A stretch of DNA of 64,000 bases from Pleurocapsa sp. PCC 7327 (GTDB lineage Bacteria; Cyanobacteriota; Cyanobacteriia; Cyanobacteriales; Microcystaceae). Location: NCBI RefSeq assembly GCF_000317025.1, contig NC_019689.1, forward strand, positions 4,821,501-4,885,500. Direction: 5' to 3'. Below, piece after piece: positions 1 to 64,000 of the stretch. The notes below the pieces were generated by a model. The model did no database searches, was not told where the DNA came from, and worked only from the letters and a program-made list of their open reading frames with translations. The position numbers and the translations under genes are program-made. Every line of letters begins with the position of its first letter. Positions within the stretch are counted from its first letter, which is position 1.

Positions 1-688
1 AGATTTACCCTACGGTTGGGTTGATAAGTGCGAAGATTTCTGCAACTACTTCGAACCGAAAGTCGATGAGTACGAGAAGCTAATCACCAATAACCCTATT
101 TTCCGTCGCCGCGTCGAAGGCGTAGGAACGATTAGCCGCGAAGAGGCAATTAACTGGGGACTTTCCGGTCCCATGTTACGGGCTTCCGGGGTGAAGTGGG
201 ATTTGCGTAAGGTTGACCACTACGAGTGCTACGATGACTTTGACTGGGAAGTTCAGTGGGAAACAGCTGGCGATTGTTATGCTCGCTATCTGGTACGGAT
301 TCGGGAAATGCGGGAGTCGGTAAAAATTATCCGTCAGGCACTTAAAGGACTTCCCGGCGGTCCTTACGAAAATCTGGAAGCGAAGCGGATGATGGAAGGG
401 AAAAAGTCTCAGTGGAATGATTTCGATTACCAGTACATCGCCAAAAAAGTCGCACCGACTTTTAAAATTCCCAAGGGCGAACATTACGTCCGCCTCGAAA
501 GCGGAAAAGGGGAATTAGGGATCTTTATTATTGGCAACGATGATGTCTTCCCCTGGCGTTGGAAAATTCGGGCAGCCGATTTCAACAACCTGCAAATTTT
601 ACCCCATATTCTTAAAGGAGTAAAAGTAGCAGATATTGTAGCGATTCTCGGCAGTATCGATATTATTATGGGTTCGGTGGATAGATAA
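1..688 (+). CDS. ndhH: NAD(P)H-quinone oxidoreductase subunit H (NdhH), 3' part
   Basis: The reading frame is open from base 2 and covers the C-terminal ~228 residues of the ~394-residue NdhH (49-kDa type) subunit, so the start lies upstream of the window. NdhH is a peripheral-arm subunit of the cyanobacterial NDH-1 complex, which oxidises ferredoxin in respiration and cyclic electron flow around photosystem I. Family sequence seen includes [31 protein letters not shown], the [11 protein letters not shown] stretch and the C-terminal end [14 protein letters not shown] hairpin terminator follows about 50 bases after the stop, so it is probably the last gene of its transcript. Identification is secure. 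Confidence 0.97.
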
Positions 689-739
689 TCGGTGATTGGT
701 GACTGGGTAGAATTTATCCTATTTTCTAGTAAATGACTT

Positions 740-774
740 GTAGGGGCGAACAACCGTTCGCCCCTACTTTTCTT
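740..774 (+). terminator. hairpin terminator after ndhH (GTAGGGGCGAAC repeat type)
   Basis: Perfect 12-bp arms (GTAGGGGCGAAC at 740-751, GTTCGCCCCTAC at 756-767) with an AACC loop, followed by TTTTCTT. It fits a Rho-independent terminator for ndhH. The same hairpin core recurs in degenerate form at 45838-45865, so it is also a dispersed palindromic repeat. Confidence 0.75.
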
Positions 775-890
775 ATCCCAAGCTCGCGTTAGAATAGCGT
801 GAGGTTTAATGCTGTAACCAAGTCCAACTAGCGATGCCAATAAAAAATAGACAAACATCCTCAACCGAAAAGCCAGTTGGAGGCAACCAT

Positions 891-1519
891 ATGAACACTT
901 TTTTATCAGGCGTCGCAGTTCTGCTGTCTGTAATCGCGCTAGCAGGCGCAGGCTTTGCACTCACTCAAATGTTCCAATTACAGCAGAGCTTTCGTGAACT
1001 CAACGACTTTGTGCAAAGCTCACCTACTGTTTCCGAAACTGAATCTGACCAACAGGCGAACACTGAAATTCAGCCCGGTCAGTTTGTGCAATACGCATTT
1101 AAAGATAGGGCACAAGTCGAACTATTGTCGGTCAAGCGGATTCAAAATCCAGATGACGGGCAGCGAAATATTGTCAATGTCCAAGTGCGGGTTCGTAACC
1201 TTAAGGGTGGTGTAACTCATATAATTTCGCCAGACCAAACAATAGCACGAAATCCTAAAACTAATGAACGTTACGAATCCTATGATTATGTGATTATGTG
1301 GTTGACAAGGCGGCAAGAGAACAGGCTCGGAGGGACGGTACGGAGATAGATCGTTCAGGCAGAATTGCTCGTTCCACTAGTTCCATTACAATGGGTTTAG
1401 TGAAGAGAGGATCATCTGTTGATGGTTATGTATGGCTACTCATTCCTGAGGAAGTCCAAATGATCGATCTGATAGTACCAAAGACGGCAATATTCGAGAA
1501 AGTACCTATTTCAGAATAA
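891..1519 (+). pseudogene. DUF4352-like membrane-anchored protein, frameshifted by an 8-bp tandem duplication
   Basis: The ATG at 891 is preceded by GGAGG at 879-883; an upstream in-frame ATG exists at 834. The protein starts with one hydrophobic helix (LSGVAVLLSVIALAGAGFAL), then a coiled segment and an extracytoplasmic domain resembling DUF4352-type proteins. After codon YDYV the frame breaks: TGATTATG occurs twice in tandem at 1283-1290 and 1291-1298. Removing one copy joins the N-terminal frame to the downstream frame (VDKAAREQARRDG to KTAIFEKVPISE), restoring about 206 residues. As it stands the upstream frame stops at 1349 and the downstream frame could begin only at GTG 1298. Function unknown. 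It may be a true null allele, a slippage variant or a sequencing error. Confidence 0.7.
1283..1298. repeat. 8-bp perfect tandem duplication (TGATTATG x2) inside a gene
   Basis: Two adjacent copies of TGATTATG shift the reading frame of the surrounding gene by 8 bases; deleting one restores a continuous protein (TAT GAT TAT GTG GTT GAC). Confidence 0.9.
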
Positions 1520-1573
1520 GGTCAAGCTTCGGTATTCGATCGATAGTTTAACTAAGGTTTTAACTAAGGTGAT

Positions 1574-2557
1574 TTACTGCTCGCTTGCTTGAACGGCTTC
1601 AATGAGCGATCGCACTTCTTCGGTTCCTTCGGATGGCTCGAAATAGGTGGGAAACTTCCCGCGCGTTACCATTCGCAATCCCAAAGGCACAAGGCTCATT
1701 AGCCCTCGCAAATCGCGGAAATAATTTCCTACGACATATAAGCCAAACTTGCGCTCGTCTATCCAGCCGCCTTGCTTGACCAACTCTATCAACACCTTGC
1801 GGTGGCGAATCGAACGGCTGGCTTGGGCATTTTTACGCTCTAGGATTTCCTGCTTGATTTCGCCGATGCGATCCATCGGGGCGACATCCATAGGACAGAC
1901 GGCATTGCACATATAGCAGCGCGTGCAGCCCCAAACTCCTTGGGTGCCCAGGTTGTATTTCTCCAAGCGAGCTTCCGTGGTATCGTCGCGGGAGTCATCC
2001 ACCATGCGCTGGGCTTTGGCTAGGGCGTGGGGACCGACAAAAGAGGGATCGACCGCGCGGGCATTACACTCAGAATAGCAAGCGCCGCACAAGATACAAT
2101 TGCCCGATGCATCGAGACGCGATCGCTCCTCTGGCGTTTGCAAGAATTCTCGTTCTGGAATTTGTCTGGCACTGGTGCTGACGTAGGGATCGACGGCTTC
2201 TAAATTATCCCAGAAGCTTGTCATATCTACGACCAAATCTTTCATTACAGGCATGTTGCCCATTGGCGCTACGATAATTTCTGGGAGCTGAGTATCCGCT
2301 CCGTGGGAAAAGCGAGCAAGTTCGCTGCCAACGTTTTCTTTACATGCCAGGGCAGAACGACCGTTAATTCTCATCGCACAGCTACCGCAAATAGTGTTGC
2401 GGCAATTTTTCCGAAAAGCGAGGGTTCCATCGAGTTCCCACTTAATGCGATTGAGACAGTCTAAAATTGTATTTCCTGGCTCTACTTCTAAGGTATAAGT
2501 CTGAAAACTAGGTGCGCTGTTGGGCTGCTGTCGAAAAATTTTAAAACTGACTTGCAT
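1574..2557 (-). CDS. sdhB: Succinate dehydrogenase/fumarate reductase iron-sulfur subunit
   Basis: The 327-residue protein is the electron-transfer subunit of succinate dehydrogenase at the thylakoid or cytoplasmic membrane, passing electrons from the flavoprotein to quinone. The N-terminal 2Fe-2S ferredoxin domain shows CRNTICGSC followed by a further Cys in ALACK. The C-terminal helical domain has CILCGACYSEC and CTRCYMCNAVCP for the 4Fe-4S and 3Fe-4S clusters. The length is that of the long cyanobacterial SdhB form, with a C-terminal extension of about 80 residues beyond the last cluster. No sdhA lies beside it, as is common in cyanobacteria where sdh genes are scattered. Confidence 0.95.
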   Translation of the reverse strand: MQVSFKIFRQQPNSAPSFQTYTLEVEPGNTILDCLNRIKWELDGTLAFRKNCRNTICGSCAMRINGRSALACKENVGSELARFSHGADTQLPEIIVAPMGNMPVMKDLVVDMTSFWDNLEAVDPYVSTSARQIPEREFLQTPEERSRLDASGNCILCGACYSECNARAVDPSFVGPHALAKAQRMVDDSRDDTTEARLEKYNLGTQGVWGCTRCYMCNAVCPMDVAPMDRIGEIKQEILERKNAQASRSIRHRKVLIELVKQGGWIDERKFGLYVVGNYFRDLRGLMSLVPLGLRMVTRGKFPTYFEPSEGTEEVRSLIEAVQASEQ

Positions 2558-3012
2558 GGTTTCAATCGTTTGATCGTTTATTTTTTAAAAAAATCTTTAG
2601 ATCTTGGGAAAAATAACTCCATAGATCAATCGCGCTGCTTCAAGCTTACCAAAACTTTAAGCTGCTTCCAGGAATTATCTAAGTAGTCTTTAGAGGATGG
2701 TATATTGGCTCAACTCGTTTTCCGAGCTAACCTCTGAGACTGCCTCAATTCTACTTTATTCTTTTTGTTTTGTTGGCAGATTGACTGAATTTCTCGATTA
2801 TTTTGCACTTAAATCCCTGTTAAGGGGTTTTCAGACTATAGACATATCCTGTATTCAGTCTTCCTCTAACCATTCTAGTCTTAAATTTATAATTCTTGAA
2901 AATTTTTTTGTCAAAGTTTAAGCAGATAACGTCATATTTTTGATAAGATGAATCTTAACAACAAAAACACAAAAGACAATTAGTAGAAAAAGAAAGGAAC
3001 ATTGAGAGGATT
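2558..3012. other. Intergenic region between sdhB and cyAbrB
   Basis: This 455-base, AT-rich stretch separates divergent genes and must hold both promoters. A 74-codon frame at 2697-2921 has no coding character. Just before the cyAbrB start there is an A-rich leader and GAGAGGATT, a plausible ribosome-binding site. No palindrome or RNA gene was seen. Confidence 0.5.
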
Positions 3013-3417
3013 ATGAGTGAAACCGCGACTGCCCCCTTAACAGGAAAAGCACTACTTCAAAAAGTAAAAGAGCTATCCCATCTACCTCGGCGAGAAACAG
3101 CAAAGCGCTGCGGCTATTACTCTACTAAAGACGGACAAGTGCGCGTTAATTTAACAGATTTTTATGACGCAGTTTTAGCAGCGAAAGGCGTTCCTCTAGA
3201 ACCAGGCGGAGCAAAAGACGGGCGCGGACGCGAACCTACCTATCGCGTTAGCGTTCACAAAAATGGTCAAATTGTCATCGGTTCGACTTATACCGAACAG
3301 ATGGGATTAAAACCGGGCGATGAGTTTGTTATCAAACTCGGATACAAACACATTCACCTCAAACAAATTGAAGATGATTCGGAAGTTGAAGACTCCGAAG
3401 AAGCTTTAACCGCGTAA
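3013..3417 (+). CDS. cyAbrB-type transcriptional regulator
   Basis: A 134-residue protein of the cyanobacterial AbrB family, which binds DNA through a C-terminal swapped-hairpin domain (YRVSVHKNGQIVIGSTYTEQMGLKPGDEFVIKLG is the family core, residues ~77-110). The N-terminal half (LTGKALLQKVKELSHLPRRE, then CGYYS) is the cyanobacteria-specific part. The acidic tail is typical. The length and RETAKRCGYYS segment resemble the clade that includes Sll0822 of Synechocystis (cyAbrB2), which controls nitrogen and carbon uptake genes. That assignment to clade is inference. Confidence 0.9.
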   Translation: MSETATAPLTGKALLQKVKELSHLPRRETAKRCGYYSTKDGQVRVNLTDFYDAVLAAKGVPLEPGGAKDGRGREPTYRVSVHKNGQIVIGSTYTEQMGLKPGDEFVIKLGYKHIHLKQIEDDSEVEDSEEALTA

Positions 3418-3662
3418 TCGATTGGCAGCAAAAACATCGATCGAAACCGCGATCGAGGTAACTGGCGCAAGAAGAGATAAAGCGCGTTTGCGATTAAATT
3501 TCCATCAAAATCTGCTATTTAATCGGGCAGACAAGCATAAAGGGTCTACCAAAAGGGCGATTGTATTTTCTAGGCTCGCCCTAGCAGACGCAAACCGATC
3601 GAATTAGGCGAGTCAAAGCGTCTTAAGTAAATTCCTGAAAATTTTAAGATTAGGGAAAATTT

Positions 3663-4514
3663 TTGGAGCTTCAACCGAATCTGAATCTATTTTTTGAGTG
3701 GCTGCGAGGAGCAAACTCCCTACTTAAGATAGGCGTCTTTTTTTTAATTTGGGCGATCGCGTGGTTGCCGATAGCAATTCCGATTGCATGGCGATTTAAT
3801 TGGCATCCAACTAAACCTCTAAGGCAAGCTTTAAAACTTGCTTTGTTGGCACCGCTATACGCGATCGCCCCCCTTATTGTTTGGGGTGCTGCCACAATTG
3901 AAAAGTCTTCTTTTGCTGACTATGGATTAACTTGGCAACCCAAATTTTTTCTATCTACAGTAGCAGGATTGAGCTTAGGAATTGGGGGATTAATCGTCGT
4001 TTTTACGGTCGAGAGATCGCTCGGTTGGCTGCAATGGCAAACGGAAAATTTGCCCCGCCTTCGCTCGGTTATTTTTCCCCTACTCGCATTGGCATTGTGG
4101 ATAAGTATTACAGAAGAATTAATTTTTCGCGGCTTTTTGCTCGACGAACTGCAACAGAGCTACAAGATTGCAGTGGCTGCAATCGTATCTAGCACGATTT
4201 TTGCTCTATTACATTTAATTTGGGAGCGGGCGCAGACAATTCCTCAACTACCTGGGTTATGGTTGATGGGCACGATCCTCGTGGGTGCGAGATTAGTCGA
4301 TGATGGAAGCTTGGGATTAGCCTGCGGATTGCACGCTGGTTGGATTTGGGGGCTATCATCTCTTGATTCCGCGCAATTGCTCTTCTATACAGGTAAGGGC
4401 AGCCCTTGGATAACTGGGATCGGAGGGCAACCCATAGCGGGAATCGCCGGAATTTTGTGTTTATTCGGAACGGGAGCTATCCTGAGTGTAGGATTTCTCA
4501 AATTCTTCTACTGA
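3663..4514 (+). CDS. CPBP family intramembrane metalloprotease
   Basis: A 283-residue polytopic membrane protein with about eight hydrophobic segments. The CPBP (CAAX protease/bacteriocin-processing, formerly Abi) signature is intact: E151-E152-x3-R156 in ITEELIFRGFLLDEL, H184 in FALLHLIW, and a third motif GLHAGWIWG near residue 223. Such enzymes cleave substrates within the membrane; the substrate here cannot be predicted. The start is TTG at 3663, chosen because it is the first possible start and keeps the N-terminal amphipathic segment. The next gene begins 16 bases after its stop, so they may be co-transcribed. Confidence 0.88.
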   Translation: MELQPNLNLFFEWLRGANSLLKIGVFFLIWAIAWLPIAIPIAWRFNWHPTKPLRQALKLALLAPLYAIAPLIVWGAATIEKSSFADYGLTWQPKFFLSTVAGLSLGIGGLIVVFTVERSLGWLQWQTENLPRLRSVIFPLLALALWISITEELIFRGFLLDELQQSYKIAVAAIVSSTIFALLHLIWERAQTIPQLPGLWLMGTILVGARLVDDGSLGLACGLHAGWIWGLSSLDSAQLLFYTGKGSPWITGIGGQPIAGIAGILCLFGTGAILSVGFLKFFY

Positions 4515-4530
4515 GATTGCTAGATTAGCC

Positions 4531-5250
4531 ATGTCGCTCAAACTATCTTTCTTAAGAATTCTGACAGCCGCGATCGCGTTTATTACAGTTATTGGCGAGA
4601 GGGCGAGCGATGCGCAAGCGAGCGCTTTTATCTGCACGGAAGACAAGAGCGGGATACCGACTACCTTTGCACAAACATCAAGCGGTTCAGTCCCTATCTT
4701 CAGGTGGGTATCGGGATATTTCAGTCAAGCAGGTTATCCTCCCAGGCGACGCTGCCAAGAAGTGACGGAACGCATGATGAGTTTCAAAGCGCAGGGAAGA
4801 CTAAGTCATCTTACTAGCGGCAGAGTTAAAAACCAACCCGTAATTTGTGCTGGAACGAGCTGCGAGGCGAGCGGAGATAATATTTTATTTACCCTCAGAC
4901 CCAATCAAAACGCGAATCAAATCTTGCAAGAGATAGCTGCAAATCGCCAAGGGACGAGCGGACCTTCCGCTCAGCTAACGGGTGGAGGCGAGACGACAAA
5001 TAGCACCGCTATAGCTGCAAGAAGACCCAGTAACGTCATTACGCACAATCAAGATGGCTCTGTAACCTTCGATCTCGATCGCTATCTTAACGTTGCTCCC
5101 ACATTGGAACCTAGCAATTCCGAAAGACCGTTCGAACTTCCTTCTTCCCAAAGAACGGGTAACTCTCCGAGCTTTCCCCCGACAACGCAGCCGAATAATT
5201 CTCAAAAACCGCTAGAACTTCCTTCTAATAGTGGAGGAAGCAGGTGGTAA
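4531..5250 (+). CDS. COP23 domain protein
   Basis: A 239-residue protein with an N-terminal signal-like helix (LRILTAAIAFITVIGERASDAQA) followed by a COP23 domain: ICTEDKSGIPTTFAQT, VPIFRWVSGYFS, RRRCQEVTERM and the Cys pair region NQPVICAGTSCEASGDNILFTL. COP23 was first described as a circadian-oscillating, membrane-associated protein of unicellular cyanobacteria; its biochemical role is unknown. The C-terminal ~90 residues are Ser/Pro/Asn-rich and low in complexity, with a repeated RPFELPSSQRT / KPLELPSNSGG motif. It lies just downstream of the CPBP protease. Confidence 0.85.
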   Translation: MSLKLSFLRILTAAIAFITVIGERASDAQASAFICTEDKSGIPTTFAQTSSGSVPIFRWVSGYFSQAGYPPRRRCQEVTERMMSFKAQGRLSHLTSGRVKNQPVICAGTSCEASGDNILFTLRPNQNANQILQEIAANRQGTSGPSAQLTGGGETTNSTAIAARRPSNVITHNQDGSVTFDLDRYLNVAPTLEPSNSERPFELPSSQRTGNSPSFPPTTQPNNSQKPLELPSNSGGSRW

Positions 5251-5372
5251 TGGCACAAAGCGATAACCTTTAAGATGAATTGGCGATCGCTAATAGTTTT
5301 AGCGAGTGTAGCTAGCTTGACAATGACGTTTATCAAATCAAATCTGTTTAATTAGTCACGATCTCGACTCTA

Positions 5373-6200
5373 CTATTCGCGATCGCGCAGTATGGGGGCT
5401 TCTTGCTGGGGAGAAAGCAAGGGATTGCCCTCATTGCATTGGGCTGGTTCGGATCGCTTCAGCATCGAGAGGTTGCTCTCGCGAGTTACGCCGTAGCGAC
5501 CAAGCGCTGCTTCTAACCAAGCCGTGTCAAAAGCAGGCGTTGCTACGCCTTCCATTCCCCAACGCCAGCCGATATAGATAGCGCGTTTGGAAAAGACGAC
5601 GGCTGGAACCCTCTCTTCAGTTACCCAAATAGCCGCAGGTTCGCTGTCAGTCTTTGTCGGGATGAGAGTGCCGCCAACGAGGTCGCCAGACATAGCTTGC
5701 GGTTGAGTCGGCGCTAGCTGACCGCCTACGGCTTCTAGAGCAATGGGAAAGGAATTAGAAAATCCCCAATAAGCGCCAAAAAGGGATCGCAATTGTTTGC
5801 GTACTTCCGGTAGCGAGAGGTTGCCTGTCGGTCCGGTAACGATGACGCGCCCGCCTCTAGCCATCCAGACTTCTAAAGCGTTGGCTTGCGCCCAATTGAG
5901 GCTATCTACATTGGGCAGCAGCAGGACGCGAACGCCCCCTAAATCGGTTTCATTTCGCCATTTGGATGCATCGACGATGCAGTAGTCTACACCCGTTGCT
6001 CGTAGCCGTTTAGTAATTTCTTGCCATTGCGCTGCATTTTCTTGGGCTTTGACGACTCCCAATCGGGCGGTGACGGCAATTGCTGGAGAGATAAATAGGA
6101 CAAAAGGGCAAAGATACGAGATAAGTGCTATGAGTTTGCGTTTTTTGAGGGTATTCAGACCAAAAGCTACTCTTTTGAACCTCGAAACACTTTTTAACAC
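5373..6200 (-). CDS. Putative GATase-like (ThuA-type fold) protein with N-terminal anchor
   Basis: A 275-residue protein with an N-terminal membrane segment or signal (LIALISYLCPFVLFISPAIAV). The mature part (residues ~45-245) has alternating strands such as TARLGVVKAQENAAQWQEITKRL, GVDYCIVDA, VRVLLLPNVDSLN, WMARGGRVIVTGPTG. It resembles the class I glutamine amidotransferase-like domain found at the N-terminus of some cyanobacterial family-10 (DUF187-type) glycosyl hydrolases. The hydrolase part is absent: the frame ends in a Pro/Gln-rich tail of ~25 residues. No Cys-His-Glu triad can be assigned, so it is probably a binding domain. The family link is from memory and moderate; the function is unknown. 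Confidence 0.6.
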   Translation of the reverse strand: MLKSVSRFKRVAFGLNTLKKRKLIALISYLCPFVLFISPAIAVTARLGVVKAQENAAQWQEITKRLRATGVDYCIVDASKWRNETDLGGVRVLLLPNVDSLNWAQANALEVWMARGGRVIVTGPTGNLSLPEVRKQLRSLFGAYWGFSNSFPIALEAVGGQLAPTQPQAMSGDLVGGTLIPTKTDSEPAAIWVTEERVPAVVFSKRAIYIGWRWGMEGVATPAFDTAWLEAALGRYGVTRESNLSMLKRSEPAQCNEGNPLLSPQQEAPILRDRE

Positions 6201-6272
6201 GAGTCATCTCCTTATCCTTTATTCTTGGGGCGATAGGCATGAGTAATAGATTAATGCAAATCGATTCCATCT

Positions 6273-9236
6273 TCAAACCGGAAACCGTTTCATCATCGAG
6301 ACTGCGACCCTGGCTTGACTTTTTAAAGAGATAGGAACGCCCGGAATTTGCGGAATCTGCCAAAGCAGATCGATAGTTCGACGCAGAAGCCTAACGATAT
6401 CTCCTTCATCGAGACTGGTATTATCGCAAAGTTCGTTCCAATCTATTCCCAATACCCACTGTTCTATCAAACCCATCAACTGAGTATCCAACCAAACGGG
6501 GATGGCAATATCGTATCGCGCTTGCGCCTGGTATAGCTGTCGTCGAATTTCCCGTAAGCCGATTTCTTGCGACTCGGTTTTGCGAAAGGCTTCTAACACT
6601 TCTTGGGACGGCGGATAATTCGTCCAAGTATCGGGGCGTAGCGGTTCGGTAATCAAGGCACTCATAGCAGCCGCCAATTGATGGGGTTCCAGGCGATCGA
6701 ACGCTCCTGACATCAATGCCAAACCGAGCCAAAGTTCGTTTTCGCCTCGAATGGTTGCGGCTGCTTGTCCCAGAGGAGTCGGCACCAGCCCATCGAGTGC
6801 TCTAAATTCTCGCAAAATTTCAATTAGATTGAGAAAATCTTGCCAATAATAGGATTTATGTGCCTGTTGATTCTGATATTTTGCGTGACTTCTGTAGAGT
6901 TGTTCTCGTATTGTGAGGCGGCGTTGATGCAGTTTGAGCAGGCGAGCGGGATTTTTTTGCTGTTGCAGGGGATGATTATCCAGATTGGCTCGAACGCGAT
7001 CGATTCGCTCCTGCTGGGCAATGACTTCGGGAGCAGTTGCTGCCGTCGCATCAAGCCGCCGAGTAATTTGCTGTGCGATCGCGGCAGTCTTCTCGTCTCC
7101 TTTATGCCAGGGACCGCAGTGGTGATAAGACGACACTTCTAGAAGCGCTTCTAACTCCGGTACGGATAATTGCGCTCCTTGTGGCAAGATAGCAGGCAGT
7201 ATGTCGGTAATATCAGCCAGCGTAACGATATACCAGCGATTATCTTCTCCCAAACAAACGAGATCGGGCGCTTGTCCCGAACCGGGGATTTTAGCGACAA
7301 AAACGGCAGACAGAGGAGAAGCCACCTTGACGTGTTTTCCTTTGATGGCAAGCAAGCTACCAGGGGAAAGTTCTGCCAGCCGAGAGGCGATTTCGTGCTT
7401 TTTGTTAGCTTCTGCTTGCTGCTGAAGGATTTTTAAGAGCCGTTCTTCTTCTTTGAGACGTTCTTTGAGTTTGGCATAGCTGGCAAAGTCGCGATCGTCG
7501 AGTCCGGCTAGTTCTACGTCGATTTTTGCCAGTTCTGTAGTCAATTCGGCGATCGCCTTTTTTTCTGGGGCGAGTTTCGACTGCGCTAGATATTCGGCAA
7601 AGCTGCGTTCTAGTAATTCTTTGGCTTCCTCTAGAGTATGTTTTTGCAGTAAATTCAAAACCATGCCGTAGGAAGGCGTAAAACAACTCTTGAGCGGTTC
7701 GGCTTTGGCTGTTGCTAGATAAGCAGCTTCTTTTGCTCCTTCAAAGGGAGTCTGTACCGTCACCACATAGCCTACCTCATCTTTCCCTCGCCGTCCGGCT
7801 CTCCCGGCGAGTTGTAAAAACTCAGAAGGAGTCAACATGCTGTGTCCGTCGTCCGTGCGCCTGCTGAGGGCAGAAATAACGGTAGTTCGGGCGGGCATAT
7901 TGATTCCTGCCGAAAGGGTAGCGGTGGCAAAAACCACTTTGACCAACCCCTGCTCGAATAACTGTTCGACTAATTCCTTCCAGACGGGAAGAATTCCAGC
8001 ATGATGAGCAGCAATCCCGCGCGTTAGAGGTTCTAGCTGATCGAAGCGAATGAAATGGGACTTCTCTGCCATAAAATCCCATAGTTTGACTTGTTCTTGG
8101 GGATTTTCGCTTAAAAAATCCAGCAAGTTTGAGGTGGCATCGGGATTGTTGGCTAGAAAATCGAGTAGCTTTTTGTGTAAGATAGGCGTTTCTTGAGCCA
8201 AAAATGCCAGCAGTCGTTCTTGTAAGTCGGGATTTTCAGACAAAAAGAAGACCAGCAGCCTGTGGATAATGGCTTTGGCTTCCGATTCATTAACGAGTAC
8301 CAAATCTTCGAGTTCTCTAACCGCTTGGTCGCACCCTCGGCGGCTGAAGATTGCATAGATTGCTGGCAGTAAATCCCGTTCGACTAGCTGTTCGACCACA
8401 GTCAGGATACTGGGGCAGTCTTCTCGTCTGCGTCGCCGCTTTTCTTCTCTAGGAGACTTCGATTTGAGGCTGGGATTGATGGCAGTTTGCTTGGAATTGA
8501 GAAGGGGATATAGCTTCTCTTTGGTGGAGAAGAAAAATCGCAAGGGAACGGGACGGTAGTCGGAGTCAATTAACGCGCAGTGATAAATAACTTGCTTTCC
8601 ATTTTCCTTGGATCCAGCCGCGAGGCGCACTCGCTCGATCCAGTCCGTCAGTTCTTCTGGATTGCCAATGGTAGCGGAGAGGGCAACTAACTGGATAGTA
8701 GGAGGACAGTAGATAATCGATTCTTCCCAAACCGTTCCCCGTCCGCGATCGCTGATATAGTGGCATTCATCTAAAACTACGCTTTCTACATTTTCTAGCG
8801 ATGTCCCCACCTGTCCGATGGGAGTTTCGTAGAGGATATTACGGAAAATCTCCGTGGTCATGATCGCGATCGGGGCATTGGGATTATAGACTACATCTCC
8901 GGTGATCAAACCGACCTTTTCGGTTGCCTCTCCATCTCCCCAACTGCCAAATCGCTCTTGAAAATCTCGAAACTTTTGATTGGAAAGCGCTTTTAGTGGC
9001 GTGGTGTAAAAGACTCGCTTGCCCCGCGACAGAGCGCGGTAGATGGCGTATTCTCCGATTAAGGTTTTACCTGAACCAGTGGGAGCGCAAACGACAACAG
9101 ACTTCCCGGCATCGAGAGCTGCGATCGCTTTTTGTTGGAAATCATCCAGTTTAAACGGAAATAGTTCTTTAAGATTTAACTTGGGATTGCTTAGACGTTC
9201 TTTCACTAATGGTTTTTCTTCTCTAACTCCTAACAA
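6273..9236 (-). CDS. Ski2/Mtr4-like DExH-box RNA helicase with DSHCT domain
   Basis: A 987-residue superfamily 2 helicase. Motifs: Walker A APTGSGKT (51-58), TTPLKALSNQK (Ia), DECH (156-159), SATIGN (187-192), the motif IV-V region ending in ATLSAGINMPARTTV, and QLAGRAGRRG (motif VI). The C-terminal ~200 residues fit the DSHCT domain (ALDGLVPTPLGQAAATIRGENELWLG). Cyanobacterial members are relatives of plant chloroplast ISE2 and are thought to act in RNA processing or decay. Unusually, residues ~326-391, between the RecA lobes, consist of about five copies of a ~15-residue repeat (LLxFLxxNP). The start codon at 9236 is the first available; an internal start would lose little. Confidence 0.93.
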   Translation of the reverse strand: MLGVREEKPLVKERLSNPKLNLKELFPFKLDDFQQKAIAALDAGKSVVVCAPTGSGKTLIGEYAIYRALSRGKRVFYTTPLKALSNQKFRDFQERFGSWGDGEATEKVGLITGDVVYNPNAPIAIMTTEIFRNILYETPIGQVGTSLENVESVVLDECHYISDRGRGTVWEESIIYCPPTIQLVALSATIGNPEELTDWIERVRLAAGSKENGKQVIYHCALIDSDYRPVPLRFFFSTKEKLYPLLNSKQTAINPSLKSKSPREEKRRRRREDCPSILTVVEQLVERDLLPAIYAIFSRRGCDQAVRELEDLVLVNESEAKAIIHRLLVFFLSENPDLQERLLAFLAQETPILHKKLLDFLANNPDATSNLLDFLSENPQEQVKLWDFMAEKSHFIRFDQLEPLTRGIAAHHAGILPVWKELVEQLFEQGLVKVVFATATLSAGINMPARTTVISALSRRTDDGHSMLTPSEFLQLAGRAGRRGKDEVGYVVTVQTPFEGAKEAAYLATAKAEPLKSCFTPSYGMVLNLLQKHTLEEAKELLERSFAEYLAQSKLAPEKKAIAELTTELAKIDVELAGLDDRDFASYAKLKERLKEEERLLKILQQQAEANKKHEIASRLAELSPGSLLAIKGKHVKVASPLSAVFVAKIPGSGQAPDLVCLGEDNRWYIVTLADITDILPAILPQGAQLSVPELEALLEVSSYHHCGPWHKGDEKTAAIAQQITRRLDATAATAPEVIAQQERIDRVRANLDNHPLQQQKNPARLLKLHQRRLTIREQLYRSHAKYQNQQAHKSYYWQDFLNLIEILREFRALDGLVPTPLGQAAATIRGENELWLGLALMSGAFDRLEPHQLAAAMSALITEPLRPDTWTNYPPSQEVLEAFRKTESQEIGLREIRRQLYQAQARYDIAIPVWLDTQLMGLIEQWVLGIDWNELCDNTSLDEGDIVRLLRRTIDLLWQIPQIPGVPISLKSQARVAVSMMKRFPV
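8064..8261 (-). repeat. ~45-bp coding repeats in the helicase (15-residue LLxFL units)
   Basis: Residues ~326-391 read RLLVFFLSENPDLQE, RLLAFLAQETPILHK, KLLDFLANNPDATSN, LLDFLSENPQEQVK and a degenerate LWDFMAEKSHF. The units are similar in protein but diverged in DNA. They sit before the RGIAAHHAGILP motif. Confidence 0.8.
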
Positions 9237-9570
9237 GGGCGAGTTGTCATGTACTGGCTATATTGTAAGCGACACTCTATGAGGATGGGTTAACTTATTA
9301 AAACTAAATGCTTCCCAGCTTTTACCTGAAGGAGCGAATAGGTTAGTCTTCGACTTAGCCTATTTAACTTAATTTTTATTTTATAAATAAAATCTTCAAT
9401 TCATTACCAAAACAAAATAAACTAAAATTCTATACTTATCGAAAATTGTGTATAAGGAACATTAGGAAAGTCTAGAAACGTCTATAAACATCACAGAAGA
9501 AACTTCATTCGCTATTGCGATCGGTCGAGTCAAAATTTTTCTAGATTTATTTGGTAGGACACAAGTATTA
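9237..9570. other. Intergenic region between helicase and GGDEF genes
   Basis: A 334-base AT-rich divergent promoter region. I see no RNA gene, no long palindrome and no convincing promoter beyond AT-rich tracts. Confidence 0.4.
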
Positions 9571-10560
9571 ATGAAAGCGTTTAACCCCCAAGACTTCCAT
9601 ATTCTTATTGTAGATGGCACTAGCGATAATGATAATCTTCAGCCGACGATCGCCAGGTTGGCAGCAACGGGGTACGACATATCTTTTGTGGCTAACGAAC
9701 AGGAAGCGCTAGAGGCAATTAAACAGCTCCAACCAGATTTAATTCTTTTCAATCTCACCAAGCAGGATGCAAACCCGCTAGAAATAGGCAAAACCCTACA
9801 TGCCCATTCTGAGTATGCTCGAATTCCTAAGCTTTTTCTGACCGCTAATCGGGAACAAGAGGCATTGCTCGAAACGCTCGATAGCGGCATGGTCGATTCC
9901 TTGAGCCAACCATCCAACGAGTTAGAAGTGCTGGCTTGCATTAGAACCCATTTGAAATTAAAACGAAATTGGGATGAATTGCAGAAAGCTTATTCGGAAT
10001 TGGAAAAATTAGTCAACACCGATCCTTTAACAGGCGTGGCGAATCGTCGCGCTCTATTAGCGTTTGGAGAGAGAGAATTCAACCGCGCCAAGCGATATGC
10101 CCATCCCTTTTCAGTTTTAGCGATCGATATCGATCGCTTCAAACAAATCAACGACACCTACGGACACGATATCGGCGATCGCGTTTTGATTGCCATGTCA
10201 AGATCGATTACGCAATACCTTCGCCAAGTTGATTGTTTTGGGCGATTTGGCGGAGAAGAATTTTTAGTCTTTTTGCCGGAAACAGAAGAACTTCAAGCGA
10301 CAAAAGTTGCCGAACGCATACGCAAAAGAATCGCCAAAAACTCCCTCCAAGTTGCCGAACAAACCGTAACCATAACTATCAGCATCGGCATAGCGACTTA
10401 TCAACCCGGCGACGGAACGCTCGATGCCATTATAAAACGCGCCGATCGCTCTCTCTATAGCGCTAAAGAACAAGGACGCAACCGAGTAGGGATTAGTGTT
10501 CCCGTCGTCTCATCTTCTTGTAGCTGTCAATCGAAGTCGGAATTAAGAAGTATTTCTTAA
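9571..10560 (+). CDS. Diguanylate cyclase with degenerate receiver domain
   Basis: A 329-residue protein: receiver-like domain (~9-125), linker helix (~130-148) and GGDEF domain (~149-310). The GGDEF domain is complete: DPLTGVANRR, AIDIDRFKQINDTYGHDIGDRVL, and the active-site GGEEF at 227-231. RQVD at 218-221 is an RxxD inhibitory site exactly five residues before GGEEF, so the protein should make cyclic di-GMP and be product-inhibited. The receiver lacks its phosphoacceptor: the usual Asp is Asn61 (LILFNLTK) and the conserved Lys is Gln113 (LSQPS). Control by phosphorylation is therefore unlikely. A 20-bp tandem duplication begins at the stop codon. Confidence 0.93.
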   Translation: MKAFNPQDFHILIVDGTSDNDNLQPTIARLAATGYDISFVANEQEALEAIKQLQPDLILFNLTKQDANPLEIGKTLHAHSEYARIPKLFLTANREQEALLETLDSGMVDSLSQPSNELEVLACIRTHLKLKRNWDELQKAYSELEKLVNTDPLTGVANRRALLAFGEREFNRAKRYAHPFSVLAIDIDRFKQINDTYGHDIGDRVLIAMSRSITQYLRQVDCFGRFGGEEFLVFLPETEELQATKVAERIRKRIAKNSLQVAEQTVTITISIGIATYQPGDGTLDAIIKRADRSLYSAKEQGRNRVGISVPVVSSSCSCQSKSELRSIS

Positions 10561-10595
10561 TTGCAAGCTATCAAACTTAATTGCAAGCTATCAAA
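10556..10595. repeat. 20-bp perfect tandem duplication
   Basis: CTTAATTGCAAGCTATCAAA occurs twice without a gap (10556-10575, 10576-10595). The first copy includes the TAA stop of the GGDEF gene. Confidence 0.95.
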
Positions 10596-10846
10596 ACCTA
10601 AGCCGAGCAGGCAACGCGACAACCGATATCGATACATAGTGCCATCCATGCAATTGCATCGGTTAGCGCTCCCTCAAAGTTATCTCGTTTCTCTTTAATC
10701 TTGCTACAGATGGGGAGAGCGGGGGAGAGATTTGTAGCAAGGATTGGGATAATTAATATTATTGTGCCAATAGTTTCGATCGCCTCGAATTCAAATGCAG
10801 ACAGGTTGGACATGAGGACGACAGCCAAAAAACGCTTTCCCCATTA

Positions 10847-13321
10847 TCAAACCACAGGTTGGTTCATCTGTCGTCGCACGAGAGCATTTTCTAAAACTTG
10901 CTCGATGCGATCGCACAGGATAAATTCCATCTTTTCCCGTGCGTCTTGCGGCACTTCTGCCAAATCTTTTTCGTTCTGTTTGGGTAAAATGATACGAGTA
11001 ATCCCAGCTCGGCGAGCAGCTAACACTTTTTCTCGGACTCCGCCGATGGGTAGAACTTCGCCGCTGAGGTCGATTTCTCCAGTCATAGCAGTATCGGTGC
11101 GAACGGGTTGGTTGGTTAGCAAAGACGCGATCGCAACTACCATCGTCACTCCGGCTGACGGACCATCTTTGGGAATTGCACCCGCCGGAACGTGGAGATG
11201 CAAACCGTTGCTCTTGAAGGCGCTAACGTCAATTCCGAGCGCGTCCGCATTAGACCAGATGTAGGAATAAGCCAGTTTAGCGGATTCTTGCATGACTTCC
11301 CCAAGCTGACCCGTTAGAGTCAAATCTTTCCCTTGAGGCAGTAAAACCGCTTCGACAAAAAGGATTTCTCCGCCTTGCACGGTCCAAGCTAAACCCGTCG
11401 CTACCCCTGGCCGGCTGACTTTGCGCTTCTCTTCTCGCCAAAAATGCGGCGGACCGAGCAGTTCTTCGAGTTGTTCGGGATGAACGATAGTCGGCCTGGT
11501 TTCGCCGCTGGCATAGCGGACGGCAACTTTGCGACACAGCGTTCCTAATTGCTGTTCGAGCTTGCGTACCCCAGCTTCGCGGGTGTAGAGTTCGATTATT
11601 TGACGCAGCGTTTCTGTCGAAAGCTGTACGGCATTCGCTGGCAGTCCTGCCTTTTCGATTTGTCTGGGCAAGAGATATTGCTCGGCGATCGCCAGTTTTT
11701 CCTCTTCAGAATAACCGGACAGTTCGATAATTTCTAGCCGATCGAGCAAGGGTGCAGGCACGCGAGACAAATCGTTAGCCGTACCGATAAAGAGGATTTG
11801 AGACAGGTCGAAGTCCAAATCGAGGTAGAGATCGCGGAAACTATAGTTTTGCTGCGGGTCGAGAATTTCTAGCAATACCGATGCCGGATCGCCGCGATAG
11901 TCCATACCGATTTTATCGAGTTCGTCGAGCATGATGACGGGATTTTTGACTCCGGCTCGATGCAATGCCTGTACGATACGACCAGGCATGGCGCCGATGT
12001 AGGTGCGGCGGTGACCCCGCAATTCGGCTTCATCTCGCAACCCGCCGAGACCGATCCGCTCGAAAGGACGACCCAAAGCGCGAGCGATCGACCGACCCAG
12101 ACTGGTTTTCCCAGTTCCTGGCGGTCCGACGAAGCAGATTACCGTTCCGATGCTGTAACGCTCGTCGTGTCGTTCTGGCTTTTCCTCCTCTGTGTCCTCG
12201 TTCCGAGCCATTCGTTTGAGCTTGAAAGTGGCTAGGTGTTCGATGATGCGATCTTTGATTTTGGACAGACCGTAGTGGTCGGCATCGAGAACTTCTCTGG
12301 CATTTTGCAAATCGAGATTATCTTCAACCGTCTTATTCCACGGCATTTCTAGGAGCCAGTCTAGATAGGTGCGAATGACCCCGCCTTCTGCCGAGGCACT
12401 GCCGATGCGTTCTAAGCGAGCCAATTCGCGTTTGGCTTGCTTTTCAGCTGGTTCTGGCAAGTTGGCCGTTGCTAGACGCGATCGCAATTCTTCGATCTCC
12501 TGTTTTTCAGAATCGACTTCGCCGAGTTCCTCCTGAATTTTCTTTAGTTGCTGGCGCAGGAAGAATTCTTTCTGCTGCTGGTCGATTTCCTTTTTGGTTT
12601 CGCCGAGAATTTCACCGCGCAGACGCAGGACTTCGATTTCTTTTTGCAAGTCTGCCAGCACTTGTCGCAGAAGCAATTCCAGATCGTTTTGCTCTAGCAA
12701 GGTCTGCATTTTGGGGACTTCCTGCTGAAGTAAAATGGCAGTCTGATAGGCTAACTGTGCTGGAGATTCGATATTGAGCAAGACCGTCAGGACTTCTTCT
12801 GGAAAGTTGGGATTGAGGGAGGCTGCTTCTTGCCAGAGGGATTTCAGCGCGCTCGTGAGAGCTTGGATTGACTGTTGCTGCGCTCCTGCCGCGATCGCCG
12901 CTTCTACTGTCAGGTTGGGCAAGCGCTCAAATTTAACAATATAAGTCGGCTCGGTCTGCAATAGTTGTTCGATGCGGACTCGCTCTTGACCTTCGATGAT
13001 AAGCTGAATCGGTCCTACGGGCAACCGAAGCATCTTATGGACTACTGCTAAGGTGGCGATCGGGTAGAGTTCTTCTAAGCTCTCAATTTCAGCTTTTTCT
13101 TCCTTTTCTAGCTTTTGAACGGCTTCTGGACGCACGGCAGCAATGATGACTTGTTTTTGCTCCGTCATCATTACCGACTCCGCCACCGATACCGATCGTG
13201 GTCGTCCCGCTACCACTGGCAAAGTCACGCCAGGTAATAGGACAATGTTGCGTAGCGGCAGCAAAAAACCCGTTTCTAATTTTTCTCTCGGTTTAAGCGC
13301 TAGGTGTGGAAGCGGGAACAT
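10847..13321 (-). CDS. lon: ATP-dependent protease Lon
   Basis: An 824-residue LonA-type protease that degrades misfolded and selected regulatory proteins in the cytoplasm. The N-terminal substrate-binding domain (~10-205) and long coiled region (~205-290) are followed by an AAA+ module with GPPGTGKTSLGRSIA and PVIMLDELDKIG. The C-terminal protease domain carries the catalytic dyad Ser722 (PKDGPSAGVTM) and Lys765 (GGVREKVLAARRAG), with the 43-residue spacing of the family. Most cyanobacteria lack Lon, so its presence is of taxonomic interest, though I cannot test how rare it is here. The gene appears monocistronic. Confidence 0.96.
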   Translation of the reverse strand: MFPLPHLALKPREKLETGFLLPLRNIVLLPGVTLPVVAGRPRSVSVAESVMMTEQKQVIIAAVRPEAVQKLEKEEKAEIESLEELYPIATLAVVHKMLRLPVGPIQLIIEGQERVRIEQLLQTEPTYIVKFERLPNLTVEAAIAAGAQQQSIQALTSALKSLWQEAASLNPNFPEEVLTVLLNIESPAQLAYQTAILLQQEVPKMQTLLEQNDLELLLRQVLADLQKEIEVLRLRGEILGETKKEIDQQQKEFFLRQQLKKIQEELGEVDSEKQEIEELRSRLATANLPEPAEKQAKRELARLERIGSASAEGGVIRTYLDWLLEMPWNKTVEDNLDLQNAREVLDADHYGLSKIKDRIIEHLATFKLKRMARNEDTEEEKPERHDERYSIGTVICFVGPPGTGKTSLGRSIARALGRPFERIGLGGLRDEAELRGHRRTYIGAMPGRIVQALHRAGVKNPVIMLDELDKIGMDYRGDPASVLLEILDPQQNYSFRDLYLDLDFDLSQILFIGTANDLSRVPAPLLDRLEIIELSGYSEEEKLAIAEQYLLPRQIEKAGLPANAVQLSTETLRQIIELYTREAGVRKLEQQLGTLCRKVAVRYASGETRPTIVHPEQLEELLGPPHFWREEKRKVSRPGVATGLAWTVQGGEILFVEAVLLPQGKDLTLTGQLGEVMQESAKLAYSYIWSNADALGIDVSAFKSNGLHLHVPAGAIPKDGPSAGVTMVVAIASLLTNQPVRTDTAMTGEIDLSGEVLPIGGVREKVLAARRAGITRIILPKQNEKDLAEVPQDAREKMEFILCDRIEQVLENALVRRQMNQPVV

Positions 13322-13704
13322 AATACCTCCTCATCCTGTCGATTCAAGAGTGGTCTTCTTACCTTAATGCTATAAAATCCCTGAGTTGAAGGAGATCGCT
13401 AAACCGTACTCGTTTCTAGTGCATTTTCTTCACTGATTTTTCTATAGGCGATCGTCGTAGCTAAACCTTTGTGCCAGTATTGATGTCATTGTCTCCTCCC
13501 AACATCCGATAAACTTATATCTTGTATCTTGCACCTTTGGCATCAAGGTTTAGAACTCTAGAACTAGAGTTCTAGGCTCAAAGCTCAACTCGATTAAAAT
13601 CGACTGAAATTCCGATCGGGTCTTCTTTAGAAGACTTTTTCGCTCGGACGGGAAATGAATGACAAGAGCAGTTGTTGATAGTAGTGCAAGATCTCAGATA
13701 AACG
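13322..13704. other. Intergenic region upstream of lon
   Basis: This 383-base stretch lies between two minus-strand genes and should contain the lon promoter. It holds a perfect hairpin at 13551-13574 (arms TAGAACTCTAG / CTAGAGTTCTA, loop AA). There is no poly-T after it on the minus strand, so it is not a clear terminator. No other structure was seen. Confidence 0.5.
13551..13574. repeat. 11-bp-arm perfect palindrome
   Basis: TAGAACTCTAG-AA-CTAGAGTTCTA, in the region between lon and the next minus-strand gene. It may be an operator or RNA processing site; neither is shown. Confidence 0.8.
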
Positions 13705-14697
13705 CTATGCTTCTCGTTTGAGAATCACCATTTTGTTACCAACTACTGGGTTGCGAGCTAGTAGCGTTCCTTGAGAATCGATGATTTCCAATTTGCGAAA
13801 ATCTAATTTCCGAGAACGTTCTAGGATAGAATTTGCCAATTTATCTTGTCTGCCGGGGTTGAGTTGATACCAATTGTCTCCCACAGTTACGAGCAAACGA
13901 CCTGCCAAGAAATTTGCTTCTACCGAACGAACCAATCCTTCTGGATACTGACTGGTAATCGCAGCAACTTGCTCTTGAATCGCTGCAATTAAACTCTGCT
14001 CAGGCGTTAATTCCGGTTCGGGTGGCGGGATGATTTCTACGGGTTCGGGTTTTCCGGGTGCTTTGAGTTCTGGCGGGGTTTTTACCACCTCTGGAGTTTG
14101 GGATGGGGCTTCCGGTGTAGTTTCTGGCGGGACTTCTCCGATTTCTGCAGACGGTTGGGGCAGCAGCAATACAGAAGTTATCAACACGGCCACGACAATT
14201 CCTGCGAGAATCCCCGTCAATCCCCAATCTGAGAGCTTCTCTTGCAAGGGTGCTGGCAGCCAAGAACGAATCTTAGCTAAAATGCCATCCCACCAGGTTT
14301 GCAAGCTGCTAAAACTCGGTAAAATCCTATCTATCCAACTTTCTTCTTCTGATGGTATTGCTTCCTCGATTTCTTGAGAAGCGATCGCTTCTTGGGCAGG
14401 TTTTGTAGGAGCGATTTCTGCGGTTTGGGTGGGGACAGCTTGCGTTGTTTCGGGCATTGTTACCTCGATTTTCCCTATCGAAGCCACTAATGTCTCAGTA
14501 TTGGCTAATAAACTTTCTACGATCGCTTTAGAAGGCAAATTCTCGACCGATTCTGCCCTGAGTTGGTTGACAATGCGATCGAGTTGCTCAATGTTTTTTT
14601 GCAACAGTTCGATAATTTCTGCCTGAGAATAGCTATTCTCAGAAGTTTCTGAGGGGGTTGGGTTATTGGGTGTTGACTGTTGCCGTTCTTGTGACAT
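13705..14697 (-). CDS. Single-pass membrane protein of unknown function
   Basis: A 330-residue protein. The start at 14697 is set by AGGAGGAG five bases upstream; a longer frame to 14802 has no such site. The N-terminal ~150 residues are acidic and Gln/Ser/Pro-rich with a coiled stretch (ELLQKNIEQLDRIVNQL). One transmembrane helix (LTGILAGIVVAVLITSVLLL, ~160-180) follows a Trp-rich amphipathic segment. A Pro/Glu-rich spacer then leads to a folded C-terminal domain (~235-325) containing VEANFLAGRLLVTVGDNWYQL and LEIIDSQGTLLARNPVVG. The layout suggests a cytoplasmic N-terminus and an extracytoplasmic C-terminal domain. Not recognised beyond that. Confidence 0.75.
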   Translation of the reverse strand: MSQERQQSTPNNPTPSETSENSYSQAEIIELLQKNIEQLDRIVNQLRAESVENLPSKAIVESLLANTETLVASIGKIEVTMPETTQAVPTQTAEIAPTKPAQEAIASQEIEEAIPSEEESWIDRILPSFSSLQTWWDGILAKIRSWLPAPLQEKLSDWGLTGILAGIVVAVLITSVLLLPQPSAEIGEVPPETTPEAPSQTPEVVKTPPELKAPGKPEPVEIIPPPEPELTPEQSLIAAIQEQVAAITSQYPEGLVRSVEANFLAGRLLVTVGDNWYQLNPGRQDKLANSILERSRKLDFRKLEIIDSQGTLLARNPVVGNKMVILKREA

Positions 14698-15088
14698 GGA
14701 CTCTCCTCCTAGACAGCTTAGAAGCTGCCGCCCTAGCACCAATCTATCATTTCTCTCAACCTTACCTCGGATAGAGTTGCTAAATCTTTGCAGATGTAGC
14801 ACCTGCTAGCATCTTTGTCTCTTTATTTCGATCGCGCGATCGTCGGTTTGGATAACCCAAATATTCTGAAATATATGCATTTTAGGTAATCTAAAACCGC
14901 TCTTGAAACAACATCTAGATCTCTCAATAGACCTCAAAAATCCTAATTTTTGACTTTATTAGGGAAAATAAAGTATATATCGATCGAAGCTAATATCCGA
15001 TGGATATTTAGTCTCTTAGCAGACAGGCTCGCAGCTTCAGCTTGACCGAGCTGATAATGTCTTTGACCTAGAGGAAATAGGGGTTCTA

Positions 15089-15877
15089 ATGACACAAGTT
15101 TTTTTGGAAAAATCTACAGTAGAGCAATGGGACAGAGACTATTACCACCCTATTGCTTTGAAATATTACGATCGCGCCATTTCAGACATGCTTCGGATGA
15201 TGGAAGTTGAGCCTGGCGCAACAGTTCTCGATGCCGGATGTGGACCTGGCGTTCACAGTATTCGAGTTGCAAAGGCGGGTTATCGCGTTTGCGCGATCGA
15301 CATCTCAAAAACGATGCTCGAACAAGCGAAGTGCCGCGTAAGAGTTGCAAATGTTAGCGATCGCGTAGAATTTCATCAAAAGGATTTGACCCAACTCGAC
15401 TTCCCAGACAGCTCGTTTTGCTATGCTTTTTCTTGGGGAGTCATCATCCACATTCGAGAGGCTGAAAAAGCCCTTGACGAGCTGGCCCGTATCGTTGAGC
15501 CAGGAGGTAAGCTAGCACTATACTTAACGAACAAGACAGCAGCAGACCACAAAATTGAATCTTTGATGCGCTTTGTACAGCGAAAACCATTGGCAGACTT
15601 TCACAGTTTCCCCTTTGGCGACGGTATTTGGTACCACATGAACAACCATAAGCTTTGGCTGTGGAGATTCGACGCTCAAGCAATCGTCAACTATCTTGCA
15701 GAGAAAGGATTGGTTTTAAAACATCGTCGCATAGGGGAACTATCAGAAATTCAGCGACGCTTACAAGGTCTCCCCCGACACCTACTTTTGCGATTGAATA
15801 ACTTAGCTTATAGCTTAAACATTCCCCCAGACATAGCTACAACTTCGCTGTTCGTCTTCGAGAAAAAACGTCGGTAG
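15089..15877 (+). CDS. Class I SAM-dependent methyltransferase
   Basis: A 262-residue enzyme with the Rossmann methyltransferase motifs: VLDAGCGPGVHSI (motif I, ~47-59), ICAID-type acidic strand end (VCAIDISKTML), a QKDLTQLDFPDSSF segment and LARIVEPGGKLALYL (post-III). It transfers a methyl group from S-adenosylmethionine; the acceptor cannot be read from sequence. The C-terminal ~100 residues (FGDGIWYHMNNHKLWLWRF) form the substrate-binding part. A 250-base gap with a small hairpin separates it from the downstream kinase gene, so a shared transcript is not certain. Confidence 0.88.
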   Translation: MTQVFLEKSTVEQWDRDYYHPIALKYYDRAISDMLRMMEVEPGATVLDAGCGPGVHSIRVAKAGYRVCAIDISKTMLEQAKCRVRVANVSDRVEFHQKDLTQLDFPDSSFCYAFSWGVIIHIREAEKALDELARIVEPGGKLALYLTNKTAADHKIESLMRFVQRKPLADFHSFPFGDGIWYHMNNHKLWLWRFDAQAIVNYLAEKGLVLKHRRIGELSEIQRRLQGLPRHLLLRLNNLAYSLNIPPDIATTSLFVFEKKRR

Positions 15878-15934
15878 AGCAGTAGCAAGCATTAAAACTC
15901 ATATAACTTGGCAAAGGGAGCCAATTTTCAAGTT

Positions 15935-15956
15935 CCTCTCCCAAGTTTGGGAGAGG
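15935..15956. repeat. 10-bp-arm hairpin after methyltransferase gene
   Basis: CCTCTCCCAA-GT-TTGGGAGAGG, 58 bases after the methyltransferase stop. It could end transcription, but no T-run follows. Confidence 0.6.
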
Positions 15957-16130
15957 CATTTAGGAAGTTTAATGACAATGGCGCAAAATCCTTCGTCTTT
16001 CAAGCTGGTTGAGAGCTTAAAATGAAGAACGGGATTTTTCTGGGTCTTGGAAAAACCGTCTATAAAGTTAAAGTTAAGAGGTAAGACCTATCTTTACTAA
16101 TAATGTCGCTTCAGTCATTGATGCAACTTT

Positions 16131-19100
16131 ATGGAACGATTGCTCGATAAGCTCGCTCTAGAGCAAGTCATTGAACGTTCTCCGCTGACGATTTCGCCAG
16201 ATATTTCTGTTGTCGATGCGATCGCCTTGCTCGCTCGAACTCAAGTCAGTTGCATTCCGGTAGTAGAAGACTCTAAATTAGTTGGGGTATTTTCGCCCAA
16301 GGATGTGGTTCGCCTCGTCGCTTCTGGAGAGGACTTATCTGGAGTTAGAATCGATCGAGTAATAGAGCAGCCAGTCATGGCGCTAAAATTATCCGACTCC
16401 GATAATCTCTCTACAGCTTTGTCCCTGCTGCACCAGCAGGGGACTTGCTCTTTACCCGTATTAGACGAACGAGAGCGCTTTGTAGGACTGGTGAGTGCCT
16501 GCCAACTCTGGGGAACGCTGAGGCAAAAAATAGAGAGGCAGGTAGACGAACGAACCGACGAGCTTGCCTGGACTAATACGCTATTGCAAAAGCGCGAACG
16601 ACAATTGAAACTTGCCTTGCAAGCCGCTAAACTCGGTTTCTGGGAACTGGATTTAAAAACGGAAGAGCTATCGTCATCGAGCCAATGCAAAGCCAACTTT
16701 GGCTTGCCTCCTGAAGCTGACTTGTCCAACGCCAGACTATTTGAACTCATCCATCCCGACGATCGCGATCGCGTGCGAGAATCTCTCAGGAAGGCGATCG
16801 AGCAACAGACAGATTATGAGGCACAATACCGCAATATCTGGCTCGATGGCAGCATTCATTGGGTCTTAGCCAGAGGTCGCGGCACTTACGAAGCCGACGG
16901 CACTCCGACTTCTATGCTTGGCGTTACCTTCGACATTACGGAACGCAAGCAAACCGAAGAAGCACTGCGAGAAAGCGAGACTCGGTTGCAGAAGTTAGCC
17001 GCCAACCTACCAGGAGTCATTTATACATTTGTCATCTATCCCGATGGCTCGATGAAATTTGAGTACATTAGCGAAGCGTGCCGGGAAATTCAAGAAGTAG
17101 AGCCAGAGGAAGTTCTCAGAAACGCTGCTATTTTGTACGAACAAATTCATCCCGAAGACTTGCAAAAAGTTCTCGCAGCCAATGCCATGAGCGCCCAAAC
17201 CTTAGAACCGTTTGCCTGCGAATGGCGTATCATCACTAAATCGGGAAAACTCAAGTGGGTGCGAGCTATTTCTCGACCGGAACGCCGCGACAACGGGCAG
17301 ACAGTTTGGTACGGTACGCTATTAGATATCAGCGATCGCAAGCTAGTCGAGCAACAGTTGCGCCAGAGCGAAGCGCGTTTTCAAATACTAGCTCGCGCTA
17401 CCAACGATGCCGTCTGGGACTGGAATTTACTAACCAATGAAATCTGGTGGAACGAAGCCGTACAAACGCTCTTTGGTTATTCAAAAGAGCAAGTCGGCAC
17501 CGAGGTGAGTTGGCGATACGAAAATATACATCCAGAAGATAGAGAGAGAATCGTTTCTGAAATTCATGGCATCATCGATCGCGATCGACAGTACTGGTCG
17601 AACGAATATCGCTTCCGACGCGCCGACGGATCTTATGCCGATATCTTCGATCGCGGCTATATCGTGCGCGACAATACGGGCAAACCAGTCCGCATGCTCG
17701 GCGCGATGATGGACATCAGCGATCGCAAACGAGCTGAAGAAGCGCTTCGGCAAAGTGAAGCCACTCTCCACAGCTTCTTTGACAGCGCCCCCACGATGAT
17801 GGGAATTGTCGAACTGCGAGATAACGACATCGTGCATCTCATCGATAACGCAGTGACGGCGCAATTATTTGGCAGAACGCCCGCAGCCATGCAAAATCAG
17901 TTAGATAGCCAACTAGGCATACCGCAAGAACACATCAGCCTGTGGCTCGATCGCTACCGCGAAGCCAAACGTACTGGAATCCCCGTTCGCTTCGAGTACT
18001 TTCACCCCGTTCCCGACGGAGTAAGATGGCTATCGGCTATCGTTTCTGCCATTGCAGGCGGTTCTGAAAGTCATCCGAGATTTGCCTATATTGCCGAGGA
18101 CATTACCGAACGCAAAAGGGCAGAAGCAGCTCTGCGAGAGAGCGAAAAGCGCTTTTACAACGCCTTTGAATATGCCGCCATCGGCATGGCACTGGTAGCG
18201 ATCGACGGTCGCTGGCTTAAAGTGAACCGTGCCTTGTGCGAAATTGTCGGTTACTCGCAAGAGGAATTACTCGCTACTAGCTTTCAGGCGATTACCCATC
18301 CAGAGGATTTAGAAAGCAGCATCGCTTACATGCAGCAACTTCTGGCGGGCGAGATTAACACCTACCAGATCGAGAAGCGTTACCTTCACCGACAAAGGCA
18401 TACTGTTTGGGTTTTGTTAAGCGTGTCTGTCGTGAGAGACGATCGCGGTCAACCTTTATACTTCATCGCGCAGATTCAAGATATCACGGCTCGCAAGCAA
18501 GCAGAAGCCTCGCTTCGGGAGAGCGAAGAACGCTGGCAGTTAGCTATCCGTGGCACTAACGACGGCATCTGGGACTGGAACGTTAAAACCAATGAAGTCT
18601 TTTTTTCACCTCGCTGGAAGGAAATGCTGGGATACGAAGACGGGGAAATTGCCAACCATCTCGATGAATGGTTAAAACGAGTGCATCCCGACGATCTCGG
18701 TTGGGTAACTCAAGCTCTTGAAGATCACTTCAATCAGAAAACCCCTTTTTATATCACCGAACATCGCGTCCGGTGCAAAGATGGGACTTATAAATGGATT
18801 CTCGATCGCGCTCAAGCGTTGTGGGACGAACGAGGTAATGTTGCTCGGATGTCAGGATCTCATACCGATATCACCAATCGCAAGCAAAGAGAAGAACTTT
18901 TAGAAAACATCGCCCGTGGGGTTTCCGCAGAAATTGGCGAAGCCTTCTTCCAGTCATTAGTTAAATATCTCAGCAAAGCCTTAAAGGTCGAATATGCTTT
19001 CATCAGCGAAATCGTCGATCCAGAAAGCAATCTCGCTAGAACGGTTGCCGGCTACAGCGACGGTCGCGCGATCGAGAATTTTGAGTATGCTCTGACTAAT

Positions 19101-20633
19101 AATCCCTGTGGAGATGTTATCGGCAAACAGATCTGCGTCTACCCTCAGAACTTGCAGCAGCAATTTCCCCACAACGAAATCCTTCAACAACTAGGAGCCG
19201 AAAGTTATTTAGGCGTTCCTTTATTTGACTCGTCCGGTCGGACTTTAGGTGGAATCTCCATCCTCAGTCGTCAGCCACTGCGCGACGCTCGATTGATGGA
19301 AGAGACGCTGAAAATCTTTGCCGTTCGTGCTGGGTTGGAACTAGAACGCAGACAGGCAGAAGCCGAATTGGTACGCCAAAATCAACGCTCTCACCTTTTT
19401 TCTGAAATTACGCTAAAAATTCGCCAATCCCTGCAACCCGAAGAAATTCTCCAGACCGCAGTTACCGAAGTACAAAAACTGTTGAGTGCCGATCGCGTTT
19501 TGGTTTTTCGGCTGTGGGACGACGGTTCGGGAACCGTCGTGCAAGAAGCCGTCTTGCCTGATTTCTCCGAGATTCTAGGACAACAAATTTACGACCCCTG
19601 CTTTAGTCGAGATTATCAACAGAAGTATCGTCAAGGAAGGGTAAGCGCGATCGCAGACATTAGAAATGCCGGCATTGAGTCCTGCCACGTCGAGTTGCTC
19701 GAACGATTTGGCGTGAAGGCTAACCTAGTGGTACCGATCCTTCAGTGGGAAAAGTGCTGGGGCTTGCTCATTGCCCACCAATGCGATCGTCCCCGACAGT
19801 GGAGCCGTTTTGAGATCGAGTTGTTACAGTTGTTGGCCAACCAAATTGGCATTGCCCTCGCTCAGGCGCAACTGTTAGAGAGAGAAGTGCGCCAGCGTCA
19901 GGAATTGGCTCGCTCCAACGCCGAATTGCAACAGTTTGCCTACGTGGCTTCCCACGACCTCCAAGAACCCCTGCGGATGGTAACGAGCTATTTGCAACTT
20001 TTGGCAAAACGATACCAAGGCAAGCTCGATGCTAGAGCAGACGAGTTTATTGCCTATGCCGTAGACGGGTCGAACCGAATGAAAACCCTGATCGATGACC
20101 TGTTGAGCTATTCTCGCGTCAGCACTCGCGCTCAACCCTTTGAACTCGTGGATTGCAATGTTATTTTGGAGATGGCGATCGCCAATCTCCAAGTTACTAT
20201 TAACGAGACTGGCACAGCCATTACCCGCGCTCCCTTACCCCAAGTTATGGCCGATGCGACTCAACTGATGCAATTATTTCAAAATCTCCTTAGCAACGCC
20301 ATCAAATTCCGAACCGAAGGCGTTCCCCCACAAATTCACATCGGAGCAGTTAGAAGGCAGGAAGCAGCATCTTCCCCCGCTTCTTCTTCCAAAGAATGGC
20401 TGTTCTGGGTACGCGATAATGGAATAGGCATCGAGCAACAGTATGCCGATCGCATCTTTGCTATCTTCCAGCGCTTGCACGGTCGAGGCAAGTATCCGGG
20501 AACGGGGATCGGACTGGCAATTTGCACAAAGATCGTCGAGCGGCATGGCGGACGCATTTGGGTAGAGTCAGAATCTGGCAAGGGAGCGACTTTTTACTTC
20601 ACTATTCCAGAGCGAACAGGTAATCTATCGTGA
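16131..20633 (+). CDS. Multi-sensor histidine kinase (CBS-PASx6-GAF-cyanobacteriochrome GAF-HisKA-HATPase)
   Basis: A 1500-residue soluble sensor kinase with no membrane helix. Domain order: CBS pair (~14-130), six PAS/PAC units whose ends are marked by IT/ISxRK motifs near residues 268, 400, 531, 659, 785 and 914, a first GAF (~930-1085), a second GAF (~1095-1245), HisKA with phospho-His 1275 ([12 protein letters not shown]), and HATPase with [16 protein letters not shown] and GTGIGLAI. The second GAF has the bilin-binding Cys-His of phytochromes and cyanobacteriochromes (Cys1185 in [11 protein letters not shown]). It also has a DPCF motif (Cys1157) 28 residues earlier, the pattern of DXCF blue/green photoreceptors. 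The next gene overlaps by four bases and is Rcp1-like, so a light-driven phosphorelay is likely. Confidence 0.92.
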
Positions 20634-21076
20634 GCGAGCGAGACTGTAATAAACCAATCGAGATCTTGCTAATAGAGGACAATCCTGGCGATATCGAGCT
20701 AACTAAGATTGCCCTGGAAGATAATAAAATGACCATCAATCTCAGCGTGGTAGAAGATGGTGTAGAGGCACTAAAGTTCTTAAAAAAAGAGGGGAAATAC
20801 GCTAATGTACCTCACCCAGACCTGATCTTACTCGATCTCAACTTGCCTAAAAAAGATGGTCGCGAGGTGCTCGCAGAAATGAAAGCCGATCCAATCCTCA
20901 AACGCATTCCGGTCGTAATTCTCACGACTTCCCAAGCCGAAGAAGATGTCCTGAGAGCTTACAATCTTTGTGCCAACTGCTACATTACCAAACCCGTTGA
21001 CTTCGATCGGTTTGTTAAGATCGTGCGCTCTATCGAAAATTTTTGGTTTACTATCGTCAAATTACCTCCACAATAG
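20630..21076 (+). CDS. Rcp1-like response regulator
   Basis: A stand-alone 148-residue receiver domain. It shows the acidic pair E16-D17, phosphoacceptor D69 (LILLDLNLP), T100 and K121 (ITKPVD). The length and the extended C-terminal helix match Rcp1, the partner of the phytochrome Cph1 in Synechocystis. The GTG start overlaps the stop of the upstream kinase (GTGA), implying translational coupling and a cognate pair. It has no output domain, so it probably passes phosphate on or acts by protein contact. The following hybrid kinase starts 27 bases downstream and could be the next relay step. Confidence 0.92.
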
Positions 21077-21103
21077 CAACCAGTTATTGGTAACCAAGGA
21101 TCG

Positions 21104-23716
21104 ATGACCAATGACCAAATCAAAGTTTTGTTAGTAGAAGACAATCCCGGCGATATTCTGCTGTTGCAGGAATTTTTGCGGGATGTCAGTTCGACTCAGT
21201 TTGAGTTAACGCCTGTCGAGAGTCTGGGCGAAGCCTTTTCGTCCCTTGCTCGCCAGAGCTTTGATGTCGTTCTGTTAGATCTCTCCCTGCCGGATAGCCA
21301 GGGATTAGAAACCTTTGTCAAAATCGATCGCGCCTTTCCAATTCTTCCCATCATCGTGCTAACGGGTTTAGACGATGAAACCATCGCCATTCGCGCCATG
21401 CAGGAGGGAGCGCAGGATTATTTGGTCAAAGGACAAGTCGATGGAAACTTGTTGGGGAGAGCGATTCGTTACGCGATCGAACGCAAGCAGGCACAGGAGG
21501 AGCTACGACAGCGGGAACGCCAATTAAGCGCGGTTTTTAATAGCGCTCTCAACGCGATCGTTATTGCCGATGATGAGGGCAGATATATCGATGCCAACCC
21601 ATCTGCCTGCGAGCTGTTTGGCGTTTCGAGAGAAGAATTACTCAATGCGAGAATTGCCGATTTTGCCGAGCCGGGGTATGATTTCGCTCGCGCTTGGCAA
21701 TCGTTCCGAGAGCAAGGACAGATAGCTGGAGAGTTTCGCCTGCGCCGTCGGGATGGCACGGTTCGGGAGGTAGAATTTGCCGCAACGGCTAATTTCCTGC
21801 CCCACCGCCATTTGTCGATTCTGCGAGACATCACCGAGAGCAAAACAGCTGCACTCGCCCTCAAACAGCAGACAGAAACTTTGCAGACGATTTTTGACAA
21901 TATTCCGGTCATGTTAAGCTTCTACGATGCTAACGGTCGAATACGGATGGTCAACAAAGCATTAGAAAAAACCTTGGGCTGGTCGTCAGAAGAACTGCAA
22001 CAGATAGATCTGATAGCCGAATGCTATCCCGACCCGGATTATCGCGCCTCAGTTATAAAATCAATGCAAACTGCCGACGGTAGCTGGAGGGATTTTCACA
22101 CCAGAAATCGCGCGGGGGAAATTCTAGAAACTTCTTGGGCAAACGTTCGCTTGCCGAATGGCTTTAATGTGGGCATCGGTCAAGATATCACCGAGCGCAA
22201 GCGTGCCGAACAGAAAATCTACGAACAAGCCGCACTTCTAGAGATTACTACCAATGCCATTCTCGTGCGCGATCGCGCTAACCGAATTATCTTTTGGAAC
22301 AAAGGTGCCGAACAACTTTATGGCTGGAGTGCCCAAGAAGCCATCGGGAAAAACGCCACCGACCTACTCTACAAAGAAGCTACGTCCCAAATCGACTTAG
22401 CTCTACAAACTGTCATCGAGAAAGGTGCGTGGCAGGGCGAATTGCATAAAGTCACCAAAGCCGGCAAGGAAGTCATCGTCGAAAGCCGTTGGACGTTGGT
22501 GCGCGACGAAGCCGGACAACCCAAATCAATTTTGACCGTCGATACCGACATTACCGAGAAGAAGTCCTTAGAATCTCAGATTCTGCGCGCCCAACGTCTA
22601 GAAAGCCTCGGTACCCTGGCTAGCGGGATTGCCCACGACCTCAACAACATTCTCACTCCGATTCTGACCACCGCCCAACTCCTGCCGCTCAAACTGCCCG
22701 ATTTAGACGAGCGCAGTTTGCAATTGCTGAAATTACTCGAAGACAGCGCCAAGCGCGGCGCAGATTTGGTCAAACAAATTTTGTCGTTTGCACGCGGCGT
22801 TGAAGGCAAACGTGCCGTAGTACAAGTCGGGCACCTGTTATGGGAAGTGGTCAAGATTGCCAAGAGTACCTTTCCTAAATCTATAGAAATCGAAGCCGAT
22901 ATTCCAACCCACGAACTGGGAACGGTTTTGGCAGATGCTACGCACCTGCATCAGGTATTTATGAACTTAATTGTTAATGCGCGAGATGCCATGCCCGATG
23001 GCGGCAAGCTAACGATTACTGCTAAAAATGTCGTTATAGACGAAAACTATGCGAAAAAAAATCTTTATGCAAAAGCCGGACGCTATCTCGCGATCGCGAT
23101 CGCAGATACGGGGGTGGGAATGTCTCCCGAAGTCCTCGATCGCATTTTTGAACCGTTTTTTACGACTAAAGAAGTCGGAAAAGGAACGGGATTAGGTCTG
23201 TCAACGACTTTAGGAATCATCAAGGGTTATGGCGGCTTTATTACCGTTCGCAGCCAGGTGGGAGAAGGCAGTGAATTTAGAGTCTATCTGCCGCAAATTG
23301 ACGACGTGCAAAAGCTAGCAGAGGCCGAGTCTCAATTGCCCAGAGGACGGGGAGAATTGATTTTAGTAGTAGATGACGAAGCCGCCGTGCAAGAGATTGC
23401 GCAAACCTCCCTAGAAGCTCACGGCTACAAGGTCCTTATCGCTGGCGACGGAATCGAAGCGATCGCCCTCTACGCACGGCATAAAGATGAAATTAAAGCC
23501 GTCTTGATGGATATCATGATGCCGTCGATGGATGGCGCGACAGCTATCCGAACCTTGCGCAAGTTCGATCCCCATGTCAAAGTTATTGCTACTAGCGGTC
23601 TCGTTTCTAATGAAAAGATTATTAAAGCTTCTGGTGCAAGCATCCAGGCATTTCTATCAAAACCCTACACCTTGAAGGATTTATTAAACGTGCTGCACGA
23701 GGTGATTAATCGTTAA
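21104..23716 (+). CDS. Hybrid sensor histidine kinase (REC-PASx3-HisKA-HATPase-REC)
   Basis: An 870-residue soluble hybrid kinase. An N-terminal receiver (~5-125) has an intact phosphoacceptor in VVLLDLSLPDSQG. Three PAS units (~140-245, ~258-370, ~378-495) follow. The dimerisation domain has phospho-His 511 in SGIAHDLNNILTPI, of the NtrB-like HDLNN type. The HATPase domain shows LIVNARDAMPDGG, DTGVGMSP and GKGTGLGLST. A C-terminal receiver (~750-868) has VLMDIMMPSMDG and LSKPYT. Receivers at both ends suit input from another kinase (probably through the Rcp1-like gene 27 bases upstream) and output to an unknown phosphotransfer protein. It belongs to the same operon as the two upstream genes. 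Confidence 0.93.
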   Translation: MTNDQIKVLLVEDNPGDILLLQEFLRDVSSTQFELTPVESLGEAFSSLARQSFDVVLLDLSLPDSQGLETFVKIDRAFPILPIIVLTGLDDETIAIRAMQEGAQDYLVKGQVDGNLLGRAIRYAIERKQAQEELRQRERQLSAVFNSALNAIVIADDEGRYIDANPSACELFGVSREELLNARIADFAEPGYDFARAWQSFREQGQIAGEFRLRRRDGTVREVEFAATANFLPHRHLSILRDITESKTAALALKQQTETLQTIFDNIPVMLSFYDANGRIRMVNKALEKTLGWSSEELQQIDLIAECYPDPDYRASVIKSMQTADGSWRDFHTRNRAGEILETSWANVRLPNGFNVGIGQDITERKRAEQKIYEQAALLEITTNAILVRDRANRIIFWNKGAEQLYGWSAQEAIGKNATDLLYKEATSQIDLALQTVIEKGAWQGELHKVTKAGKEVIVESRWTLVRDEAGQPKSILTVDTDITEKKSLESQILRAQRLESLGTLASGIAHDLNNILTPILTTAQLLPLKLPDLDERSLQLLKLLEDSAKRGADLVKQILSFARGVEGKRAVVQVGHLLWEVVKIAKSTFPKSIEIEADIPTHELGTVLADATHLHQVFMNLIVNARDAMPDGGKLTITAKNVVIDENYAKKNLYAKAGRYLAIAIADTGVGMSPEVLDRIFEPFFTTKEVGKGTGLGLSTTLGIIKGYGGFITVRSQVGEGSEFRVYLPQIDDVQKLAEAESQLPRGRGELILVVDDEAAVQEIAQTSLEAHGYKVLIAGDGIEAIALYARHKDEIKAVLMDIMMPSMDGATAIRTLRKFDPHVKVIATSGLVSNEKIIKASGASIQAFLSKPYTLKDLLNVLHEVINR

Positions 23717-23876
23717 GGCTAAAATATCACCATATCAAGTTATCATACTCTAATTCAGCAATGCCGAATTTATACCAATTCGCAATTAGTCAGCAGCTCG
23801 GTATGTAAGGCTTTTTCGTTGAGCATATGTAGCGTTCTTTTTTATAAATATCTAAATATTATTAGACACCTAGAGG

Positions 23877-24530
23877 CTAGCTAGCTAGCTCGGTAGTCAA
23901 ACAACATCCCATACTGGCAGCCGTTTTCTTCAGTCGGATCGAGGGAAAGAAGGGAAAGCAGGGATTGAACGTCCAGTGATAACTAAGCTTGGGAAAAGGC
24001 AGCCAGAGGTTAAAGCTGACTTGCCAAAAGGGAAAGAGGGGAGAAAAAACCCAATCGAGAACCAAACTCTCCTTAACCGCACCAGAGAGAGAGGTAGAAG
24101 GAGCCAGCGACCAAGCTTCTCGATTAAACTCTTCTTTTAACAGTTGTATTCTCCAATGGGTGACTTGAGCGCGCGGGGAAGATTCCGAAGACACTATGCA
24201 GATACTATTTTCAACGAAGCGATCGCTAGAGGCGACCACGAGCAGATTTGTTCCATCCAGAGTAGCCTCAAAAGTCGCAAAATCTCGATCTTGCCAACTC
24301 AGCAGCACGGTCTGACCATCCGTGCCAACATATTCAGCTACTAGGTCGGTTGGCTCGACCAACGTATTGCCATCTTCACCTAACTTCCCTCTAACCCGAC
24401 CGACTAGGCGACTGCCATCGCTGAAATGATAAGACCAGTTATACAGCTTCGCGATATAAGTTGGCTCTTTACCGAAGGTGAAGGACAAACCGACGGGTGA
24501 TAGAGTCAATCGGGTACGGTAATTAGTCAC
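23877..24530 (-). CDS. Conserved-looking hypothetical protein, beta-rich
   Basis: A 217-residue protein that I do not recognise. Residues ~20-140 are beta-strand-like and contain YNWSYHFSDGSRLVGRVRGKL, resembling the F/Y-x-F-DGS-x-L-G-x-V/L-x-G-x-L motif of short beta-sandwich modules in secreted cyanobacterial proteins. No signal peptide is evident. The last ~60 residues are aromatic- and Pro-rich (VFSPLFPFWQVSFNLWLPFPK), odd for a soluble protein. Codon use is like the neighbours. The frame and start (ATG 24530) are plausible, but the C-terminal part may be a degraded extension. Confidence 0.5.
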   Translation of the reverse strand: MTNYRTRLTLSPVGLSFTFGKEPTYIAKLYNWSYHFSDGSRLVGRVRGKLGEDGNTLVEPTDLVAEYVGTDGQTVLLSWQDRDFATFEATLDGTNLLVVASSDRFVENSICIVSSESSPRAQVTHWRIQLLKEEFNREAWSLAPSTSLSGAVKESLVLDWVFSPLFPFWQVSFNLWLPFPKLSYHWTFNPCFPFFPSIRLKKTAASMGCCLTTELAS

Positions 24531-24783
24531 TGGTTTTTCTAGGGTTATGAGAGGTGCTGCGAGCGAGCGGGTCTTTTTGTATTATTTTAGCTCGTACCGA
24601 GCGGGCTGGTACTTCTTTTATCTAAGTCCTCGAACTGAAATTCTCCTCAAAGCCAATCTTTCCTTGTTCGATTCTTTTGTTGATTTCTCCGATCCCCTAC
24701 TTCAGAAAAATTAACGAGAGCATTATAGCAATTTCCTAAATACCTGCTCCAAATAGTTAAATGGGAAAAGGGCGCGATCGCTG

Positions 24784-25977
24784 TTAAGATTTGTTGGGCA
24801 TCTTTACTATTTCGCGACTTTGTCTCAACGGTACTATCTCAGCTTCCTTGCTTTCTCTCGCCACCCGAATCAGCAATCCAGCCAAAATCAAACTTGCCAG
24901 ACTAGAACTTCCGCCATAGCTGAACAAGGGCAAGGGTAAACCCGTTGTCGGCAGTGCCCCAGTTGCTACGCCGATATTGAGCAAGGCTTGTCCTACCATT
25001 ACCGTCATCGCACCAAGCGCCACCAATTGTTTGACGCGATGGTTACATTTCATGGCAACGAGCAAAGCTAGTGTGGCATAGCTGACGAGCAATAGTAGCA
25101 GCAGGATACCGCCTGCGAAACCAAATTCTTCGGCAAAGACGGCAAAAATAAAATCCGTGTCCTGAAACGGTAAGTAGGAGAGCTTTTGCTGCGATAGCCC
25201 AAAACCCTCCCCCCAGGTTCCCCCAGAACCAATCGCTAGTAAACTTTGAACCAGTTGATAGCCTTTGTTCCTCGGATCTGCCCAGGGATTCAGGAAGGAG
25301 ATAATCCGCTGGCGTTGGTATTCGTTAATGGTGACGCTGACAAAGGCGGTCAACACGCCAGTAATGGCAGTTCCGCCGAGATAGATCGAGGACAATCCCG
25401 ACCCTAATGCAATCAACCATATAGTTATGCCGCACAAAGCCGTAGTACTTAAATTGGGCTGAAGCAAAATTCCGGCAAGCGTCGCCGCGAAAACTCCTAG
25501 CCAAGTCAGGCGTACTTTCCAAGGCAATTGTCTCCACTTCCCAAAAAACCAGGCACTTTGCAGAACAAGCGCGGGTTTCATAAACTCTGAGGGTTGCAGG
25601 AGTATCGATCCGAGTTTAATCCATCGGGTGGCTCCGTTGACCTCCGAACCCAGGGGAGTTAGGGTTAAGAAAATCAATCCCAAGCACAGCAAAACTAGCC
25701 AAGGGGCGATTTTTAATAACAAACGAATTGGCGATCGCGCGATCGCATTGCAACCCATTAAGCCTATCCAGATCCAGATGAGTTGGCGTTTGACGTAATA
25801 CCATCCATCTCCTCGCGTCGCGTCATTATCTGGATTGGCAGCCACGGCATAGGAGGCAGAAAATAAGACGACTAAACCGATGCCAAGCCACAACAGGGTT
25901 AGCCAGCGCAGCAAACGCGCTTCAATCGACCAATTTTTTACTTCTGGGTCAAAAATAGGAATGAGATACCGCAGCAC
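24784..25977 (-). CDS. ftsW: Cell-division lipid II polymerase FtsW
   Basis: A 397-residue SEDS-family membrane protein with about ten transmembrane helices, which polymerises peptidoglycan at the division septum with a partner transpeptidase. Family motifs seen are NGATRWIKLGSILLQPSEFMKPALVL, the large extracytoplasmic loop with FLNPWADPRNKGYQLVQSLLAIGSGGTWGEG, and ATGALPTTGLPLPLFSYGGSSSLASL. The last favours FtsW over RodA. The start is GTG at 25977. The gene follows the apc operon terminator on the same strand and is probably transcribed separately. Confidence 0.93.
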   Translation of the reverse strand: MLRYLIPIFDPEVKNWSIEARLLRWLTLLWLGIGLVVLFSASYAVAANPDNDATRGDGWYYVKRQLIWIWIGLMGCNAIARSPIRLLLKIAPWLVLLCLGLIFLTLTPLGSEVNGATRWIKLGSILLQPSEFMKPALVLQSAWFFGKWRQLPWKVRLTWLGVFAATLAGILLQPNLSTTALCGITIWLIALGSGLSSIYLGGTAITGVLTAFVSVTINEYQRQRIISFLNPWADPRNKGYQLVQSLLAIGSGGTWGEGFGLSQQKLSYLPFQDTDFIFAVFAEEFGFAGGILLLLLLVSYATLALLVAMKCNHRVKQLVALGAMTVMVGQALLNIGVATGALPTTGLPLPLFSYGGSSSLASLILAGLLIRVARESKEAEIVPLRQSREIVKMPNKS

Positions 25978-26009
25978 AGTAAATTTTTATCTCCAGCCCT
26001 TGACAAAGC

Positions 26010-26034
26010 AAAAAGAGGTCGTCACTGACCTCTC
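26010..26034 (-). terminator. Rho-independent terminator of the apcABC operon
   Basis: Read on the minus strand, AGAGGTC-AGTGAC-GACCTCT is followed by TTTTT, 25 bases after the apcC stop. Confidence 0.85.
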
Positions 26035-26059
26035 TTCGATCTGCTGACAGTTGAATTGA

Positions 26060-26263
26060 TTATAGTAAGCCCGTATTTGTTCCTGGCTTGCCCGTTGCTA
26101 GCTGAACTTTGATAATTTTTCCGCCCATTTTCATGATGCGTTGCTGTTCGCGGAACCAGTTATCATAGGGAACTAGCTTGGTAAAGTAGGTGTTTTGTAA
26201 TTCGCGCTGCGTCCGAATCCGGGTTTGGCTGGGCACGCAAGCAGTCACTTTGAACATCCGCAT
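26060..26263 (-). CDS. apcC: Phycobilisome core linker ApcC (LC 7.8)
   Basis: A 67-residue CpcD-family linker that caps allophycocyanin trimers in the phycobilisome core. MRMFKVTACVPSQTRIRTQRELQNTYFTKLVPYDNWFREQ is the family sequence over its full usual length. It is the last gene of apcABC, 204 bases after apcB, and is followed by a clear terminator. The long apcB-apcC gap, which holds only weak hairpins, may let apcC be expressed below the level of apcAB. Confidence 0.96.
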   Translation of the reverse strand: MRMFKVTACVPSQTRIRTQRELQNTYFTKLVPYDNWFREQQRIMKMGGKIIKVQLATGKPGTNTGLL

Positions 26264-26467
26264 AAGTTAGATTCTCCCAATCTATTTATCCGATATTTTA
26301 AGGGTTGTGCTTTTCTTATTTACAACAAAGGCCGGGAGTCAGGAGTCAATACTAGATCTTTAAAACTTATCTTTTTATTAAGATTAAGCCTTTAAGGAGC
26401 TAGCACTCACTCTAGACTTCCCGAACCTCTAATAGACAACTTTTCTTCGGTTGCCGGATTAGTCGCT

Positions 26468-26953
26468 CTAGCTCAAGCCAGAACAGATGTAGTCGAAGTA
26501 TACGCCCATTTCTTTGCCAGCATCAGCACCAACTAGGCTAGCAGTAACTTCTTTCATTGCCTGGATAGCTTGGATGGTGGAAGAAATGGGAACGCCTAGA
26601 GAATTGTAGGTTTCCTTCAATCCATTGAGAACGCGCTCGTCGAGGATAGAGGGATCGCCAGCTAGCATTGCATAGGTTGCATAGCGCAGGTAGTAATCCA
26701 AGTCGCGGATGCAAGCAGCATAGCGGCGGGTGGTATACATATTTCCGCCAGGACGGGTTACGTCGGAGTAGAGCAAGGATTTCGCGACAGCTTCCTTGAC
26801 GATTCCAGCAGCATTAGCGCTGATAACGCTGGCTGCACGGACGCGCAGTTCGCCGCTAGCGAAGTAGTTCTTGAGCTTATCCATGGCAGCACCGTCGAGG
26901 TACTTTCCTTGAACGTCAGCAGAATTGATGACAGAAGTAATTGCGTCTTGCAT
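26468..26953 (-). CDS. apcB: Allophycocyanin beta subunit
   Basis: A 161-residue phycobiliprotein with the usual start [20 protein letters not shown]. The phycocyanobilin-attachment Cys is C81 in [15 protein letters not shown]. It pairs with ApcA to form the trimers of the phycobilisome core, which pass excitation from phycocyanin to ApcE and the photosystems. It lies 87 bases after apcA and belongs to the apcABC transcript. Confidence 0.98.
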
Positions 26954-27040
26954 AGTTTTGCTTCCTTATTTTGCCTAGTCTTATAAATCTTTACGAACAA
27001 ACGCGAGAGCTTTTTTTGACAAAGTAGGGAGGAATAGTCC

Positions 27041-27526
27041 CTATGACATGGCTCCGATCACGTAGTCGAAGTAAGAAGCTGCTTCGGAGGCATCGTCAGC
27101 AGACATCAGTCCTAGAGAGACTTCCTTCATTTCGCGGACGCTTTGAGCCACAGCGCCGATGTCGGTTCCCAAAGACTTATACATTTCACGAACGCCAACT
27201 AAACCGATTTCTTCAATCGGGGTAACATCGCCAGCAACTACGCCATAGGTGATCAAGCGCAGGTAGTAATCCATGTCGCGCAAGCAAGTTGCGGTCATTT
27301 CTTCGCCATAAGCGTTGCCGCCAGGAGAGACGATATCGGGACGCTTTTGGAATAAGCGATCGCCTGCTTGCTTAACGATGGTTTCGCGAGCGCCAGTCAG
27401 GGTTTCGGCAATGCGCAGACGAGCGGCACCGCCAGTAACAAACGCTTTGATTCTATCTAGTTCGCCGGGGCTGAGATAGCGGGCTTCTGCATCTGCATTC
27501 ACGATTGATTTCGTGACAATACTCAT
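27041..27526 (-). CDS. apcA: Allophycocyanin alpha subunit
   Basis: A 161-residue subunit starting [27 protein letters not shown]. The start at 27526 is fixed by GGGAGGAAT upstream and by family length; the frame runs on to 27610 only by chance. The chromophore Cys lies in [15 protein letters not shown]. It is the first gene of apcABC, with 577 non-coding bases upstream, consistent with the long untranslated leader typical of apc operons. Confidence 0.98.
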
Positions 27527-28103
27527 CGATGGATTCCTCCCAAAAAAAATGAGACTAAAAAAAGAGCGGACTCTCTTTAAACTATTAGCTCCGTTAAAAC
27601 GGTTTACCAATCTCGTGTTTTAACACATTATTGACCCACTCGAATGCTCGAAGTTGAATAAAAATCCGGCTTTAGCGGGTAGCTTTTGCTTTTTGAGACT
27701 GTGGTTTGACCGAACTCGGAATTGTGTCCCGATAGGTCTTACCGCAATTATTCTGAGGCATGGCGTTCACATTCGCTGTTACTCCTTAACAGTTTTTAAC
27801 ATTTTCCCTCAGAAATAAGGTCTGACATCCGAAAAGCGATCGCTAATTTTTTTGCTTAGCACAATTGGAGCTGTTTGACAACTAGGGTTGAAGAGAAAAA
27901 ATCGGGGATTTGCGATCGCACTCAGAACGAATTATTAGTTGCTTAAATATTATTTCAATTTGATATAAATACGAAAGCTTCGGATGTTTTTTGTTTTTTC
28001 CAAAGCCCTAAACAATCAATCCAGCTTCTCGAATGCGAGAGGCTAATCGGGTAAAGTCAAAAAAATAGAAACGCAATCGCAAACTCAGCCTACATTTCCC
28101 AAC
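27527..28103 (-). promoter_or_regulatory. Presumed apcA promoter and leader region
   Basis: This 577-base gene-free stretch upstream of apcA must contain its promoter. It has AT-rich tracts and two HIP1 sites. I could not choose a promoter with confidence, and no gene is visible. Confidence 0.45.
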
Positions 28104-28787
28104 CTAAGAATGCTGTGACAAATACTGCACAAATTCTATGTGTTCTTGGCTATTCAATCCTCGTTGTAGCAGTGCTAAAACTGTTGTCATCTCTCCTGAA
28201 AGTAATGCCGTCACATTTAACCACAAACCAGGAAAAACACAACTTTTAATAATCCCATCGGTATCAGGTTCGAGTCGCACGTATTCGTCATTTTGCAAGC
28301 TGAACCAATCGAGTTTATTTTCTAAAATCTGCCAAACAATATATTCTCTAACACCATTACGACGATATGCCCGTTTCTTGTCGTATAAGTCAATGGATAC
28401 GCTGCTGGCGGCGACTTCTGCGACTAACTCTGGTGCGCCCTCGATGTAATCGTCTTGGCTAATACGCGCTTGTCCGCCGAGACGTTCGTCAATCAACAAC
28501 ACCGCATCTGGTTGCGGTTCGTTATCTAAGTCCAAGCGGACTGTGGCATTATCAGCTAGTTTAACGCCTGGGGTAGCAACTTTGTAAACTCCCAACCAGA
28601 TAATTAGGTCTCCATGAGGTTGTCCATGACTATTAAAACGCAATGGGGAGGGCACGTACACGACTCCTTCAATTAATTCTGCTTTCTTGAGATGGGGCAT
28701 CGCGGTATAACGGCGTTCAAATTCGTGGCGAGTGAGCCTATCCCCACTTTCTAAAGGCGGTGTATCTGGTCGTGCAAAAGTCGTCAT
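28104..28787 (-). CDS. Uma2 family (DUF820) putative endonuclease
   Basis: A 227-residue protein with the PD-(D/E)xK-type Uma2 fold: AELIEGVVYVPSP, a DNEPQPDAVLLI strand with the acidic residue, then APELVAEVAASS, followed by D-x3-K in IDLYDKKRAYRRNGVREYIVW. Cyanobacteria carry many copies of this family; the substrate is unknown. The ATG at 28787 (MTTFARPDTPPLESG) is preferred over one 33 bases upstream. The gene sits between apcE and apcA on the same strand, an unusual interruption of the phycobilisome core cluster. A terminator after apcE suggests it is transcribed on its own. Confidence 0.88.
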   Translation of the reverse strand: MTTFARPDTPPLESGDRLTRHEFERRYTAMPHLKKAELIEGVVYVPSPLRFNSHGQPHGDLIIWLGVYKVATPGVKLADNATVRLDLDNEPQPDAVLLIDERLGGQARISQDDYIEGAPELVAEVAASSVSIDLYDKKRAYRRNGVREYIVWQILENKLDWFSLQNDEYVRLEPDTDGIIKSCVFPGLWLNVTALLSGEMTTVLALLQRGLNSQEHIEFVQYLSQHS

Positions 28788-28866
28788 AAGCCGATTCCAA
28801 TTGAAGGAGTTTTGCTGCATCCAGTATATCGAGCTTGATAAAATTCTTTAATAAAAAAAAGACAAT

Positions 28867-28893
28867 AAAAAAAGACGCGATCGCTCGCGCCTC
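28867..28893 (-). terminator. Terminator after apcE
   Basis: On the minus strand an AGGCGCGA / TCGCGTCT stem with a GCGA loop is followed by seven T, about 30 bases past the apcE stop. The stem includes a HIP1 octamer and G-T pairs. Confidence 0.65.
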
Positions 28894-28923
28894 TATTCTA
28901 GCTATGCGACTTATTTTATCGTC

Positions 28924-31617
<2,694 letters not shown>

Positions 31618-31813
31618 TCAACTATCTCCCATTAAAAAAATTTGTTTAGTGGACTCCTGGTCGGAGTAAAGATGCTTACTACATCTCGATTTAAAATCAG
31701 ATGTTTAAATTTTTGCGTCAGCATCTAGATTAGAATGTTTCGCGCTCTGTGAGTTACATTATTAAGAATTGTGTCACGAAGTCTGAGAAAAAGTTCGAGA
31801 AGACTACAGCGAT

Positions 31814-31843
31814 TAGCCTTGGGAGCGATCGCTCCCAAGGCTA
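31814..31843. repeat. 30-bp perfect palindrome centred on a HIP1 site
   Basis: The arms TAGCCTTGGGAGCGA and TCGCTCCCAAGGCTA meet at GCGATCGC with no loop. It lies between the 3' end of the subtilase gene and the start of apcE, both minus-strand. Confidence 0.85.
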
Positions 31844-31884
31844 GTCTGAATCGACTGTTCGTCAAGCAAAAATCAAACGATTGT

Positions 31885-34800
31885 TTAAACAAACGAGAAC
31901 GCTGGAGAGCCAAGGTTCAAATCGGTCGGAACATTTTGCAAAATGCTAATAAGTTCTCCTCTGGCTGCATCTCCAGGATCGTAGATCAAGGCTGCATTGA
32001 TACTGCCGCTGCTAGTCGTGAAAAAGTCCAGATCGTACTGCGCGATCGCGCCATGCAGTTGAATAATATCTTGACTGGAATCGAAATCGCTAATTAATGC
32101 ATAGTCAGACTCGCCAGTGGTCAGCGGATCGCCATCGCTGTAGAAAACGCGACTCGCATCTCCCAATACAAAAGTATCGCTATCTGAAAAGCCAGTTAAG
32201 ACATCCAACTCGCCAGCGCCATAACTAGCAGACGGATCGACTCCAACTAAGCGATCGCTGCCAGCGCCACCATCGAGGGAATCATTGCTCGCTCCGCCTG
32301 TAAGACTATCTGCGCCAGCTTCGCCCACCAGGCTATCCTCGCCTTTACCACCAAAGATAAGATCGTTGTCGGTACCGCCGTTGAGGGAGTCTTTTCCTTC
32401 TCCTCCATCGAGAGTATCCTGACCTGCATTGCCAAGAATGGTATCGTCGCCAGATTCGCCTAAGAGGCGATCGTTGCCAGCCCCGCCCTCGATCGAGTCG
32501 TTGCCGTCGCCACCGAGAATATTATCCCGTCCTCCGTTGCCTTTGAGGAGATCGTCGCCGTCGTTGCCAAAGATTCTGTCTCTGCCAGCGCCTCCTTCGA
32601 CTGTATCGTTTCCTTCGTCAGCAGTAATTAGATCGTCGCCGTCGCCGCCGAAGATCTCATCCCTGCCAGCCAGCGCTTGTATGATATCATTACCGCCCAA
32701 ACCGGAAATGCGATCGCGACGGTTAGTGCCAGTTATGACATCATCGCCTTCAGTGCCGATAATTTCATTGGGAGGACCGAGTTCGCTGAGAGCGTTGAAG
32801 GCATTGAGCCGACCGCCGGAGACAGTTTTTCCTTCTAGAACAGTGAGGGGATCGACAGTCGTCAGAAGCAGTTCTTTAACTTCTTGTGCGCTGAGGTTTG
32901 GGTCTTCCGACCAAAGCAAGCTGGCAACCCCCGATACGTGAGGCGTAGCCATTGATGTCCCATCATAGGATGCATATCCCCCTCCAGGAACAGTGCTAAG
33001 GACGCTCACTCCCGGAGCGCCTAGATCGACGGAAGTAGCTCCGTAATTGGAAAACCAAGCCAATCGGTCGCTAGCATCAGTAGCTGCGACCGAAATGATG
33101 TTATCGAGGTCGTAACTGGCAGGATAAGCCGGGTTTGGACCATCATTGTCATTAGTTCCGTTTCCTGCTGCCGCAATAAACAACTGCCCTGCTTTACCTG
33201 CGGCAGCGATCGCGTCGTACAAACCTTGGGAGAAGAAATAACCTCCCCAGCTATTGCTGGTCAGTTTCACTCCCATGAGGGTAGAATATTCTACTGCCTC
33301 AATTGCATCGAAGTCAGTTCCGCTTCCTCCAGAATCTAAAAACTTGATCGCCATAATCTTGGCGTTCCAATTGACACCAGTCACGCCAGTATTATTATTC
33401 CCTTCAGCAGCAATTGTCCCTGCGACGTGAGTGCCGTGGAAAAAGTCATCAAAGGGATCGCCATCTTCGTTCACAAAGTCATAGCCGTAGTAATCATCTA
33501 CATAGCCATTGCCATCGTCGTCAACGCCATTGTTGGGAGTTTCTCCCGGATTAGTCCACATGTTGTCGTTGAGATCCGGATGATTATAATCCACTCCCGT
33601 ATCGATTACTCCCACCACTACATCGCTTCCGGTTTGCCGATCCCAGGCTTCTGGCGCATCGATATCGGCATCGGGGGTACCACCCGTTTGTCCGGTATTG
33701 TTTAAACCCCAGAGTTCGCTAAAACGCGGATCGTTAGGAATAGTAGCCGTAGTAGAGCGGATATAGTTAGGTTCGATATATTCGATCGCGGGATCTGCAC
33801 TAAAACTTGCGATCGCGTCTCTGACGCTCGTTCCCTCTTCTAACTTCCAACGCTGAATTCCCAGCGTCTTGGTGGTTTCTAGAACTGTAGCTCCTAGCCT
33901 TTCTTGGAGAAGGCTAATTTTGTTTGCTTCTGTGCCAGCTTTGAGTTTAACGATCAGCTCGCCGGAGGCATAGTCTTTTCCTTCTGCCAAACCAGCTAGT
34001 CTTGCTAATGGGCTAGTGTTCTCTGGAATAGGACTTTCATCGGTGTTATCCGTTGTTTGTTGGGCGGATAGCGATGCGGTAGACGCAGATGAAGCACCAG
34101 ATCCTTGCAGGATCGCGATCGTTTCTCCTCTCGCTTCTACCCCTGGGTCGTAAATCATGGCTACATCTACCCGTCCCGAAGGAGTGGTAAAGTAGTCTAA
34201 TTTATACAGGTCGTCTGAGCCTTTGCGTTGCAGGGAATCTTGGCTGGGGTCGTAGTCTGTAATTAAAGTATAGTCAGACTCGCCCGTCGTCAGCGGATCG
34301 CCATCATCGTAGTAAACGCGATCGTTATCGCCAAGGGCAAAGGTGTCGTATCCCGTACCGCCAGAGAGAGTATCGATCTCGCCCGCACCAAAACCAACTT
34401 TCGCGCCGGAGACTACCGCGAGGTTAATTCCCACTAAATTATCATTTCCGGCTCCTCCATCGAGGCTGTCGTTATCGAATCCTCCCACCAAGGTATCAGC
34501 CTCAGTGCCGCCGCTGAGACTGTCACTGCCGCTGCCTCCTAAGATGCGATCGCTTCCCGCATTGCCAGAGAGCGAGTCAGTGCCATCTCCCCCGTCGATG
34601 GTGTCGTCGCCGCCTTGACCGACGATGGTATCATTGCCTGCTTGTCCGAGCAAACGATCTCGACCAGCGCCGCCATCAATGGAATCGTTGTCCTCGCCGC
34701 CGAGAATGTCATCGCGACCCTCATTACCGATTAAAATGTCATTGCCGCCATTACCGGAGATGGTATCATTACCGCTCCCTCCTTCCGCTTTGTCTTTGCC

Positions 34801-35949
34801 ATCTCCAGCAGTAATCAGGTCATTGCCCGAACCGCCTAAAATTTGGTCGTTGCCAGCTAGACCTTGGAGAACGTCATTGCCGCCCAAACCAGAAATGGTA
34901 TCGGGTCCTCTGCTGCCAGTTAATACGTCATCGCCCTCAGTGCCGATGAGTTCGATACCAGGCGGAATTTCATAGAGATAAATTTCTCGATCGGTGCCGT
35001 CATAGCTGCTCCAGACTACTTTATTACCAGAAATTTGCGGGTCGTAGTCGTAGGTATTGTTATTGGTCAGTTGGATGACATCGCCGTCGTAGAAATAGAT
35101 TTCGCTGTCAGCATTGTCGGGATAACCATACCAAACTACCTTATCGCCCGAAATTTGCGGGCTGTAATCGTAGAAATTATTGTCAGTTAGTTGAATGGTC
35201 TGGTTGCCATCGTAGAGGTAGATTTCACTGTCATTGAAGTCTGGATAACCGCTCCAAACCACTTTATTGCCCGAAATCTGTGGGCTGTAGTCGGAGAAAT
35301 TGTTGTCGGTTAATTGGACGATTTTGCTGCCGTCATAGAGGTAGATTTCGTCGTCGTTACCGTCATAGCCACTCCAAACTACCTTATCGCCATCTATCTG
35401 TGGACTGTAATCGTAGGTATTGTTATTGGTTAGTTGGATGGTCTTGCTACCGTCATAGAGGTAGATTTCGTCGTCGTTGCCGTCATAACCGCTCCAAACC
35501 ACTTTATTGCCCGAAATCTGTGGACTGTAGTCAGAGAAGTTATTATCGGTTAATTGGACGATTTTGCTGCCGTCGTAGAAGTAGATTTCGCTGTCAGAGT
35601 AGTCGGGAGGATAGGCGTACCAAACTACTTTATTGCCATCTATCTGCGGACTGTAATCGTAGAGATTGTTGTCGGTCAGCCGAGTAGTCTTATTACCATC
35701 ATAAAGGTATATTTCATCGTCGTTGCCGTCAGAGCCGCTCCAGACTACATTGTTGCCTGAAATCTGCGGACCGTAGTCGTAGAAGTTATTATTGGTCAGT
35801 TGGGTAATCTTGCTGCCATCGTAGAAGTAAATTTCACTGTCATTAAAGTCGGGATAACCAGTCCAAACTACTTTGTTGCCATCTATTCGCGGACCGTAGT
35901 CATCAAAGTTGTTGTTGGTTAATTGGATGATGTCATTATTGTTAGCCAT
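31885..35949 (-). CDS. RTX subtilase: S8 peptidase with N-terminal propeller-like repeats
   Basis: A 1354-residue predicted secreted protease. Residues 7-330 are eight ~40-residue repeats (QLTxNNxYDYxPQIxGxKVVW...DxEIYxYDG), likely a beta-propeller. Residues ~331-615 are RTX repeats (GGxGNDxI) plus a C-terminal-type module. A protease pro-region (~660-730, ELIVKLKAGTEANK) precedes the S8 domain (~738-1055) with catalytic Asp783 (VIDTGVD), His838 (HGTHVAGT), oxyanion Asn930 and Ser999 (GTSMATPH). Residues ~1062-1354 are a second RTX block with the same terminal module. There is no Sec signal, so export is probably by a type I system, with Ca2+-driven folding outside. The gene is flanked by long non-coding regions. 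Confidence 0.92.
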   Translation of the reverse strand: MANNNDIIQLTNNNFDDYGPRIDGNKVVWTGYPDFNDSEIYFYDGSKITQLTNNNFYDYGPQISGNNVVWSGSDGNDDEIYLYDGNKTTRLTDNNLYDYSPQIDGNKVVWYAYPPDYSDSEIYFYDGSKIVQLTDNNFSDYSPQISGNKVVWSGYDGNDDEIYLYDGSKTIQLTNNNTYDYSPQIDGDKVVWSGYDGNDDEIYLYDGSKIVQLTDNNFSDYSPQISGNKVVWSGYPDFNDSEIYLYDGNQTIQLTDNNFYDYSPQISGDKVVWYGYPDNADSEIYFYDGDVIQLTNNNTYDYDPQISGNKVVWSSYDGTDREIYLYEIPPGIELIGTEGDDVLTGSRGPDTISGLGGNDVLQGLAGNDQILGGSGNDLITAGDGKDKAEGGSGNDTISGNGGNDILIGNEGRDDILGGEDNDSIDGGAGRDRLLGQAGNDTIVGQGGDDTIDGGDGTDSLSGNAGSDRILGGSGSDSLSGGTEADTLVGGFDNDSLDGGAGNDNLVGINLAVVSGAKVGFGAGEIDTLSGGTGYDTFALGDNDRVYYDDGDPLTTGESDYTLITDYDPSQDSLQRKGSDDLYKLDYFTTPSGRVDVAMIYDPGVEARGETIAILQGSGASSASTASLSAQQTTDNTDESPIPENTSPLARLAGLAEGKDYASGELIVKLKAGTEANKISLLQERLGATVLETTKTLGIQRWKLEEGTSVRDAIASFSADPAIEYIEPNYIRSTTATIPNDPRFSELWGLNNTGQTGGTPDADIDAPEAWDRQTGSDVVVGVIDTGVDYNHPDLNDNMWTNPGETPNNGVDDDGNGYVDDYYGYDFVNEDGDPFDDFFHGTHVAGTIAAEGNNNTGVTGVNWNAKIMAIKFLDSGGSGTDFDAIEAVEYSTLMGVKLTSNSWGGYFFSQGLYDAIAAAGKAGQLFIAAAGNGTNDNDGPNPAYPASYDLDNIISVAATDASDRLAWFSNYGATSVDLGAPGVSVLSTVPGGGYASYDGTSMATPHVSGVASLLWSEDPNLSAQEVKELLLTTVDPLTVLEGKTVSGGRLNAFNALSELGPPNEIIGTEGDDVITGTNRRDRISGLGGNDIIQALAGRDEIFGGDGDDLITADEGNDTVEGGAGRDRIFGNDGDDLLKGNGGRDNILGGDGNDSIEGGAGNDRLLGESGDDTILGNAGQDTLDGGEGKDSLNGGTDNDLIFGGKGEDSLVGEAGADSLTGGASNDSLDGGAGSDRLVGVDPSASYGAGELDVLTGFSDSDTFVLGDASRVFYSDGDPLTTGESDYALISDFDSSQDIIQLHGAIAQYDLDFFTTSSGSINAALIYDPGDAARGELISILQNVPTDLNLGSPAFSFV
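34960..35931 (-). repeat. Eight tandem ~120-bp coding repeats
   Basis: These encode the eight 40-42-residue propeller units of the subtilase. Several units (for example residues 130-169 and 210-250) are nearly identical in protein and closely alike in DNA, which suggests recent unit duplication or gene conversion. Confidence 0.9.
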
Positions 35950-36551
35950 GTTTCACGTCTCCTGATTCAATTCGGCAACTTTCAATGGGTTGCTCGGTTG
36001 AGAGTTCGCACGGTAGCGATTCTTCTTCAAAAACTGCCCCTGAGCGCGACGCGCAAATTACCAAAATTATTAATTTAATTTGCATATTGCGATTGTTGTC
36101 ACTGCAAGACAATATAACTCCTTCGCTACCCTCTTAATTTGGGAAGCGAACGATGTTGGCAAGATAAATATGCAGCGTTTTCAATCCGCCAAAATCAAAA
36201 AACTTCTTGGGTTCTTAGAATCCTGTGTCCTCCGATCGCACTCCTAATAAACCACTTAGCTTGAGCGAAGACAAATGGTTCCTTTGAAAGTTCTTTTGAA
36301 TGTTTGTTAGGGAAAACAGAAGCGAACGATCTTTGAGAAGAACAAAAGATGTTTTTATTGAGTATGTATTGTATATTCCTATTTTAGGATATATGCAAAT
36401 TAAATCAACAAAATTCGTCTTAAACTTCTGGAAATCGATTGATAAATTATCAAAGCTTCATCTTTCTTAACTATAGCGATCGCTAGATTTCTTCAAGAGT
36501 TCTTCATTTTTCTTCGGTTTAATTATAAGTAACCCGACTCAGTTTTGGTTT
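35950..36551. other. Long intergenic region between subtilase and response regulator
   Basis: This 602-base AT-rich stretch lies between divergent genes. I see no coding frame, RNA gene or long palindrome. It should hold the subtilase promoter and that of the response regulator. Confidence 0.45.
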
Positions 36552-36969
36552 ATGGTCTCGATTGCTAAGCAATATAAGAGTTACAGGAAAGCTGTAGTGC
36601 CGGCCAGGCAAATTTTGATTATTGATGATGAAGCTGACAACCGAATGGTTATCGGTTGTTGCCTAGAAGGATCTGGGGGGTTGGCAAGTACTCGAAGCAG
36701 CTTCGGGTGAGGAGGGGCTGCTCGAAGTACAAACCCGAAAACCCGATGCCATTATTTTAGATATAGAGATGGACGGGATGAATGGAATCGAGTTTCTGCA
36801 ACGACTGCGCGCGAACCCCGAACATCAGAAAATTCCAGTCGTGTTGTTGACGGTAATTGCCGATTGGCTCGCTCCCCAGGAACTGTCAAAGCTAGGGGTT
36901 GTAAAAATACTTGCCAAACCCTTTAAGCTATCTGCCTTAATAACCCAGATAGCAGAGGTGCTTGAGTGA
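36552..36969 (+). pseudogene. Single-domain response regulator, frameshifted in a G6 run
   Basis: The ATG at 36552 opens a receiver domain (RQILIIDDEADNRMVIGCCLEGSGG) that reaches a stop soon after. Six G at 36675-36680 shift the frame; with five, the protein continues as WQVLEAASGEEGLLEVQTR, then PDAIILDIEMDGMNGIEF (phosphoacceptor Asp), PVVLLTVIA and ILAKPFK, ending at 36969. The rebuilt product of ~138 residues is a typical cyanobacterial stand-alone receiver. The downstream part alone could start at ATG 36769 but would lack the acidic pocket. This is a true mutation, a slippage switch or a base-calling error. Confidence 0.75.
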
Positions 36970-37039
36970 AATTCGCGATCGCAAGCATCGCAGACTCGGT
37001 AAAATCTTTCCCGATTCGCCAAGCGCCAGTTCCCATTGT

Positions 37040-37753
37040 ATGAAACCTTATCAAAGAATTCCCATTCAAGAGTGCGACGAACCATTAGTTGCTATTCCGC
37101 TCGAAAAATTCGCGATCGAGTCTCCCCATCCCTACGAAAAACTGGGGGCAAATTACGGAGGGCGATCGCCCTATTCTCTTCGCCAAGGCGTTCTTGAAGC
37201 GTTAATTAACGCCCAAACTTACTTACATCAGCACTATCCGGGATGGAAAATTAAAATTTTTGATGCTTATCGACCCGTCGAAGTGCAACAATTTATGGTC
37301 GATTATACCTTGACTGGGCTGCTACGAGAGAGGGGATTAAAAGCAGAAAGTTTATCGAGCAAACAGCGTCAGAAGCTTTTGGAGGAAGTCTACCAAATTT
37401 GGGCAGTTCCAAGCGACAATCCCGCTACGCCTCCCCCGCACAGTACGGGAGCGGCAGTTGACATTACTTTAGTCGATGGGACGGGAAATCCGCTAGATAT
37501 GGGCGGGGAAATCGACGAACTCTCGCCGCGATCCCATCCCGATTACTATGCCAACAGCACTAGCGAAAAAGAACGCCTTTATTGCACCAGACGGCAGCTG
37601 TTATATGAAGTCATGCGCGAGGCTAGATTTTGTCGCCATCCGGGAGAATGGTGGCATTTTTCCCTCGGCGACCAAATGTGGGCATGGCAGCATAATCGAG
37701 AAAAACTCGATAACTTTCTGACTGCTCGGTATGGAAGGGTATTAAATCTGTAA
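37040..37753 (+). CDS. D-alanyl-D-alanine dipeptidase (VanX-like, M15)
   Basis: A 237-residue zinc dipeptidase of peptidase family M15D that cleaves D-Ala-D-Ala, probably in cell-wall turnover and recycling. The zinc site is HSTGAAVDITL (His and Asp), and the catalytic region with the last His is GEWWHFSLG. DAYRPVEVQQFM is the conserved substrate-side motif. I chose ATG 37040 (MKPYQRIPIQECDEPL) because the family begins there; a TTG at 36962 would overlap the upstream receiver gene. The chromosomal setting, without vanH or vanA, argues against vancomycin resistance. Confidence 0.92.
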   Translation: MKPYQRIPIQECDEPLVAIPLEKFAIESPHPYEKLGANYGGRSPYSLRQGVLEALINAQTYLHQHYPGWKIKIFDAYRPVEVQQFMVDYTLTGLLRERGLKAESLSSKQRQKLLEEVYQIWAVPSDNPATPPPHSTGAAVDITLVDGTGNPLDMGGEIDELSPRSHPDYYANSTSEKERLYCTRRQLLYEVMREARFCRHPGEWWHFSLGDQMWAWQHNREKLDNFLTARYGRVLNL

Positions 37754-37769
37754 TAATTTAATACAGAAG

Positions 37770-37884
37770 TTGTAAACCTTTTTGAAGAAAATGTCATCTA
37801 CCTCTGTTTAAAGGTTGCATATAAATGCTCTCTCCCAGTCAGCAAAGACAATAATCCTGAGAGGAATTTCAAAAAGGTTTACAA
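37770..37884. repeat. 17-bp inverted repeat in the petC upstream region
   Basis: TTGTAAACCTTTTTGAA (37770-37786) and TTCAAAAAGGTTTACAA (37868-37884) are exact inverse complements separated by 81 bases, between the VanX-like gene and petC. Confidence 0.85.
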
Positions 37885-37968
37885 AAATTGCAGGGAAAGC
37901 CTAAAAGCCTTATCCCTCAGTTGAGATGAGTCCAGAGACTGAAAAGATAAACATAAAGAAGGTTAGTT

Positions 37969-38508
37969 ATGACTCAGATGTCAGGAGCATCCGATGTCCC
38001 AGATATGGGTCGTCGTCAATTCATGAACCTATTGACTTTTGGGACGATTACGGGCGTAGCGGCAGGCGCACTCTACCCAGTCGTCAAGTACTTTATCCCG
38101 CCTTCTAGCGGCGGAGTTGGCGGCGGCGTTACTGCTAAAGACGCTCTCGGTAACGATATCATCGTCAGCGAATTTTTAGCGACTCATAACCCAGGCGATC
38201 GCACCTTGGCACAAGGACTCAAAGGCGATCCTACTTACATCGTCGTGCAAGAAGACAAAACTATCGCCAACTACGGCATTAATGCCGTTTGTACTCACCT
38301 GGGTTGCGTCGTTCCCTGGAACGCCGCTGAAGAAAAATTCATCTGTCCCTGTCACGGTTCCCAGTACAATGCTGAAGGAAAAGTCGTGCGCGGTCCTGCA
38401 CCGCTATCCCTTGCCTTGGCACATGCTACGGTGGACAACGATAAAGTTGTCTTTACCCCTTGGACGGAAACCGATTTCCGTACTGGCGAAGACCCCTGGT
38501 GGGCTTAA
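37969..38508 (+). CDS. petC: Cytochrome b6f Rieske iron-sulfur protein
   Basis: A 179-residue protein with an N-terminal membrane anchor ([28 protein letters not shown], with an RR pair suited to Tat export). A hinge rich in Gly follows, then the 2Fe-2S Rieske domain with CTHLGC and CPCHGSQ. It carries electrons from plastoquinol to cytochrome f in the thylakoid lumen. The gene is 60 bases upstream of petA in the conserved petCA operon, with an AAGG ribosome-binding site. Confidence 0.97.
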
Positions 38509-38568
38509 TTTGTCTCGATAGAATAACGATTTGTTGAAGTTTCAGTTTTTGAGTAATTTGACATAGAG

Positions 38569-39558
38569 ATGAGAACCCCTTATATCTCGGCAATATGGCG
38601 AACTGGCAAGCAGGTAATGCTCAAAGTAACCCTGCTAGCGATCGCTTCTGTTGCCCTTTTCCTTGCCAGCGATCTGGCATTCCCTCAATCGGCGGCAGCT
38701 TATCCGTTTTGGGCGCAGCAAACCGCACCGGAAACCCCTCGCGAACCTACCGGACGCATCGTTTGCGCTAACTGTCACCTAGCCCAAAAACCCGCGGAAA
38801 TTGAAATTCCCCAGTCGGTGCTGCCCGATACCGTTTTTGAAGCCGTGGTAAAAATCCCCTACGACACAAGCACCCAACAAGTTTTAGGAGACGGTTCTAA
38901 AGGCGGTCTCAACGTTGGCGCAGTTCTCATGCTGCCAGAAGGATTCAAGATCGCTCCCCCCGACAGAATTCCTAAAGAAATGAAGGAAAAAGTCGGTGGC
39001 GTATACTTTCAGCCTTATCGGGAAGACCAAGAAAACGTCGTTATCGTCGGACCTCTCCCTGGCGAGCAATATCAGGAAATCGTTTTCCCCGTCCTTTCTC
39101 CCGATCCCGCAACCGATAAAAACATTCACTTCGGTAAATATTCCGTTCACCTAGGTGCCAATCGCGGTCGCGGTCAACTCTATCCCACGGGAGAAGCTAG
39201 CAATAATAACGTTTTCAAAGCATCTGCGGCTGGCACGATCTCACAAATTAGCAAGCAAGAAGCTGGCGGCTACGAAGTGACTATTACTACGGCAGATGGC
39301 AGCATTGTGGTAGACAAGATTCCAGCCGGACCGGAATTAATCGTTTCTGAAGGACAACGGGTTGCTGCTGGAGAAGCCCTTACTAACAACCCGAACGTGG
39401 GAGGATTCGGTCAGAAAGATACAGAAATCGTTCTGCAAAGTCCAGACCGCATCAAGTGGTTGATGGTGTTCGTTGCTGGTATTATGCTGTCTCAAATCTT
39501 GCTGATTCTCAAGAAGAAGCAAGTCGAAAGAGTTCAAGCAGCAGAAATGAACTTTTAA
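38569..39558 (+). CDS. petA: Cytochrome f
   Basis: A 329-residue precursor. A signal peptide (~1-43) ends in SAAA before YPFWAQQ; the mature N-terminal Tyr is the axial haem ligand. The haem site is CANCH. The lumenal beta domain carries family segments such as [21 protein letters not shown] and [18 protein letters not shown], and a single C-terminal helix ([20 protein letters not shown]) anchors it. It passes electrons from the Rieske protein to plastocyanin or cytochrome c6. A strong terminator follows 27 bases after the stop. Confidence 0.98.
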
Positions 39559-39584
39559 TTCGAGCGTTAATTATTCCTATTTAG

Positions 39585-39611
39585 GACGGGTAATTATTAC
39601 CCGTCTTTTTT
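39585..39611 (+). terminator. Rho-independent terminator of petCA
   Basis: GACGGGTA-ATTAT-TACCCGTC followed by TTTTTT. Confidence 0.92.
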
Positions 39612-39836
39612 GCGATCTTCTCTTGAGTGCGATCGCCATAGAAAATCTAGATATTCTCATCTACCGCGCTCAAGAATTGAAAAGCTCCAATAATCTTCTC
39701 GGTAAGCTAATCTAGAATTGGCTTCGCTATCAAAATGATTTTACCATTTGATTTTCAATTACTGGCTTTTGTTGCAAATAAACAGCAAGAGCGTCTATCA
39801 TTGTCAATTAGATAGAGTTTCTTGAAAGGAGTTAGT

Positions 39837-40379
39837 ATGCCTCCTTACACTGCCACATCGCTGAAAGCCGAACTAAATGCTAGAGGTTGGCGCTTGACAC
39901 CGCAGAGAGAAAAGATCCTGCACGTTTTTCAGAATTTGCCACGGGGTAATCACCTGAGTGCCGAGGAACTTTATTCTCTCTTAGAGCAAAGAGAAGAGGG
40001 AATTAGTTTATCGACTATTTACCGCAGTGTCAAGTTAATGTCCCGGATGGGGATTCTTCGAGAATTAGAACTAGCCGAAGGACACAAACATTACGAACTC
40101 AATCAACCCTATCCCCATCATCACCATCATCTCGTTTGTATTCAGTGTAATAAAACAATTGAGTTTAAAAACGATTCGATTTTAAAACAGAGTCTTAAAC
40201 AGTGTGAAAAAGAGGGATTTCAATTAATCGATTGTCAGCTTACCGTGATGACAATTTGTCCGGAAGCATTGCGTATGGGATGGCCCTCTACCTTACCAAG
40301 CAATTGGTCCTGCACTCGTGCTATTTCTGAAGGCAAAACCTTAAAATCTCTCGTAGCAGAAGATGAAGATAAAGAATAA
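39837..40379 (+). CDS. fur: Fur family transcriptional regulator
   Basis: A 180-residue ferric-uptake-type repressor. The winged helix (~5-85) has GWRLTPQREKIL and ISLSTIYRSVKLMSRMGI. The metal-binding half has HKHYELNQPYPHHHHHLVCIQCNKTIEF. A Cys-Pro dipeptide (MTICPEAL) is present, as in haem-binding cyanobacterial Fur. The C-terminus diverges from Anabaena FurA, ending GWPSTLPSNWSCTRAI and an acidic tail. The usual second CxxC pair seems replaced by that tail. AAGGAG six bases upstream fixes ATG 39837. Iron-dependent repression is the likely role, but the PerR or Zur subtypes cannot be fully excluded. Confidence 0.88.
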   Translation: MPPYTATSLKAELNARGWRLTPQREKILHVFQNLPRGNHLSAEELYSLLEQREEGISLSTIYRSVKLMSRMGILRELELAEGHKHYELNQPYPHHHHHLVCIQCNKTIEFKNDSILKQSLKQCEKEGFQLIDCQLTVMTICPEALRMGWPSTLPSNWSCTRAISEGKTLKSLVAEDEDKE

Positions 40380-40441
40380 AAGATTGCTTTTTTAACCTTG
40401 TAGGATTCGATCGCGAACAGAAAAGCTCAAATTTAGACTTG

Positions 40442-40464
40442 AGGGCAGATAAGCAATCTGCCCT
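40442..40464. repeat. 9-bp-arm hairpin between convergent fur and sufE
   Basis: AGGGCAGAT-AAGCA-ATCTGCCCT. It may serve as a two-way terminator; it resembles the hairpin at 63822-63844. Confidence 0.7.
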
Positions 40465-40488
40465 TACAAAATTGAAAAGTTATGCAGT

Positions 40489-40929
40489 TTAAGCTGACAT
40501 TCCCAATTCAAATCCCAAGGCTTTCTTCTGCATAGTTTGAAAAATATTGTAGAAACCATTGGCGCGGGAAGGAGTTAAACTGACTTTCAGTCCCGTTTCT
40601 TCGATAAAATCCGGGGTGACTTGTAAGATCTCTTGGGGAGGCAAACCATTGAGTCCTTCAATTAATAATGCCACCAATCCCTTGACCAACTGTGCGTCAG
40701 AATCGCCTCGATACCAAACCTTTCCCTCTTTCAAGTCAGCAGCGATATACACTTGAGAAGTGCAACCACGAACTTTATTTTCTGGCGTTTTCTCTTCCTC
40801 CGGCATCGGCTCTAGTTTTTTGGCATACCAAAGCAGTTGCTCGTAGCGTTTTTTGGGATCCTTGCGGCTCTTAAAGCGCTGTACGATGCGATCGAGGTTA
40901 GGAGGTAAGAAAGTTTCGGGAGATGACAT
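40489..40929 (-). CDS. sufE: SufE family cysteine desulfurase activator
   Basis: A 146-residue protein that accepts persulfide sulfur from the desulfurase SufS for Fe-S cluster assembly. LDRIVQRFKSRKDPKKRYEQLLWYAKKL and the sulfur-accepting Cys in VRGCTSQVYI are family features. I chose ATG 40929 (MSSPETFLPPNLD) over a longer frame. The sufBCDS operon in this same window has no sufE, so this gene probably serves it from a distance. Confidence 0.93.
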   Translation of the reverse strand: MSSPETFLPPNLDRIVQRFKSRKDPKKRYEQLLWYAKKLEPMPEEEKTPENKVRGCTSQVYIAADLKEGKVWYRGDSDAQLVKGLVALLIEGLNGLPPQEILQVTPDFIEETGLKVSLTPSRANGFYNIFQTMQKKALGFELGMSA

Positions 40930-41081
40930 AATCGCTTCGCGTCGGGATGGGAAATCGTCTTTTTTTTGCCAGCTTGCACCCACTCAATTCTAACATTCCG
41001 CTAACTCGAAAACAGAAGAATAATCATTCTTCTTTTCCTGATTAATTAAAATCAAAGTTTTGGTGAAGGGATTAGATCCAG

Positions 41082-41155
41082 GGCGAACGATGGGATTCGA
41101 ACCCACGAATGGTGGAACCACAATCCACTGCCTTGACCGCTTGGCTACGCTCGCC
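41082..41155 (-). tRNA. tRNA-His (GTG anticodon)
   Basis: The minus strand folds as a 74-nt tRNA. The acceptor stem GGCGAGCG pairs with CGTTCGCC over eight base pairs, including the extra G-1:C73 that marks tRNA-His. U8-A9, a GCC/GGC D stem, the anticodon arm GTGGA-TTGTGGT-TCCAC (anticodon GTG) and the T arm with GGTTCGAATCC are all present. CCA is not encoded. Confidence 0.96.
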
Positions 41156-41248
41156 ATTCATTAAATAATCATAGCATATTATATGTTCGATTTTAAGAGA
41201 ACGAAAACTGAGTTAATCTGGAAGTCAGCGATCGTAACAATAGCGAGC

Positions 41249-41635
41249 ATGACGATGAAAATTGGGCAGCGATTAATGTGGGTTGGGGGAGTTGCGATAG
41301 TTGGCATGGGCGGATTGCTGGTCGTTACCAATCCGAGCAATCAAGCCTACGAACAGTACGCAACGGAAAGACTAACGCTTTACCTAAAAGAAGAGGGTTG
41401 TACGCAAGTATCAGAGAAATTAGACGGGATCGTACAAAGTTTTTGCAAATCTTTGGTCGATACGGCACGACCTCAAATCAAACAACTGATCGCACAACAG
41501 ACAAAACGGCAGAACTATCTGTTGTTTAGTATCTATCAAACCAAATTGTCGCCTCCCGCCCCCGCACCGGGTTACTACTTTGAGACTATTGGTGCCTTAG
41601 AAAATTTTTATACCTACCAAGTCGAGGAATTGTAG
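41249..41635 (+). CDS. DUF4359 domain protein
   Basis: A 128-residue protein with one N-terminal membrane helix (MWVGGVAIVGMGGLLVVT) followed by a DUF4359-like domain: NPSNQAYEQYATERLTLYL, CTQVSEKL, QSFCKSLV, then TKRQNYLLFSIYQTKLS and YYFETIGALENFYTYQ. The two conserved Cys may form a disulfide outside the cytoplasm. The function is unknown. The start could also be ATG 41183, giving 150 residues. Confidence 0.8.
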   Translation: MTMKIGQRLMWVGGVAIVGMGGLLVVTNPSNQAYEQYATERLTLYLKEEGCTQVSEKLDGIVQSFCKSLVDTARPQIKQLIAQQTKRQNYLLFSIYQTKLSPPAPAPGYYFETIGALENFYTYQVEEL

Positions 41636-41707
41636 ACTGATGGTGATGGCATTTAATTAGCGATCGCAATAATTGCTAGGTAAAGTCTCGAAGGGAAGGT
41701 AAAGTTG

Positions 41708-42109
41708 ATGAACAACGACTCGCATGACCATAAGCACGGCGATGATACCAACGAAGTCCTTCAGTTATCCGAACATGAAGAAATTACTAGAACTCCTCCT
41801 TGGGGAACCGTTACCGTACTAGAAGAAGGATCTCGCTATCGCATCAATCGCATCGTCGTCAAACCGGGGCACTACATTAGCACTCAGATGCACTATCATC
41901 GCAGCGAACACTGGATAGTTGTTTCTGGGACGGCGAAAGTTATTTGTAATGGAGAGGAAAAGTTACTCAAGCAAAAGGAATCGACTTACGTTCCCATGAA
42001 TACTCCTCACCGCGTTGAAAATCCAGGAGTGATTCCATTGGTAATGATCGAAGTCCAAAACGGAGAGTATTTGGGGGATGATGACATCATTCGCTTTTCA
42101 GAAATTTAG
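41708..42109 (+). CDS. Cupin protein resembling the mannose-6-phosphate isomerase domain
   Basis: A 133-residue single cupin. PPWGTVTVLEEGSRYRINRIVVKPGHYIS, HYHRSEHWIVVSGTAKV (metal-binding His and Glu) and YVPMNTPHRVENPGVIPLVMIEVQNGEYLGDDDI match the C-terminal isomerase domain of the bifunctional GDP-mannose enzymes. The pyrophosphorylase half is missing, so it is a stand-alone isomerase-like cupin. It probably acts on mannose or fructose 6-phosphate, but the substrate is inferred. The start is ATG 41708; a TTG lies just before. Confidence 0.87.
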   Translation: MNNDSHDHKHGDDTNEVLQLSEHEEITRTPPWGTVTVLEEGSRYRINRIVVKPGHYISTQMHYHRSEHWIVVSGTAKVICNGEEKLLKQKESTYVPMNTPHRVENPGVIPLVMIEVQNGEYLGDDDIIRFSEI

Positions 42110-42264
42110 TTAGGAGCGAGTTTGCCAAAAAGCTTGTATGGAGAACTGGAAATTTTTATTCTCTAGTTCCTAACCCTATCCCTTTTCAATTCCACTATTT
42201 TCCACTTTAGGGGTAATACAACTTTCCTTCTAGAGGTAGTATTTCCCTTTTGGTTGGGACTGAC

Positions 42265-42519
42265 ATGACTGAAACTCCGCAATTACTCTTAGAAAACAAC
42301 AGGGTTAGGAGATTTTTAGTTATGTTTTCAGCTAGCAAAGAATCAGTCACTATCCGCAATTATATCCTCGCTCTGGCTTCCGCCGCCATGATGGGCATAC
42401 TCGTTAGCGAACTTTACAACCAACCGGACAGAATCGCACAACAAGGGAGATTGGACAACTACTCTCGTTTTATCGGCGTTGGTCTAGTTTCCCAAGCTCA
42501 AAAAGCTATTTATCGCTAA
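42265..42519 (+). CDS. Small hypothetical protein with one hydrophobic segment
   Basis: An 84-residue protein with a possible membrane helix (YILALASAAMMGILVSELY) followed by QPDRIAQQGRLDNYSRFIGVGL. I do not recognise it. It precedes the ArsA-type ATPase by 111 bases on the same strand. Because ArsA/Get3 relatives handle single-helix membrane proteins, a functional link is imaginable but is only speculation. The start could be ATG 42265 or the ATG of MFSASKES downstream. Confidence 0.55.
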   Translation: MTETPQLLLENNRVRRFLVMFSASKESVTIRNYILALASAAMMGILVSELYNQPDRIAQQGRLDNYSRFIGVGLVSQAQKAIYR

Positions 42520-42630
42520 AATACACCAATCGCTCCTGATTTTGAAGAGACATTGCGCGCCACGACGATAAAGTGCTGAAATGCTAAAGTATAAGTAATG
42601 TAAATTTTTTTCATATACAGCCGAGCATCA

Positions 42631-43818
42631 ATGCGTGTAATTCTCATGACTGGTAAGGGGGGGGTAGGCAAAACTTCTGTTGCTGCTGCTACCGGACTCC
42701 GTTGCGCTGAATTAGAATATAAAACTCTCGTACTGAGTACCGACCCTGCCCATTCCCTTGCCGACAGTTTTGACCTAGAATTGGGACACGAGCCGCGACA
42801 AGTGCGTCCCAATCTCTGGGGAGCCGAACTGGACGCGCTGATGGAACTTGAAGGCAATTGGGGATCGGTTAAGCGCTACATTACTCAAGTTTTGCAGGCG
42901 CGGGGACTCGAAGGCGTTCAAGCTGAAGAATTGGCAATTTTACCGGGGATGGATGAAATCTTCGGTTTAGTTCGTATGAAACGCCACTATGACGAAGGCG
43001 CATATGATGTTTTGATTATCGATTCCGCGCCTACGGGAACAGCTTTGCGACTCCTGAGTCTTCCCGAAGTCGGCGGTTGGTACATGAGAAAGTTTTACAA
43101 ACCGTTACAAGGGATGTCGGCAGCTCTACGACCTATAGTAGAACCTATCTTCAGACCGATCGCGGGTTTTTCTTTACCCGACAAGGAGGTCATGGATGCT
43201 CCTTACGAATTCTACGAGAAGATCGAAGCCCTAGAAAAGATTTTAACCGATAATACTCAAACTTCGGTGCGCTTGGTGACTAACCCTGAAAAGATGGTCA
43301 TCAAGGAATCCTTGCGAGCGCATTCTTATTTGAGTTTGTATAATGTCTCTACCGATCTCGTCATTGCCAATCGGATTATTCCTGAGACTGTTACCGATCC
43401 TTTTTTCCAACACTGGAAAGACAATCAGAAGCTATACAAACAGGAAATTTACGAGAATTTTCATCCCCTACCCGTTAAAGAAGTTCCGCTTTTCTCCGAA
43501 GAGATGTGCGGTTTAGCTGCGCTAGAACGTCTCAAAGAGACTCTCTACCCAGAGGAAGACCCAGCTCAGGTATATTACAAAGAAAACACGATTCGAGTTT
43601 TGCAAGAAGATCGTAACTATAGCTTAGAACTCTATTTACCTGGCGTTCCTAAGGAACAAATCCAGTTAAATAAAACGGGCGACGAATTAAATATTAGAAT
43701 TGGGAATCATCGACGCAACTTGGTTTTGCCGCAAGCATTAGCTGCCCTCAAACCAGCAGGCGCCAAGATAGAAGAGGATTATCTCAAAATTCGCTTTACC
43801 GATGCGATTGAGGTATAG
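42631..43818 (+). CDS. ArsA/Get3-type ATPase with C-terminal HSP20-like domain
   Basis: A 395-residue P-loop ATPase. The deviant Walker A is [13 protein letters not shown] at the N-terminus, the switch I region is [13 protein letters not shown], and [10 protein letters not shown] is Walker B. A single ATPase unit and no arsenite-type Cys set argue for a Get3-like rather than an arsenite-pump role. Residues ~325-395 ([35 protein letters not shown]) form an alpha-crystallin-like domain, a fusion known in cyanobacterial and plastid relatives. Likely role: chaperoning of hydrophobic clients. Confidence 0.9.
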
Positions 43819-44196
43819 TTTTCGCGGATAAATGCTTAATATGAAAGTGCGATCGCGTCTGTTTAAACGACTACAGATCCTAAAATTTCAAAATATTAAG
43901 CAGTGAATTTTAACGTATTACTCAATTGAGGCGCTTGTTCTCGCTCAAAAATAGATTAAATTGGGGATCGACGAAGATCGCTTATTTCTTGTCTCTATCT
44001 TAAGACAGATTTATTGCTTTGCTATCTACCCAAAATCACCCCCAATCGCAACAAGTCGATACAAACAACCTAACTTTCCCCAATTAATGTGAATTTATTT
44101 TAAAAGGCGATTCTCATCTTCTTAAGCTTACCTATACTTATCTTTAATATTTTCTTCCTTTATGGAAGATTGGTGGTTTGCTCTGGAGACAAAAAA
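43819..44196. other. Intergenic region
   Basis: A 378-base AT-rich gap before the small membrane protein gene. CTATACTTATC near 44132 might be part of a promoter, but I cannot define one. Nothing else is visible. Confidence 0.4.
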
Positions 44197-44571
44197 ATGG
44201 AATTAGCTCAAAAACAAAGTTGGGAAAAAAGCTATATATTCACCCTAGCCAAAAGCTTTTTAATCTGGAGTTTCACGCTGACGGTTTGCTTGCTCGTTGT
44301 CGGATTTCCTGTCGTTGTATTAATGGCTACCGTTGGTGCTTTTTTATCAATTATCTTGCAATCCCTCTTGCCCGTTAGTGCAGTTTTGCTAGTAGCGGGC
44401 GGCATAGTCGGCGCACACGCTCTAGGGATATTTATAGGAGCTGCAATTCTGACTGCTAATGGCATTCATCCAACCGAAGTCAGTTGGCTTACATGGCTGC
44501 ACGGCGAAGCAAGCCCTTCGCATACTTCCGTATATGCATCCTGTCCGCTTACCTGCGGTCTGACTCAGTAA
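44197..44571 (+). CDS. Small membrane protein of unknown function
   Basis: A 124-residue protein from ATG 44197, preceded by GGAG. It has three hydrophobic segments: FLIWSFTLTVCLLVVGFPVVVLMA, FLSIILQSLLPVSAVLLVAGGI and AHALGIFIGAAILTANGI. The C-terminus has two Cys (YASCPLTCGL). I do not recognise it. A strong terminator follows 48 bases after the stop and a 378-base gap precedes it, so it is a single-gene unit. Confidence 0.65.
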   Translation: MELAQKQSWEKSYIFTLAKSFLIWSFTLTVCLLVVGFPVVVLMATVGAFLSIILQSLLPVSAVLLVAGGIVGAHALGIFIGAAILTANGIHPTEVSWLTWLHGEASPSHTSVYASCPLTCGLTQ

Positions 44572-44618
44572 AAATTAACACAATTGACTCAGAAAATTAA
44601 TAAAATCAAGCTAGTGCA

Positions 44619-44641
44619 GCCCGGTTGCGACCGGGTTTTTT
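44619..44641 (+). terminator. Rho-independent terminator
   Basis: CCCGGT-TGCG-ACCGGG followed by TTTTTT, after the small membrane protein gene. Confidence 0.93.
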
Positions 44642-44712
44642 CATAACAATTTTTCCAGTAATTTTAATAATTATCTGTAACATAGACAAGGAGAACTCGA
44701 ATCCGCAATCGA

Positions 44713-45825
44713 ATGAACCCATCAACCCTTTCAATTTGCATCGTGCTGGGCACTCGTCCCGAAGCCATTAAACTTGCCCCAGTCATCCAACAGTTTCAAA
44801 AATTACCGGAGTTTCGGACTCATGTAGTGTTGACGGGACAGCATCGAGAAATGGTTGACCAAGTTATGCAACTATTCGAGTTGCAAGCTGATGAAGACTT
44901 AAAAATCATGCAACCCAAGCAAAGTCTGACAGAAATCACCTGTCGCAGTTTGCAGGGATTAGAGAAAGCATTTCAGCAAATCTCTCCCCAACTTGTTATC
45001 GTTCAAGGCGATACGACTACGGCTTTTGCGGCAGCTTTGGCGGCGTTTTATCAAAAGATTCCCGTCGGTCATGTAGAGGCGGGGTTACGCACCGACAATA
45101 TTTATAATCCCTATCCAGAAGAAATCAATCGCCGCCTCATTTCCCAACTGACGCAACTTCATTTTGCGCCTACCAAACGGGCTTTTGAGAATGTCCAGCG
45201 TTCCGGCGTAACAGGAGAAGTTTATCACACGGGCAATACAGTTATCGATGCTTTACTAACGGTTGCCCACCGCAACCCTGAATGTCCCGTTCCTGGATTG
45301 AAATGGGAAAAATATCGCGTTTTGTTGGCAACCGTGCATCGGCGAGAAAACTGGGGAGAGCCACTAAAAGATATTATTGAAGGATTTCGCCTGATTTTAG
45401 ATAAATTTTCCGATATAGCTTTGCTTTTACCCCTCCATCGCAATCCTACCGTTCGAGAACCCATTCAAAATGCTTTAGGAAACCATCCTAGAGTCTTTTT
45501 AACAGAACCTCTAGATTATGCCCAACTGGTAGGAGCCATTCAACGGTGCTACTTACTGCTGACGGATTCTGGCGGCATACAGGAAGAAGCCCCTAGTTTG
45601 GGAAAACCCGTATTGGTATTGCGAGAAACTACCGAACGACCGGAAGCGGTTGAAGCGGGAACGGCTAAACTGATAGGAACTCGACCGTCCGATATTGCTG
45701 CGGCTGCTAGTCAGTTATTGAGCGATTTTGAGGCTTATCAAAAGATGGCGAATGCGATTAACCCCTTTGGCGATGGGAAAGCCTCTCAGAGAATTGTGAA
45801 AATTGTTAAAGATTATTTAATGTAA
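44713..45825 (+). CDS. wecB: UDP-N-acetylglucosamine 2-epimerase (non-hydrolysing)
   Basis: A 370-residue enzyme converting UDP-GlcNAc to UDP-ManNAc for surface polysaccharides. Motifs include VLGTRPEAIKLAPVI, VLTGQHREMVDQV, VQGDTTTAFAAALAAF, VGHVEAGLRT, PEEINRRL, TVHRRENWGEPL and the nucleotide-binding LLTDSGGIQEEAPSLGKPVLVLRETTERPE. The length is normal. The downstream ABC ATPase gene is 45 bases away with a hairpin between. Confidence 0.96.
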   Translation: MNPSTLSICIVLGTRPEAIKLAPVIQQFQKLPEFRTHVVLTGQHREMVDQVMQLFELQADEDLKIMQPKQSLTEITCRSLQGLEKAFQQISPQLVIVQGDTTTAFAAALAAFYQKIPVGHVEAGLRTDNIYNPYPEEINRRLISQLTQLHFAPTKRAFENVQRSGVTGEVYHTGNTVIDALLTVAHRNPECPVPGLKWEKYRVLLATVHRRENWGEPLKDIIEGFRLILDKFSDIALLLPLHRNPTVREPIQNALGNHPRVFLTEPLDYAQLVGAIQRCYLLLTDSGGIQEEAPSLGKPVLVLRETTERPEAVEAGTAKLIGTRPSDIAAAASQLLSDFEAYQKMANAINPFGDGKASQRIVKIVKDYLM

Positions 45826-45837
45826 CCACAAATAACT

Positions 45838-45865
45838 GTACGGGCGTACAGCCGTGCGCCCCTAC
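45838..45865 (+). repeat. Degenerate GTAGGGGCGAAC-type hairpin
   Basis: GTACGGGCGTAC-AGCC-GTGCGCCCCTAC with one mismatch and one G-T pair, related to the hairpin after ndhH. It ends five bases before the ATPase start codon, where it could mask the ribosome-binding site. Confidence 0.7.
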
Positions 45866-45870
45866 CAATT

Positions 45871-46953
45871 ATGGCTAAACTCGAATTACACAATTTACGC
45901 AAACAGTATGCAGATAATATTGTCCCCGTTAAAGATATAAGTTTTGAGGTGGAAGATGGAGAGTTTCTCACTTTATTGGGACCGTCTGGATGTGGCAAGT
46001 CAACTTTACTGAGGTTGATTGCGGGTTTAGAACAACCGACTCAAGGAAGAGTCGTTATTGGCGGTAAGACAGTTAATAGGATAGCACCAGGCGATCGCAA
46101 TGTTGCGATGGTTTTCCAAAGTTACGCCCTCTACCCCCATATGAGTGTTGGGGAAAATATCTCTGCTGCCCTAAAACTTCGTAGGGTTCCTCGAACAGAA
46201 ATTCAGGTTCGACTCGAATCGGTCGCCAAAAAGCTGGGATTGCAAGAATTGCTTTATCGCAAACCCAGCCAGCTATCTGGCGGACAGAGACAGCGGGTAG
46301 CCCTGGCCAGGGCATTGGTTCGCGAACCAGACGTGTTTTTATTAGACGAACCGTTAAGCAATTTAGATGCGCTTTTGCGCGAACAAGTTCGCTCAGAACT
46401 CAAGCAAATTTTCAAAGATCAGCAAAAACCCGTCGTCTACGTGACTCACGACCAAACCGAAGCTATGACCTTATCCAATCAGGTGGCTGTTCTCTATGAC
46501 GGTCTGCTGCAACAGCTAGACACCCCTCATCAAATTTATGCCCATCCAGCCAATCAGTTTGTTGCGGGTTTTGTGGGCAGTCCGCAGATGAATTTACTGG
46601 AACTTTTCTGTGAGGGAAATACAGCCATCCTGGGCGATTTTAGAATTGTCTTACCAGCTCTCCCAACCATGCCCGCACAAATCGTTATGGGCATTCGTCC
46701 CGAAGACATTCGCCTCAACCCAGTCGAAGATTCCCAAACTATAGAAGGTCGAGTTTATCTAGTCGAAGCGTTAGGTAAAGAAAAGTTAATTAGCGTGCGC
46801 GTGAAGGGGTCAGATTTGACGGTACGTACTTTACTTCCTATCGACCAAAACTGGGAGGGAGAGACGGTTAGACTTACCTTGCCAAACCAACTGATTCACT
46901 GGTTTAGTTTTAATGGTAATCTACCCCTCCACCAACGCGATCGCTTGAACTGA
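45871..46953 (+). CDS. MalK/UgpC-type ABC transporter ATP-binding protein
   Basis: A 360-residue ATPase for carbohydrate-type importers. Walker A is GPSGCGKST, the signature LSGGQRQRVALARAL, Walker B VFLLDEPLSNLDA and the switch His is in VYVTHDQTEA. The C-terminal ~120 residues form the TOBE/OB regulatory domain (IVMGIRPEDIRLNP). No permease or binding-protein gene is nearby; such ATPases often serve several importers encoded elsewhere. The specific substrate is unknown. Confidence 0.93.
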   Translation: MAKLELHNLRKQYADNIVPVKDISFEVEDGEFLTLLGPSGCGKSTLLRLIAGLEQPTQGRVVIGGKTVNRIAPGDRNVAMVFQSYALYPHMSVGENISAALKLRRVPRTEIQVRLESVAKKLGLQELLYRKPSQLSGGQRQRVALARALVREPDVFLLDEPLSNLDALLREQVRSELKQIFKDQQKPVVYVTHDQTEAMTLSNQVAVLYDGLLQQLDTPHQIYAHPANQFVAGFVGSPQMNLLELFCEGNTAILGDFRIVLPALPTMPAQIVMGIRPEDIRLNPVEDSQTIEGRVYLVEALGKEKLISVRVKGSDLTVRTLLPIDQNWEGETVRLTLPNQLIHWFSFNGNLPLHQRDRLN

Positions 46954-46992
46954 TACCTAGAATAGTTCCTAGTTTAGCGTTCAAACCTAACC

Positions 46993-47187
46993 TTACTCGA
47001 CGGTATGTCCGACTGCTTGAATTATTTGCCTAACCGATTCTTCAGATGCCTCGGTTTCAACGGAGACAGTTTTGTTTTCAACGTCAACTTTGACTTTTGC
47101 ATCTGATTCGTGCGTTTTAATGGCTTCAGTAATGATTTTTGCACAAGCTTCGCAGGCGATACTTGGCACTTTCAGTTCAATAGTCAT
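46993..47187 (-). CDS. Atx1-like copper chaperone (HMA domain)
   Basis: A 64-residue ferredoxin-fold metal chaperone. The metal site is Cys12-x-x-Cys15 (IACEACAK). His61 (VGHTVE) matches the extra ligand reported for Synechocystis Atx1, which delivers copper to the P-type ATPases PacS and CtaA for thylakoid plastocyanin. Its length equals that protein. It lies downstream of sufR and a small gene on the same strand, 29 bases after the latter, and may be read with them. Confidence 0.93.
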   Translation of the reverse strand: MTIELKVPSIACEACAKIITEAIKTHESDAKVKVDVENKTVSVETEASEESVRQIIQAVGHTVE

Positions 47188-47216
47188 CGTTAATTAAATG
47201 TTGTACGAGGAACTAC

Positions 47217-47480
47217 CTACCATTTTAAAACAGCCGCCTCAACTCCTCGATCGCGTCGAATTTTTCCATCTTTTTCAAACCACTCAATTATCTGTTTGTG
47301 AGTCAGTTCTTCTATGGGAATGCCTCTATCTTCGGCAATAATTTTCAATAGTCTTAAGGAAGAAATTGTCAATCGGGTCAAAAATTTTTCCGGCGAAGAT
47401 AATAAAGCCGCATCAACATCGGCTGACTCTTCGAGGGTTAAAAATTGAGGATTTGTCATTTGTCCTTGGTCATTGGTCAT
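47217..47480 (-). CDS. Conserved cyanobacterial hypothetical protein
   Basis: An 87-residue acidic, helical protein (LTLEESADVDAALLSSPEKFLTRLTISSLRLLKIIAEDRGIPIEELTHKQI). It has no known domain that I recognise. Its ATG overlaps the sufR stop (ATGA), suggesting translational coupling. The first seven codons come from the TGACCAATGACC repeat common between cyanobacterial genes, so ATG 47459 (MTNPQFLTL) may be the true start. Its place between sufR and atx1 suggests a role in metal or Fe-S physiology, but this is inference. Confidence 0.75.
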   Translation of the reverse strand: MTNDQGQMTNPQFLTLEESADVDAALLSSPEKFLTRLTISSLRLLKIIAEDRGIPIEELTHKQIIEWFEKDGKIRRDRGVEAAVLKW

Positions 47481-48145
47481 TCGATTTTAAATTTTGCTTG
47501 AATTAAGTAGCCGCAATTATGTTCGCCATTGTTAATCCAGTGCGTGCGTTCTACCGTACAATCGGGCAAGACAGCGGAGAACATTTCTAATTCGTGTCCG
47601 CAAACGCTGGGAAAAGATTCGGCAACTTCAGAGATAGCGCAATGGTGTTCTGCTAGAATGTACTTCTCTGGAATCCCCTTTTTAGAATTATCATTCTCTA
47701 CCAAAAGTAATTCTGCCATGTAGCCCTCTTTCTGACGGAGTTGGACTAATTTAGTTACCCGTTCTCTGAGCGTTCCATTGCCTACTCTTTGTCGGTATTC
47801 CTCGGCTTTACGTTCCCACTGCTTGCGCAGAACTTCGCCGACTTGTTTTTCTCCGACCGTTTCTACCAGGGTGTCTAAAAAAGATACGGCAAATTCGCTG
47901 TATCCTTGAGGAAAGCGATCGCGTCCTTTTTTGCTCAAACGGTAGATGTATTGGGGACGACCCATGCCAACTTGAATGGCATGATGTTCGATTAGTTCCT
48001 CGGTTTCTAAATCCTTGAGATGGCGGCGAATGGCTTGGGGACTTATATCTAGGTTGTCAGCTAAAGCCTGGGCAGTAGCTTGACCGTTTCTGAGTAAATA
48101 TTGAAGAATATCTTGTTTGGTGGAAGGGGGCTGAGTAATCGTCAT
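47477..48145 (-). CDS. sufR: Fe-S cluster biogenesis repressor SufR
   Basis: A 222-residue regulator. The N-terminal DeoR-like helix-turn-helix is TKQDILQYLLRNGQATAQALADNLDISPQAIRRHLKDLE. The C-terminal half carries four Cys (HHCAIS, PSVCGHE, LPDCTVE, EHNCGY), with three to four able to hold the sensing 4Fe-4S cluster. In Synechocystis SufR represses sufBCDS when its cluster is intact. Here it is divergent from sufB with a CAAC-N6-GTTG site between. ATG 48145 is preferred to an upstream in-frame start at 48196. Confidence 0.95.
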   Translation of the reverse strand: MTITQPPSTKQDILQYLLRNGQATAQALADNLDISPQAIRRHLKDLETEELIEHHAIQVGMGRPQYIYRLSKKGRDRFPQGYSEFAVSFLDTLVETVGEKQVGEVLRKQWERKAEEYRQRVGNGTLRERVTKLVQLRQKEGYMAELLLVENDNSKKGIPEKYILAEHHCAISEVAESFPSVCGHELEMFSAVLPDCTVERTHWINNGEHNCGYLIQAKFKIE

Positions 48146-48237
48146 CTTCCTATATTGGGAAATGCCGCGCGATCGTGAATAGTGTTCGCTGGTCACTCTT
48201 GAGCCGATCCTGAAAAAAATTGATTCGACTTTGACAA

Positions 48238-48251
48238 CAACACTATTGTTA
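48238..48251. promoter_or_regulatory. Imperfect SufR-type site (CAAC-N6-GTTA)
   Basis: CAACACTATTGTTA differs by one base from the CAAC-N6-GTTG motif, 24 bases from the perfect site, in the sufR-sufB intergenic region. Confidence 0.6.
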
Positions 48252-48271
48252 ATCTATTCTAGAATAAAATT

Positions 48272-48291
48272 AAACAACATTTTTGTTGTTT
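48272..48291. promoter_or_regulatory. SufR operator (CAAC-N6-GTTG)
   Basis: CAACATTTTTGTTG at 48275-48288 is an exact CAAC-N6-GTTG motif inside a longer palindrome AAACAAC-ATTTTT-GTTGTTT. It lies 115 bases before sufB and 127 before sufR, as in the Synechocystis suf locus. Confidence 0.85.
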
Positions 48292-48402
48292 AAGTCTTAG
48301 AACCTCGTACAACTCCGTTGCTTTGCTGATAGCCGTCACCACTTGCCTGCCATCCTAACAGCGATCGCCTGTTTGTACAAAGAGAGAGAACACTAAAGTC
48401 AA

Positions 48403-49845
48403 ATGAGTGCCACAACAGTCAAAAACATCGTCAACCAGCCATACAAGTACGGCTTCGTTACCAACATTGAGTCAGATACCATTCCTCGCGGACTCAATGA
48501 AGATATTATTCGCTTGATTTCTGCCAAAAAGAACGAACCGGAATTCATGCTGGAGTTTCGTCTCAAAGCCTATCGGCAATGGCAGAAGATGACGGAACCT
48601 ACTTGGTCTCACGTGAGCTATCCGCCCATTGATTACCAGAATATCATTTATTACTCCGCACCTAAGCACAACAAAGAAAAACTCAAAAGTCTCGAAGAAG
48701 TCGATCCCACGCTTTTAGAAACTTTTGAAAAGCTAGGCATTCCGCTATCGGAACAAAAACGACTCTCGAACGTCGCGGTAGATGCCATTTTCGATAGTGT
48801 TTCTATCGCCACTACCTTCAAAGAAAAACTCGCCGAACACGGGGTCATCTTCTGTTCGATTTCCGAAGCCTTACAAGAACATCCCAAACTGGTTGAGAAA
48901 TATATCGGTAGCGTCGTTCCGGTTGGCGACAACTATTTTGCTGCCCTTAATTCTGCCGTTTTCAGCGATGGTTCCTTCGTCTACATTCCCAAAGGCGTAC
49001 AATGCCCGATGGAACTTTCTACTTACTTCCGCATCAACAACGGAGAAACGGGACAGTTTGAACGCACGCTAATTATCGCCGATGAAGGTGCTTGCGTAAG
49101 TTATTTAGAAGGCTGTACCGCACCGATGTACGATAGCAACCAACTCCATGCAGCAGTGGTAGAATTAATTGCCTTAGACAACGCAGAAATCAAATATTCC
49201 ACCGTGCAAAATTGGTTCGCTGGAGACGAAAATGGTAAAGGTGGAATTTATAACTTTGTCACCAAGCGCGGCTTGTGTAAGGGAGTTAATTCTAAGATTT
49301 CTTGGACGCAAGTCGAAACAGGCTCTGCAATCACTTGGAAGTATCCGAGTTGCGTGTTAATTGGGGATAATTCCGTCGGAGAATTTTACTCCATCGCCCT
49401 CACCAACAACAAGCAACAAGCCGATACGGGAACCAAGATGATCCATATTGGCAAAAACACTCGCAGCACGATTATTTCTAAGGGAATTTCTGCCGGAAAT
49501 TCTAAGAATAGTTACCGAGGTTTGGTGAAAATGGGACCCAAAGCAACGGGTGCAAGGAATTATTCCCAATGCGATTCTATGCTGATTGGGGACAATGCCG
49601 AAGCTAATACTTTCCCCTATATTCAGGTCGATAATAACTCTGCCAAGGTAGAACACGAAGCCTCGACTTCTAAGATTGGAGAAGATCAGCTTTTCTACTT
49701 TGCCCAACGGGGAATTTCTGAAGAAGATGCGGTGTCAATGTTGGTAAGCGGCTTCTGTAAAGATGTCTTGAATAAATTGCCGATGGAATTCGCTGCAGAA
49801 GCTGATAAACTGTTAAGTCTAAAGTTGGAAGGAACTGTAGGCTAA
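48403..49845 (+). CDS. sufB: Fe-S cluster assembly scaffold protein SufB
   Basis: A 480-residue scaffold protein of the SUF machine; with SufC and SufD it builds Fe-S clusters, which feed photosystem I and other proteins. [78 protein letters not shown] and [19 protein letters not shown] are family sequence, and the length is usual. It is the first gene of sufBCDS and is likely controlled by SufR. Confidence 0.98.
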
Positions 49846-49945
49846 AAGAATTATATTGGGTTGGTGGTTAGTAGTTAGTAAAAAACTAACTCCCGAATTC
49901 TAACCGCTAACCAATAACGACTAACTCATAACTAGCAATAGACTG
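49846..49945 (+). other. sufB-sufC spacer with TTAGTAGTTAGT-type repeat
   Basis: The spacer holds GGTTAGTAGTTAGT and later ACTAAC, CTAACCGCTAACCAA segments that can pair. It resembles the filler repeats seen before sufS and other genes here. Confidence 0.55.
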
Positions 49946-50734
49946 ATGATTAGAGAAAACAGCGAAGTAATTTTATCGGTTCGGAATTTAACGGCTAATG
50001 TAGATGCTACGCCGATTTTGAAGGGAGTCAATCTAGAAATTAAAGCGGGAGAAATTCACGCGATTATGGGGCGTAATGGTTCGGGTAAAAGCACCTTGGC
50101 TAAAGTTTTAGCAGGACATCCCAGTTATGAAGTGACTGGAGGAGAGGTTATTTATAAAGGAGAAAATTTACTAGAAAAAGAACCAGACGAACGGGCGTTA
50201 GAAGGAATATTTTTAGGTTTCCAATACCCGTTAGAAATTCCTGGCGTTAGCAATCTAGATTTTCTCCGCGTAGCTTATAATGCCCGACGCAAGCATCTCG
50301 GTTTGGAAGAACTCGATACGTTTGATTTTGAAGATTTAGTGCAAGAAAAACTGGGAATCGTGCGGATGGATTCTAGTTTTCTAGAGAGAAGTTTAAATGA
50401 AGGCTTCTCTGGCGGAGAAAAGAAGCGCAATGAAATTTTACAAATGGCGTTATTAGAACCTACATTAGGGATTTTAGACGAGATCGATTCGGGTTTGGAT
50501 ATTGACGCGCTGAGAATCGTTGCCAACGGCGTTAATCAATTGGTAACCCCCGATAATGCTTTCCTAGTCATTACTCACTATCAACGCCTGCTAAACTACA
50601 TTACACCGGATTACGTTCACGTTATGTATGACGGTCGCATCGTTACCAGTGGCACTAAAGAATTGGCACTTGAATTAGAATCTCATGGCTACGAATTTGT
50701 AGAAGAAAAAATTCTTTCAGAAGTTGGTACTTAA
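49946..50734 (+). CDS. sufC: Fe-S cluster assembly ATPase SufC
   Basis: A 262-residue ABC-type ATPase that drives conformational change in the SufBCD complex. Walker A is GRNGSGKST, the signature [14 protein letters not shown] and Walker [17 protein letters not shown]. The switch region is [21 protein letters not shown]. It lies 100 bases after sufB. Confidence 0.98.
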
Positions 50735-50761
50735 GTTAAGTCAAAAGTCAGAAATCAAAAA

Positions 50762-52111
50762 ATGAGTACGACAGCGATATTAAAAACTGAAGAAACTAGG
50801 TTGACAAGTGATGCTTACCTCAGAAATTTACTGAAAAAATGCGAAGCGAAAAAAACGGTTGAAAATATCGCGATCGCAGATAAGATAGAAGAATTGCGCC
50901 GACAAGCCGTTTCTCAAGTATTAGAATCGCGAATACCTAGCAAAAGAGATGAAGAATGGCGCTTCACCGATTTATCGGATTTGCTACAAATTAGCTTTCA
51001 AGTAGCAGAAAAAGCAACGGTTGCTGCTGGCGATCTAGAAAGATTGACTTTACCAGAAGCCAAGCAAAGTCGAATCGTCTTCGTCAACGGCTTTTATTCG
51101 CCCGAATTGTCTGATGTGTCGGGATTGCCAGAAAGCGTCTACGTTGGCAACTTAGTCGATTTGCCAGATGCACAGAATGATAAAATTGTCAAGTATTTAG
51201 CCCGACAAGAAGACGCAACTGAAATCTTTACTGCGCTTAATACATCTGGATTAATAGATGTAGCAGTGATTTGGGCGAATCCCAACGTCATCGTCGAAAC
51301 GCCAATTCAAGTTCTTTTTCTTTCTGTCTCTGGTTCGTCCCCTAGCTTTTCTCAGCCGCGCTTGTTGGTAGTAGCTGAAACGGGATCTAGCCTAGAATTG
51401 GTAGAATTTTATGGGGCAGTGGGGAAGAATACACCTTACTTTACCAACGCGGTGACAGAGATTTGGGTGCAAGACAACGCCCAAGTCAGGCACAACCGCA
51501 TTCAACAGGAGTCGGCTACTGGCTTCCACATTGCCAAGAACGCGATCGCGCAAGCCCGCGACAGCCGCTACACTTGTAATGAGATTAATCTAGGTGGAAA
51601 ACTGTATCGCAATAATTTAGATATATTTCAGACGGGAGAACAAACGACCACGCACCTAAATGGGTTAGTGGCGATTTCTGGCGAACAGGTGTCGGATACC
51701 CACAGCGCGATTTTTCTGACCAAACCCCACGGAACGACCGATCAACTGCATAAGTGTATTATTGATGGGAGCGCTCATGCCGTTTTCAATGGCAAAGTTT
51801 TTGTTCCGAAAGCGGCACAACTGACGAATGCAGCTCAGTTAAATCGCAATTTGCTGTTGTCTCCCAAAGCTAGAGTTAATACCAAGCCAGAGTTACAGAT
51901 TACTGCAGATAATGTTAAATGTTCCCACGGCGCTACCGTGAGTCAGCTAGAAGCCGATGAAGTCTTCTATCTGCGCAGTCGCGGTTTGACAGAAGCGGAT
52001 TCGCGTCGCTTGCTAGTCGATGCTTTTGCTGCTGAGATTTTGGAGCGCATTTCCATCGAATCTCTGCGTCAAAAACTCACTCAACTCATCGCTCAAAAAG
52101 TAAAGAATTAA
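50762..52111 (+). CDS. sufD: Fe-S cluster assembly protein SufD
   Basis: A 449-residue SufB paralogue that joins SufB and SufC. SKRDEEWRFTDLSDLLQ, TTTHLNGLVAISGEQVSDTHSAIF, TDQLHKCIIDGSAHAVFNGKV and DNVKCSHGATVSQLEADEVFYLRSRGL are family sequence. It follows sufC by 27 bases. Confidence 0.97.
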   Translation: MSTTAILKTEETRLTSDAYLRNLLKKCEAKKTVENIAIADKIEELRRQAVSQVLESRIPSKRDEEWRFTDLSDLLQISFQVAEKATVAAGDLERLTLPEAKQSRIVFVNGFYSPELSDVSGLPESVYVGNLVDLPDAQNDKIVKYLARQEDATEIFTALNTSGLIDVAVIWANPNVIVETPIQVLFLSVSGSSPSFSQPRLLVVAETGSSLELVEFYGAVGKNTPYFTNAVTEIWVQDNAQVRHNRIQQESATGFHIAKNAIAQARDSRYTCNEINLGGKLYRNNLDIFQTGEQTTTHLNGLVAISGEQVSDTHSAIFLTKPHGTTDQLHKCIIDGSAHAVFNGKVFVPKAAQLTNAAQLNRNLLLSPKARVNTKPELQITADNVKCSHGATVSQLEADEVFYLRSRGLTEADSRRLLVDAFAAEILERISIESLRQKLTQLIAQKVKN

Positions 52112-52114
52112 ATC

Positions 52115-52157
52115 GTTATTGGTTGTTGTTTGTTACCTGGCTCAGACAACCAATAAC
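52115..52157 (+). repeat. 12-bp-arm stem-loop between sufD and sufS
   Basis: GTTATTGGTTGT and ACAACCAATAAC pair across 19 bases. A run of AATAAC / AATAACCAATG repeats then leads to the sufS start. Confidence 0.75.
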
Positions 52158-52187
52158 AAATAACTAATAACAAATAACCAATGAAAA

Positions 52188-53450
52188 ATGACTCTAATTC
52201 AAGAAAAAATTCTCGCCAATAAAGTTCGTTCTGACTTCCCAATTTTGCATCAGGAAGTTAACGGAAAACCACTAATTTATCTTGATAGCGCCGCCACTTC
52301 TCAGAAACCTCTAGCGGTGCTCGATACCCTACGCAATTACTACGAGCGGGATAATGCTAACGTTCACAGAGGTGCTCATACTCTAAGCGTCAGAGCAACC
52401 GAAGCCTATGAAAGTGCAAGAGATAAAGTTGCTAAATTTGTCAATGCGGCTTCGCGCCAAGAAATCGTTTTTACTCGCAACGCGACAGAAGCGATTAATT
52501 TAGTCGCCTATAGTTGGGGACTCAATCATCTCAAAGCAGGAGATGAAATTCTTCTCTCGGTAATGGAGCATCACAGCAATCTTGTCCCTTGGCAAATTAT
52601 CGCTCAAAAAACGGGCGCTGTTATCAAATATGTAGGACTGACGGATACAGAAGAATTAGATTTAGAACACTTTAATTCTTTACTTTCTGAGAAAACAAAA
52701 CTGGTTGCGATCGTTCACGTTTCTAATACATTGGGTTGTATTAATCCAGTCGAAAAGATAGTTTCAATTGCTCATAAAAATGGCGCTAAAGTCTTAATTG
52801 ATGCCTGCCAGAGCGTTCCCCATATGCCCGTTGACGTGCAAGCAATCGGATGCGATTGGCTAGTAGCTAGCGGTCATAAAATGTGCGCTCCGACGGGAGT
52901 TGGTTTTCTCTATGGCAAGCAAGAATTATTAGAGGAAATGCCTCCCTTTTTAGGCGGCGGTGAGATGATTTCTGAGGTATTTTTAGACCACTTTACCTGT
53001 GGAGAAGTGCCTCATAAATTTGAAGCCGGAACGCCTGCCATTGGCGAAGCGATCGCGCTCGGTGCAGCCGTCGATTATTTAACCACAATAGGAATGGATA
53101 AAATCCATGCCTACGAAGTAGAATTGACGACTTATCTGTTTGAGAAATTAGAGCAAATTCCTAACTTGAGAATATACGGACCAAAACCTACAAAAGATGG
53201 AAAAATAAGGGCAGCGCTAGCATCTTTTAATGTAAGAGAAATTCATGCTAGCGACTTATCTACTTTGTTGGATCAAGAGGGAATCGCAATTCGTTCGGGA
53301 CATCATTGTACTCAACCATTGCATCGACTATTTGAAGCATCGGGAAGTGCAAGAGCGAGTTTATCTTTTTACAATACTCGCGAGGAAATTGATGTCTTTA
53401 TTAAGGTGTTGAAAGAAACGATTGATTTCTTTAATAGCGTGATGGAGTAA
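52188..53450 (+). CDS. sufS: Cysteine desulfurase SufS
   Basis: A 420-residue PLP enzyme that takes sulfur from cysteine for cluster assembly. The PLP Lys lies in [18 protein letters not shown], the active-site persulfide Cys in [11 protein letters not shown], and VHRGAHTLS and [11 protein letters not shown] are family motifs. It is the last gene of sufBCDS. Its sulfur acceptor SufE is encoded about 11 kb upstream in this window. Long palindromes follow the gene. Confidence 0.97.
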
Positions 53451-53527
53451 GTAATACCATTTTGGATTTTGGATTTTGTGCTGCTCGAACAAAGTTCTGC
53501 GCGGCGGTTTTGGTCGCTGTTGAGCTG

Positions 53528-53574
53528 GAAGTGCAAGGTACTCCGCCGTGAGACGGCGGAGTACCTTGCACTTC
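53528..53574. repeat. 47-bp palindrome with 22-bp perfect arms
   Basis: The left arm GAAGTGCAAGGTACTCCGCC-GT (53528-53549) is the exact inverse complement of 53553-53574, with loop GAG. Outside it, CTGG and CCAG segments can extend the stem across a bulge. Confidence 0.92.
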
Positions 53575-53734
53575 GTTAATTCCAGCAGCGTGCGGCGACT
53601 GCCCAGACGCAGATTTTGAAAGGTACTTCTAATGAGCGTTTTAGAGATCTATCTGTCGCCAACATTTTTCAAACCGATATAATTGTTCGCGCACAGACGC
53701 AGATGTACAGAGATTTTTTGAAGCGGGAAAGCTA

Positions 53735-53765
53735 AGCTGATGTGCCTATGTTAGGCACATCAGCT
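53735..53765. repeat. 31-bp palindrome with 14-bp perfect arms
   Basis: AGCTGATGTGCCTA-TGT-TAGGCACATCAGCT, downstream of the larger palindrome. Confidence 0.9.
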
Positions 53766-53820
53766 AAATATGTGTGAGCGCCTAGCCGCGCGCGCGTTTA
53801 GGCGAAGCTAAACAGCGCCC

Positions 53821-54582
53821 TTAAGCTGCCATATTCTCTTCTTCTTGAGAAATTGAAATTCTCTGCAAGTCACTGGCGTTTTTTGGCGGTAGGGGTAAGT
53901 TAAAGCGAGCATGGAAATCTTGCTGGACTTTTTGAGTTAGACGAGGAGAAACCTGACGCACAATTTGGGCAAGGAGACGATCGCCCGTTTTTTGGATGAG
54001 AGATGAAGGTAACTTGTAGATGAACTTGGGAAACTGCACTGCCACATCCATATGTAATTGCCATCTAACTTTAGTAATAACCGATGGCAGTTTGAATCTG
54101 TTTTTCTTTCTAAAAGCCGCAGCAATTCCCGACTCTGATAAATCTACGGGGATTTCTACCAGTTCCATCGAAGCTTGATAGTCAACCTCATAGCCGGGAG
54201 CTTGGTAATCCGGCACCGGAATGCTATTCATCACATAAATCGCGTTCTTCGGAGGCTGAAGGACGACGGCAATTTTGGGTTCCACCTCATAGCCAAAAGC
54301 CCCAAATTTACCAATTGTCAAGATATAGCCATTGTCTTCAATGGGTTCTACCTTCATCGGTTGGGCGCAACGACAGAACCATTCTTCATGAGCATCGAGA
54401 TACTCAGCCACCAATCGAGCATCGCCGTACATCTCCATGTGACCTTCAAAATGCGTTTGAAAGCGGACAGTCGCAGCTTTTGCTACTTCTAGTGTGGTTG
54501 GCGATCCCTCTAAATTTAAGGTTTCATCATAAGGCTTTTGAGAGAAATCAATGGCTTGATGGTTAGTCGCTTTGCACTGCAT
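53821..54582 (-). CDS. DUF1997 domain protein
   Basis: A 253-residue protein of a family found in cyanobacteria and chloroplasts. Residues ~38-215 fit the domain: RFQTHFEGHMEMYGDARLVAEYLDAHEEWFCRCAQPMKVEPI, YILTIGKFGAFGYEVEPKIAVVL and VRWQLHMDVAVQFPKFIYKLP. No signal or membrane helix is present. The function is not known; the fold may be START-like, which is inference. It is convergent with sufBCDS. Confidence 0.88.
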   Translation of the reverse strand: MQCKATNHQAIDFSQKPYDETLNLEGSPTTLEVAKAATVRFQTHFEGHMEMYGDARLVAEYLDAHEEWFCRCAQPMKVEPIEDNGYILTIGKFGAFGYEVEPKIAVVLQPPKNAIYVMNSIPVPDYQAPGYEVDYQASMELVEIPVDLSESGIAAAFRKKNRFKLPSVITKVRWQLHMDVAVQFPKFIYKLPSSLIQKTGDRLLAQIVRQVSPRLTQKVQQDFHARFNLPLPPKNASDLQRISISQEEENMAA

Positions 54583-54740
54583 AAAATCCCCTTTAACAAC
54601 GATCTATGTTTACCTCAATTGATGAATGGCATTTTCCGGCTATTTGTTATGAGCTTTCCTTGACTCGGCAATACTAAAAACCAAATATAAATTAGCGATC
54701 TTCGCTAGATTAAAACTAGGCAAGAGTACAGGAAATTGAC

Positions 54741-55400
54741 ATGAAAGCATTTGTAGCAGGAGCAACCGGACAAACAGGACGGCGAATCGTACAAGCTTTA
54801 GTCGCTAAGAATATTCCCGTTCGAGCTTTGGTAAGAGATTTGGAGGCAGGAAAAGAAATTTTGCCAGTAGAGGCAGAGTTAGTCCTTGGCGATGTCCTCA
54901 AGCCAGAAACTTTAGGAGAAGCCATTGCCGACAGTACAGTTCTTCTATGTGCGACGGGAGCTAAACCCAGCTTAGATCCCACCGGTCCTTATCAAGTAGA
55001 TTATCAAGGCGTAAAAAATTTGGTTGATGTTGCCAAAGCCAAAGGAATCGAACATTTTGTTTTGGTTTCCTCTTTGTGCACTTCCAAATTTTTTCATCCT
55101 CTTAACTTGTTTTGGTTAATTCTCTATTGGAAGAAACAGGGAGAAATGTATCTCCAGAACAGCGGCTTAACTTATACAATCGTTCGCCCTGGTGGTCTTA
55201 AAAATGAAGATAACGCAGATTCAATTGTGATGTCATCAGCAGATACCCTGTTTGATGGCAGTATTTCTCGGACTAAGGTAGCACAAGTTTGCGTAGAATC
55301 TCTGATGCAACCCGCAGCACGCAATAAAATCGTAGAGATAGTCGCTCGACCCGATGCGATGCAAATGGATTGGGAACAATTGTTTGCCACTGTCGCTTAA
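54741..55400 (+). CDS. NAD(P)-binding SDR-type (NmrA/Tic62-like) protein
   Basis: A 219-residue Rossmann-fold protein of the atypical short-chain dehydrogenase group. The N-terminal dinucleotide motif is VAGATGQTGRRIVQAL. Further family segments are VRALVRD, LGDVLKPETLGEAI, VDVAKAKGIEHFVLVSSL and YTIVRPGGL. The catalytic Tyr-x3-Lys is not clear; YWKKQGEMYL is at the usual place. Cyanobacterial and plastid relatives bind NADPH and act in photosynthetic membrane maintenance. The exact role here is unknown. Confidence 0.88.
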   Translation: MKAFVAGATGQTGRRIVQALVAKNIPVRALVRDLEAGKEILPVEAELVLGDVLKPETLGEAIADSTVLLCATGAKPSLDPTGPYQVDYQGVKNLVDVAKAKGIEHFVLVSSLCTSKFFHPLNLFWLILYWKKQGEMYLQNSGLTYTIVRPGGLKNEDNADSIVMSSADTLFDGSISRTKVAQVCVESLMQPAARNKIVEIVARPDAMQMDWEQLFATVA

Positions 55401-55809
55401 GGGATGCTAAATTAACGCGACGTACAACTTCTCTGAGGAAGCCGTTCGAGTCAAGATTCTGGAGGGCAAGAATTAACCAATTTGTAATTCGCAATTACAA
55501 TTATCAGTTCGCAATTAGTCAACTACCAATGCGCCGATGCTCCTTCACTTTGTGGGAGTCCGCGTCGTTTCGCAATTATCAGTTCGCAATTAATAAAAGA
55601 AGAACCTGGCTCGCGGAACTAAAAACCGGAATTAATGTCATGCTAATCGGACGCTACCTCACTACTGTTGGAACAATTTCCAGAAGAGGAGCATGCTGTG
55701 CTAGAATCCCTAAGACTGCAAAGCAGTGAAGCCCTAATTCCTGGTGAATATCAACCGACGAACTTACGCTAGAAAACATCTCTCTCAGAATCGAGAACTA
55801 ATCATCAAC
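55401..55809. other. Intergenic region with dispersed direct repeats
   Basis: CAATTATCAGTTCGCAATTA occurs exactly at 55498-55517 and 55573-55592, and TTCGCAATTAGTC here also appears near 23778. No RNA gene is evident. A GTG-initiated frame from 55744 joins the following gene. Confidence 0.6.
55498..55592 (+). repeat. Pair of 20-bp direct repeats
   Basis: CAATTATCAGTTCGCAATTA at 55498-55517 and 55573-55592, with 75-base period. Confidence 0.9.
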
Positions 55810-56403
55810 GTGTCAGGACTCAACGAGCTTCTCTGGGCGCTAATTGGTCTGCTGTTGACCATTTTCGGGACGTTCATTGAAGCATTTATTACTAATCCGC
55901 CTTGGGATTGGGCGGATCGAGGGATGTTTTCTCAGTCTCTCGGTATTACCTGCCAGATTGGTGCAGTTCTGCTGACAGGGTGCTTGGGGGGAAAAAATGC
56001 CGGAGCGCTTTCTCAAATTGCCTATGTTGTCCTTGGATTGCTGTGGTTGCCAATTTTTGGTCGCGGTGGCGGTCTAGAATATGTTAGAGAGCCTAGCTTT
56101 GGCTATCTAGTAGGATTCATTCCTGGCGCTTGGTTGTGCGGTGCGATCGCATTTCGTCACAGGACAAAATTAGAGTCTTTGGCAGGTAGCGCCCTTTGCG
56201 GTTTGTTTGCGATCCATTTTTGCGGGTTAATCTATTTGGTCGGTTTATCTCTCTTTGATTCGGCAGGCGATCTCTTCGTTTCTCTGGAAAATTTGCCAGA
56301 ATTGATTAATCGCTACTCTATTGCTCCTTTACCGGGTCAAATGGTTCTTATCTGCGTTGTCTCAGTTATTGCTTTCGTTTTGCGTCGGGTATTATTTTAT
56401 TGA
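55810..56403 (+). CDS. bioY: Biotin transporter BioY
   Basis: A 197-residue membrane protein with about six helices, the substrate-binding S component of an ECF-type biotin importer. The family core is GALSQIAYVVLGLLWLPIFGRGGG and SFGYLVGFIPGAWLCGAI. I chose GTG 55810, which gives MSGLNELLWALIGLLLTIFG like other cyanobacterial BioY; an earlier GTG at 55744 adds 22 polar residues. lspA follows within 80 bases, a pairing known in cyanobacteria. No bioM or bioN gene is nearby. Confidence 0.87.
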   Translation: MSGLNELLWALIGLLLTIFGTFIEAFITNPPWDWADRGMFSQSLGITCQIGAVLLTGCLGGKNAGALSQIAYVVLGLLWLPIFGRGGGLEYVREPSFGYLVGFIPGAWLCGAIAFRHRTKLESLAGSALCGLFAIHFCGLIYLVGLSLFDSAGDLFVSLENLPELINRYSIAPLPGQMVLICVVSVIAFVLRRVLFY

Positions 56404-56478
56404 GTTAATGATTAATTAGAAGTTGTTGGTTAGTCGTCTTTAAATCGTTTGGAACCAACAATAAATTCTCAATTTCAA

Positions 56479-56934
56479 ATGTTAAAAAATCGTTTTTTCT
56501 GGATTGTTGCGATTGTTGGTCTGATTTTAGATCGATTAACAAAATACTGGGTGGAGCAGAATTTTGAACTACATGAAACCTGGTCTTTGTGGGCAGGAGT
56601 TTTTCATTTTACCTATGTAAGAAATACAGGAGCAGCATTTAGTTTTTTTACAGGAGGATCGGGTTGGTTGCGCTGGCTATCTCTGGCGGTCAGTTTGGGG
56701 TTGATTGGCTATGCTTGGTGGGGACCAAGGCTAAAAGCGATCGAACAGTTGGGCTGGGGATTTGTCTTGGCTGGGGCTTTCGGCAATGGAATCGATCGCT
56801 TTTTATTTGGCTATGTCGTCGATTTTCTCGATTTTCGATTGATTCAATTTCCCGTTTTTAACTTAGCCGATATTTTTATTAATATCGGGATTATCTTTCT
56901 TTTAATCGCTAGCTTTCGAGAAGCCAGAAGATAG
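56479..56934 (+). CDS. lspA: Lipoprotein signal peptidase (signal peptidase II)
   Basis: A 151-residue integral membrane aspartic protease with four helices that removes signal peptides from lipoproteins. The family motifs are RLTKYWVEQNF, YVRNTGAAFSF, the first catalytic Asp in GNGIDRF and the second in FNLADIFINIGI. ATG 56479 (MLKNRFFWIVAIVGL) suits the family; a TTG at 56449 would add ten residues. It is probably co-transcribed with bioY. Confidence 0.95.
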   Translation: MLKNRFFWIVAIVGLILDRLTKYWVEQNFELHETWSLWAGVFHFTYVRNTGAAFSFFTGGSGWLRWLSLAVSLGLIGYAWWGPRLKAIEQLGWGFVLAGAFGNGIDRFLFGYVVDFLDFRLIQFPVFNLADIFINIGIIFLLIASFREARR

Positions 56935-57048
56935 CTTTTTACCCAGTTACTAGCGATCCCATTTTGGATTTTGGATTAATTTTCTCTTGTCTCCCTGTCT
57001 CCCCGTCTCAGAAGTATCCCTTTTCTCCCATCCATTTTCTAAATAGTT

Positions 57049-58329
57049 TTAATTAAATTCAGAAATAGCTTTGGCTTTCTTAGCAATTTGTTTTTCCCAA
57101 ATCGCGAGCAAATTTTGTACGGTTTTATCCCAACTGTTGTATTCTTCAATGTATTGCCTTCCTTTGGCTCCCATTTCTTGTCTCAGGGCAGGATTTTCTA
57201 CCAGCGTTTTGAGCTTATTCGCAAAATCGTTTGCATCTTGTGGAGCAAATAAAAATCCATTCCAACCATCTCGAACGTCTTGCGGTATTCCTCCAGCGCG
57301 AGGAGCTAAGATGGGCAGTCCAGAGGCTAAAGCTTCTATAATAGTCAGCGCTCGATTTTCCTTTTCCGAAGTCGTGACATAGATGTCGCTATTGGCTAAA
57401 AGGGCGGGGATTCGTTCGGGGGAAACTCTGCCAAGAAGATGCGTGTGGGGAAGTAAGGGTTCTAGTCGGCTACCAATTTCCTCTCGCATGGGACCGTCGC
57501 CTACGATTAGAAGCGCGATGTCTTGAGGATTTATGTGTCGCACTGCTTTGGGAAAGGCAGAGATAGTAAAGTTCCAGCCTTTATCCGGCGTTAGACGACC
57601 TAAAAAAGCTAATTTTACCTTGCGATCGCAGTTGTTTAAGCCAAAATTCTTCTCAAAAAATCCTTCTTCGCGCAGATGGGGAGTAAATTTATCGGGATCG
57701 AAACCGTTTAAATTTTCGTAGATCGTATTTTTAATGCCAATTTCGATCAGTTTTTGATGGATGACGGTATTGTGAATCAGGGTAGCGTCGTAGGCATTGT
57801 AAACCCAGCAGAGGAATTTTTTAAACAGGAATTTTACGAACGCCATAGCCCAACCGGGCAAAGAAATTGTCATCCTGCCGATGGGAAAAGCGGCAAAATC
57901 GTCGAGATATTCTAAAAAATTGGTTCTAAAAAAACCAACGCAGGGAATGCCAGCTTTTTTTGCATAATCGATGCCAGGAATGCGCCAAAATCCGACGCAT
58001 AAGCGTTCTGGTTCGTCAACGTGGACAATATCGGGTTTAAACTTTTCTAATTCTTGTTGGAGCGTTTGGTAAGAATTGCGACTAACATTGCGCTCGAAGT
58101 CTAAGTCTACAAAAGGTGTACTCCCTAGATTAACGACTCTCACGCCGGGTAAAATTTCGCCCGTGTAGTCTTTCCAATTTGGGTAAATGTGTGCCAACGC
58201 GCTGTAATCGGGACAGAATAATAGAACCTGATGTCCCCACTGACTCAGCTTTTGCAGTCTATAGAGTCCGCTAACCGTCACTCCATCAACAACAGGAAGA
58301 AAGCCAGAGGTAATAATCGCGATTTTCAT
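57049..58329 (-). CDS. GT4 family glycosyltransferase
   Basis: A 426-residue GT-B enzyme. The N-terminal acceptor half starts KIAIITSGFLPVVDGVTVSGLYRL and has KFKPDIVHVDEPERL. The donor half has KLAFLGRLTPDKGWN, LLIVGDGPMREE and the E-x7-E region SEKENRALTIIEALASGLPILAPRAGG. The sequence resembles mannosyl- or sulfoquinovosyl-type transferases (SqdX-like start), but the sugar and acceptor cannot be settled. It lies 40 bases after an MFS exporter gene on the same strand, so the two may form an operon. Confidence 0.9.
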   Translation of the reverse strand: MKIAIITSGFLPVVDGVTVSGLYRLQKLSQWGHQVLLFCPDYSALAHIYPNWKDYTGEILPGVRVVNLGSTPFVDLDFERNVSRNSYQTLQQELEKFKPDIVHVDEPERLCVGFWRIPGIDYAKKAGIPCVGFFRTNFLEYLDDFAAFPIGRMTISLPGWAMAFVKFLFKKFLCWVYNAYDATLIHNTVIHQKLIEIGIKNTIYENLNGFDPDKFTPHLREEGFFEKNFGLNNCDRKVKLAFLGRLTPDKGWNFTISAFPKAVRHINPQDIALLIVGDGPMREEIGSRLEPLLPHTHLLGRVSPERIPALLANSDIYVTTSEKENRALTIIEALASGLPILAPRAGGIPQDVRDGWNGFLFAPQDANDFANKLKTLVENPALRQEMGAKGRQYIEEYNSWDKTVQNLLAIWEKQIAKKAKAISEFN

Positions 58330-58369
58330 CGAGTAACTTGACTAAATTGGGCTAGCGATCGAGTATAAA

Positions 58370-59689
58370 TTAAATCGTCGATCGCGCTTTAACCATTGCA
58401 AGAGCCGCATCTCCTTCATCGGGTAACTCGGCTTCTATGCGCCTCAGTTGAGGCAGTTGACAGGCAACCAGCGTGACAAAAATCAGGATGCTTCCCATCG
58501 CAAATAACAGAAGTCTAATTTCTTGTCCCATTCCCGTACCGATGAGTCTGCCAATACCAGTGGTTAAGAAACCATCAGAAACCACCAACGGACTGATGAC
58601 GCGCTCTACCAAGGGACCAGCAATGACATAGGCCAGGATAGAGAGCGATCGCTCTAAAGCCTGCTGTAAGGCAAAGATCCGACCTTGTAAGCCGAGAGGG
58701 ATTTTGCTCTGCCAAATAGCGCGATTGCAACTGATAATAATCGGTTGAGCAAATAAATAAGCAAAAATGCCCAGAGCAGCGAGATAGAGAGAAGCATCCA
58801 AGCTTCCCAATAGCAAAGCCATTCCCTGTACGGGAACGAAAGCAAAAATGCCGTAAATTCGTCGTTGAGGTCCTCCCCAAATGCTGATGGTCAAACCGCC
58901 GAGAAGCATCCCGCAACCGCCAATCGAGAGAACGCGACCGAGATCGGCACTAGAGGAGAAATCTAAAATAAAGGGCCAGAATAAAACCTCAAGCATGCCC
59001 ATGGTGAAATAAGTCATCGCCACGTAGCTCGTTAAGCCGAGTAAGCTGGGTTTAGCGAGGATGTAGTGCCAGCCAGAAACAATCTCTTGCCATAGTCGTT
59101 GTGACTCAATTGGATGAGTAGAGGCAGTTTTAAGAGTGGGGAAACGAACTAATAGCAAGGTGAAGGCGGCAACGGTAAAGGTACAGAAATCAATCAGGAG
59201 AACGCCCTTGAGGGCGACGAGTTCGATTAAGAAACCCGCAACAAACGGGGCAGCAATCTTGGAGATCGCTTTGGAAATTTGTACCATACCATTAGCGCGG
59301 CTAAGGTGTTCCTTGGGAACGAGTTGCCCGATTGCAGCCGTATAAGCGGGGATCTGAAAGGCATCGGCAAAAGATACGACCATCACGACTAGATAGATAT
59401 GCCAAACCTGCAAGCTATTCGTCCAGAGCAGCCCCATAACCGTCAAGGTGCTAATTCCCGCCGCTAAATCGCTCAAAATCATTGCCCAACGGCGATTCCA
59501 GCGGTCTATTATCACTCCGGCAAAGGGAGAGACGAGCAGATTGGGAAGGTACATGCACAAAACTACAAAAGCAAACTGGGTTAATGACTCCGTTTGCTGA
59601 TACACCCAGACGCCGAGAGCAAATTCGGTCAGCTTGGAACCTAATAGAGAGACAACTTGTCCTATCCAAATGAAAAGAAAAGTTCGCAT
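58370..59689 (-). CDS. MFS transporter (MFS_3/enterobactin-exporter type)
   Basis: A 439-residue major facilitator protein with about twelve helices. The MFS loop motif is present as GVIIDRWNRRWAMILSD, and IWIGQVVSLLGSKLTEFALGVWVYQQT is typical of the EntS-like subgroup. Such proteins export siderophores, drugs or lipids; the substrate here is unknown. The upstream position relative to a glycosyltransferase suggests a shared role in handling a glycosylated product, which is inference. Confidence 0.9.
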   Translation of the reverse strand: MRTFLFIWIGQVVSLLGSKLTEFALGVWVYQQTESLTQFAFVVLCMYLPNLLVSPFAGVIIDRWNRRWAMILSDLAAGISTLTVMGLLWTNSLQVWHIYLVVMVVSFADAFQIPAYTAAIGQLVPKEHLSRANGMVQISKAISKIAAPFVAGFLIELVALKGVLLIDFCTFTVAAFTLLLVRFPTLKTASTHPIESQRLWQEIVSGWHYILAKPSLLGLTSYVAMTYFTMGMLEVLFWPFILDFSSSADLGRVLSIGGCGMLLGGLTISIWGGPQRRIYGIFAFVPVQGMALLLGSLDASLYLAALGIFAYLFAQPIIISCNRAIWQSKIPLGLQGRIFALQQALERSLSILAYVIAGPLVERVISPLVVSDGFLTTGIGRLIGTGMGQEIRLLLFAMGSILIFVTLVACQLPQLRRIEAELPDEGDAALAMVKARSTI

Positions 59690-60031
59690 AAATAAGGCAG
59701 CTCGCTAAGAGCGAATCCCAATATTTTGGCAACCTACGATTTCAGAGGAAAAAGCTGAGTCTTATATTTTATCCCCAATTTATTGCTTCTCAATTTATCA
59801 TCCGATACTTATTTAGGCTAGAGATGCTCGGTTCGTTCCGCCCGCTATGGCGGGAACAAACTCTGCTGGCTCCATCGTCTTAGCTATCGATAAACGCGCT
59901 TCTGGTTTGGCTAAACTCGTCTTTTTAGCCAATTGTTTGTGGCGTTCGACGATTAGATAACAGTTTTTAGCAAGATTTATTTAACAGGAGGACGGTCGAT
60001 CTAGAGTGGATTTAGAAACCTCTATCCAAAA
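59690..60031. other. Intergenic region upstream of the MFS gene
   Basis: A 342-base divergent gap. It contains a small hairpin near 59835-59857 (CCCGC-TATG-GCGGG with GTT/AAC flanks). No gene is apparent. Confidence 0.45.
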
Positions 60032-60361
60032 ATGCTTATGAGTTCTCAAAGTAACTCCGATGGGGAGCGCAAATTCCAAGATGTAGAAGTTGAAGTCGAT
60101 CCCGATTCTACTCCGTCCTCTGTCAATTCAACGAACGCCTCTGGGGAGATAGAAAACGCCTTCAATCGGATCAAACAATGGTTCGACAGTCTACCGCCTG
60201 CTGGAAGATTGGTTGTAACCCTTGTCGCGCTGACGATCGCGTTTTCCATACTAAGTACCATTTTTCAGATAGTAACCTCTCTGTTGAGTACCGCTGTCTT
60301 TGCCGTCATTCTATATCTGGTTTACAAGTTCTTGACGACTTCCCGTTCTCCCAACCAGTAA
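60032..60361 (+). CDS. Small membrane protein of unknown function
   Basis: A 109-residue protein. The first ~45 residues are polar and acidic (DVEVEVDPDSTPSS). An amphipathic segment (FNRIKQWFDSLPPAGR) leads into two hydrophobic stretches, LVVTLVALTIAFSILSTIFQI and LLSTAVFAVILYLVYKFL. I do not recognise the family. The start may be ATG 60032 or 60038. The pentapeptide-repeat gene follows 161 bases later. Confidence 0.7.
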   Translation: MLMSSQSNSDGERKFQDVEVEVDPDSTPSSVNSTNASGEIENAFNRIKQWFDSLPPAGRLVVTLVALTIAFSILSTIFQIVTSLLSTAVFAVILYLVYKFLTTSRSPNQ

Positions 60362-60371
60362 TTGGAGAGAT

Positions 60372-60409
60372 GGGGAGAGTGGGGGAACCGGGGTGTGGGG
60401 AGTGTGGGG
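60372..60409 (+). repeat. G-rich tract with five G4+ runs
   Basis: Runs of GGGG at 60372, GGGGG at 60381, and GGGG at 60390, 60397 and 60406, with spacers of 3-5 bases, fit a G-quadruplex pattern. A related sequence occurs at 10710-10728. Confidence 0.6.
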
Positions 60410-60493
60410 AGACTCGGAGACTGGGGGACTCGGAGACTATTAACTCCTAACCACTAACTACTAACTAATCCCCAATGACTAATAACCAATGAC

Positions 60494-60518
60494 ACTGATA
60501 ACTGATAACTGATAACTG
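60494..60518 (+). repeat. ACTGATA heptamer repeat before a start codon
   Basis: Three full copies of ACTGATA and a partial fourth end four bases before the ATG at 60523, where a ribosome-binding site would normally lie. Similar heptamer repeats are common in cyanobacteria. Confidence 0.8.
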
Positions 60519-60522
60519 TTTT

Positions 60523-62736
60523 ATGGCTAGCCCACCCATCAAAAGAGGTAAAGACCGAGCTAAAGGAAAACCCATTTATCTGCTGTTGCTACAAGCCATT
60601 CCCCTGCTTCCGAGACGCTTGGCTGCATGGACGCTAGAAATTTATCTAGTGACTGCTAGCGCGGTTATTCCCTACAGCCTCGGCGTTTACATCGAATCTC
60701 ATTCGAGTGTCGATCGCGTGCCTCTCAACCCCGTGCTAGCCAACACAGAGAAAGCGATCGCGCAGACTCTGGGATTGCCTCGCCGTCAGAGTCAACCCGA
60801 AGTTACTCCTTTGACCAATTTGTTGTGGTGGGTAGCCTTAACTAGCCCCGTCGTCCTCACGAGCTGGCAACTCTATATTTTGGGCAAAACCGGTCAAACC
60901 TTACCCAAGCGCTGGTTTGGCGTGCGAGCGATCGCCGATTCCGGTAAACCTCCCGGTTTATTGCGGGCAGTCGTGCGCGAAGGAGCGGGTAAATGGGGAT
61001 TGCCCTTGGGAACCGCTTACTTGCTCTGGCGATACTCTGGGGCATTTCCCAATTTGGGACTGCTGGCGGGGTTGGCAGGAGTCGCGATCGCGATCGAAGG
61101 CGGAATCCTTTTGCGCTCTTCTCGCCGTCGTCCCCTGCACGACCGAGTTGCCAAAACCGTTGTCGTCGATATCCAAGCTTCCTCCCGCCGCCAGCGCGTT
61201 CGACCGCCCAATCGGTCTGTAACGGTAGAAGTAAAGCCATACAACCCCAAAACGAGCGCAGACAACAGCCATCGCCATCTGCCTCCAGATGTCCTCAATG
61301 CCGTCGTCCTACCGCCAGAGAGCGAGGAACGTCAAAAAGGGTGTTGGTTGTGGATGCGCCAACATCCAGGGACGACTTTGTTAATTTTTACCTTGGCAGG
61401 GATGAGTTTCGTGTTGACGACCTTTGTCGTTACGCAAGTTTACATTCAAGACAAGGCAGATCGGCGACAGTCTGAAGAGGACAAGAATGAAGCGTTTCTG
61501 ACGCTGGTCGAACGCTTGGGTGCGACGGCGACCGATCCCGTGGAGGAACGCAAGTCGGTTATTCTGGCAATGGCAAGACTCGACGATCCTCGTGCCCTTC
61601 CCTTACTGGTCGATTTATTGGGACAGGAAACTAATCCGGCTTTAATGGATGCGATCGGACGAGCCATGGAAAGTGTGGGATTGAGGGCACTCCCTGCCTT
61701 GCGGCAGTTAAATCAATCCCTATCCAATCAGCTTCAATCGCTTTCTCTTGAGAATGCCCCACAAGAACGACAGTTGGTTGCCTTGCGCCTGAGAGCGACG
61801 AAAGGAGCGATCGCTCGCTTGCTCGTTCTCTCTAGCAGTCGGCTTGGCAGCGCCGATCTCCAGCGCATCGATCTCGGCGGGATGGTAACGGAATCGGGCG
61901 ATTTTGCTTTGGTTTTAGACCGAGCCGACTTATCGGGGGCGAATTTGCGCAGTGCACTTTTAAGCCAAGCCAGCTTTCGAGGCAGTATCTTCACCAGTGC
62001 TGGAGAAGATAGGCTTTTGAGTACGTTCGACGATGCGATCGCCGATCTCAGCGGTGCCGACCTCAGAGAAGCCAATTTGGCAGAAGCCTTTTTAAGCGAT
62101 GTCCCTCTCCAAGGCGCGAATTTAATGCTAGCGACGCTTAACCGCGCCGATTTATCTCGCGCTCAACTCAAAGAAACCAATCTCAGCAGCGCACAACTGC
62201 TGGAAACCGATCTAACTGAGGCGGATTTAGAAGGTGCCAGTTTAACGGGGGCAGATTTGGCGGAATCGACCTTCGTTCGCGCCAATCTTCGACGAGCCAA
62301 ACTAGGTCGGGTTCGAGCGCTAGGGGCAAATTTTGCTTCGGCTAATCTGTTTCAATCTGACTGGAGTGGTTCGGATTTGTCTGAGATCAATTTTAGCCAA
62401 GCCAATCTTGAAAGCGCAGATTTGAGTTCGACTCAGTTAGCGGGATCTGATTTACAGAAGACTCAATTGCAAAATGCCAACCTCGCTAACGCCAATCTCG
62501 GCAATGCCGATTTGCGAGGCGCTAATTTAGCCGGAGCTAACTTTCAAGGCGTTTTGTTTGCTACTCATCCCTCCACCAGTTCCGAACCATTTCTGAACGC
62601 TTTCTCTTCCGTCGAATCAAAAGCGAATATCGAGGAAGTCGATTTTACAGACGTGAAAAATTTAAGCGATAGTCAAATTAATTTTATTTGCACTAATGGC
62701 GGCTATCATCCTCGGTGTTCGATCAAACCAAAATAA
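60523..62736 (+). CDS. RDD-domain / HEAT-like / pentapeptide-repeat fusion protein
   Basis: A 737-residue protein in three parts. Residues ~20-200 are an RDD-like membrane domain (PRRLAAWTLEIYLVTASAVIPY, then ILGKTGQTLPKRWFGVRAI). A further helix (GTTLLIFTLAGMSFVLTTFVV, ~285-305) leads to a HEAT-like segment (~320-400, KSVILAMARLDDPRALPLLVDLLG). Residues ~445-700 are pentapeptide repeats, A(D/N)LxxAxL-type, in two blocks. A short C-terminal tail has two Cys. Pentapeptide repeats form a right-handed helix used for protein contact; the role of the fusion is unknown. The ACTGATA repeat lies directly upstream. Confidence 0.88.
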   Translation: MASPPIKRGKDRAKGKPIYLLLLQAIPLLPRRLAAWTLEIYLVTASAVIPYSLGVYIESHSSVDRVPLNPVLANTEKAIAQTLGLPRRQSQPEVTPLTNLLWWVALTSPVVLTSWQLYILGKTGQTLPKRWFGVRAIADSGKPPGLLRAVVREGAGKWGLPLGTAYLLWRYSGAFPNLGLLAGLAGVAIAIEGGILLRSSRRRPLHDRVAKTVVVDIQASSRRQRVRPPNRSVTVEVKPYNPKTSADNSHRHLPPDVLNAVVLPPESEERQKGCWLWMRQHPGTTLLIFTLAGMSFVLTTFVVTQVYIQDKADRRQSEEDKNEAFLTLVERLGATATDPVEERKSVILAMARLDDPRALPLLVDLLGQETNPALMDAIGRAMESVGLRALPALRQLNQSLSNQLQSLSLENAPQERQLVALRLRATKGAIARLLVLSSSRLGSADLQRIDLGGMVTESGDFALVLDRADLSGANLRSALLSQASFRGSIFTSAGEDRLLSTFDDAIADLSGADLREANLAEAFLSDVPLQGANLMLATLNRADLSRAQLKETNLSSAQLLETDLTEADLEGASLTGADLAESTFVRANLRRAKLGRVRALGANFASANLFQSDWSGSDLSEINFSQANLESADLSSTQLAGSDLQKTQLQNANLANANLGNADLRGANLAGANFQGVLFATHPSTSSEPFLNAFSSVESKANIEEVDFTDVKNLSDSQINFICTNGGYHPRCSIKPK

Positions 62737-62853
62737 GCTCGGATCTCTTGCTTTCACTCAAAAGCGATCGCGTTTTGTCAACATTTGATGACTTTTTGAA
62801 ATCCCTTTCAGGTAAGGGAGCAGTCTATATCGGTCGAGAAATTGATAACAAAA

Positions 62854-62876
62854 TGTAATTTAATATACAGCAGAAA
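62854..62876 (+). promoter_or_regulatory. Shared promoter-like element upstream of DUF4327 copy 1
   Basis: TGTAATTTAATATACAGCAGAAA starts 106 bases before ATG 62960 and mirrors the element before copy 2. Confidence 0.5.
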
Positions 62877-62959
62877 TTCATTCTTTTACTCACGCGAATT
62901 GGATTATATTGGACATAGGTAATTAGTCATATGCCTTGTTCTTTTATATGAAACCTCCT

Positions 62960-63202
62960 ATGAGTGTTAACACCCTACCATCGCCTGCCTCAAACCATTA
63001 TTCGCTCCAGACGCTTAAAGATGAAGCTCGTCATCTGGTAGAGAAGGGAGTCCTTAGCCGTCAGCAGCCAATTTACACGCTTTGCCAGTACATCCCCGCT
63101 CGCGAGTGGATAGGTGTTGAATGTGAGCTAGACAGGTGCGACTTTCTATTGCGCGATCGCATTGGAGATTTAATTGCTTGCGAAGTCTGGGAAAACGACT
63201 AA
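62960..63202 (+). CDS. DUF4327 family protein, copy 1
   Basis: An 80-residue cyanobacterial protein: LQTLKDEARHLVEKGVLSRQQPIYTLCQYIPAREWIGVECELDRCDFLLRDRIGDLIACEVWEND. The start at 62960 is set by comparison with copy 2, which has the same CCTATGAGT context and the same length of 80 residues. No membrane helix is present. The function of the family is unknown. A promoter-like element is shared with copy 2. Confidence 0.9.
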   Translation: MSVNTLPSPASNHYSLQTLKDEARHLVEKGVLSRQQPIYTLCQYIPAREWIGVECELDRCDFLLRDRIGDLIACEVWEND

Positions 63203-63401
63203 TCCTTAAAATCCTCAAAAACGCGCTTAATTGAAGTTCAATCCCTGCCGATCTTTGTCGAACACTTTAGAAAAACTCTAGTTATTAGCCTTGAATAGAC
63301 CATAGATAGCCCTAGTCTAACTGACTAGAGCATATATTTTCTCCTAGTGTTTGTAAAGAAAAAATCAATTCTGTAACTTTTGTTCAAAAATCTCCGAAAA
63401 T

Positions 63402-63425
63402 TGTAACTAGGTATACGGCAGAAAA
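63402..63425 (+). promoter_or_regulatory. Shared promoter-like element upstream of DUF4327 copy 2
   Basis: TGTAACTAGGTATACGGCAGAAA lies 95 bases before the start. The matching sequence before copy 1 is at 62854-62876, with the same spacing between TGTAA, TATAC and GCAGAAA. TATAC could be a -10 box. Confidence 0.5.
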
Positions 63426-63496
63426 ATATTTTTTTGATATGCCAATTCGATTACGATTAACTTTAGCCCCTACTTAACGAAAAAGTCAGGCTTCCT

Positions 63497-63739
63497 ATGA
63501 GTACTGGTACGTTATCTACCTCTCAACCCACTCGTTATACCATTGAAGTCATTAGAGAAGAGGCTCGTCAACTGGTAGAAAAAGGAATTATTAGCCGCAA
63601 ACAGCCTATCTATACTCTCTGTCAATATATTCCCGCTCGCGAGTGGGTATGCGTGGAGTGCGAGTTGGAGCAATGCGACTATTTGCTGCGCGATCGCATC
63701 GGCGATCTTTTGAGTCATGAGAGTTGGGAAAACGATTGA
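63497..63739 (+). CDS. DUF4327 family protein, copy 2
   Basis: An 80-residue paralogue of the gene 294 bases upstream. The shared core is EEARQLVEKGIISRKQPIYTLCQYIPAREWVCVECELEQCDYLLRDRIGDLL and the ends (WEND) are the same. The N-terminal 15 residues differ, so the copies are not recent. Conserved Cys residues fall in TLCQY, VECEL and EQCDY or DRCDF. The role is unknown. Confidence 0.92.
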   Translation: MSTGTLSTSQPTRYTIEVIREEARQLVEKGIISRKQPIYTLCQYIPAREWVCVECELEQCDYLLRDRIGDLLSHESWEND

Positions 63740-63821
63740 GAGTTTTGACTAGAAAAACCGAATTTTGTTTCTAAAAAAAGAAATGGGATAAAAAAAATTA
63801 ATACCCAAAATTGGGTTGATA

Positions 63822-63844
63822 AGGGCAGGCATCAAGCTTGCCCT
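63822..63844. repeat. Hairpin between convergent genes
   Basis: AGGGCAGGC-ATCAA-GCTTGCCCT with one G-T pair, similar to the hairpin at 40442-40464. It is followed by no T-run and may act as a terminator for either strand. Confidence 0.6.
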
Positions 63845-63876
63845 AAATTGTAAGGACATTTCGCGAAACGCCGCTA

Positions 63877-64000
63877 CTATCCAACTTGTTCTAAATACCT
63901 TTCCACGTCCTCGATGATGCGAGTTAGTTCTGCTTCCGTCATCAGTCGCACGCGATCGTCGCGAACGGTTAGGAGCACTCTAGCAGCAAAAGGACTAGGG
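63877..64000 (-). CDS. Hypothetical protein, C-terminal part
   Basis: The minus strand is open from the window edge to a stop at 63877, giving the last 40 residues: PSPFAARVLLTVRDDRVRLMT, then EAELTRIIEDVERYLEQVG. The regular helix and strand pattern and codon use look like a real gene. I cannot name the family, and the start lies outside the window. Confidence 0.65.
   Translation of the reverse strand, partial: PSPFAARVLLTVRDDRVRLMTEAELTRIIEDVERYLEQVG

Follow-up and report, generated by a model that had tools for sequence, protein, structure and literature searches.

Does the multidomain histidine kinase encoded in a 64,000-nucleotide stretch of Pleurocapsa sp. PCC 7327 (NC_019689.1, positions 4,821,501 to 4,885,500; hereafter the window, to which coordinates refer) carry a working photosensor, and if so, from which lineage does it descend? 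The original prediction took the second of its two GAF domains (GAF2) for a DXCF-type cyanobacteriochrome resembling the blue/green receptor TePixJ. The motif class is borne out by the sequence motif, the fold prediction, conservation and the supply of bilin, but the implied kinship with TePixJ is contradicted by the tree. We put at roughly 0.8 the probability that GAF2 is a working dual-Cys cyanobacteriochrome, from a DXCF branch within the clade containing the green/red sensor RcaE, and that it drives the kinase. The observations behind this reading are the sequence itself, the predicted fold, the phylogeny, the gene order and the bilin genes of the genome.

GAF2 is a candidate dual-Cys cyanobacteriochrome

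The gene (16131 to 20633, plus strand, as are all parts described here) starts with ATG and encodes 1500 amino acids matching the Pfam families CBS, PAS, GAF, HisKA and HATPase_c, in agreement with the CBS/PAS/GAF kinase originally proposed. A CBS pair (residues 1 to 135, 16131 to 16535; Pfam CBS, 60.8 bits), of which a single stretch, residues 12 to 64, passes alone, is followed by a linker and six PAS units (residues 136 to 940, 16536 to 18950), recognized as six stretches of NCBIfam TIGR00229. Pfam GAF then matches two stretches. The first, GAF1 (residues 941 to 1078, 18951 to 19364), lacks a cysteine at the bilin site, its sole cysteines, 993 and 1002, preceding the canonical region. GAF2 occupies residues 1079 to 1250 (19365 to 19880), and the C-terminal histidine kinase residues 1251 to 1500 (19881 to 20633; Pfam HisKA and HATPase_c), with the HisKA His1275, the N box at 1385 and the G boxes at 1426 and 1456 all in place.

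GAF2 carries a DPCF motif (residues 1155 to 1158, 19593 to 19604), with Cys1157 (codon 19599 to 19601) as the second cysteine, and a putative canonical bilin-attachment site, Cys1185 followed by His1186 (19683 to 19688). As predicted, the two cysteines lie 28 residues apart, the same spacing as seen in the printed stretch of TePixJ, where they are presumably Cys494 and Cys522 (numbering taken from the original prediction). The further 10-residue stretch and the LLIAHQC motif that had been cited as typical of such domains were likewise found in GAF2. A search against PDB sequences gave 70 matches at E ≤ 0.001, the best being RcaE (7.5e-54); among the best 60 of the 70, the top entries were RcaE, the dual-sensor kinase 6oap (which we take to be PPHK), miRFP670nano and TePixJ, the others being further cyanobacteriochrome and phytochrome entries. 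The AlphaFold2 model of GAF2 (protein only, from an alignment of 7 rows) had a pLDDT of 86.5 and a pTM of 0.83. In Foldseek it superimposed on the blue form of TePixJ (4glq) with an rmsd of 1.2 Å over 141 columns; the E-value ranking was headed by 6oaq/6oap and RcaE 8k9o, with rmsds for RcaE of 12.5 Å (8k9o) and 2.0 to 2.1 Å (7ckv).

The genome itself contains 37 cyanobacteriochrome-like GAF matches, 30 of which were aligned (the 7 lacking an assigned locus were left out). Both cysteines occupy the same columns in 22 of these 30 domains, i.e., in 21 besides GAF2, making GAF2 one of many dual-Cys GAFs in this organism. This recurrence, together with the 70 PDB matches, argues that the motif did not arise by chance. 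The idea of a single photosensor hence applies to the 1500-residue protein but not to the genome. Two open frames elsewhere in the chromosome (G000:C1:70496-73075 and 76760-79402, of 1293 and 1210 residues) encode five dual-Cys GAFs each. As for bilin supply, the genome encodes two heme oxygenases, PcyA (368.8 bits against a cut-off of 206) and the reductases for both phycoerythrobilin steps.

Among related loci, both GAF2 cysteines are conserved in L045, L046, L048, L051 and L052, the motif reading DPCL instead of DPCF in the last two. Some members of the clade have lost the second cysteine (L112, L122, L134 and L207), and in L134 the canonical one as well. The close cyanobacterial relative L048 lies on a 39118-base contig whose title reads Candidatus Gracilibacteria (JAAUUT010000045.1); L040 is also on a 39118-base contig (G003:C21), from a genome assigned to the window's genus, and the Gracilibacteria title looks like a binning error. 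The GAF reading frame of this relative is interrupted around query residue 38.

Loss of bilin binding, leaving a degenerate GAF domain whose cysteines serve redox sensing or nothing, has a precedent in the same genome: a DPC-containing domain, own_L021 (G000:C1:481353-481847, motif DPCI), has Asp in place of the canonical cysteine and is perhaps a sensor without its former bilin anchor. We nevertheless regard such a fate for GAF2 as very unlikely, given that both cysteines and the histidine are present and conserved in orthologues and that GAF2 is more conserved than the GAF1, PAS and CBS parts (identities to L046 of 76% for GAF2, 70% for the kinase, 63% for GAF1, 47% for CBS and 45%, with 263 gapped positions, for the linker/PAS region). 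Moreover, GAF2 clusters with RcaE and not among GAF domains lacking a chromophore. By every feature amenable to testing on sequence and model, GAF2 thus looks like a dual-Cys cyanobacteriochrome and a rather typical representative of an established class of photoreceptors.

GAF2 groups with RcaE and not with TePixJ

For the phylogeny, near domains were sought in 58 relatives, 10 of which gave a match at E ≤ 1e-60; the 31 genomes belonging to other genera of the family gave none at this threshold. An order-level search gave matches at E ≤ 1e-58 in 77 of 291 genomes, part of which were fetched, and the remaining rows were named loci, own-genome domains and PDB references. A search of the genus Nostoc for domains of the clade found a match in all 13 genomes.

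In the main tree, built from 72 rows with the motif columns (1155 to 1158, 1185 to 1186 and 1198) taken out, GAF2 and RcaE shared a clade of 51 rows (support 100/99), and TePixJ fell in a separate clade of 13 rows together with 12 own-genome domains (100/98). The former clade owes its size to the selection of the nearest rows for similarity to the query. That RcaE and TePixJ fall apart is independent of clade size. The GAF2/RcaE clade was recovered under changed sampling (100/100), where a tree 6.2 log units better, missed by the free search, adds three triad-bearing rows from genome G141 to it. A quick tree that retained the motif columns gave an RcaE-containing clade of 102 rows (support 99), TePixJ being placed without resolution among the remainder. 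Constraining GAF2 and its four nearest rows into the TePixJ clade was rejected (AU p 0.0035), as was a single clade of all 47 DXCF rows of the H/Y-N type (AU p 0.006), p values that are somewhat flattering since the row sets were named after the first tree had been viewed.

These results bear directly on the possibility that GAF2 is a TePixJ-type blue/green receptor converting phycocyanobilin to phycoviolobilin. The two domains agree in the DPCF motif, the Cys-His pair, the Asn column and the 28-residue spacing, and the GAF2 model lies close to the TePixJ fold (see above). Yet TePixJ belongs to a separate lineage, as the two rejected groupings indicate, and its PDB entries (4glq, 3vv4) are titled methyl-accepting chemotaxis protein whereas the GAF2 protein is a kinase. 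We therefore consider a TePixJ-type receptor rather unlikely. It overlaps with the account favored here in color and differs from it in descent; even outside the TePixJ lineage, the photochemistry of GAF2 could be blue/green.

RcaE, besides being the best PDB match and a clade mate, resembles the GAF2 protein in having a histidine kinase output (title of 8k9o). It differs in having Val at the position of the second cysteine, Leu at that of His1186 and Lys at that of Asn1198. In RcaE and CcaS, Leu replaces the His beside the Cys (PMC9415938).

By descent, as read from the tree, GAF2 belongs to a DXCF branch of the RcaE-containing clade, outside the TePixJ lineage. This placement fits the view that the DXCF type is spread over several lineages and is believed to be of early origin (PMC11284453). 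The literature covered by our search contained no description of a DXCF domain within the RcaE clade.

The kinase gene overlaps that of an Rcp1-type regulator

Overlapping the kinase gene by 4 bp is a gene for a 148-residue Rcp1-type response regulator (20630 to 21076, plus strand; Pfam Response_reg), whose PDB matches are led by 5te9 (7.1e-52) and include RcpA (1.6e-44) and Rcp1 (4e-42). With its H, N and G boxes and this adjacent regulator, the protein is a histidine kinase with an Rcp-type partner. A hybrid kinase of 870 residues follows (21104 to 23716, plus strand; REC-PAS-HisKA-HATPase-REC by Pfam), with 97% identity to its counterpart in L045 and 80% in L046, and in both of these loci the kinase, regulator and hybrid kinase genes stand in identical succession. 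As in the Cph1/Rcp1-type pairs, the partner is a regulator matching RcpA and Rcp1, but the sensor here is a cyanobacteriochrome GAF and the protein has no phytochrome PHY domain in Pfam. Farther along the window, at a distance of some 5 kb from the gene for the hybrid kinase, lies a gene for an ApcE-like protein with a phycobilisome domain and three linker domains (28927 to 31611, minus strand), and beyond it one for a 1354-residue protein that combines RTX-type repeats with a subtilase domain (31888 to 35949, minus strand).

Downstream, 28 of the 44 related loci examined carry a regulator, or 26 of 41 without the duplicates L034, L035 and L040, with at least 72% identity in 15 of the 26. No regulator was seen in the other 15 distinct loci within the stretch covered, mostly about 1.5 kb (5.5 kb in L048). 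In six of seven foreign regions (L168, L169, L170, L171, L172 and L174) the kinase is followed by a frame of 141 to 148 residues and then one of 712 to 958 residues, the domains of these two later genes having been checked by Pfam in L168 alone; in L173 the gene order differs, with a 584-residue frame lying between. The CBS domain, present by Pfam in L046 and L168, had no match at E ≤ 1e-5 in L170 and L171, and the CBS/PAS front thus varies among relatives. Taken with the least-conserved status of the CBS and PAS parts, the recurrence of the regulator in 26 of 41 loci identifies photosensor, kinase and regulator as the steadier unit, to which a variable front is joined.

Color tuning and proposed photocycle

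RcaE-type green/red sensors use a protochromic triad of acid, Leu and Lys, presumably Glu217, Leu249 and Lys261 in RcaE. Since GAF2 lies in the RcaE clade (100/99), it might be supposed to be protochromic too, with Cys1157 idle. However, GAF2 has P1156, H1186 and N1198 where the acid, Leu and Lys would be expected. Across 155 domains, an acid at the X position of the motif was present in 33 of 34 domains with the Lys and in 0 of 121 without it (21 of 22 and 0 of 115 in the first domain set), an association that rests on counts over related sequences because a sign test on independent pairs, with 2 starred pairs, cannot reach significance. A protochromic GAF2 is accordingly highly improbable, the least probable of the alternatives considered. 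Lacking the triad residues, with the acid tied to Lys, GAF2 should instead work via its second cysteine.

Among two-Cys sensors, Oscil6304_2705 was reportedly described by Sato in 2019 as a blue/orange one. It is probably L150, whose D71, C73, C101 and H102 match the reported numbering, and which shares DxCF and the Cys-His pair with GAF2 but is a stand-alone 164-residue GAF, distant in the tree. Considered as a close lineage mate of GAF2, L150 was set aside, as it falls elsewhere with a branch length of 2.2; the color of GAF2 is therefore not fixed by it. A review describes Oscil6304_2705 as a blue/orange two-Cys sensor and gives the color for Tlr0924 as red when it carries phycocyanobilin, green when it carries phycoviolobilin (PMC10296107). 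DXCF domains able to form phycoviolobilin have products that are green, teal, yellow or orange (PMC5240096).

By analogy with known dual-Cys sensors, from which the chromophore, color, photocycle and signaling suggested here are drawn, Cys1185 would hold a bilin, most likely phycocyanobilin. As long as this is in its dark 15Z state, C10 would also be linked to Cys1157, so that the dark form most likely absorbs violet/blue light. Illumination would rotate the D-ring (15Z to 15E) and open the Cys1157 bond, giving a form absorbing at longer wavelengths, green/teal if the protein turns phycocyanobilin into phycoviolobilin and orange/red otherwise. The signal would then run through the C-terminal helix of the GAF domain to HisKA and alter phosphorylation of His1275, next that of the Rcp1-type regulator and perhaps that of the hybrid kinase too, with the CBS and PAS units contributing other inputs.

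Domains combining a second cysteine with the protochromic triad

Fifteen of the 155 domains have both the second Cys and the full triad (acid, Leu and Lys), a proportion that is not a frequency because these domains were sought by likeness. One of them is from this genome (own_L025, G000:C1:1874479-1875024), and the others are L096, L098, L114, L123, L047, L131, L132, L182, L183, L186, L193, L197, L200 and L202. Eight, own_L025 included, come from the first set, and seven more were found with L096 as the query. Some share a genus, g167 supplying three and g99 two. Most have a DDCF or DECF motif. In these domains an acid precedes the second Cys, Leu follows the canonical one, and Lys lies 13 residues beyond the latter. 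As to whether the triad groups arose separately, a single clade of RcaE-type and DxCF-type triad rows was not rejected (AU p 0.43), nor was one of all 20 triad rows of the changed-sampling tree (p 0.505). The literature covered by our search contained no description of such mixed domains.

Tentatively, and with the balance of our judgment somewhat against it, the DXCF branch to which GAF2 belongs may adjoin a switch between thiol-based and proton-based tuning within the RcaE clade, the mixed domains perhaps being living intermediates in which Cys ligation and deprotonation of the bilin act together.

Implications

Neither the DXCF motif nor the 28-residue spacing reveals the lineage of a domain, and its color may thus not be readable from them either. 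The operon would serve as a ready example of an Rcp1-type regulator receiving light input. If the proposal on the mixed domains is true, the step between two-Cys and protochromic mechanisms would be directly testable, and if these domains bind bilin, they would form a series, found in nature, that leads from two-Cys tuning to the protochromic kind.
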